From a virus, in IMG/VR virus record IMGVR_UViG_3300017971_000629, positions 1 to 30,712 of that record: a DNA stretch of 30,712 nt; one strand, written 5' to 3'. The notes under the pieces are model-generated. The model did not search any database. It saw only the letters and a program-made list of their open reading frames with translations, and was not told the origin of the DNA. Below, one piece after another: positions 1 to 30,712 of this stretch; position 1 is the first letter of the stretch, and every line of letters starts with the position of its first letter. Made by a program: the position numbers and the translations under genes.

Positions 1-1
1 C

Positions 2-25
2 GCCGATGTGCCGACCGACTACTGA
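2..25 (+). CDS. 3' end of an upstream gene (partial)
   Basis: One forward frame reads seven codons (ADVPTDY) and then stops with TGA at 23-25, just before the first palindromic repeat. In four other copies the repeat follows a gene end or lies in a leader, so a gene ending here is plausible. Too little is visible to name a product. Confidence 0.3.
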   Translation, partial: ADVPTDY

Positions 26-38
26 TCACCACCGGGGC

Positions 39-53
39 GAATGCGCGTTCGCA
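39..53 (+). repeat. Dispersed palindromic element, copy 1 (variant)
   Basis: This copy reads GAATGCGCGTTCGCA and differs at one base from the other four, which read GAACGCGCGTTCGCA. It lies 53 nt upstream of the ATG at 92, exactly the distance from copy 2 to its downstream gene. The symmetric core of the consensus is GAACGCGCGTTC; the CGCA tail on one side gives it an orientation. An operator or promoter-associated site is inferred. Confidence 0.7.
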
Positions 54-91
54 TATTTCACAAAATCGCGATTCACACGAGGGTCAATCCC

Positions 92-514
92 ATGCGTCAC
101 ATCAGCGGCGGAAGCATTCTCGCCGAGGTTCAACTGCTAGCGAACATCATAAGTCAGGCTGAAAATCCGGTTCATAAGAATGCCGTGCAGGAGGCGAAGG
201 GGGATGTCTGGAAGTTCACTAAGGACAGGCCAGGCAAGGTGACGACCACAAGCTCGATGAATCGAAAGATGAAATACGCGTGGCAGTATTATTTGGTTAA
301 GGGAAAAAATTTTGAGGTCGATCCGGAGATGGCTGCCTCGAAGCTATACTACCGGCGTCCTGAAAAATCATGGAGCAAGACAACAGTTTACGGCGATCCT
401 TCAGAGAGGCAGATCGCTGATTATATTCATGCCGATGTCGATTCCGACCCGAACGCCTATAGCGACATGGACAACTACCGAGACGCTCATCCCGAGATCA
501 AAGAGGGGAACTAA
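92..514 (+). CDS. Unrecognised phage protein with MRHISGGSI leader
   Basis: The protein has 140 residues and no family I recognise. It opens with MRHISGGSI followed by a short amphipathic helix (residues 10-24). The same leader starts the next gene, which is the reason for choosing ATG 92 over an earlier in-frame ATG at 41; GAGGG at 79-83 is a suitable ribosome site, and 41 lies inside the palindromic repeat. The body is mixed-charge, with an acidic, Asp- and Tyr-rich C-terminus. A structural or packaged cargo role is inferred from the shared leader and from the surrounding virion genes. Confidence 0.7.
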   Translation: MRHISGGSILAEVQLLANIISQAENPVHKNAVQEAKGDVWKFTKDRPGKVTTTSSMNRKMKYAWQYYLVKGKNFEVDPEMAASKLYYRRPEKSWSKTTVYGDPSERQIADYIHADVDSDPNAYSDMDNYRDAHPEIKEGN

Positions 515-541
515 CCTATGAAAAATTACAGAGGCGGTGAA

Positions 542-1903
542 ATGCGTCACATCAGCGGCGGCAGCATTCGGTCTGAGGTCGAGCTACTGGAAGGCGTATT
601 GCAAGGCGCCGAGCCGATTACTGAGGCGAAAAACAAAAAGCCAATTTTCGGCTATTACATTAACAAGAACGAGCGCGGTGAATTCTACGCGGATGTCCGT
701 AACGAAGATGGCGAAACTGTCTACGAGATCAGAAGCGACGAAGAGACCGGGGAGGTCCCCGAGGTCGAAGACGGGCACATGAGAAATGAGCGTGACATCC
801 AGGGACTGGAATGGATGCTGAAGAAGTCGCGCGTGATCCCAAGCAACGGCGAGCTATACACTTCGCGAGATTTCGAGTCGGAACTAGATGCCGACGAAGA
901 TGAAGAGCAGGACGAGTCGATCAATCATCGCGGGCGCGTCATATCCGAAGGTGTTTACGACATCGCTGCACTGGATAGTGCGCTGTCAAAGATGCTTCCA
1001 TTGCTCAAGAAATTTGGGTTCAAGTCCAAAAGGAAAAAGGGCGCCACATACGACCTGACGATGCCGCTAGATAACGGTGACAAGTTCATCGTCAGTTTCG
1101 GCGCCCCTATGAAGAACGAAGACTATTTCACGGCATATGGCGTGGTGTCCCCATATGATCAGTCAAAAAAGATCAAAATGATGAAATCCTTGGTAGACAA
1201 GGTCCTGAAGCCGGCGGGATACACAAATATCCGGCAGCAATCAGAGAATAGTAGAGTCGAATTCGGGCCGGTTTCTATGGACGAGTCATCTCGACCCAAA
1301 ACCGGCGCAATTGTTGAGGGCGCCGCCGCCTCCAAGGAAGTGCCGAAGGCCGAGTTCGACAAGGCGTCTCGCGCAGGCAAGGAAGCTACTCGCACGATCG
1401 TCGTCCGGGATAAGTACAGCATGTATCCGATGACTATCCCTGGATTCATCGCGGGTTCCGACTTCTACTACAGGACGTCGTCGGCATTGAAGAACGAAAA
1501 GAAACTGACGACGCGATATTTTGTGGTGCCCGGGATCGACGAGGCGCGGTCGCGGAGAGCGGTGACTGAAAGCAAGGATTCGTCTGCGGCTGTCGAGAAG
1601 GCAGCGCAGGATATGGCCAAGGCTTCGATGGACGCGACCAAGGCCGAGGACCCCGACATGGGTACGGTTCTCCAGATGGTGTCTGGCGCGTTGTTGCGCC
1701 TGTCCTCGGGCGATTCGACCGGCGCAGGCGACGCCCTCGAGCAGGCGACAGCATGGATTCGCAAACTCCCAGGGTCCAGTCAGGACCAGGCACCCGTCGA
1801 CGCCGCGTCTGATGAGCCGACCGAAGAAGAGATCAAGCGTTGCTTTGGTCTCGGCGAGGACCGCGAGATAACCGCGCTGGCGCGGTCGCTCAGCGGACTT
1901 TAG
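542..1903 (+). CDS. Large unrecognised phage protein with MRHISGGSI leader
   Basis: A 453-residue protein of unknown function. The leader MRHISGGSIRSEVELLEG matches that of the gene just upstream, so ATG 542 (preceded by AGAGGCGG) is preferred to ATG 518, which would add eight residues. A mixed alpha/beta part (about 130-240) is followed by an Ala- and Lys-rich stretch. Near the C-terminus comes a helical motif, SSGDSTGAGDALEQATAWIR, resembling the end of the protein at 19405-19866. It ends with EPTEEEIKRCFG, close to a segment in the Nudix fusion at 5447-6928. The mosaic of shared pieces suggests one of a set of related virion or cargo proteins. Confidence 0.75.
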   Translation: MRHISGGSIRSEVELLEGVLQGAEPITEAKNKKPIFGYYINKNERGEFYADVRNEDGETVYEIRSDEETGEVPEVEDGHMRNERDIQGLEWMLKKSRVIPSNGELYTSRDFESELDADEDEEQDESINHRGRVISEGVYDIAALDSALSKMLPLLKKFGFKSKRKKGATYDLTMPLDNGDKFIVSFGAPMKNEDYFTAYGVVSPYDQSKKIKMMKSLVDKVLKPAGYTNIRQQSENSRVEFGPVSMDESSRPKTGAIVEGAAASKEVPKAEFDKASRAGKEATRTIVVRDKYSMYPMTIPGFIAGSDFYYRTSSALKNEKKLTTRYFVVPGIDEARSRRAVTESKDSSAAVEKAAQDMAKASMDATKAEDPDMGTVLQMVSGALLRLSSGDSTGAGDALEQATAWIRKLPGSSQDQAPVDAASDEPTEEEIKRCFGLGEDREITALARSLSGL

Positions 1904-1934
1904 CCGTAAACAATCTCGAAAAGAGGGTGGATAA

Positions 1935-2540
1935 ATGAAGAGGATCATAGCTGAAGCTCTTGGTTACGGGGTCATTGAGGCCATCGACAGGGTGGATGCC
2001 GACGCTGTGCGCGGCGCAGTCAAATTTACAGTGAAGCCAGACTCATGGGATGAGGTTCCGCTTGCTTCGATGCCGTTCAGCGTCGTGAGCATCATCAAGG
2101 GCCTGCCGGTTGTTCGCGGCAAGCCAAGTCCCATGGACAAGAATCCCGAGATGGCTAGGGCGGCAGAAAGTTCCGGATACCTTTGCATCGTGACGGTAGG
2201 TGCGGAGGCTTACCTCGTCGACACGCAGGGGTACGATTATGCGCGCTACGTCGCGAAAATCTCTCCGAAAGGGAGAGGCAAGCCCAAGAAATCGGCGCCC
2301 GCCGAAGTCGCCGACAAAAACACGATCATGAAAGCCCTCGATATCGTGATCCGCGTCCAGAAGGCCAACGAGAACGCTGGCCAGGTTGTGCGCGATGCGG
2401 TCAAAGAGATGACGGCGCTCGGTTACGACAGCTCGGCCACTGATTGGCTGTGGGACTCCAACACGTCTGACATGGGTAAGGAGTACCTTGTGAAGCTTTC
2501 GAAGCTTATCAAGAGTGGCGCCAAGTCGCGGAACAACTGA
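1935..2540 (+). CDS. Unrecognised phage protein with short helical leader
   Basis: A 201-residue protein that I do not recognise. Its start MKRIIAEALGYGVIEA is a basic, amphipathic leader with an Ile-Ala-Glu step, similar in character to the leaders of its neighbours and to the cleaved capsid-targeting leader of T4 internal proteins. GAGGGTGG stands before ATG 1935. A strand-rich region (about 28-105) is followed by a Lys/Pro linker (GKPKKSAPAE) and a helical C-terminal domain. A packaged or head-associated role is an inference from leader and context. Confidence 0.7.
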   Translation: MKRIIAEALGYGVIEAIDRVDADAVRGAVKFTVKPDSWDEVPLASMPFSVVSIIKGLPVVRGKPSPMDKNPEMARAAESSGYLCIVTVGAEAYLVDTQGYDYARYVAKISPKGRGKPKKSAPAEVADKNTIMKALDIVIRVQKANENAGQVVRDAVKEMTALGYDSSATDWLWDSNTSDMGKEYLVKLSKLIKSGAKSRNN

Positions 2541-2553
2541 GGAGATCATCTCG

Positions 2554-3162
2554 ATGCGTTTTGCAGCTGCTGCAGCCCTCGGTCTGATCGAGGGCGTTTA
2601 CGCTGACGTGAGCCCTGGCAAAGGGAGGTTCCACACCCTTGGCCAGGGCGATTTCGCTGCGCTGCGCGATCCCAAAAACCGCGACGTGACCGACGAGCTC
2701 TACGATCTCGTTGCGGCGTCTTACGCCAAGATCGGCGGTCACGCCAACGTCCGCAACGCCGACGACATCCCCGGTGATTCCGACTTCTGGAAGATCGTCG
2801 ATGTCGACGCCGATCCGGATCCCGACCTGACGATCTTCGGCAAGACGACGGCGCGCGGTCGCAAGATGACCGGCTTCGCCACGGACGGGTCGTCGACCGC
2901 GAAGGCGGCGATGTTCGACCGCGCCGTCGAGCTTCTCAACAAGGCCGGGAATTACTCCGAGGTTTCCGGCGCTCTCGCCCATGTCCTCATCACGCGCTAT
3001 TCAGTCCCATTCGTCGGCGACCACGCCGAGGTCGAGCGCGTCCTCGGCAAAAGGGTCCGCTGGATCGGCGCCGACCCGCACTACCCCGGTTACGATGGCT
3101 GGTATGAGCGCGAGATCGCCGGCTCGAAGCACGCCAAGATCCTGGTAGGTCGACCGCGCTGA
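2554..3162 (+). CDS. Conserved phage protein, possibly acetyltransferase-like
   Basis: The protein has 202 residues from ATG 2554, which has GAGGAG at 2539-2544; an upstream in-frame ATG at 2515 lies inside the previous gene. A short hydrophobic leader (MRFAAAAALGLIEG) precedes a well-formed body with segments such as WKIVDVDADPDPD, GFATDGSSTAKAAM, SGALAHVLI and GWYEREIAGSKHAKILVG. I recall similar proteins in other large myoviruses, sometimes labelled acetyltransferase-like, but I see no clear acetyl-CoA loop, so the enzymatic call is tentative. It sits between leader-bearing genes and a CHAP peptidase. Confidence 0.65.
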   Translation: MRFAAAAALGLIEGVYADVSPGKGRFHTLGQGDFAALRDPKNRDVTDELYDLVAASYAKIGGHANVRNADDIPGDSDFWKIVDVDADPDPDLTIFGKTTARGRKMTGFATDGSSTAKAAMFDRAVELLNKAGNYSEVSGALAHVLITRYSVPFVGDHAEVERVLGKRVRWIGADPHYPGYDGWYEREIAGSKHAKILVGRPR

Positions 3163-3183
3163 TCCCCTCACACGGAGGCGCCC

Positions 3184-3825
3184 ATGACTCGGAGCAAGAA
3201 GGCCAAAGAGCCAACACGTGACGAGCTTCGATGGGCGCCTTATAGTAGGTCCCAAAACAAGTCCCAAGACTTAGAATCTAAGAGGCAGACGCTGCGCACG
3301 ATCGACGACAAGATGAAGGCGCTTGTCGCGGAGGCGTCCCACTGGGTTGGGGTCCGCGAAAAGGGGTCAAATCGCGGTCCAGAAGTCGAAGCCTTTCAGA
3401 AGGCGGTCGACGGGCGAGCGGTTGGTGAGCCGTGGTGCTTGGCGTTTGTCTTCTATTGTATTGAAGCGGTCGACAAGGCGGTCGACGGACCGGAGACGTG
3501 GCTTTTCAAAACGGAGCACGTCATGACGTGCTGGAATCGAACGCTCATGCCGGCCAGGATCCAGGCGCTCGATGTGCGGTCGGGAGATTTGATCATTTGG
3601 CAGCACTTCAAGAACGGCAAGCCGACGGCTATGGGACATGCCGGGATCGTCGCGCGCGTATTATCCCCCGGTAAGTTCGAGACCATCGAAGGGAACACGA
3701 GCGATGGCCGATCGGTGGTCCGCGAGGGGGATGGGGTTCACCGCCGCGTGCGGGGGATCAACGATTCGGGTACGATGAGAGTCAAGGGATTCTTAAGACC
3801 TTGGGGCATTCGGCCCGCCACGTGA
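3184..3825 (+). CDS. CHAP-domain peptidoglycan peptidase
   Basis: A 213-residue protein with a CHAP cysteine peptidase domain that would cleave peptidoglycan cross-links or amide bonds. The probable catalytic residues are Cys85 in GEPWCLAFVF, His152 in MGHAGIVARV, and the acidic/Asn pair in IEGNTS (169-171). The first 40 residues are basic and polar and carry no signal peptide or membrane helix. GGAGG lies just before ATG 3184. Its place in a structural operon rather than beside a holin could fit a virion-associated lysin as well as an endolysin. The stop codon overlaps the second palindromic repeat. Confidence 0.8.
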   Translation: MTRSKKAKEPTRDELRWAPYSRSQNKSQDLESKRQTLRTIDDKMKALVAEASHWVGVREKGSNRGPEVEAFQKAVDGRAVGEPWCLAFVFYCIEAVDKAVDGPETWLFKTEHVMTCWNRTLMPARIQALDVRSGDLIIWQHFKNGKPTAMGHAGIVARVLSPGKFETIEGNTSDGRSVVREGDGVHRRVRGINDSGTMRVKGFLRPWGIRPAT

Positions 3826-3838
3826 ACGCGCGTTCGCA
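3824..3838 (+). repeat. Dispersed palindromic element, copy 2
   Basis: GAACGCGCGTTCGCA, an exact consensus copy. Its first two bases belong to the TGA stop of the CHAP peptidase gene, and it lies 53 nt upstream of the ATG at 3877. It marks one of the few real gaps between genes in this operon, which fits an operator or promoter element (inference). Confidence 0.8.
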
Positions 3839-3876
3839 TGGAATGAAGGCCCACAGGGCGATGGAGGATTGAGCGA

Positions 3877-4389
3877 ATGTCCGAACTCATTCGACAACTC
3901 GTGAAAGCTGGCGCCTTATCCGAGAGGATTTATGGCAGGACCGAAGAGGGAGAATCCGACACGGTCGCGGCGGCCGATGCCAAGGTCGATCCCGAGGCGC
4001 CTCAAGTTATGCCTGGCTCAGACGCCGAAAAGAGGGCTCTGGCTGCAGCGACCCCGTCCGAGGCTGATGACGAAGAGGTCGGGCTTGAGCCTGGGGAGGA
4101 CCCCGTTCCTGACGTGGCACCGCAGTCGGCTGCGGGCGTCGATGTTCCGGTGAGCTTTCTACTGATGAACCTCACGGCCGCCCAAGGCATGGTGAGCGCC
4201 ATCGAGGAGATGACTTCGGAGCTATCGGCGCGGTTTGGCGATCAGGCCATCCCCGTCTTGAATGACGTCTTCTTCAAGGTCCGCTCATCATACGAGATGC
4301 TAGCGGGTCTTTTTGAGGCGAGCCAAGAGGCTGACGCTCCCGAAGCCGCGAGTGGCGACGATCCAGAATCAGAAGGTCAACCGGGCTGA
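3877..4389 (+). CDS. Acidic phage protein of unknown function
   Basis: A 170-residue, strongly acidic protein. It starts with a short helix (MSELIRQLVKAGALSERIYG). Residues 20-90 are low-complexity and rich in Asp, Glu, Ala and Pro. A helical domain around 95-150 contains SFLLMNLTAAQGMVSAIEEM, and the tail is again acidic. GGAGG precedes ATG 3877. It is the first gene after palindrome copy 2. Acidic, helical, Ala-rich proteins in head operons can be scaffold or core components, but nothing specific identifies this one. Confidence 0.7.
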   Translation: MSELIRQLVKAGALSERIYGRTEEGESDTVAAADAKVDPEAPQVMPGSDAEKRALAAATPSEADDEEVGLEPGEDPVPDVAPQSAAGVDVPVSFLLMNLTAAQGMVSAIEEMTSELSARFGDQAIPVLNDVFFKVRSSYEMLAGLFEASQEADAPEAASGDDPESEGQPG

Positions 4390-4407
4390 TCGAGGGTAGG
4401 GGGGGCC

Positions 4408-5139
4408 GTGAAAGAGGCTGATATCAAAGAGTCGATCCTTGGCGAGCTCGGCGAACCGACCGTAAAGGTCGAGCTCGATGAGTCGGCGTGGTCTGGGCGG
4501 CGAGGGATCTTTGACGCAGCCAAGCGATGGTTTCAGGCCCGCAAGGGGGCGCTCGGGTACGGCTTGCAGTCGGCGGCGAGAGAGGTCGTTCTCCCCGCCG
4601 AGGCGGAATCGCCGCTGGATGTGGCGTTCCCTGGAGGAGGGGTGGGAGGGCTTGGATGCCTTGCGACCCTTGGATTTTTTCAGGACATCGTTCCAGCCGA
4701 TGTGATGACCGGCGGCCTGAGGGTAGCCAACACACTGATGTCGCATGGCGACTACGTCCAGATTCGCCAGAAGCTCGAGATGGCGAACCGCCTATTTGGC
4801 GGCGACCGTGAGTGGATATGGGACGAGGCTCGGCGCGTCCTGGTCCTACCGGGCCGCGTTCCGTCTGGGCTTATGCTGGTGATCTGGAAAAAGGCACGGG
4901 ACGCCTGGAGCATCGAGGATCTTCGCGATCGCGACGAAGACTTCATTTATCGACGCTGCGTGATCGAAGCGAAGAGACGTCTCGGTCGAATCCGCAGCAA
5001 GTACGACAGTTACGCTGCGGCTGGCGGAACCGTTCAAATGGACGGCCAAGCACTGCTCGAGGAAGCTCGAGAAGAGGAAGAGAAGCTCAACGAGGAGATA
5101 GCGGATAGTCAAATGCCTATCTCGATCGTAATCGGGTAG
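4408..5139 (+). CDS. Conserved myovirus structural protein, possibly neck or connector
   Basis: A 243-residue protein with a GTG start and a G-rich ribosome site. The pattern IKESILGELGEP.VKVELDE near the N-terminus, FDAAKRWFQARKG at 35-50, DREWIWDE mid-protein, and RLGRIRSKYDSY followed by a GG and a Glu-rich helix matches a conserved structural protein I associate with large T4-like phages. Such proteins are usually placed at the neck or portal, but I cannot give a firm name. No membrane segment is visible. The genes on both sides are small and probably co-translated with it. Confidence 0.65.
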   Translation: MKEADIKESILGELGEPTVKVELDESAWSGRRGIFDAAKRWFQARKGALGYGLQSAAREVVLPAEAESPLDVAFPGGGVGGLGCLATLGFFQDIVPADVMTGGLRVANTLMSHGDYVQIRQKLEMANRLFGGDREWIWDEARRVLVLPGRVPSGLMLVIWKKARDAWSIEDLRDRDEDFIYRRCVIEAKRRLGRIRSKYDSYAAAGGTVQMDGQALLEEAREEEEKLNEEIADSQMPISIVIG

Positions 5140-5156
5140 GCAACAAGGAGGGGCCA

Positions 5157-5435
5157 GTGAGCGATGAAAACGACGCTGACCAGAAACTCCGACTTCTTCA
5201 TCCTCCGCGCAAGCGGACACGTTGGGAACCGAATCACAGGCTCGCCGATTTTTTACTCAGACTTGCGGACCAAGCGGCTTCCGGAGAGGTGGGCACAGCG
5301 GTGCTGGTTTATAGGCGCGAAGATGGCTTTGGACACTTTATAGCCCCGGCAGGCGGAGCTGAAGAGACGCTCGCGATGCTCGGCCTTCTCCAATACGTCC
5401 AGGATATTTTGAAAGAGCGGATTAATTCAGGCTGA
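5157..5435 (+). CDS. Small phage protein of unknown function
   Basis: A 92-residue protein starting at GTG 5157 behind a strong AAGGAGGGG site. The N-terminus is basic and polar (LHPPRKRTRWEPNHR). A compact alpha/beta part follows, with TAVLVYRREDGFGHFIAPAG and a final helix. The size and the helix-strand order do not point to a family I can name. The tight position between a structural protein and the Nudix fusion supports it as a real gene. Confidence 0.6.
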   Translation: MSDENDADQKLRLLHPPRKRTRWEPNHRLADFLLRLADQAASGEVGTAVLVYRREDGFGHFIAPAGGAEETLAMLGLLQYVQDILKERINSG

Positions 5436-5446
5436 CGGGAGAGGTC

Positions 5447-6928
5447 ATGCACAGGATCAAAAATCTATTCGCTGAAAGCAACTTCGGCCTATCGCTGAGC
5501 GGTCTCAAAAGCGGACGCCGTCGTCTGATCGAGGGAGATGAGCCGGAAGCCGACCGCGTTGTCTGCAAGGTCGCCATCTTTTCAAATGGCGGGCTTTGCA
5601 TGGGCAAGCGTAACGATAATGGAAAATGGACGCTTCCCGGCGGCCACGCAGACCCGGGCGAAACCCCTGTCGAAGCGGCTCTTCGAGAGGTCGAGGAGGA
5701 GACGGGGATCAAACTTGACCCAGACCAACTCTCGCCGATGGATAGCAAGCTGATCACGATGGATGATGGATCTACTCTGAAGGTCTATGGATTCCGCGTA
5801 GACCTTCCAGGCGGCGTCGACACGGAGACCAAGCATGACCCGGATGGTGAGGTGACTGACTGGGATTGGATCAACGTCCAGGCCGGTCTGCCGAGCTTCA
5901 TGGATGCCGACTCGATGCATGTCGATCCCAAGAAAGATGTCGTCATGCAGAGCCTCGGGCTTGCCCCCAAGGAGCAGGAGGAGTGCTGCTGCGACGATGC
6001 TGACGCAGAGCCGACGGACGAGGAGGTCGCGCGTCTGTTTGGGATCAGCGAGGCATCTAACCCTCCTGTTTGGGACGCCGCATGGACGAAGATCGACGGG
6101 GTCGACGTCCTTATGGTTCCAGGCAGTGACTTCGCGGCGATCCCGGCAAGCGGCAAGCGGAACGCCTCCAATTTTGTCGTGATGCAGATTTCGTCCCGAG
6201 AAGAAATCACGCAATTACGCAAGTCTGAAGTGACGCTGTGGCTCGCTGGCAAGGCGCGAGACGAGGGTGTCAAGCCGACGGGCCACTACGGCGAGGCGTT
6301 CGAAGGCGACGACGAAGTCGACCACGATGCCCCCGAGGTAGTCGACGAGGACGAATATCCTGCTGAGCCGGCCGAGAAGCCGGCGCGCTCGTCCAGCTAC
6401 AATGGCGTGGCCAAGCGCATGTTCAAGGCCATCGATGACATGCGGGCGACGGCAAATCAGAATGGTCACGACGATGTCGCGGCTACCCTCGACAATATCG
6501 AGGATGGCTACTGGGAGATTCAAAAGGCGATCATGCGAGCCTCGGCCGGTCGACGGAGCGAGAGTATCGAGGGCATGATCGATGGCATGCTTGAGGAATT
6601 GAGCAGTCTGCAAGATGCCGAGATCGACGAGGGCGCCACGACCTTCCTCGGATACAAGGACATCAAGGGCAAGCGTCCAGGCGACAAAGATTATGAGCGC
6701 ATGGACGACATCATGATGAAAGCCAACGGTTCGGACGCGAAGGCTTTACAGCTTGCGAAGATCATGGCTAACGCAATCGCCCGAGGCGGCAGTAAGGCGA
6801 GTCGCGAAAAGGCCCATCGCCGCGCCAGAGCTGCTATGGATGTGTTCCCAGGCGAGCTCGGCAAACAGATAGCCAAGATGTTCATGGACGCTGCCGAGGT
6901 CAAAACTGAGTCGGCACATCAGGGGTAA
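5447..6928 (+). CDS. Nudix hydrolase fused to a long unknown C-terminal region
   Basis: A 493-residue protein. Residues 37-165 form a Nudix domain that would hydrolyse a nucleoside diphosphate linked to another group. The complete Nudix box spans residues 66-88: Gly66, Glu72, then REVEEETGI with metal-binding Glu residues. A short leader (MHRIKNLFAES) precedes it. After the domain come a CCCDD cluster, the segment EPTDEEVARLFG (shared in form with the protein at 542-1903), an acidic linker (about 285-320) and two helical regions. Free-standing Nudix enzymes are usually 130-200 residues, so about 300 residues are extra. The substrate is unknown. The extension and the structural neighbours suggest a protein that may travel with the virion. 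Confidence 0.85.
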   Translation: MHRIKNLFAESNFGLSLSGLKSGRRRLIEGDEPEADRVVCKVAIFSNGGLCMGKRNDNGKWTLPGGHADPGETPVEAALREVEEETGIKLDPDQLSPMDSKLITMDDGSTLKVYGFRVDLPGGVDTETKHDPDGEVTDWDWINVQAGLPSFMDADSMHVDPKKDVVMQSLGLAPKEQEECCCDDADAEPTDEEVARLFGISEASNPPVWDAAWTKIDGVDVLMVPGSDFAAIPASGKRNASNFVVMQISSREEITQLRKSEVTLWLAGKARDEGVKPTGHYGEAFEGDDEVDHDAPEVVDEDEYPAEPAEKPARSSSYNGVAKRMFKAIDDMRATANQNGHDDVAATLDNIEDGYWEIQKAIMRASAGRRSESIEGMIDGMLEELSSLQDAEIDEGATTFLGYKDIKGKRPGDKDYERMDDIMMKANGSDAKALQLAKIMANAIARGGSKASREKAHRRARAAMDVFPGELGKQIAKMFMDAAEVKTESAHQG

Positions 6929-6933
6929 TTCGG

Positions 6934-7449
6934 ATGCCAAGAAAGATAAGGCGAGCGACCAGCGCCGCTCTCGGTAGAATCGGCGGTCCGAAAAAGTCTT
7001 CGGCTGCCGTCAGAGCTGCGTCCAAGGATTTATCCTACACGGTGATTCGGCACGAGGTCATCACACGCGCGCAGCAGGCCCAGGTTGGAATCAAGATATG
7101 GATAGATGAGCCGTCATGGCAGCGGTACGCCGACGCCTATAGAGCGCGGAACGCCAGCAAGAGCGACCAATCGGAGTTGGAGCAATCGGTCGGTGACATT
7201 CGCAGGATGATCGAAGAGCGCATCGGGAATCTCGATGACCGGAGCTTTACCATCGATCGCCATGGTCAAATCATGCTGCGGAATGACACGGGCGAGTTTG
7301 GAGCCGCGACGAAGGAGGGGGTCGTTAAGTGGAAGGCGACCGACCATCGAGGGAACATCCTCAAGTATGTCGATGACGCGCAGACATATGAGGTTGTTGG
7401 CGAAACCGGCGTTGAAGAGTCGTCTTACGAATGGAAGGGTCGCCGCTGA
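6934..7449 (+). CDS. Phage protein of unknown function
   Basis: A 171-residue protein with a very basic N-terminus (MPRKIRRATSAALGRIGGPKK), suited to binding nucleic acid or to serving as a leader. A mixed alpha/beta body follows, with DRSFTIDRHGQIML and a C-terminal strand-rich part. I do not recognise a family. Its stop overlaps the next start as TGATG, so the two genes are probably translated together. Confidence 0.6.
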   Translation: MPRKIRRATSAALGRIGGPKKSSAAVRAASKDLSYTVIRHEVITRAQQAQVGIKIWIDEPSWQRYADAYRARNASKSDQSELEQSVGDIRRMIEERIGNLDDRSFTIDRHGQIMLRNDTGEFGAATKEGVVKWKATDHRGNILKYVDDAQTYEVVGETGVEESSYEWKGRR

Positions 7450-8312
7450 TGCCAGCCAATCTCGTGAAAACAGCTGCTGATGAAAAGGCATGGGGCCGAG
7501 CCAAGGCCGCTGCCGCCAAGTCGCTCAAGAAGGACGTCGACGCCCTCAAGGACGACGACTATGCCCTGGTCAACCATATCTTTCAGAACATGAAGGAGTC
7601 GGCTGGCCCGCCCATGGACTTCGAGCCGGTCGACGCGGCCCTTGGCAAAAAGAAGAAGTGCCCCTGCGGCCAGGTCGACGCTGACGGCCGATGCGCCTGT
7701 GATGACGGCGCGTGGGCCTTCGCCCCCCTCTACGGCGACGGGAAGGGCCATAGCGGCGCCACGTTGCCCAAGGATAACGTCGCCCAGGGGGCCGCCGGGC
7801 AAAGCCCATCCCCGAGTTCGCCGGCCTACCCCGGCCCAGGCGGCATTAACGCGCCGGGTGTCCCGGCCGGCCCGAACCCCGGCACTGGGCCAATCGTGGC
7901 ATGGAAGGAGTTTTCTATGCGTGGTCTGATGGAGGCCCTCGACTTCGCAATCGGCGCGTCATCGAGCCCCACAGTTATTGACGTCTCGACTGAGGTCCCC
8001 GGCATCGTGGCTGACGACGCCGAAGCGCCGCCCCCGGCGCCAGCGCCGGCCCGCCCTGCTATTCTCGAGCAGCCGGCGAGCCCGACCGTTTTCTCGGTCC
8101 TGATCGCGGCGGTCCATCGTGCCTTCACCCAGGCTGGCGACGTGCTGTTCGCCAACGGCTATATGTCGCAGTCGGAGCGGATCGAGCTATCGGGCGCGAT
8201 CGGCGACGCTCTACGGGTTCTCGACCAGTCGATGATGGATCGCGCGCCAAGCGCCTGCTCGACGCCGGTTGACATGACCGTCGTGCCCTTGTGCTTGGAG
8301 GACCGCGCTTGA
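7449..8312 (+). CDS. Two-part phage protein with Cys cluster and internal start
   Basis: A 287-residue protein from ATG 7449, which overlaps the previous stop. The N-terminal part has VKTAADEKAWGRAKAAAAK followed by DDYALVNHIFQNM, a motif I know from other phage proteins. Four cysteines (71, 73, 82, 84; CPCG and CACD) could bind a metal. A Pro/Gly-rich linker (105-150) leads to a second start-like sequence, MRGLMEALDFAIGA. This is encoded by an in-frame ATG at 7917 with AAGGAG six bases before it. The remaining C-terminal part is Ala/Pro-rich and then helical. The internal start may yield a shorter product. Confidence 0.65.
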   Translation: MPANLVKTAADEKAWGRAKAAAAKSLKKDVDALKDDDYALVNHIFQNMKESAGPPMDFEPVDAALGKKKKCPCGQVDADGRCACDDGAWAFAPLYGDGKGHSGATLPKDNVAQGAAGQSPSPSSPAYPGPGGINAPGVPAGPNPGTGPIVAWKEFSMRGLMEALDFAIGASSSPTVIDVSTEVPGIVADDAEAPPPAPAPARPAILEQPASPTVFSVLIAAVHRAFTQAGDVLFANGYMSQSERIELSGAIGDALRVLDQSMMDRAPSACSTPVDMTVVPLCLEDRA

Positions 8313-8539
8313 ACTTTTCGGTCTGCATCAGCTGCGGCCGTGCTGCCGCCTGCCAACGTCCCGGCTGTCCTATCAAGCGGTCGACACAGCTGGTCGGCCT
8401 TCATCGGGCCATGACGAGTCACCTTCCGGCCGACGCCCTCATGATCCTTCCCGTCGGCGGCACTGATCCTTGGGTTGGCATCGACGACCGCGACTGGCGC
8501 GACTCGCTCGAGGAGCCCCTCGATCTGAGGCCGATCTAA
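8309..8539 (+). CDS. Small Cys-containing phage protein
   Basis: A 76-residue protein starting at TTG 8309, overlapping the previous stop as TTGA, with GGAGG about eight bases before. The N-terminus has four cysteines in CISCGRAAACQRPGC, which could form a small zinc site. The rest contains a hydrophobic segment (LPADALMILPVGG) and an acidic end. The next gene starts directly after its stop. Function unknown; the call as a gene rests on coupling, start signal and open frame. Confidence 0.5.
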   Translation: MNFSVCISCGRAAACQRPGCPIKRSTQLVGLHRAMTSHLPADALMILPVGGTDPWVGIDDRDWRDSLEEPLDLRPI

Positions 8540-9100
8540 ATGGCGAACAAGAAATCCGGGAATTACATCCTGCGCATGCAGCAGTTGCAGCAGCGGCGGC
8601 GCGGCCAGGCAAAAGGAGACCGCTTCGCCGCCGACGCGGCAGCTCGTCAGCGGAAGATCGAGGGTCGTGTCGGCAAAAAGCTGATTGTCCCCGAATCGGT
8701 CATGCTCGAGATGATCCGGACAAATAAAGTGCCGACCATGATCAAGCATTGTGTCCTGGCCGTGATGTTCAAAAAGAGGCGGAAGCTGCGAGGGACGCCA
8801 AAGGAGCAATTCCTGTCTGCCTTCAATATCTGCTGCGCGACCTTCGCCAAGCACGGTTACCTGAGCGGCCGTGGCTCCATCAACATGACCGGCCGTGGCA
8901 TGAGACGAAATCGCTGCCATCAGCGCGAGAAAGTCGCGAACAAGAAGAAGGGTCGGTACAATGGCGTAGTCAACAAGCTCTGGACACCGCAACTTGACCA
9001 GGCCCGATTCGCGGCAAGAGAATCTAAACGCGTCGCGCGCAACGCTCGTGATCGCATGGCACGCATGAAGCAGAGGCGTAAAGCCAAAGGGAGGACGTGA
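8540..9100 (+). CDS. Highly basic phage protein, probable nucleic-acid binding
   Basis: A 186-residue protein that is unusually rich in Arg and Lys throughout. There are clusters near the start (QQRRRGQAK), in the middle (FKKRRKLRG; GRGMRRNRCHQREK) and over the last 40 residues (KRVARNARDRMARMKQRRK). A short central helical part (about 50-115) contains hydrophobic residues. The charge suggests binding to DNA or RNA, perhaps condensing DNA in the head, but no known fold is evident. It overlaps the next gene as TGATG. Confidence 0.6.
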   Translation: MANKKSGNYILRMQQLQQRRRGQAKGDRFAADAAARQRKIEGRVGKKLIVPESVMLEMIRTNKVPTMIKHCVLAVMFKKRRKLRGTPKEQFLSAFNICCATFAKHGYLSGRGSINMTGRGMRRNRCHQREKVANKKKGRYNGVVNKLWTPQLDQARFAARESKRVARNARDRMARMKQRRKAKGRT

Positions 9101-10197
9101 TGCTACCCCTGACTCGGAATCAGCGGACCCCGCAAAATAAATTGTCTGGGATGCGAATTGCGTTCGGACAGGGGTTTTGGGATCAGGATGCGAATGGCTA
9201 TGCCTTTAAGCAAAATCTCGGATTCCGATGGGATCAGGACGAGGGATGGCTCGCCAGCGAGAAAGGTGTCCAGGTCGACTCCCTGATTGATTGCATCGAG
9301 CAGATCGAGGAGCAGCTGGGCGGTCCGCAGTCGGTGCGCGACCAGTACGGCCTTCTGCGCGGCGCCGGTCACGCCTATATCGGCCTCACTGCCCAGAGTC
9401 GGATTGACCCCCGGATCACCCTCCACTTCACGCCGACGTCTGTCGACGGGTCGCCGATCGAGGGTTACTTCGAGTGGTACTTGCGAGACGGCGACGTGCT
9501 GCCGACCGATGACGATGAACTCGAAAAGGAAGTCGCCCGCATGGCCGGTGTCGACCTGACCGATCCCGTTGCGCTTCCGGCGATGCTTCCGGCCTACGAG
9601 GACGCGGCGAGCCGCCTGTTGGGCATGCCGCTTGTTGAGGACAGCCGCCGCGAGGCTTTCCTTGAGCGTTTGTGGCGTTTTGAGAAGACGCTCGCAAAGG
9701 GATATCGCGACGACGAGCGCAATGCGCTTTTGTCGGAGTGGAAGACGTTGACCGTTACAGAAGGCGGCAGCGGCGATCCGCACAACCAGATTCTCGCAGC
9801 GGCACCTAAACAACTGCGAAAAGAAATAAGTATTTTGCTAAAAGCCGCGCCACATTTTTATCAGGATGCAGCTAAGGGCGTTAAGTTTATTATGGACGAA
9901 AGTGCTTTTTTGAAAGCGCTCAATGATAATGTCGTATATCAAAGAATTAAAGGTGACTCGATGCAAGGTGGTTTGGGTAGTGTAATCCACAATCTATATG
10001 GAAAACGCGGACAACATTTAACAATCGTAGTCAGAAAAAACGGCTCCTTAAAGGACTATGATGGCAAGCCACTGACAGACCAATTAAAAGAATGGGAAAA
10101 GCTAGCTGGAATGTCTTTTGAAAAAAGCCAAAATCTCAAAACCTCTATTGACCTCGAATTAAACGTGAAAGAGTTAAAGGCTTTAGGTTTGGAATAA
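9100..10197 (+). CDS. Phage protein with foreign-looking AT-rich C-terminal domain
   Basis: A 365-residue protein from ATG 9100, with AAGGGAGG five bases before it. The N-terminal 235 residues are encoded by GC-rich DNA like the neighbours and include WDQDANGYAFKQNLGFRW and a helical region. From about 9800 the coding DNA becomes clearly AT-rich, and the last 130 residues (from APKQLRKEISILLKAAPHF) change character to Lys-, Leu- and Asn-rich. This abrupt switch suggests C-terminal replacement by transferred DNA. A possible remnant of the older C-terminus follows at 10209-10268. Neither half is a family I recognise; an exchanged effector or toxin-like tip is only a hypothesis. Confidence 0.65.
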   Translation: MLPLTRNQRTPQNKLSGMRIAFGQGFWDQDANGYAFKQNLGFRWDQDEGWLASEKGVQVDSLIDCIEQIEEQLGGPQSVRDQYGLLRGAGHAYIGLTAQSRIDPRITLHFTPTSVDGSPIEGYFEWYLRDGDVLPTDDDELEKEVARMAGVDLTDPVALPAMLPAYEDAASRLLGMPLVEDSRREAFLERLWRFEKTLAKGYRDDERNALLSEWKTLTVTEGGSGDPHNQILAAAPKQLRKEISILLKAAPHFYQDAAKGVKFIMDESAFLKALNDNVVYQRIKGDSMQGGLGSVIHNLYGKRGQHLTIVVRKNGSLKDYDGKPLTDQLKEWEKLAGMSFEKSQNLKTSIDLELNVKELKALGLE

Positions 10198-10208
10198 TAC
10201 AAAGACAT

Positions 10209-10268
10209 ATGGCTTCTCAGTATTTGAAGCGCATGGGTACGAACGAGATCGTTAATCCGGAGTCGTGA
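10209..10268 (+). pseudogene. Possible remnant of a displaced gene end
   Basis: A short frame of 19 codons, MASQYLKRMGTNEIVNPES, ends in TGA at 10266-10268 and overlaps the next ATG as TGATG. The DNA is GC-balanced, unlike the AT-rich sequence on both sides. It could be the former C-terminus of the gene at 9100, left behind when an AT-rich segment replaced it. It is too short to argue for a functional product. Confidence 0.35.
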
Positions 10269-10336
10269 TGAAAACCGCCGGCCAATCACTGCTAAAGGAC
10301 GTCGCCGCTGTCGCAGCGATGCTTAGCGAGTGGACC
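10268..10336 (+). repeat. Direct repeat of leader-coding DNA, copy A
   Basis: This 69-bp stretch starts at an ATG and matches 10643-10711 at 66 of 69 positions, exactly 375 bp apart. The differences lie at repeat positions 27, 28 and 48. It encodes the leader MKTAGQSLL...AMLSEWT. Downstream of it the two genes diverge completely. Confidence 0.9.
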
Positions 10337-10558
10337 ACGGACGAGGAGTTGAGTGAAGTGAAGGCAGGAAAAAATCTTGATTGGGAAAGTGTAGAAAAGG
10401 CTTTAGAAGCCGAAGATTTTGAAACTAAAAGTGTCCCACTGGCGATACTTAGAGTTGTGGGCTTCACGTTCGGCGATTTTGAAAAAGCCATGAGGAATAT
10501 TGTCAAAAATAAAGACGAGATTCCTTTTATTGACAATGTTCTAGCAAGGCTGCGGTGA
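10268..10558 (+). CDS. Small acidic protein: duplicated leader on an AT-rich body
   Basis: A 96-residue protein. Residues 1-23 (MKTAGQSLL...AMLSEW) are nearly identical to the start of the protein at 10643-11311. The following body is encoded by AT-rich DNA (about 10345-10556), is acidic and helical, and includes LDWESVEKALEAEDFETK and FTFGDFEKAMRNI. ATG 10268 is coupled to a short frame upstream, with GGAG before it. The structure looks like a foreign small gene fused behind a resident leader. As a small acidic protein right after a gene with a foreign C-terminus it resembles an immunity partner in layout, but no sequence evidence shows that. Confidence 0.6.
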   Translation: MKTAGQSLLKDVAAVAAMLSEWTTDEELSEVKAGKNLDWESVEKALEAEDFETKSVPLAILRVVGFTFGDFEKAMRNIVKNKDEIPFIDNVLARLR

Positions 10559-10565
10559 GCAGCGC

Positions 10566-10643
10566 ATGTGGGTTGATTTTGGCGATGGTGACCACTCGGT
10601 GCACATAAGCAGTCCAGATCAAAGATATGGGATGGATTTTTGA
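10566..10643 (+). pseudogene. Short coupled frame, possible gene remnant
   Basis: A frame of 25 codons, from MWVDFGDGDHS to GMDF, ends with TGA at 10641-10643 and overlaps the next ATG as TGATG. This is the same arrangement as at 10209-10268 in front of the first leader copy. It may be a remnant C-terminus or a tiny coupling peptide. No ribosome site of note precedes it. Confidence 0.3.
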
Positions 10644-10711
10644 TGAAAACCGCCGGCCAATCACTGCTGGAGGACGTCGCCGCTGTCGCGGCGATGCTTA
10701 GCGAGTGGACC
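10643..10711 (+). repeat. Direct repeat of leader-coding DNA, copy B
   Basis: Partner of 10268-10336 (66 of 69 bases identical). This copy encodes the leader of the longer GC-rich gene and is probably the older one, because the base composition stays the same beyond the repeat. Confidence 0.9.
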
Positions 10712-11311
10712 TCAGCCGAGGAGAGCTGGATCGAGGCGACAGCCAAAAAGTACGGCGTGCGATTTGAAAGTCAGCTCTACGGCGTCACGGACGCGCAGTT
10801 TGAGAAGTTTCTAAAATCGTTCCTGTCCAAAATCCATCCCGATGAAGTCGAGATCCAGCGCGCCGCGATGGAGATGGCTCGCGAGATGCTACGGGAAGGG
10901 GTCGAGGAGGCGATCGACCTCTCGCGGATATGGAAGGGCATCAAAGACGCCGCCGCGCGCACGGCCAAATCGTCAAAGGATTCGTTTGTGCGTGGATATC
11001 GGCGCGGTGCCGGATTAGACGACAAACCAGATCCCAAGGCGGCTGCCAAACCAGAGCCCAAGGCGAAAAATCCGACCGCTAAGTCCGCTTCCGAAAAAAA
11101 ATCGGAACCGCCCGAGGCGTCGACCACGAAGCCGCCGCGCGCTGCTAAGCCCGATGACAAGGACGCGGCACCTCCCAAGCCGGCAGCTAAAGAACGGCAG
11201 CAGGCGCGCTGTAAACCCCTTAAAGGCCGCCCGGGAAGCATGAAGTGCGTCTCCGCATCGGGGAATGTTTACTACAAAGATTCAAGCGGCCAGTCCAGGA
11301 GAGTCAAATGA
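10643..11311 (+). CDS. Leader-bearing protein with Lys/Pro/Ala-rich tail
   Basis: A 222-residue protein. The MKTAGQSLL leader (1-23) is followed by a helical domain (25-115) with AMEMAREMLREGVEEAI and then SSKDSFVRGYRRGAG. A long disordered region (about 125-190) is rich in Lys, Ala and Pro, like histone tails, and a short strand-rich end reads MKCVSASGNVYYKDSSG. The basic tail suggests contact with DNA. The start has only a weak ribosome site (GGGATGG), so translation may depend on coupling to the frame upstream. The duplicated leader suggests a targeting tag. Function otherwise unknown. Confidence 0.7.
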   Translation: MKTAGQSLLEDVAAVAAMLSEWTSAEESWIEATAKKYGVRFESQLYGVTDAQFEKFLKSFLSKIHPDEVEIQRAAMEMAREMLREGVEEAIDLSRIWKGIKDAAARTAKSSKDSFVRGYRRGAGLDDKPDPKAAAKPEPKAKNPTAKSASEKKSEPPEASTTKPPRAAKPDDKDAAPPKPAAKERQQARCKPLKGRPGSMKCVSASGNVYYKDSSGQSRRVK

Positions 11312-11619
11312 TCACGCGCTTTCAGATCCGCGAAGAGGTCGAGCTGCTTGAGCGCGCAATCGATGGCCTCGAAGAGACATTTTTGTCGTCTAGCGACCCA
11401 TCGATAGCTGTGCTCGCCTTCGTCGAAAAGCTGTCCTCTCAGCTCGGGGCGATCAAACACGCTTACGCCCACACGGCCAAGGATCGCAACGCTCTGCCGG
11501 ATCAGGTCATGCCATACATCCGAGCAATCCGTGACGCCTGCGCGGCTCTCGAGGCATCCCTTTCCGGACCTCCAGAGGACACCAACCGGAGTCTGGAGGA
11601 CGATCGGTGGGACGGCTGA
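11308..11619 (+). CDS. Small helical phage protein
   Basis: A 103-residue protein starting at ATG 11308, which overlaps the previous stop as ATGA and has AGGAGAG before it; an earlier in-frame ATG at 11245 lies inside the upstream gene. It is almost wholly helical. Its beginning, MITRFQIREEVELLERAIDG, resembles SIRSEVELLEGVLQG in the leader of the protein at 542, so it may belong to the same leader class. The acidic C-terminus ends with NRSLEDDRW. Function unknown. Confidence 0.6.
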   Translation: MITRFQIREEVELLERAIDGLEETFLSSSDPSIAVLAFVEKLSSQLGAIKHAYAHTAKDRNALPDQVMPYIRAIRDACAALEASLSGPPEDTNRSLEDDRWDG

Positions 11620-12104
11620 GAGGCGATTACGAAGCCCCTTTGATGCGGAGTGTCGCCGAGGAGGTCAATGACCTTTTCGGGGTCAATCGCGACTCCTACC
11701 TGTTCCGGTGGTCCCCGGCCAATAACAATACGATCAAGGACCCGTTGTGGGACGAGCCCACGTCGACGGCCAGATTCGTCCGGTATCCAATCCAGGTCCA
11801 TTATTCCGAGTACGACCGGACGACCGAGAGCGACGACTCCGGACGGGACCGCAGTCTCGACGTCAGCATCTACATATCGCTCAACCATCTGATAAAGGCG
11901 CAAGTCCCCAAGGATGCCGAGGGGGAGTCGGTCGCTCCCGGCGACGTGGTAGGATTCCACTGGCGCGGCGAATACGTCGAAGTTGACGTGATCGAGGCAA
12001 AGCGAGACGGGTGGGTGAATGATTCCGATTCATTCGTTGGTTACAGGCTCGATTGCAAGCGGCGCGACAAGTACGTTTCGGAACGAAAAACAGGCGATGA
12101 CTAG
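11607..12104 (+). CDS. Putative neck or head-tail joining protein
   Basis: A 165-residue protein from GTG 11607, overlapping the previous gene by 13 bases, with GGAGG upstream. It has DPLWDEP (45-51), then strand-rich segments (STARFVRYPIQVHYSEYD; SLDVSIYISLNHLI) and VVGFHWRGEYVEVDVIEAKR, a beta-sandwich-like pattern seen in small head-completion or neck proteins. The call is by pattern and by location ahead of the tail genes, so it is tentative. Confidence 0.5.
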   Translation: MGRLRGDYEAPLMRSVAEEVNDLFGVNRDSYLFRWSPANNNTIKDPLWDEPTSTARFVRYPIQVHYSEYDRTTESDDSGRDRSLDVSIYISLNHLIKAQVPKDAEGESVAPGDVVGFHWRGEYVEVDVIEAKRDGWVNDSDSFVGYRLDCKRRDKYVSERKTGDD

Positions 12105-12115
12105 GAGCAAGTCAC

Positions 12116-12928
12116 ATGAATAGCGTCAAATTTGCGGGCAACGGGGAAGCCTCAAGACCGATCATCCTGCAGGACCCGCAGGGATATAAAAGAGCAAGTG
12201 CAGCCTGGCACAAGTCGGCACAGGCTGCGCAGCGAGCATTCGATGACGTGAGCGTTCCGGGAGGGGGCGACTGGGGAAACGTCCTAGGCAATCCTGATTG
12301 GCACGTGAAAGCATACGACAAGGCCATCGACATTATGGGCGACGTGAAAAAGCTCACCGCCGAAGGCACGCCGCTTATGGCGGCAGTCGATAAAGCGATA
12401 GATGAGTTGAAATCGAACAAATCCAAAGTCGAAAAAGTCGTTCGTAAGTTTCGCGGAGAATTGAATGATTCAAACAGCGAGGGATGGCATTCAGTGCAGT
12501 ATTTGCACGGGATGGCAAAGCGCGCGCTAAAGGAGATGTTCATGGCTCGATATGACGAAAGTATTGCTTCTGTCTCCGGCCTGAGCTCGATGATGGAATC
12601 TGCCACAAGGGCCATCGTGACCGAGGGCGAATTTGATGGCGAATCCGATGAGGACGCCGCGTCTGCGGAGTCTTCGATTTCTGACGATCTTCTCGAGGCC
12701 ATTCTGGTCATGATGGCCGGGACTGCGAATATCGCTGATGCGGGGCCGGGGGAGTCAGGCAATTTCATTGGCGACCTTGACGAGCAGGGGATGGCCGATG
12801 CGCTGCTCTATGTAGCGCGCGAAATGCTTAAGTCCAAAGGACGATTTAAGCAAATCGCACGCGGCGTCAAACGCAATCCCAGTAGCGCGATCCGCAGTGC
12901 CATTGAGGCCGCGAAGGCTGCCAAGTGA
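12116..12928 (+). CDS. Unrecognised phage protein, mainly helical
   Basis: A 270-residue protein with TAGGAG before ATG 12116. It is mostly helical: an Ala-rich start (KRASAAWHKSAQAAQRAFDD), Lys-rich helices at about 75-120, an acidic patch (EGEFDGESDEDAASAESS) near 165-185, and a basic end (KGRFKQIARGVKRN). No enzyme motif is visible. It ends by overlapping the next GTG start. Structural or cargo roles both fit its position. Confidence 0.65.
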   Translation: MNSVKFAGNGEASRPIILQDPQGYKRASAAWHKSAQAAQRAFDDVSVPGGGDWGNVLGNPDWHVKAYDKAIDIMGDVKKLTAEGTPLMAAVDKAIDELKSNKSKVEKVVRKFRGELNDSNSEGWHSVQYLHGMAKRALKEMFMARYDESIASVSGLSSMMESATRAIVTEGEFDGESDEDAASAESSISDDLLEAILVMMAGTANIADAGPGESGNFIGDLDEQGMADALLYVAREMLKSKGRFKQIARGVKRNPSSAIRSAIEAAKAAK

Positions 12929-13128
12929 ATCACAATCCCTCACAGATCATTGACGCCATCCGCGTCGCGGCAGACTTGCCCGGCGCGGAATCGCTCAGGC
13001 CGGCCCTCCTCGACGGCGTTCGGCTGATCGCGGGGGCCGTCGCGGCGGCGGCTGACCTGCGTCGCCGCGCTGACGCGGTTCAGACGCAGCGTTCGAGTCT
13101 AGTGGAGGCTGGCGCAACGGATGCCTGA
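12925..13128 (+). CDS. Small Ala-rich helical protein
   Basis: A 67-residue protein from GTG 12925, overlapping the previous stop by four bases, and overlapping the next frame by eight. It is predicted to be two helices rich in Ala, Arg and Leu (LIAGAVAAAADLRRRADAV), perhaps a short coiled coil. The overlaps on both sides support it as a real gene directly ahead of the tubulin-like gene. Function unknown. Confidence 0.55.
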   Translation: MNHNPSQIIDAIRVAADLPGAESLRPALLDGVRLIAGAVAAAADLRRRADAVQTQRSSLVEAGATDA

Positions 13129-14401
13129 GGCGCGCTACAGGTACGGCGGTCCTATAGACGGTCGCACCGTGGTTCGCATCAAGTCGTATGCTGTTGACCG
13201 TATTAGGCGCCGCACGATCCTGCTAGCATCGGGCGAGTGCTGGACAGAAGAATACGGGCCGGATGGTTGGCCGACCTTGATAACTAATGGGCGAACGCGC
13301 GTTCGCATTCAGACCGAAGGAGACCTGGCTATGGATATGGACTTCCCACAACTCGACGACCTTTCGACCGAGGAGCAAAGTACCGGCGCGATCGCCGATG
13401 AGGCGCCGAAGGCCGAGAAGGTCTGCTTTGTGGGGGTTGGCCAGGCTGGATGCAAGATCGCAGATACGTTTTGGGGAAAGGGATACCGGAGAGTCCTGCT
13501 TATCAACACGACCGAGCAAGACATGGCCGGCCTGACCTGTCCGAATCGCGTGATCATGAAGGGCGCCGGCCAGGGAGCCGGCAAGCAGCGATCGGTCGGC
13601 CGCGCCGCCGCCGAGGCAGCTCGAGAGGAAATCTTGCGCGCCATGACCCGCGCCTTTGGGACGGACTTCGAACGCATCGTCGTCTGCACATCGGGCGGAG
13701 GCGGCACCGGATCGGGGGCTAGTCCGGTCATCATTGAGATTGCGCGTCAGTTCTGCGTGGAGATGGAGAAGCCTCGCAAGGTCGGCGCCATAGTCGGCGG
13801 CCCGCGCAAGTCAGAAGGGGCAGCCGTGTCGGCTAACCATTCGGCGTTGCTGGCTGAGCTGCACGCCATGACCCCGACGCCCATGATCCTCATGGACAAC
13901 GAGCGTATCGCCAAGCTCTATCCGACGGCGTCCGTCGCGCAGTTCATGTCGATCGCCAATCAGAATCTTTGTGGCCTTTACGACGTCTTCAATGGCCTCG
14001 CCGCTCAGCCGTCCCCATATTCGACCCTAGACCCCGCCGATTACCGATCGGTGCTTGATGCGGGGGTTTTGGTCTTCGGCATGACGACGGTCAAGGACGC
14101 AGCCGACCCGACTTCGATCGCGGCGGCGGTCGAAAAGAACATGGCCGGAGGACTGCTGTCTGACTCGGCAAAAATCCAGCATGCCTCGCATGCGGCCGGC
14201 GTCATCGTTGCTTCCAAGGCGCGGCTTGAAACCCTTGCTCAAACCACTCTGGATCGCGGATTCGAGGCCCTGAATCGACTGATCGGAACTCCGGGCCTGG
14301 TCATACACACCGGGATCTACCAAGGTCCAGATAGTTTAGGTGACAGGGTCTTGGTCTATTGCATCGCGTCGGGACTGAAATGGATGCCGGAGAGCCGATA
14401 A
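13121..14401 (+). CDS. FtsZ/tubulin-like GTPase
   Basis: A 426-residue frame encoding a tubulin-superfamily GTPase that would polymerise with GTP. Visible motifs are VGVGQAGCKIAD (104-115, first nucleotide loop), LLINTTEQDMAGL (126-138), GAGQGAGKQRSVGRAAAEA (148-166), the signature SGGGGTGSGASP (191-202), and a T7-like loop TLDPADYRSVLDAG (302-315). The two Asp residues of that loop (304, 307) align with the catalytic acids of FtsZ. The last part matches the tubulin C-terminal domain. An internal ATG at 13331 (residue 71), with GAAGGAG eight bases before it, gives a 356-residue product close to usual FtsZ size. The fifteen bases of palindrome copy 3 lie between the two starts. The gene sits among neck genes, unlike PhuZ or TubZ loci I know. 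Role in DNA positioning or assembly is inferred. Confidence 0.9.
   Translation: MPEARYRYGGPIDGRTVVRIKSYAVDRIRRRTILLASGECWTEEYGPDGWPTLITNGRTRVRIQTEGDLAMDMDFPQLDDLSTEEQSTGAIADEAPKAEKVCFVGVGQAGCKIADTFWGKGYRRVLLINTTEQDMAGLTCPNRVIMKGAGQGAGKQRSVGRAAAEAAREEILRAMTRAFGTDFERIVVCTSGGGGTGSGASPVIIEIARQFCVEMEKPRKVGAIVGGPRKSEGAAVSANHSALLAELHAMTPTPMILMDNERIAKLYPTASVAQFMSIANQNLCGLYDVFNGLAAQPSPYSTLDPADYRSVLDAGVLVFGMTTVKDAADPTSIAAAVEKNMAGGLLSDSAKIQHASHAAGVIVASKARLETLAQTTLDRGFEALNRLIGTPGLVIHTGIYQGPDSLGDRVLVYCIASGLKWMPESR
13293..13307 (+). repeat. Dispersed palindromic element, copy 3
   Basis: An exact GAACGCGCGTTCGCA. It is flanked on the left by GGC, giving the longer perfect palindrome CGAACGCGCGTTCG at 13292-13305. 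It lies inside the long open frame of the tubulin-like gene, 38 bases before the internal ATG 13331 and its ribosome site. The other copies lie outside recognised coding sequence, so this one suggests that expression of the GTPase may start here. Confidence 0.8.
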
Positions 14402-14682
14402 TGGCGGACGATCGCATTCGGGCGCTCCTTTCCGAGCGCCAGGTTCATTGCACGCTTCGCAAGCAGCCCAAGGCTCTGACGGATTTTTTCTACATGCGCC
14501 TGCGCGAGTATGCGGTTCTCGGCGAGATCCAGGGCGAGGAGGCTCAGCTTCTAAGGCCGAGGCTTTTCACGTTTCTAAAGTTCATCGGCAAGCCCAACGA
14601 CGTCTGGCGGAAGGAAGCTCTTATCCGCGATCAGTGGCCCTTGCTCGAGCCAGAGATTCGCCAATATGTCCCGGCGCCCTGA
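14401..14682 (+). CDS. Small phage protein, possible tail or neck component
   Basis: A 93-residue protein from ATG 14401, overlapping the stop of the tubulin-like gene as TAATG. It is helical and basic, with LSERQVHCTLRKQPKALTDFF, then RLREYAVLGEIQGEEAQL and a final helical segment. It overlaps the next start as TGATG. I know no family for it. The chain of overlaps suggests it is made in fixed ratio with its neighbours. Confidence 0.6.
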   Translation: MADDRIRALLSERQVHCTLRKQPKALTDFFYMRLREYAVLGEIQGEEAQLLRPRLFTFLKFIGKPNDVWRKEALIRDQWPLLEPEIRQYVPAP

Positions 14683-15482
14683 TGTCAAAGCCGATACTCG
14701 AAACCAAGGGACTCGACGAGGTTCAGGAATTTATCCGAACGCTCCCGCGCCGTGTCGAGGTCATCAAGCGGTACGTCACCAAGCTAATCGCTGACGACAT
14801 GGCTGGCCAGGTTACTCAGCGGGCTCCCAGTAACACGTTGGGCCTGCCGGCGAACTATCCCGATATAGAGGTCGCCGCTGTCGATGATCCGAAGAACCCA
14901 ACCTTTGCCGCCATCTATGTGGGTCGCCCGACACGGGCCGGCGCTCTCGACCCAGCAACAACGGTTCTGTACCCGCGCCGTTACGATGACCGTGATGAAT
15001 CCCCGATCGCTCTAGCGATTGCGGCGCTCGAGAAACTGGGGCCGTTCCCAATCGACGTTTTGCCAAGTGCCATCCCCAGGGATCGGGGGTATTTCATGTT
15101 TCGACGAGCTCGACCAGACGAGGTAATGGCGCTTCGCGAAAGGGTCATAAGTCGTCGGGACGAGATACGGGCGGTGGTCACCGGAGCCGGATTCGACGAA
15201 GAGGTGACGCCGGACGACATAGCGGCCTACTCCGACGTGGTTTTCGAGGTCCTTCGTCGTGAATTCGGCTATGGGGGCGCCGCGCAGCCTCACTGGCGCC
15301 CTGCGGTCCGGGCTGTTTTACGCGGGTCGACCATGAAGCATCTGGCCGGAAGCCAGGCGCTTGCCGATCTTTTAGTAAGCCCGAACTACCACGGCTGGGT
15401 CCGGCTTGGTATCATCGGCTCAAACGTCACATACGGCGAAATAGAATCGCTTAGCCGATTCCAAAACAAGATCCTTGGCTGA
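14682..15482 (+). CDS. Putative neck or tail-completion protein
   Basis: A 266-residue protein; ATG 14682 overlaps the previous stop as TGATG, so a much longer frame upstream is not used. An N-terminal helical part (DEVQEFIRTLPRRVEVIKRYVTK, quoted in pieces: LDEVQEFIRTLPR and VEVIKRYVTKLIADDM) precedes a strand-rich part with TFAAIYVGRPTRAG. A C-terminal segment, NYHGWVRLGIIGSNVTYGEI, looks like a folded beta domain. Position between the GTPase and the tail-completion and sheath genes suggests a head-tail connection role. No close family is recognised. Confidence 0.5.
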   Translation: MSKPILETKGLDEVQEFIRTLPRRVEVIKRYVTKLIADDMAGQVTQRAPSNTLGLPANYPDIEVAAVDDPKNPTFAAIYVGRPTRAGALDPATTVLYPRRYDDRDESPIALAIAALEKLGPFPIDVLPSAIPRDRGYFMFRRARPDEVMALRERVISRRDEIRAVVTGAGFDEEVTPDDIAAYSDVVFEVLRREFGYGGAAQPHWRPAVRAVLRGSTMKHLAGSQALADLLVSPNYHGWVRLGIIGSNVTYGEIESLSRFQNKILG

Positions 15483-15492
15483 GGACTAGTCG

Positions 15493-15855
15493 ATGGCGCG
15501 TGATTACGACGATTTTGAGATCGATGACTCTCTCGTGGATGACCACGAAGAGGATTCCGAAGACCACGTCGACGACGATGACGATAGCGTTTGCGGTCCT
15601 CCGACCGAAGTCGATTGCATCGACGAGGAGCTGGAGCACATCGTCGAAGACCTGGAGAGAGCCGGTTACGACTCCGAGTTTGCCGAGGATGCGGTGTATA
15701 CGGCGCTGGCGGGACTCTGCGAAGATGGGGAGGGCGACGATACGCCCGAAATGGACGAGGACGTAGCCACAAAGCAGACATGGGTCGCGCGTCACGGGCC
15801 AATGATACGCCGGAAGCTCAGGGAAGACCTCAAGTTGACGTTCGAAGAGGGCTAG
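15493..15855 (+). CDS. Very acidic small phage protein
   Basis: A 120-residue protein whose first 50 residues are almost all Asp, Glu and polar residues (DDFEIDDSLVDDHEEDSEDH and onward). A helical part follows (LEHIVEDLERAGYDSEFAED), ending with a basic segment (ARHGPMIRRKLREDLK). GAGGACTAG lies before ATG 15493. Such charge can mimic nucleic acid or block binding to it, but no family match supports that. It stands just ahead of a putative tail-completion gene. Confidence 0.6.
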   Translation: MARDYDDFEIDDSLVDDHEEDSEDHVDDDDDSVCGPPTEVDCIDEELEHIVEDLERAGYDSEFAEDAVYTALAGLCEDGEGDDTPEMDEDVATKQTWVARHGPMIRRKLREDLKLTFEEG

Positions 15856-15864
15856 GAGGCCATA

Positions 15865-16563
15865 GTGCCGCCCAAGTACACGCCCCGCACCGGAAATGTC
15901 TTCATTCGCAATTTTGACGAGGGAGTCGTTAAGCGCCTCGGCTCCTATGAGGCTACCTTCGACCAGCAAGGGTACGGGCCGCGTTACGGCTATTGGCTCG
16001 ACGTTCCGACTTGCACGCCGATTCAGGTTCCCGTCATCTTCAACCAGCCTGAACAGATTTTTGAGAAAAAGATCTATCCGTCGATTCTGATCACACGAGA
16101 TCCCCCTGATCTCGCGATGCAGCGCTGGCATTCTGTTAAGCAGCTCGAGTATTTCGCAGGCGTCCTTGGCACGGAGACGACCGCTATCGTTGGCGCGACG
16201 ACGGTCTCCGGGTTCGGCCAGGTCGAGGTCAAACAGCAGGCGATGCCATATGACATCACGTATACCGTCGCCGCCTATGCCCGATACGAGCACGAGGCGA
16301 TCCCTCTGCTTCAGGCCATCCTTCGCAAGTTCACGCCTTACGCCAAGATTCCTGTGGTTGACAGTCTGGGCGACACGAGGTGGTACACGACCGTCAACGA
16401 GGGCGGGGTTCAGGATCTGTCCGAGATCGCGGATATCGCGGATCGGGTCAAGGCGTATGCCCAGCTAGTCCGCGTGGAGGCCGAGCTCGACCTCTTGGAC
16501 CCGGTCACTCACTCCACGGTCGGATCTATCGAGTCGACCATCGGTGTGTCGGGAACTTTTTGA
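15865..16563 (+). CDS. Putative tail completion or sheath-stabilising protein
   Basis: A 232-residue protein from GTG 15865 with AGGAGG before it. The pattern YPSILITRDPPDLA, a Gln- and Pro-containing segment KQQAMPYDITYTVAAYARYE, then LLQAILRKF, VVDSLGDTRWYTTVNE and RVEAELDLLDP, fits the family of tail-end proteins that I associate with gp15-like tail completion in large myoviruses. It stands directly upstream of the sheath gene, where such proteins are common. The family assignment is from memory of the pattern and is moderate only. Confidence 0.5.
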   Translation: MPPKYTPRTGNVFIRNFDEGVVKRLGSYEATFDQQGYGPRYGYWLDVPTCTPIQVPVIFNQPEQIFEKKIYPSILITRDPPDLAMQRWHSVKQLEYFAGVLGTETTAIVGATTVSGFGQVEVKQQAMPYDITYTVAAYARYEHEAIPLLQAILRKFTPYAKIPVVDSLGDTRWYTTVNEGGVQDLSEIADIADRVKAYAQLVRVEAELDLLDPVTHSTVGSIESTIGVSGTF

Positions 16564-16669
16564 TCGATGGGCATGCTTGACACAATTGCGTCGGCGACCC
16601 GAACCCGTTAACATTTTTCTGTAGAACACCTGCACAAGCACAAAGTCAAGTCGAGGGGAGGCCGGGCCA
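16564..16669 (+). promoter_or_regulatory. Gap ahead of the sheath gene with a TTGACA box
   Basis: This 106-bp gap, long for this operon, holds a perfect bacterial -35 hexamer TTGACA at 16577-16582. No good -10 element follows at 16-18 bases; the AT-rich part, TTAACATTTTTCTGTAG, lies at about 16608-16624. A strong ribosome site (GAGGGGAGG) precedes ATG 16670. A promoter for the abundant sheath and tube proteins is plausible but weakly supported. Confidence 0.3.
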
Positions 16670-18478
16670 ATGTCTGAGTTTCTAAGCGCTGGCGTCTTCA
16701 CCGAGGAGGTTCGATCCGGCGAAAGCGCGATCCTCGGCGTTTCGACGTCTACCTTCGCATCGGCGGGATGGCTACCACGCGGCCTAGAGAATAAGGCCGT
16801 TCTGACTACGAGCCTGCCCGACTATTTCCGTAAATGGGGCGGATATTGGAAGAACAGTGATCTTCCGCTTGCCGCGACGGCTTTTTTCAAGAACGGCGGG
16901 TCGCGCGCATACTTCGTTCGCGTTTGCCCGTCTGACGCGACGGCCGCGACCGCGAGCGAGCCATCGAAGTGGAAGTACGATGCCATCTCGCGCGGCGCGT
17001 GGGGAAACAACGTCCGACTCGTGATTCGCGGAAACGAGAACAACTACGATTTCAACACTGCGATCTTCTCGAAGTACGACATTGAGCTTCAAGAAGAGAG
17101 CAGTGATGGTGCCGGCGACTTTGCGATCGTCGAGACCTTCGAAGCGGTGGATCTGTCGGACGCTGACGCTGCCGATTACTTCCCGGAAGTTGTCAATGAC
17201 GACGCCACTGGTTCCAAGATCGTCAAGATCAGCGATCTCGGCGGCGGCATCCCGGCAAGTCTGATCCCATCTGCGACGACGGATGAAGCCGTCGATACCG
17301 GCGACAACGTCCAGACGTCATTCGCGGCGACCCTCGCGAACCCGACCATCGCGGCGCATACACTGAAGGTGAAGGTCGATGGCGTCGTTGCCGCCAAAGA
17401 CAACGGACGCGGTGTGCTGACGCTGGTCGGCACTGTCTTCTCAGGCGTTTCCGGGTCGATCGACTATGAGACCGGCGATCTCGCGATCGCATTCACTCCC
17501 GCCCCGGGCCTCGGAGAGGCGATCACTGCCGACTACATCAAGAAGGGTGTCGACGAGATCGTCTACGACCTTTCCGGCGGTACGGACGGCACATCCGTTT
17601 CTGCAAACGACATCGTCGATGCTTCTCTGTCGGCTGACAAAAAGGGCCTCTATGCCCTTGATGATGTCGACGAGGTCTTGAACATTGGCCTGCCAGACTT
17701 CGACGGCGACGTTGTGGCAGCCAACGGGATCATCGACTATTGCGCGGGCCGAGAGGATTGCTTCGCGATTCTGGGATGCGCGCGCGGCATCGATGCCCAG
17801 GACGCCAAGATCTACCGCCAAGTGACCCTCAACAGCCTGTCGAGCTATGGCGCCCTTTACTATCCGGGCGTCAAAGTATCCGACCCCTTAAAGAATGGTC
17901 GCTCTCGCGCGATTTCTGCGGTTGGGCATATCGCTGGTCGATACGCTTACACTGACCAGAAGCGCAACGTGGCGAAGGCGCCAGCCGGAACAGTCGACGG
18001 AGCCCTGGCGTTCACTACGGGTCTTGAGCGAGTCCTGTCCAAGGGCGAGCGCGATCTCATTTACCCGGTGAACATCAATCCATTGATCGACACCCCGGCA
18101 ACTGGCCGCGCGATCTGGGGCGCGAGGACGCTGGAGCTTAGCGGCGATTTCACTCTTGTTCCGGTCCGTCGCCTCTTCATCTTCCTGAAGCGATCCGTGT
18201 GGCTCAGCACACAAGATCTCGTTTTTGAGCCGATCGGTGACGATCTCTTCTCGATCACGAGCTTCCGGATGACCGCATTCTTGAACCGCCTCACGTCGGA
18301 GAATTATTTCTCCAGCCGTGTCCCGGCTGAGGCGTTCCGGGTTGTGGTCGACAATTCGAACAACACCGACGCCACGAAGCTCGCTCGCCAACTCATCACT
18401 GATATCTTGGTGAGCACTCAGACTCCCGGTGAATTCATTCGATTCAGGTTCCAACGCTCGTTGAAGGCGCTCAGCTAA
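16670..18478 (+). CDS. Contractile tail sheath protein
   Basis: A 602-residue tail sheath protein, which forms the contracting outer tube of the tail. The N-terminus has the sheath pattern: FLSAGVFTEEVRSGESAILG, then SAGWLPRGLENKAVLTTSLPD, and ATAFFKNGGSRAYFVRV. The C-terminal domain is also typical: RRLFIFLKRSVWLSTQDLVF, FEPIGDDLF, then MTAFLNRLTSENYFSSRVPAEAF and TPGEFIRFRF. The middle (about 150-320) is a variable, Asp-rich insertion domain that is probably exposed on the surface. The length is usual for sheath proteins with such an insertion. The next gene encodes a tube-like protein, as expected. Confidence 0.93.
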   Translation: MSEFLSAGVFTEEVRSGESAILGVSTSTFASAGWLPRGLENKAVLTTSLPDYFRKWGGYWKNSDLPLAATAFFKNGGSRAYFVRVCPSDATAATASEPSKWKYDAISRGAWGNNVRLVIRGNENNYDFNTAIFSKYDIELQEESSDGAGDFAIVETFEAVDLSDADAADYFPEVVNDDATGSKIVKISDLGGGIPASLIPSATTDEAVDTGDNVQTSFAATLANPTIAAHTLKVKVDGVVAAKDNGRGVLTLVGTVFSGVSGSIDYETGDLAIAFTPAPGLGEAITADYIKKGVDEIVYDLSGGTDGTSVSANDIVDASLSADKKGLYALDDVDEVLNIGLPDFDGDVVAANGIIDYCAGREDCFAILGCARGIDAQDAKIYRQVTLNSLSSYGALYYPGVKVSDPLKNGRSRAISAVGHIAGRYAYTDQKRNVAKAPAGTVDGALAFTTGLERVLSKGERDLIYPVNINPLIDTPATGRAIWGARTLELSGDFTLVPVRRLFIFLKRSVWLSTQDLVFEPIGDDLFSITSFRMTAFLNRLTSENYFSSRVPAEAFRVVVDNSNNTDATKLARQLITDILVSTQTPGEFIRFRFQRSLKALS

Positions 18479-18515
18479 GTCAGAACGAACGGGAATATGA
18501 CGGAGGGTTGGACAG

Positions 18516-19022
18516 ATGGCACGCGCGTCAAACACGGACTACTTTCACAATTTCAAGTTCCACATGCGTGTGGTCAGTTCGACCACCGTCGGCGGGGCTA
18601 CCGTCGGAGCTCAGGGCGGATTCACGAATATCGCCATGCCTGAGATCACCGTCGAGACGGCGGAGTATCAAGAGGGGACGATGCTTTACCGCCGGAAATA
18701 TCCGGGCCAGGTGAGTTTCAGCGACGTTTCGGTGTCGCGCGGCGTCGTCAAAGGAAACACCGAGCTGTATGACTGGATTCGCGCGTCATACCTTGGCTCG
18801 GAATATCGAGCGGATGTGGAGATTCGCCACATGCATCGCGACGAGGTCACAAGCCTCACCGACTTCACAGCGGTGGCAGCCAAGCGTAAAGTAAAGCTTT
18901 ACGAGGGCATGGCAACGCGGGTTAAGCTCGGGGGCGACCTCGACGCACAAAGCTCCGACGTCTCGGTCGAGGAATTCGACATCGTGTACGAGAGCGCCGA
19001 GCTCGAAAACCCGGCCGCCTAA
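18516..19022 (+). CDS. Tail tube protein (gp19-like), first copy
   Basis: A 168-residue protein that follows the sheath gene, as tail tube genes do. It has the gp19-like order: FHNFKFHMRVV, then GGFTNIAMPEITVETAEYQE, RRKYPGQVSFSDVSVSRG, and LYDWIRASYLG, ending with VEEFDIVYESAELENPAA. The tube forms the inner channel for DNA. A second protein of the same type is encoded at 20444-20998. GGAGGG stands before ATG 18516. Confidence 0.8.
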   Translation: MARASNTDYFHNFKFHMRVVSSTTVGGATVGAQGGFTNIAMPEITVETAEYQEGTMLYRRKYPGQVSFSDVSVSRGVVKGNTELYDWIRASYLGSEYRADVEIRHMHRDEVTSLTDFTAVAAKRKVKLYEGMATRVKLGGDLDAQSSDVSVEEFDIVYESAELENPAA

Positions 19023-19047
19023 TGGCGACCCATGAGGGAATCCCAAA

Positions 19048-19371
19048 GTGAAAGCACTCGCAGACGAGTTGAACATTGATGCGGTGAACGAGGCCCTCGC
19101 CGAGGTGCATGGCCTCGGCTTTGACCTCGGCGGTCTTGGCGCCAAGAAGGCGTCGGCGCCGCGCCGTCATCTCGGAGAGGACTCCGAAGCGGTCAGCAGC
19201 CAGATGGAGAACGTGCTGCAAGACGTTCGTGACGCCATCGATGCGGCGCGTAACCAGTGGGACGTCATTGGCAAAGACATGAAAGCTGATGACCAGCGGG
19301 CATGGGCCGCGATTGACAAGGTCATGGACGCCCTTCACGCCGTCGACCGGGCCGTGGCAAAGGTTCTCTAA
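19048..19371 (+). CDS. Small helical protein between two tube-like genes
   Basis: A 107-residue protein from GTG 19048. A short helix (MKALADELNIDAVNEALAEV) and a Gly/Leu stretch are followed by a basic patch (KKASAPRRHLGED). A long amphipathic helix fills the rest, from MENVLQDVRDAIDAARNQW to the end. The start resembles the leaders of the proteins in the first 12 kb in being short and amphipathic. Function unknown; a tail-associated or cargo protein is possible. Confidence 0.6.
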   Translation: MKALADELNIDAVNEALAEVHGLGFDLGGLGAKKASAPRRHLGEDSEAVSSQMENVLQDVRDAIDAARNQWDVIGKDMKADDQRAWAAIDKVMDALHAVDRAVAKVL

Positions 19372-19404
19372 TCCCAGACACCCTGAAATAGACGGGGCAA
19401 AAGA

Positions 19405-19866
19405 ATGAGCGGTATCTACAAGCACCTTGGCGGCAAGCCGAAGACTCTTGACGTCGTCCTTAAGGTCGACGAGACCAACGCCATGGTTGAGTCGATCACC
19501 AAGGCGCATCCAAAGATGGCGATTCACAACAAGACTATGGCCGCCGGCAAACGTCAGCTGGCGGAGAGCGCCGAGGCGGCATCCGACGACCCAATCGAGC
19601 AAGCTCGCGCTGTCGCTGAGGCCGAGCAGTCTTACGCTGACATGGCAGCTGAGCGCGAAGAGTTTTGGCAGGGCCTCGCGATCCGCATTCGCAAGTACAT
19701 GCAGAAAGACGACTGGAATCAAGACGACGACGCTTTGAAGTTCATGAAACTTCTTGCGGCGACGATGATGGATCTCGGCAACGGCGACCTTCGGACTGCT
19801 CATGTCAATCTGTCCAAAGCTACCGATTGGCTGAAGAAGTTTGCAGTTGCGGGCGGCGCTGAGTGA
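19405..19866 (+). CDS. Helical phage protein, possible tail assembly factor
   Basis: A 153-residue protein, mostly helical after a short strand (KTLDVVLKVDE). It contains an Ala- and Glu-rich helix (AESAEAASDDPIEQARAVAE). The C-terminal motif GNGDLRTAHVNLSKATDWLK is similar in form to one in the protein at 542-1903. In many tails, genes between the tube and tape measure are chaperones, but that role is not shown by the sequence here. Confidence 0.6.
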   Translation: MSGIYKHLGGKPKTLDVVLKVDETNAMVESITKAHPKMAIHNKTMAAGKRQLAESAEAASDDPIEQARAVAEAEQSYADMAAEREEFWQGLAIRIRKYMQKDDWNQDDDALKFMKLLAATMMDLGNGDLRTAHVNLSKATDWLKKFAVAGGAE

Positions 19867-19883
19867 AGCGTAAGGAGACCTAG

Positions 19884-20435
19884 ATGAGCCGCGATGTCCG
19901 AAAAATTCTTGGATACTCTGGTCAGGACATCATGAGCCTCACCGAGTCGACCGCTGACGATCTCGTCGCGGCCTACCGGGAGCTTATCGCGGCGGCAAAG
20001 TCTGGCGCATCCTTTGAGGACTTGGCAGACGGGTTGTCGATCTTTCTTGAGGTCGCTTCGCAGGTCGACGTCGACGGTGTGTTCGACGATAAACTGGCCT
20101 GCTTCCTCCGCGACCGCATTCTCTCGGATGACTTCAAAGAGATGGCGCGTTCGGTTTTCGCCCTCCTCGGGGAATCGAGGACCTATTCTGGCTCTATCGC
20201 TATGCAGGAGAGCCTTGACGACTTCGACGGGCTTCTGGATCAGGCTAGCAAAGATATTCGGATTGCCCGTGATTTCGCCGAGGCATCGTTGGCGGTCTCC
20301 TCCTTGATCGCCAACGTCAAGGCGCGGTCGCCAGAAGCGGCGGCTGTCGTCGATCACAGCATGATCGAGGCTCTCGAAGGGCTCCTCGTTCAGTTGCAAG
20401 GCCCGCTGCGGAAGCTCGCCGCGCGCCTCGCGTGA
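19884..20435 (+). CDS. Helical phage protein of unknown function
   Basis: A 183-residue, acidic, almost wholly helical protein. Segments include TADDLVAAYRELIAAAKSG, FEDLADGLSIFLEVASQ and a final basic helix (LQGPLRKLAARLA). ATG 19884 has AAGGAG before it. It is placed between the previous helical protein and the second tube-like gene. It may be a tail assembly factor or structural component; I cannot say which. Confidence 0.6.
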   Translation: MSRDVRKILGYSGQDIMSLTESTADDLVAAYRELIAAAKSGASFEDLADGLSIFLEVASQVDVDGVFDDKLACFLRDRILSDDFKEMARSVFALLGESRTYSGSIAMQESLDDFDGLLDQASKDIRIARDFAEASLAVSSLIANVKARSPEAAAVVDHSMIEALEGLLVQLQGPLRKLAARLA

Positions 20436-20443
20436 GGTGATTC

Positions 20444-20998
20444 TTGGCGAGAGATAGGCTCAGCGACTTCCTTCAGGTCGGCAATTTCCACCTCATTGAC
20501 GTCTCGTTCACTATCCCCATGGTCATGCTGCCCATCTTCGGATTCGCGCGCTGCACGGCGCCCGAGGTCTCGATGGATATGTATCGGATCAAGGAGGGAA
20601 ACTACGAGTGGTCGCGCAAGGTGATCAAGGGAGCCGACGCTCAGCCGATAACGCTCGAGCAAGGGGTCCAGATCTTCAATTCCGATTTCGGCGACTGGGT
20701 TCGAAAGGCGATCACGGGGCGGGTTGATCCTAAAAACCTCATGATCGTTCACTTTTCTCGCATGGGATTTGGAAACGGCGGGACGGTTGGGGCCGCCGAT
20801 ACCGGGAACGACTTTGTCGGCGAGGCGTTTAGCTTCGAGTTCGTCCGCCGGATTCCTGGTCGGGCATGGATCCTCTACAATTGCCGCCCTTCCAATTGGA
20901 AGGTAGCCTCTGACTTCGATGCCATGAGTCAGGACATCTCTATGCAGTCCATTTCGCTCGAGTACGAGGAGCTGGACGAAATCTCGCTCGGCGTCTAG
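20444..20998 (+). CDS. Tail tube-like protein (gp19-like), second copy
   Basis: A 184-residue protein from TTG 20444, with GAGGTGA before it. Its pattern, DFLQVGNFHLIDVSFTIP, GFARCTAPEVSMDMYRIKEG, SRKVIKGADAQPITLEQG, FGDWVRKAITG, and a closing ISMQSISLEYEELDE, fits the tube family that includes T4 gp19. It is only distantly similar to the protein at 18516. It may form the tube end or a tail-tip ring rather than the main tube, as paralogous tube proteins do in some contractile systems. Confidence 0.7.
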   Translation: MARDRLSDFLQVGNFHLIDVSFTIPMVMLPIFGFARCTAPEVSMDMYRIKEGNYEWSRKVIKGADAQPITLEQGVQIFNSDFGDWVRKAITGRVDPKNLMIVHFSRMGFGNGGTVGAADTGNDFVGEAFSFEFVRRIPGRAWILYNCRPSNWKVASDFDAMSQDISMQSISLEYEELDEISLGV

Positions 20999-21008
20999 GA
21001 GGTAGGTG

Positions 21009-21476
21009 ATGAGCGTCAAATCAGCACTGGATATTTATGGCGCCGTCACACGCGGCGTTCTGGGGCGCCGGCCGGTCGTTGAGTTTGTCGGCGACAACAC
21101 GGTCGACAACTGCATCGACGAGCTCGGGCGCACGGCGACCGTCGAACTCGACCATTTCGTCTGCGGCCTGCTTAACGGGTCGGTCGATGTTTTCGCTTAC
21201 GCCTATACCATGCCGCGCTATCAGCCATTCGCCGATTCGCTCAAGGCGCTGGTTCAACGGTTCGTCATCGCCGACGGCATGGAGCGTGGTGACATCGAGC
21301 TGAAGGTGAAGTCGGCCTTTCGCCGGATCTTCTCCGATCGCTGGTCCGCGCTCGGCCCGGACGCAGCCGATGCCATGGCCGACCGATACGCCGATCAAGC
21401 TATCGAGTGGATGCGCTCGCAGTCCCCACAACAAGCCGACCTGACCATCCCGCAAAGCGTGTCAAAGTCCTACTGA
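21009..21476 (+). CDS. Phage protein of unknown function at the end of the tube block
   Basis: A 155-residue protein. AGGAGG at 20998-21003 favours ATG 21009 over GTG 21006. It is mainly helical with FAYAYTMPRYQPFADSLK, ELKVKSAFRRIFSDRW and DRYADQAIEWMRSQ. It is the last gene before the hairpins, so it ends a transcription block. No family is recognised; tail assembly is the natural guess from its place. Confidence 0.6.
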   Translation: MSVKSALDIYGAVTRGVLGRRPVVEFVGDNTVDNCIDELGRTATVELDHFVCGLLNGSVDVFAYAYTMPRYQPFADSLKALVQRFVIADGMERGDIELKVKSAFRRIFSDRWSALGPDAADAMADRYADQAIEWMRSQSPQQADLTIPQSVSKSY

Positions 21477-21482
21477 GAGAGT

Positions 21483-21497
21483 GAACGCGCGTTCGCA
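21483..21497 (+). repeat. Dispersed palindromic element, copy 4
   Basis: Exact GAACGCGCGTTCGCA, six bases after the stop of the preceding gene and 147 bases ahead of the ribbon-helix-helix gene start. Two hairpins lie between it and that gene, so here the element is followed by a terminator before the next gene, unlike the other copies. Confidence 0.8.
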
Positions 21498-21502
21498 ATA
21501 TC

Positions 21503-21522
21503 TTCTGTCCCTCCTGACAGAA
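21503..21522 (+). other. Short hairpin after the tube block
   Basis: TTCTGTC and GACAGAA pair as a perfect 7-bp stem around the loop CCTCCT. There is no T-run after it. It lies between the palindrome and the stronger GC hairpin and may stabilise the 3' end of the transcript or form part of a leader structure. Confidence 0.5.
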
Positions 21523-21536
21523 GTTCCAACGAGAAT

Positions 21537-21563
21537 GAGGGGGCCGGCTTAGCCAGCCCCCTC
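21537..21563 (+). terminator. Probable rho-independent terminator
   Basis: GAGGGGGCCGGC and GCCAGCCCCCTC form a 12-position stem with one mismatch and a three-base loop, followed by TGCTTGTTA, a modest T-rich tail. It lies in the only gap longer than 150 bases in the tail region. It would end transcription of the sheath and tube block, or attenuate read-through into the genes that follow. Confidence 0.75.
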
Positions 21564-21629
21564 TGCTTGTTACGGCGTCATAAGTGTGCAACGATTGCAG
21601 CATTACTCTCGCCCTATCGAGGAGTCATC

Positions 21630-21830
21630 GTGAATCGAGACGACCATGTCGATATCGAGCCGCCAACTGATATGGCGCCAAAAGATCGTGTTCGAGTCAA
21701 TTTCTGGCTTCGCCGCGATCTCTACGAACAGGTTCTTGAAGTCGCAGCAGAGGACGACATCAAAGTTGCGCCGGCTATCCGCCAGGCCATCAAATATTAC
21801 GTTAGAGCCCGCAAGGAGGGACGTGCTTGA
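21630..21830 (+). CDS. Ribbon-helix-helix DNA-binding regulator
   Basis: A 66-residue protein from GTG 21630, chosen for the GAGGAG site at 21619-21624; a longer frame from 21567 starts within poor signals. After a polar N-terminal arm, RVRVNFWLRRDLYEQVLEVA gives the DNA-contacting strand and first helix, and a turn and second helix follow (IKVAPAIRQAIKYYVRARK), the Arc/MetJ/CopG pattern. Such proteins act as dimers binding operator DNA. It is the first gene after the terminator, and palindrome copy 4 lies upstream, so it may control this or other blocks. Its stop overlaps the next start as TTGA. Confidence 0.8.
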   Translation: MNRDDHVDIEPPTDMAPKDRVRVNFWLRRDLYEQVLEVAAEDDIKVAPAIRQAIKYYVRARKEGRA

Positions 21831-22624
21831 CACTACCGATCGACAACTCTCAAATCGCAGTACAGACCGCAACATCTCTGGCCGACGCAGCGAAATCGTC
21901 CGTTGGGACATTCGAGCTTCCGTCCGGATACATCGACTCGAGCGGGAGCCTTCATACGACGGTTCACGTTCGAGAGATGACAGGCGACGAGGAGGACGTC
22001 CTAACGTCACGGCGTATGCAAGCCCATCAGAAGCTGCAGCAGGTCATGGAGGGATGCGTCACTCAGATCGGAACGATTCGGCGGGAAGGCAACTCTGAGT
22101 GGTCGAAGATTATCCGCGACCTCACGGCGACCGATCGCCTATTCATCATCGTCAAGATCCGCGAGATCACTCTGGGATCCGCCTACACATTCAAGACAAA
22201 ATGTCCCGAATGTGGCGATATCCACGAACAAGCCGTCAGTCTTTCTGAATTTGTCATCAAAGCGCCGCTCGATCCAATGATCAGATCATGGAGCGGGTCG
22301 ATGCCGAAGTCTGGCCTAGCCTATACCGCGAAGGTTCAGACTGGGGTCGAGGAGGCCAAGATCGCAAAGGCCGGCGAATCGAAGGATCTGCTTTCTCTCG
22401 GGATGCTCGCGCGCCTTGTCGAGCTCGACGGCAAGCAGCCTGTGACCCTTGCTATGGTGAAATCACTTCCTCTCGCTGATCGGGCCTATCTGCGAGCCGA
22501 GTTCGATAAGCACGAATCGAATATCGAGAATGATTCCGAGATCGAGTGCCCGGCCTGCGGTCACGAGTACAAGGCCAAGATCGATATAGGTGACTCGAAT
22601 TTTTTCTTCCCTTCGGCGACATAG
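21827..22624 (+). CDS. Zinc-ribbon tail/baseplate assembly protein (T4 gp26-like)
   Basis: A 265-residue protein from TTG 21827 with AAGGAGGG upstream. It has paired cysteines at 126/129 (KCPECGD) and 241/244 (ECPACGH), which could bind zinc. A helical middle part contains EWSKIIRDLTATDRLFIIVK, a feature of the T4 baseplate-hub assembly family (gp26). It is directly upstream of the tape measure gene. The last codons run through a slippery stretch, and a -1 shift there would replace the final five residues by 52 others, giving 312 residues. Both products may be made, as with tail assembly chaperones in many phages. Confidence 0.75.
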   Translation: MTLPIDNSQIAVQTATSLADAAKSSVGTFELPSGYIDSSGSLHTTVHVREMTGDEEDVLTSRRMQAHQKLQQVMEGCVTQIGTIRREGNSEWSKIIRDLTATDRLFIIVKIREITLGSAYTFKTKCPECGDIHEQAVSLSEFVIKAPLDPMIRSWSGSMPKSGLAYTAKVQTGVEEAKIAKAGESKDLLSLGMLARLVELDGKQPVTLAMVKSLPLADRAYLRAEFDKHESNIENDSEIECPACGHEYKAKIDIGDSNFFFPSAT

Positions 22625-22764
22625 AGGCGCTGGAGCATCATCTGCTCTACTTTTTCAATGAGTGGGGCATCGGCTACACTGAAGTGATGCGCATGCCGAT
22701 CTCTCGCCGCTGGCGCCTCTATGAGCGGCAATGTGAGATCAATCTCAAAGCCAAAGCGAAGTAG
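22594..22764 (+). CDS. Frameshift extension of the tail assembly protein
   Basis: This frame opens after a stop at 22591-22593 and runs to TAG 22762-22764. It encodes FFLPFGDIEALEHHLLYFF, then NEWGIGYTEVMRMPISRRW and a basic helix to the end. It has no start codon with a ribosome site near its beginning; the first GTG/ATG codons are at 22684 and 22687. The hydrophobic helix plus short YxxVMxMPxxRRW segment is the form seen in the second product of tail assembly gene pairs before tape measure genes. Expression by -1 frameshifting is therefore the best reading; an independent small gene is the alternative. Confidence 0.6.
   Translation, partial: LEFFLPFGDIEALEHHLLYFFNEWGIGYTEVMRMPISRRWRLYERQCEINLKAKAK
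22600..22606 (+). promoter_or_regulatory. Probable -1 ribosomal frameshift site
   Basis: The heptamer T TTT TTC, in the zero frame of the zinc-ribbon gene, fits the X XXY YYZ slippery rule. It lies 15 bases before the stop at 22622-22624. After a -1 shift reading continues in the frame of 22594-22764. A small inverted repeat GAGCA/TGCTC at 22633-22647 could help pausing. Confidence 0.6.
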
Positions 22765-22778
22765 GCCGGGGGTCCTTC

Positions 22779-25754
22779 ATGGACAAAAATCGACTGGGTG
22801 TCGGCATCGTTTTCAGTGGCCTAGACGATGGATTGTCTAAGTCCGCTAAGGCGGTCGCCAACGACCTCGACGAAACTACCAAGGCGATGAGGGCGGCGGA
22901 GGAGGCGGCCAGGGGCCGAGGCGGGCGCGGCTTCATGGCTGACCTTCGCGAAGGTCTGACGATGCTGTCGATCTCTCGGATCGGCAGCACGATCAATGAT
23001 GTCAACGATGGGGTCTCAGGATCGTCGCGAGGATTCAATGATCTAGCGAAATCCATCGACACTACTGGCGCAAAATTGCGGACAGCTCTCGACCCCAAAA
23101 CAGCGTCTCAGTTCACTCGGTCGATCACGGGCCTCGTCGCTGGGATGGGCGTGACCGGCGACCAGGCGCAGCAGATCTCGAATGCGCTGGTGAACTCCGG
23201 CGCATCTCTCAGTGAGATGCGAACCACCATGCCGATGATTGGAACACTCGTCGGCAAAATGGGCATGGACGCCGAAAAGGTCGCGTCATCCTTTGCCATG
23301 GCAAACGGCAATCTCAACATGACCGGACGCGAAGTTAACGACCTGACGAAAGAGGTCTTCAAGCTTCAGCGTGACTACCAGCTGACCAATTTGGTTGAGG
23401 GGCTTCCGGAGCTATTCGAAAACGCCTACACCAACCTGATCAAGTTCGGAAAGATCAACGGGAAAGAGGCTGCTCGCACGGTGCAAGCTATGTCTAGGAT
23501 GACGGCGCAGTTTCAAAAGCTCGGATTCTCGCAGCAACAGGCCGGCAAAATGTCGACCGACTTCAACGACAAGATCACCGATATCCGCGAGGCATTCCTT
23601 GATCTCGAGGCCGGTCTCGATCCGCAAAGCGACGTTGTCCAGGGCATTTATGATGCGTTCGGAGCTGGCGGCCTCAATGCCACGGGAATCATCGAGGCTA
23701 TCAAATCCGGCAAGCACACTCCGGACGAGATCATGAAGCAGATGCAGGGCATGGTCGCGTCGATCACGGACCCGACTGAAAAGAACAACGCCATTCAGCG
23801 TTTGAAGCGCCTATTCGGTCCCGAGATGACAGCCGTGCTCGACCCGTTGGCCGGCCAGATGGCCGATGTCGGCAAGAAAGCGCAGGAGATCGGCAAGGGA
23901 GTAACGGCCGAAAAGGCATTCGCCGATGTCTCTCGAGCTATGGGCGGAACGCTCGAGTACACCGAAAAGCTCAATCAGGCTGCCCATGACTGGAAGGACG
24001 CGATTACTCAGCTGACCATCAAGGGTGGGCTGACAGCGGCCATGAACGCGGACACGAAGGCGACTCATGAGCTGTCCAAAGCCGTGACTGATGCCGATTC
24101 AAAACTGGGAGCGTTCGCGCGCACGATCGAGGGTCTAAAGCTTCAAGGCCTGTCTTACTTGTTCCCGGATGCCGCAGCTGCTCGGCCATTCCTCCGCGTT
24201 TTGTCTGACATGATTTACCCCCTAACCTCTCTGATGGGGCTGATGACAATCTTCGGGAAGCCGCTAGCGCTTCTCGGCAAAGGCTTGATCTTGCCTTTCA
24301 AGCTACTAGGAAAGTCGACGAAGCTCGCTTCCGCCGGTATCCAGGGCGTCGGATTCGCGCTAGGCAAGACCGCGAAAGTCGCCAAGATGGCCTTCGCGGC
24401 GATTTCATCGCCTATCGAAACGCTCGGATCCATGTTCGGATGGCTCAAAGAGATGATCTCGCCAATCATGCGGATTGTCGGCAAATTGATGCCGTCGGCG
24501 ATGCGCCGCTTTGGCGGCATAGCGGCTTCGATGATGGGCGGCCCGGTCGTCGCGGCGATAGCGGCCGTCGTTGGAGCCTTGGATCTCCTCGCCATGGCAT
24601 GGCCGCATCTCACTGATCTAGTCCGCAAGTTCTCGCCGGAAATCGCCGACGTCATGGATTCGATCGGAGAGAATGTCGGAGCTGTTTGGGACAGCATCAA
24701 GGAGGGCGCCTCCTTCGCATGGGATACGATCCTTGATGGATGGGACACTCTGAAAGACGCCATGATGTCTGGATGGAAGGTTCTCAAGCCGTTTCTAGTC
24801 CTTGGCTTCAAGGCGATTGCCACCGTGGCTGGCGTCTACTTGGCGATTGTCGAGAAGGTGGTCGTGTCCCTGTGGAAGGGCATCAAATCTGTGTGGAGCT
24901 CTGGAACGAAATTCATCGGCGATCTATGGCAGTCTGCAGGCGATAAGCTAGCGGCAACGTGGGAGGCGATATCGAGCTTCTTCTCAGAAAAATGGAAGAG
25001 CTTTAAAGGCATGGCCCAGGAAGCGATGAAGCCGATATTTGAGATCGGCGCCTCGATCAAAAATGCCCTTGGCATCGGCGGCGAGGGCATGGGGACCTTT
25101 TGGGACGACATGCTCGTCAAGCCGTTTCAGCGCAAGCGCGACGAGATCCTCGGTCTTGTATCCAAGCTCGGCGCGCAGATCGTCAACATCCTCCCTGATT
25201 GGGCGAAGAACGCATTCGAGGATGTCTCGTCGTTTGCGTCGGGAATCCTGAACAGGGGCCGAGAGATCGCCGGCTCCATAACAGGGGCCGTGGGGATCGG
25301 CGGCGACGGTGCGACGGATGCGGGAGCAGGGCTATCGGGTGCGCCGCTCGCAGCCACCGAGGGAGATGCGGCTGGTGCAAAGATCCTCAAGTTCCCGAGC
25401 CCGTCGTCTTCGGCGGCTCAGGATATGGGGATGTTGGCGGGATTCGCCGAGGACGAGCCAGAGGTCAAGGCGATCCCGATCAAGCGCCAGAAGGGGGCCA
25501 CGGCAGCCGCTCGCGCGGCCGGGGTCGATCTCAGTGCCCCCAGAAGGCCGCAGGTCGGTGACAAAAACTTTCAGGCAGTTGTCGACGCCATCACCGAACA
25601 GCGCGACACGCTAGCGAAGCTTCTCGCGGCTCTTCTCGACAAAGACACGACCATTGAGATCAAGGGCGACATGCGCAAATTCTTGAAAGCCACAAATGCT
25701 GCAGCTGCTGATGATGCTGGTCGCCAGGGACTGAACGCCGCAGTCGGGAGGTAG
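22779..25754 (+). CDS. Tail tape measure protein
   Basis: The longest gene in the window, encoding 991 residues. The length, the position after tail assembly genes and the composition identify a tape measure protein, which sets tail length and leaves with the DNA. The first 450 residues are helical and rich in Ala, Lys and Met. The middle (about 480-640) has hydrophobic, membrane-like segments such as MGGPVVAAIAAVVGALDLLA, followed by Trp-rich repeats (WDSIKEGASFAWDTILDGWD). The C-terminal 150 residues are Gly/Ala-rich and then charged. Many residues in this protein family are poorly conserved, so no finer family is claimed. Confidence 0.92.
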   Translation: MDKNRLGVGIVFSGLDDGLSKSAKAVANDLDETTKAMRAAEEAARGRGGRGFMADLREGLTMLSISRIGSTINDVNDGVSGSSRGFNDLAKSIDTTGAKLRTALDPKTASQFTRSITGLVAGMGVTGDQAQQISNALVNSGASLSEMRTTMPMIGTLVGKMGMDAEKVASSFAMANGNLNMTGREVNDLTKEVFKLQRDYQLTNLVEGLPELFENAYTNLIKFGKINGKEAARTVQAMSRMTAQFQKLGFSQQQAGKMSTDFNDKITDIREAFLDLEAGLDPQSDVVQGIYDAFGAGGLNATGIIEAIKSGKHTPDEIMKQMQGMVASITDPTEKNNAIQRLKRLFGPEMTAVLDPLAGQMADVGKKAQEIGKGVTAEKAFADVSRAMGGTLEYTEKLNQAAHDWKDAITQLTIKGGLTAAMNADTKATHELSKAVTDADSKLGAFARTIEGLKLQGLSYLFPDAAAARPFLRVLSDMIYPLTSLMGLMTIFGKPLALLGKGLILPFKLLGKSTKLASAGIQGVGFALGKTAKVAKMAFAAISSPIETLGSMFGWLKEMISPIMRIVGKLMPSAMRRFGGIAASMMGGPVVAAIAAVVGALDLLAMAWPHLTDLVRKFSPEIADVMDSIGENVGAVWDSIKEGASFAWDTILDGWDTLKDAMMSGWKVLKPFLVLGFKAIATVAGVYLAIVEKVVVSLWKGIKSVWSSGTKFIGDLWQSAGDKLAATWEAISSFFSEKWKSFKGMAQEAMKPIFEIGASIKNALGIGGEGMGTFWDDMLVKPFQRKRDEILGLVSKLGAQIVNILPDWAKNAFEDVSSFASGILNRGREIAGSITGAVGIGGDGATDAGAGLSGAPLAATEGDAAGAKILKFPSPSSSAAQDMGMLAGFAEDEPEVKAIPIKRQKGATAAARAAGVDLSAPRRPQVGDKNFQAVVDAITEQRDTLAKLLAALLDKDTTIEIKGDMRKFLKATNAAAADDAGRQGLNAAVGR

Positions 25755-25756
25755 AT

Positions 25757-26074
25757 ATGGGAGTTAGAATCTCGCGTTCCTCGTGGCTCTCGTTGGCGCC
25801 ATTGCTGCGAGCAGACGGCATCGTTTTCTGGGACACCCCTGACCTTCCCGAGCTCGCTCCCAGTTCCGGCGACCGTTTCATCGACGTTGACTCGACGTAT
25901 CTTGGACGACTGGACCTCATAGCCCATGATTTTTACGGCGACGTGAATTTGTGGTGGGCGATTGCTCTGGCGAACAATATCGACCAGATTCCTACAGATA
26001 TGCCGATCGGAACCAGGCTGCGCATTCCGGACAAGCAGGTCGTCGATGCAGCTCTGTCGCGCGGCGCGAGGTAA
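25757..26074 (+). CDS. Baseplate wedge protein with LysM-like end (gp53-like)
   Basis: A 105-residue protein right after the tape measure. Its C-terminal half, YLGRLDLIAHDFYGDVNLWW, AIALANNI, then MPIGTRLRIPDK, is the LysM-like pattern seen in T4 gp53-type baseplate wedge proteins and in small baseplate proteins of other myoviruses. It would help to join wedges or to attach the hub. GGGAGG is upstream of ATG 25757. Confidence 0.75.
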   Translation: MGVRISRSSWLSLAPLLRADGIVFWDTPDLPELAPSSGDRFIDVDSTYLGRLDLIAHDFYGDVNLWWAIALANNIDQIPTDMPIGTRLRIPDKQVVDAALSRGAR

Positions 26075-26077
26075 TCG

Positions 26078-27523
26078 ATGGCTGAATCGACGCTGGCTGG
26101 GGGCACATACGAGGTCGTCGCTTACAAGGGCGGCCAAGAGTGGAATCGCACCAACTTTCCAGCTTTCTTTAACTCCATATCATCTGTCCGCGCGGATGTC
26201 GGTGGAGGAGGGGCCTCCTCCATCACGATCACTCTGACCCCTAGTTTGATCGACGCTATCCTGATCCTGCAGTCCGGAATCCTAGGGGCCTCGACAGCGG
26301 ACCCGAGTTTGCTTCCGAGCAGCGGGGGTGGTGGATCACAGCAGCCATCGATCAGTAATGTCGGCGGCAATGCGTCCGCGACATCCGCCGACGCTCCCGC
26401 CAGCGCCCCTTCAAACGGTACCTATTATGCCGTTCGATTTCTGTATCCGGGCGTTCCCGAGGGGGACACGCCTTGGTATGGAGGGCACACGTGCCAGCCT
26501 AGTTTCGACATAAGCGGCGGACTAATCGACATCACCGTGAAGGTGACGGGCGTTCAGAACATGATGTCGATCATGGGAGGCCCGGTCGTTATCAATAACG
26601 AATCGGCGCTCTCAGTCCTGAAGCGATTCGCTTCGAAGTTCAACGTGGAAATTACATTCGACGATGAGGACACGGAGACCGAGGCTCTCCTTTCCGACAC
26701 AAAAATCAGCGGCGCTTTCAACGAAGATTACGACGACATCATCCGTCGCGTTCTCACAGACCTATTCTGCTCCTACGTCAAATACGACGGCGATGAGGCT
26801 GACCCGAAACCTCAGTATCGAATCAAATCTCTGAAATATCTCTCGAAGCAGCCGATCGAATATCACATTTGTGTTTTGAGACAGATCGATCCGTCTAACG
26901 GACAGATCCCTGCAGAGTTGTCTCTTGAGTCAGCTGGCGCGCTATTCGCCCCCGGCAATGCATTTGGAACATTTCAGCGCGAGCTTATTACCGGCGAAAA
27001 AAGGTTCGATCCATACGCTGGCAGTCCGCAAGATTACAAAGGTCAGTCTGATTCGGCTTCCAAGGCGGACTCTGGTTCGGTGCCTATGGATACAGGCGAT
27101 GGATTGGCGAAAGGCGGCGCTACTGGCCTTGTCGACACTGGAGGCGATCTCGTCGCCGGCCATGTGGCGGCCGGCATCAAAAGAGGTGACCTAGAAAATC
27201 AGGACCGTCTTACGGCTGTTTCTGAGGCGTCCCGCACTGGCGCCTTGGTTTTTTCGGCGACATGCCCAGGAATCCCTCGAGTTCGTCCCCTCTCCTACGT
27301 CCAACTTACGGTTGGCCCAGGGGACGGGGGGATCGAAGCCTTCTCGGGTCCATGCCGAGTCACCGAGATCGCTCACGAATGCAACGATAGCGGTTGGACG
27401 ACAACGCTCAAACTCTTCAAAACAGGCGGTCCAACTTACAACGCGTCCGCGACACCGAAGAAGGGCGAGGCGCCGAAAGCGCCAAACAAAGGCGCAATCA
27501 AGCAAGCTACGGATATTCCATGA
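26078..27523 (+). CDS. Baseplate hub protein (gp27/gpD-like)
   Basis: A 481-residue protein between the gp53-like protein and the spike, where the hub gene belongs. It starts with a Gly/Ser-rich region (to about 120), including SSGGGGSQQPSISNVGGN. A folded part follows, containing ITVKVTGVQNMMSIMGGPVV, LKRFASKFNVEITFDDED and DYDDIIRRVLTDLFCSYVKY, the type of duplicated hub domain found in gp27 and in phage late-control D proteins. The end is Lys/Ala/Pro-rich. The hub would form the ring holding the spike. Its stop overlaps the spike start as ATGA. Confidence 0.65.
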   Translation: MAESTLAGGTYEVVAYKGGQEWNRTNFPAFFNSISSVRADVGGGGASSITITLTPSLIDAILILQSGILGASTADPSLLPSSGGGGSQQPSISNVGGNASATSADAPASAPSNGTYYAVRFLYPGVPEGDTPWYGGHTCQPSFDISGGLIDITVKVTGVQNMMSIMGGPVVINNESALSVLKRFASKFNVEITFDDEDTETEALLSDTKISGAFNEDYDDIIRRVLTDLFCSYVKYDGDEADPKPQYRIKSLKYLSKQPIEYHICVLRQIDPSNGQIPAELSLESAGALFAPGNAFGTFQRELITGEKRFDPYAGSPQDYKGQSDSASKADSGSVPMDTGDGLAKGGATGLVDTGGDLVAGHVAAGIKRGDLENQDRLTAVSEASRTGALVFSATCPGIPRVRPLSYVQLTVGPGDGGIEAFSGPCRVTEIAHECNDSGWTTTLKLFKTGGPTYNASATPKKGEAPKAPNKGAIKQATDIP

Positions 27524-28524
27524 GCCTCATCGCGAACCTCATCCGCAACGTGACCGACTTCGGGATTGAGCGCGTCTTCAAGCGCTACTATTCGCTCTAT
27601 CGCGGCGAGGTCACTGACAACGTCGATCCCGAGCATCGCGGGCGGGTCAAGCTGCGTTTGCCCACCATCTTCGGCCAGGACGAGCTCCCGACGTTTGCCG
27701 AGCCGCGAGACTTCCGGGGGGCTGGCGCGGGGAAGGGCGAATTCTGGCCCCCGGAGGTAGGAGACTGGGTCTACGTCGAGTTTGAGCAAGGAGACCCGCG
27801 TTATCCGATTTACTCAGGCGGCTGGCATGCCCAGGAAGAGGTCGACACGTCGGACTTCGAGCATGATGCTGACGCCCCGAAGTCACGTGGTTGGAAGACC
27901 AAATACGGCCACGTGATGAAGTTTGTCGACCAGGCTGGCAAAGAGCGTGTCTATGTCTCGACGCCCAAGGGTCACTTTCTGATCCTCGATGACAGCGAGG
28001 GATCCGAGTCGATCTTTCTGATCCATAAATCTGGCGCACAGATGCAGATCGACCAGACCGGATCGGCAAAAATTGTGGCGTTAGACGGCGGCTATGTGTC
28101 ACTCGACGCGGAGACGCACGAGGTATCGGCGGCGTCTAAGGACGGCTCCCTGATCAAGCTGGGGGAAGACATCCTTCTTTTGCCGAAAGGCGGCGACACG
28201 CTCCTGCATTTAAAGGAGGGGCTCGCGCAGTTTACGTCCGCCAAGGACATGACTATCGCGGCGAATGCCCTGACAGTGTCGGCGGGATCGGTCACGATCG
28301 ACGCGCAGGGAGCGAAGCTAAATCTCGGGGCCGGCAAAATCGCCATCGGAGCCGGGGCGACGGAGGTGGTAGATTCCATCATTCAGATCATCGACTCGCT
28401 AACCCAGAGCCCATCTCTGACGACGACCGGAACCGGACCGTCAGGTCCGCTTTCGCCGCCGGCATCGGTTCAACTGGGAGTGCTCAAAGCCCTGCTGTTG
28501 GCCATCAAGGGAAGTCTCGCTTAA
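27520..28524 (+). CDS. Baseplate central spike protein (gp5/VgrG-like)
   Basis: A 334-residue protein from ATG 27520, which overlaps the hub stop; a longer frame reaching upstream is discounted. Residues 25-110 have an OB-fold pattern: YSLYRGEVTDNVDPEHRGRV, LRLPTIFG, then WPPEVGDWVYVEFEQGDPRY and PIYSGGWH, as in gp5 and VgrG N-terminal domains. The rest has strand-rich repeats with many Gly, Asp and Ala (TIAANALTVSAGSVTIDAQG), suggesting a trimeric beta-helix needle. No lysozyme domain is seen, unlike T4 gp5. Confidence 0.85.
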   Translation: MSLIANLIRNVTDFGIERVFKRYYSLYRGEVTDNVDPEHRGRVKLRLPTIFGQDELPTFAEPRDFRGAGAGKGEFWPPEVGDWVYVEFEQGDPRYPIYSGGWHAQEEVDTSDFEHDADAPKSRGWKTKYGHVMKFVDQAGKERVYVSTPKGHFLILDDSEGSESIFLIHKSGAQMQIDQTGSAKIVALDGGYVSLDAETHEVSAASKDGSLIKLGEDILLLPKGGDTLLHLKEGLAQFTSAKDMTIAANALTVSAGSVTIDAQGAKLNLGAGKIAIGAGATEVVDSIIQIIDSLTQSPSLTTTGTGPSGPLSPPASVQLGVLKALLLAIKGSLA

Positions 28525-28766
28525 TGGGTAAGCTCATCGATTTGACGGCCAGGTTCATCGGAGAAAGGAGCCCGCTTGATTTATCAGCTGGGGTCGTCGA
28601 TGCCGGCCTTATTTTGGCGGTCGACGAGATGGAGCAGCTAGTTCACGCCTCGGCGCGCGAGATCGCGATAGAGCTCGTCCGACGGACCCGGGTGATGGTT
28701 TGTGTTGATGAGCACGAGGACGAGTACGGCCGGGGTTTTTACTCGATCTATACTTCGGAGGTCTGA
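28524..28766 (+). CDS. Small phage baseplate-region protein
   Basis: An 80-residue protein from ATG 28524, overlapping the spike stop as TAATG. A helical centre (AVDEMEQLVHASAREIAIEL) is followed by RTRVMVCVDEHEDEYGRGFY. No family is recognised. Its fixed place between the spike and the next baseplate-region genes suggests a structural or chaperone role. Confidence 0.55.
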   Translation: MGKLIDLTARFIGERSPLDLSAGVVDAGLILAVDEMEQLVHASAREIAIELVRRTRVMVCVDEHEDEYGRGFYSIYTSEV

Positions 28767-28768
28767 CA

Positions 28769-29344
28769 TTGCCGGTCAAGCCGCAGGCTGAATGGGCAAG
28801 CACCTACGCCGAGGATCTTGAGCAATACTACTCGGACTACCAAGCCGCGCTCGAGCTTGGGGCGCCCGGCCCCCCGATCGTGGAATTCTGGGCTGGATGG
28901 GTCGCCAAGAATGCTGATGGCATCGAGACGACCGCTCCATATCCGGGGTCGATCGCCGTGGTCGACCAGTCCTCCTTCGCGCCGGTCGATTTTACGGGCG
29001 TGGCGAGCGCTGTGCAGGCGGCCCAAGTTTTGGCCGACGCCTGGCAAGCGTTCATGAACGGCTTAACCTGGCCTCCTATGACGCCGGCCCCTCCATTCAC
29101 GGCCATAACCTCCGTCACCACGAGCGCGCTCGGGTTGACCGCCGCCTATGCTACGCTACTAGCGGGCTTGACCGCCGTGTTTTCGACTCTCCCGGCAAGC
29201 CCCGAGACGGCGATGCAAGAGAAGTCAGAGGCTATTGCCTCTCTTTTCTACACCGCGACCATCTCGGTTGGGGTCCAGATCGACGGCCTGGGGACCGGAG
29301 CTCCGCCGCCGGCTGTGTCGATACCGCAATCGCCCGCGCTTTGA
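28769..29344 (+). CDS. Putative baseplate-region structural protein
   Basis: A 191-residue protein from TTG 28769, with GGAGG close before it. An N-terminal helix (WASTYAEDLEQYYSDYQAAL) is followed by many Ala, Pro and Thr residues with hydrophobic stretches (TTSALGLTAAYATLLAGLTA). The last 20 residues are Pro-rich (GTGAPPPAVSIPQSPAL), echoing the Pro-rich next gene. No family is recognised; structural by context. Confidence 0.55.
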   Translation: MPVKPQAEWASTYAEDLEQYYSDYQAALELGAPGPPIVEFWAGWVAKNADGIETTAPYPGSIAVVDQSSFAPVDFTGVASAVQAAQVLADAWQAFMNGLTWPPMTPAPPFTAITSVTTSALGLTAAYATLLAGLTAVFSTLPASPETAMQEKSEAIASLFYTATISVGVQIDGLGTGAPPPAVSIPQSPAL

Positions 29345-29353
29345 GGGAGCGAC

Positions 29354-29830
29354 ATGGCCGGTTTGTATGTGAAAATCTCGGGATTCCTTAAAGGGTCAGA
29401 GCGCACTTCGCTGAAGCTCTTCATTCCTCTGCCGGTCTTGCCGATCCCGATCCCTTCATTGCCGGTTTTGAAATTGCCGGAGCTCCCTTCGATCCCATCG
29501 TTACCGAAGATCGGCATCCCCGCACCACTCGCTATCCCGGTCCCGGCATTGCCGGCGCTGGCCATTCCTGCGCTGCCGATTCCGACGCCATCGCTGCCGG
29601 TCATCAAACTTCCCGAGCTTCCGTCGATTCCATCGCTGCCCAAGATTTCCATTCCGGAACCACTATCAATCCCGATTCCATCGCTGCCGACGCTCGCGAT
29701 CCCATCCCTGCCGATCCCGATTCCGTCGATCCCGATCCCAACGATCCCGTCGCTACCGTCTCTCCCCAAGATTCCGATCCCACTCTTTCCGGCTCCCTTC
29801 TCGACTGTGGTGAGCACAGGCCAGGAATGA
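29354..29830 (+). CDS. Proline-rich 45-residue repeat protein
   Basis: A 158-residue protein made almost only of Pro, Leu, Ile, Ser and Ala from residue 24 on. Two 45-residue units (34-78 and 79-123) align without gaps, each with PSLPV.KLPELPSIPSLPKI, then IP.PL.IP and a third part; a shorter piece follows. Pro falls about every second or third position, so a helix is excluded and an extended polyproline or narrow beta-type fibre is likely. The N-terminal 23 residues (MAGLYVKISGFLKGSERTSL) are normal. The position between baseplate genes suggests a tail-tip, spike or fibre component. GGGAG precedes ATG 29354. I do not know its family. Confidence 0.75.
   Translation: MAGLYVKISGFLKGSERTSLKLFIPLPVLPIPIPSLPVLKLPELPSIPSLPKIGIPAPLAIPVPALPALAIPALPIPTPSLPVIKLPELPSIPSLPKISIPEPLSIPIPSLPTLAIPSLPIPIPSIPIPTIPSLPSLPKIPIPLFPAPFSTVVSTGQE
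29453..29722 (+). repeat. Two tandem 135-bp coding repeats
   Basis: Units 29453-29587 and 29588-29722 encode the two aligned 45-residue Pro-rich blocks. The third positions differ more than the protein does, so the duplication is not recent or is under selection to keep the pattern. Confidence 0.8.
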
Positions 29831-29895
29831 GGTAGACTGGGTGCAGATCAAGCGCAATCGAGACGCCGAGACGGCACCAACGTGGAGGGAAGACG

Positions 29896-30318
29896 GTGGC
29901 AGCACCGCCGCTCAATTCTGGCACCACCCGTCCATCCAGCACCGCCGAATCACAACGTGACTTGGTGGGGATTTCTTTCCCGTTCCGCAAGGAAAATGGG
30001 GAATTCCCCGCGCGCGTGCGGAACGCGGATTGCGTGCAAAACAACATTTTCACGCTATTCAAAACGCCGAAGCGCAGTCGTATCATGCGGCCGTTGATGG
30101 GAACGAATGCTTACGATCTCGTCTTTGAGTCACAGGGATCTCTGCTCAAGACGCGGCTCGACCGTGGAATTCGCCAGACCATCAAGAATGGCGAGCCTCG
30201 AGCCAATCCCCTCAGTATCAGGATCACTGATACCGACTCCGAGACCACGGCCGAGGTACTCTATGAGGTTCAGGGAGTGCGCGAGGTCATAGCGTTGGAT
30301 CCCTTCCAGAAAAAGTGA
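29896..30318 (+). CDS. Baseplate wedge protein (gp25-like)
   Basis: A 140-residue protein from GTG 29896, with GGAGGG upstream. After a polar arm (1-22), LVGISFPFRKENGEFPARV, NIFTLFKTPKRSRIMRPLMG, and later ALDPFQKK, fit the gp25/GpW family, a wedge protein conserved in contractile tails and type VI secretion. The final two codons overlap palindrome copy 5. The next gene begins a gp6/J-like wedge protein, the usual partner of gp25. Confidence 0.85.
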   Translation: MAAPPLNSGTTRPSSTAESQRDLVGISFPFRKENGEFPARVRNADCVQNNIFTLFKTPKRSRIMRPLMGTNAYDLVFESQGSLLKTRLDRGIRQTIKNGEPRANPLSIRITDTDSETTAEVLYEVQGVREVIALDPFQKK

Positions 30319-30331
30319 ACGCGCGTTCGCA
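30317..30331 (+). repeat. Dispersed palindromic element, copy 5
   Basis: Exact GAACGCGCGTTCGCA overlapping the TGA stop of the gp25-like gene, as copy 2 overlaps the CHAP stop. It is followed at once by TTGGAGG, the ribosome site of the gene starting at GTG 30346, 29 bases downstream of the element start. Confidence 0.8.
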
Positions 30332-30345
30332 TTGGAGGCTAAGGC

Positions 30346-30712
30346 GTGGCGGTTGAACTCAACAAGGTGCTTTATGTCGATCAGGACTTCGGGACGGCTG
30401 TAGCCGCGATCCAGAACTTCCTGAGCTCGGAGTACCCGGACGAGTACAACGACTATATAGGCGCCAACCTTGGCCAGGCATTGATAGATATCATCGCCTA
30501 CGCCGAGCAGAATCTGCTTTGGTATCTGAACCGCAAGGTCACTGATCTTTATTTCCCGACGGCCCGCACTCCCAACGCGGTCTCCAAGATAGCGCGCATG
30601 TTGGGGTACAAACCGAAAACGGCGACCTATGCTCAGGCGTCGGTAACGATCCGTTTGAAAAAGGGTCCGTATACTTTCCCGGTCACGATCAATCGCGGTT
30701 TCAAGCTCCGAG
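30346..30712 (+). CDS. Baseplate wedge protein, gp6/J-like (5' part)
   Basis: The window ends inside this gene, so only 122 residues are seen. The start at GTG 30346 has GGAGG upstream. The visible part, with YNDYIGANLGQALIDIIAYA, QNLLWYLNRKVTDLYFPTA and VSKIARMLGYKPKTATYAQA, is the classical N-terminal pattern of baseplate wedge proteins in the gp6/J family. These form the ring linking wedges around the hub. The order gp25 then gp6/J is usual. Confidence 0.85.
   Translation, partial: MAVELNKVLYVDQDFGTAVAAIQNFLSSEYPDEYNDYIGANLGQALIDIIAYAEQNLLWYLNRKVTDLYFPTARTPNAVSKIARMLGYKPKTATYAQASVTIRLKKGPYTFPVTINRGFKLR

Follow-up and report, generated by a model that had tools for sequence, protein, structure and literature searches.

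Internal proteins of the T4 phage include counter-defence and host-takeover proteins. The adjacent T4 genes ipII and ipIII have 32 bases in common from the ATG and encode unlike bodies behind the same leader, MKTYQEFIAEA, which directs the proteins to the core and is then removed (PMC9026906, PMC9958956). The T4 gp21 protease cleaves after L/I-X-E (PMC9026906), while the prohead protease acting on SPN3US gp53 and gp54 and on the inner-body propeptides of the phiKZ phage cuts after Glu (PMC5694885). In the P1 phage, the first 30 residues of DarB are enough to send a reporter into the capsid (PMC9024508).

The stretch of DNA analysed here (the window; 30,712 nt, IMG/VR record IMGVR_UViG_3300017971_000629; negative coordinates lie upstream of it) carries two forward-strand genes, at 92..514 (140 a.a) and 542..1903 (453 a.a, or 461 a.a from an alternative ATG at 518, 8 residues earlier), that share a leader, termed leader A. 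The original prediction had noted MRHISGGSI on these two unlike proteins, a nearly identical 20-base stretch after each ATG, and a following helix with conserved Glu and Leu spacing, and all three observations hold. The 20-base sequence ATGCGTCACATCAGCGGCGG occurs exactly at 92 and at 542 with no third site in the window, and was matched in none of 100 shuffles even with three mismatches allowed (chance expectation of 0). Counted from the first base of the ATG, 27 of 28 bases are the same between the two copies (nt. 92..119 and 542..569, both +), with no match upstream of the ATG. At the protein level, MRHISGGSI is followed by the conserved residues E12, V13, L15, and L16 (56% identity over ~38 residues), and the local score was 75 for the 30-residue leaders vs. 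36 past residue 35. The leader spans approximately residues 1–24 (up to 34) in the first protein. The sharing of a leader by genes 92 and 542 on unlike bodies is real, and chance is excluded.

Neither protein matched the PHROG, Pfam, or PADLOC profiles, and homologue searches found nothing in IMG/VR beyond the contig of this phage itself and nothing credible among phage records; likewise, a strict search for the leader A pattern, a check attached to the original prediction, confined it to this phage among the IMG/VR contigs. The body of protein 542 was absent from six records (four relatives and two near-identical contigs, all of which are fragments). AlphaFold models built without an alignment had a mean pLDDT of 39 and 47, with no match at E <= 0.001 in a fold search, and the predicted fold of protein 542 was uninformative. 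As a separate observation, the C-terminus of protein 542 (nt. 1814-1852) and a Nudix protein (nt. 6008-6046) have an internal tag in common, EPT[ED]EE[IV].R.FG[LI] (score of 56, next best 36), which was not seen in the relatives searched.

The prohead protease that the original prediction proposed to look for was found on an overlapping contig (IMGVR_UViG_3300017963_000286, 63,440 bp), in which all 9,451 of the 9,451 overlapping bases are the same as those in the window. There, 3–7 kb upstream of the window, lie genes for a fusion of a prohead protease and a scaffold-like part (-6611..-4386; PF03420, 2e-15; PHROG head maturation protease, 5.5e-41) and a gp23-type major capsid protein (-4327..-2909; Gp23 PF07068, 7e-71), with an acidic prohead core protein further upstream (-8076..-6628). 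The protease keeps the catalytic His and Ser of T4 gp21, with GECDHP and GVSSRG aligning with GELNHP and GVSSRG in T4, and has a relative of known structure in the 5jbl chain (6e-8); judged by its sequence, it belongs to the gp21 (Peptidase S77) prohead proteases. Compared with other N-termini, the core protein gave one suggestive match, in the relative G002 (score of 37), and weak ones elsewhere. Elsewhere in the window, a tubulin/FtsZ-family gene lies among the head and neck genes (nt. 13121-14401; Pfam Tubulin, 7e-18; PHROG PhuZ, 1.7e-7), two tail-tube-like proteins are encoded at nt. 18516-19022 and 20444-20998 (PHROG 4542; 1.9e-14 and 1.7e-6), and an ORF of proline-rich LP/IP repeats (nt. 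29354-29830, +) is overlapped by a long minus-strand ORF (nt. 29248-29817). On L003, the gene directly after that for the capsid protein (nt. 7052-8884) encodes homing-endonuclease-like and DNA-methyltransferase-like parts in one protein.

Several proteins of the head point to a protease cutting after L/I/M-x-E. All capsid proteins of the lineage contain [LM][NT]E↓ET(R/K) (arrows marking known cuts in T4 and candidate cuts elsewhere) in the region corresponding to LTE↓A of T4 gp23, and L-x-E precedes D or S at residues 16–20 in four of four distinct full-length protease N-termini, the start of one relative having probably been miscalled. In three phages, the scaffold linked to the protease has more L/I/M-x-E than expected (13 observed vs. 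5.6 expected, p 0.003; 12 vs. 6.0, p 0.006; and 16 vs. 8.9, p 0.006), the same signature as in T4 gp22 (17 vs. 6.8), with no enrichment of L/I/M-x-D or L/I/M-x-x-E in these scaffolds. The spacerless L/I/M-E is also enriched in the G002 scaffold (15 vs. 6.0), so the spacing specificity is clean in the other two phages only. No enrichment of L/I/M-x-E was found in the core protein itself.

Both leader A proteins have candidate sites of this kind, at positions that differ between them. While E12 is common to both, the Leu at P3 is present in protein 92 only (LAE12↓V), and the candidate sites of protein 542 are further on (LLE17↓G and ITE28↓A). Across two phages, L/I-x-E falls within residues 6–40 in 19 of 19 leader proteins vs. 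116 of 312 others (~37%), a count which overstates the contrast because members of a leader family are not independent; per family, it is five of five. In G004 (contig L012), neighbouring proteins with LFE↓A near residues 20–25 are encoded at 26318-28972 (oriented coordinates), the one at 27857 being J-domain-like by eye.

To survey leaders across this phage, genes were called on the window and overlapping contig joined, and every 30-residue N-terminus was compared pairwise; gene starts came from a simple script without curated annotation, and all contigs are metagenomic fragments. Four leader-only pairs scored at least 45, and no others: 10268/10643 (116), 92/542 (75), 542/11308 (46), and -23552/2554 (46). 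When the N-termini of these proteins were shuffled, no pair reached this score, and internal segments, used as a comparison, gave two pairs that did. Applied to T4, the same test returned ipII/ipIII (60, body 22) as the top pair without body similarity; the pairs that scored higher were those of homing endonucleases and that of alt and its annotated duplicate.

Leader B is carried by a 96 a.a protein (MKTAGQSLLKDVAAVAAMLSEW; nt. 10268..10558, +), with a candidate site at LSE21↓W, and by a 222 a.a protein with an unlike body (nt. 10643..11311, +); the DNA identity between the two stops shortly after the LSE21 codons, and the leader B pattern was found in one contig across IMG/VR, a second contig of this phage. 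A 103 a.a protein (MITRFQIREEVELLERAIDGL; nt. 11308..11619, +; candidate site LLE15↓R) has the helix REEVELLE in common with protein 542. Leader C joins a 202 a.a protein (MRFAAAAALGLIE↓G; nt. 2554..3162, +) with a 129 a.a protein at -23552 on the overlapping contig, 26 kb upstream. Leader sharing recurs in this phage in several types, A, B, and C.

The original prediction had named 1935, 2554, 3877, and 11308 as further small genes with short amphipathic leaders, of which 11308 (with 542) and 2554 (with -23552) found a partner, but 1935 and 3877 showed no significant leader likeness to other genes of this phage. The latter two are kept as candidates only: the protein of 1935 (nt. 1935..2540, +) begins MKRIIAE↓ALGYGVIE, in which IAE↓A is the T4 IPII/IPIII site, and that of 3877 (MSELIRQLVKAGALSE↓R; nt. 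3877..4389, +) has N-termini similar by eye in apparent syntenic orthologues from four relatives. Their T4-like Ile/Leu-x-Glu steps are present as described, yet such a step is also found near the N-terminus in 40 of 108 other proteins that this phage encodes. Amphipathicity is only weakly above shuffles for leaders A, B, and 11308 (p 0.015-0.09) but not for 2554 (p 0.42). A third candidate only is the Nudix protein (nt. 5447..6928, +), whose leader ends in RRRLIE↓GDE and resembles RRKLIE↓SDE in the core protein (-8076); the motif common to both N-termini, RR[RK]LIE[GS]DE, may represent a further leader type.

Leader families were also found in G002 (IMGVR_UViG_3300018080_000002, 157 kb), whose capsid protein is 58% identical. 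Eight unlike proteins encoded at 117382-122148 have the leader M(N/D)LKKLN..LEESI.IL, and four at 100142-104161 have the leader MR.(E/Q)Y(L/I).EM. In the eight-member family, codon comparison gave 150 synonymous and 178 nonsynonymous changes in the leader vs. 20 and 463 in the bodies (control), a pattern indicating that these leaders are old and conserved at the protein level. Across IMG/VR, the G002 leader pattern was found in one contig, G002 itself, and Pfam searches of the bodies returned a winged helix (1.3e-5), a sub-threshold lipocalin-like match, and little else.

Leader sharing could in principle be no more than what local duplication, or gene conversion between neighbouring genes, has left behind, without a targeting role. 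In favour of this, genes 92 and 542 lie side by side and differ at one of their first 28 bases, and 10268 and 10643 are a similar case; against it, the identity begins exactly at the ATG, there are several independent leader families, the leader C partners are far apart, and the G002 leaders have kept their residues through many synonymous changes. We consider this origin improbable. We instead find it probable, reading from the sequences, that the leaders are capsid-targeting propeptides, T4-like in action but with their own lineage-specific sequences, cut by the gp21-type protease.

Under the capsid-targeting reading, MRHISGGSI and the following helix would bind the scaffold inside the prohead as it grows, thereby enclosing the unlike bodies behind the leader; the gp21-type protease would then cut after L/I-x-E near the leader end, and the cut bodies would remain in the head alongside the DNA. 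For the leader proteins, we infer targeting, cleavage, and a location in the head from this comparison; passage of the bodies from the head into the next host cell, and the roles they may play, are speculative. The original prediction of targeted proteins with T4-like protease sites is thus strengthened by the protease and capsid genes, the motif conservation and scaffold enrichment, and the ipII/ipIII precedent, but not every gene it listed belongs.

The leader may alternatively be an uncleaved docking helix for one partner (scaffold, neck, or tail) that stays on the mature protein, with L/I-x-E as a by-product of Leu/Glu-rich amphipathic helices. The leaders are indeed mildly amphipathic, L/I-x-E is frequent near N-termini generally, conservation in G002 continues to approximately residue 18, beyond the first L-x-E↓S, and the G002 swarm adjoins tail-tube genes, making a tail role possible. 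The scaffold, protease, and capsid N-termini nevertheless all indicate an L/I/M-x-E protease, the DNA identity of leader B stops soon after LSE, and the T4 precedent is cleaved, leaving a docking helix conceivable but unlikely. Signals for another destination (a phage nucleus-like structure, a tubulin spindle, or the membrane) appear very improbable: the tubulin/FtsZ-family gene of the window, and the four-member family that flanks the tubulin-like gene in G002, would suit them, but leaders A and B are without a visible hydrophobic signal peptide, the lipoprotein signals of G003 look quite different, and the head machinery of T4 is the better fit.

Should the capsid-targeting reading be true, a shared leader would identify head-carried proteins from sequence alone, many of them without a known family, and would be usable for uncultured phages, where proteomics is impossible. 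Given that some T4 internal proteins act in counter-defence or host takeover, the list of leader proteins would then be one of candidate injected effectors, and lineage-specific leaders would provide new packing tags to load proteins into other phage heads. A rather doubtful extension, taken as a whole, is that leaders are modular labels, whereby each phage of this lineage evolves its own N-terminal leader brands, several per genome, which are swapped at the start codon onto at least a dozen changing cargos, perhaps for sorting by place or time within the prohead and for host delivery.

Among known systems, DarB of the P1 phage resembles the leader proteins in having an N-terminal packaging signal, but the signal is known from one protein, rather than from a tested leader family, and belongs to another capsid lineage. 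SPN3US gp53 and gp54 are likewise diverged proteins with the same N-terminal 15 residues; however, their two bodies are still 34% identical, and SPN3US and phiKZ propeptides are mostly >100 residues and follow A-X-E or S/A/G-X-E rules. The likeness to T4 IPII/IPIII extends to adjacent genes, a leader that is the same in protein and in DNA from the ATG, unlike bodies, and a gp21-type protease and gp23-type capsid protein in the same phage. Differing from T4, the likely leader here is 12–28 residues long, there are several leader types per phage, and MKTYQEFIAE is unrelated to the leaders here (by inspection against T4 IPI-III). The leaders would work like the capsid targeting sequence (CTS) of T4, with no homology to it claimed; in this T4-like phage, the shared tag is most likely a packing label of the kind already known on T4 internal proteins, and what differs here is the tag sequence and the larger number of proteins that carry such tags.
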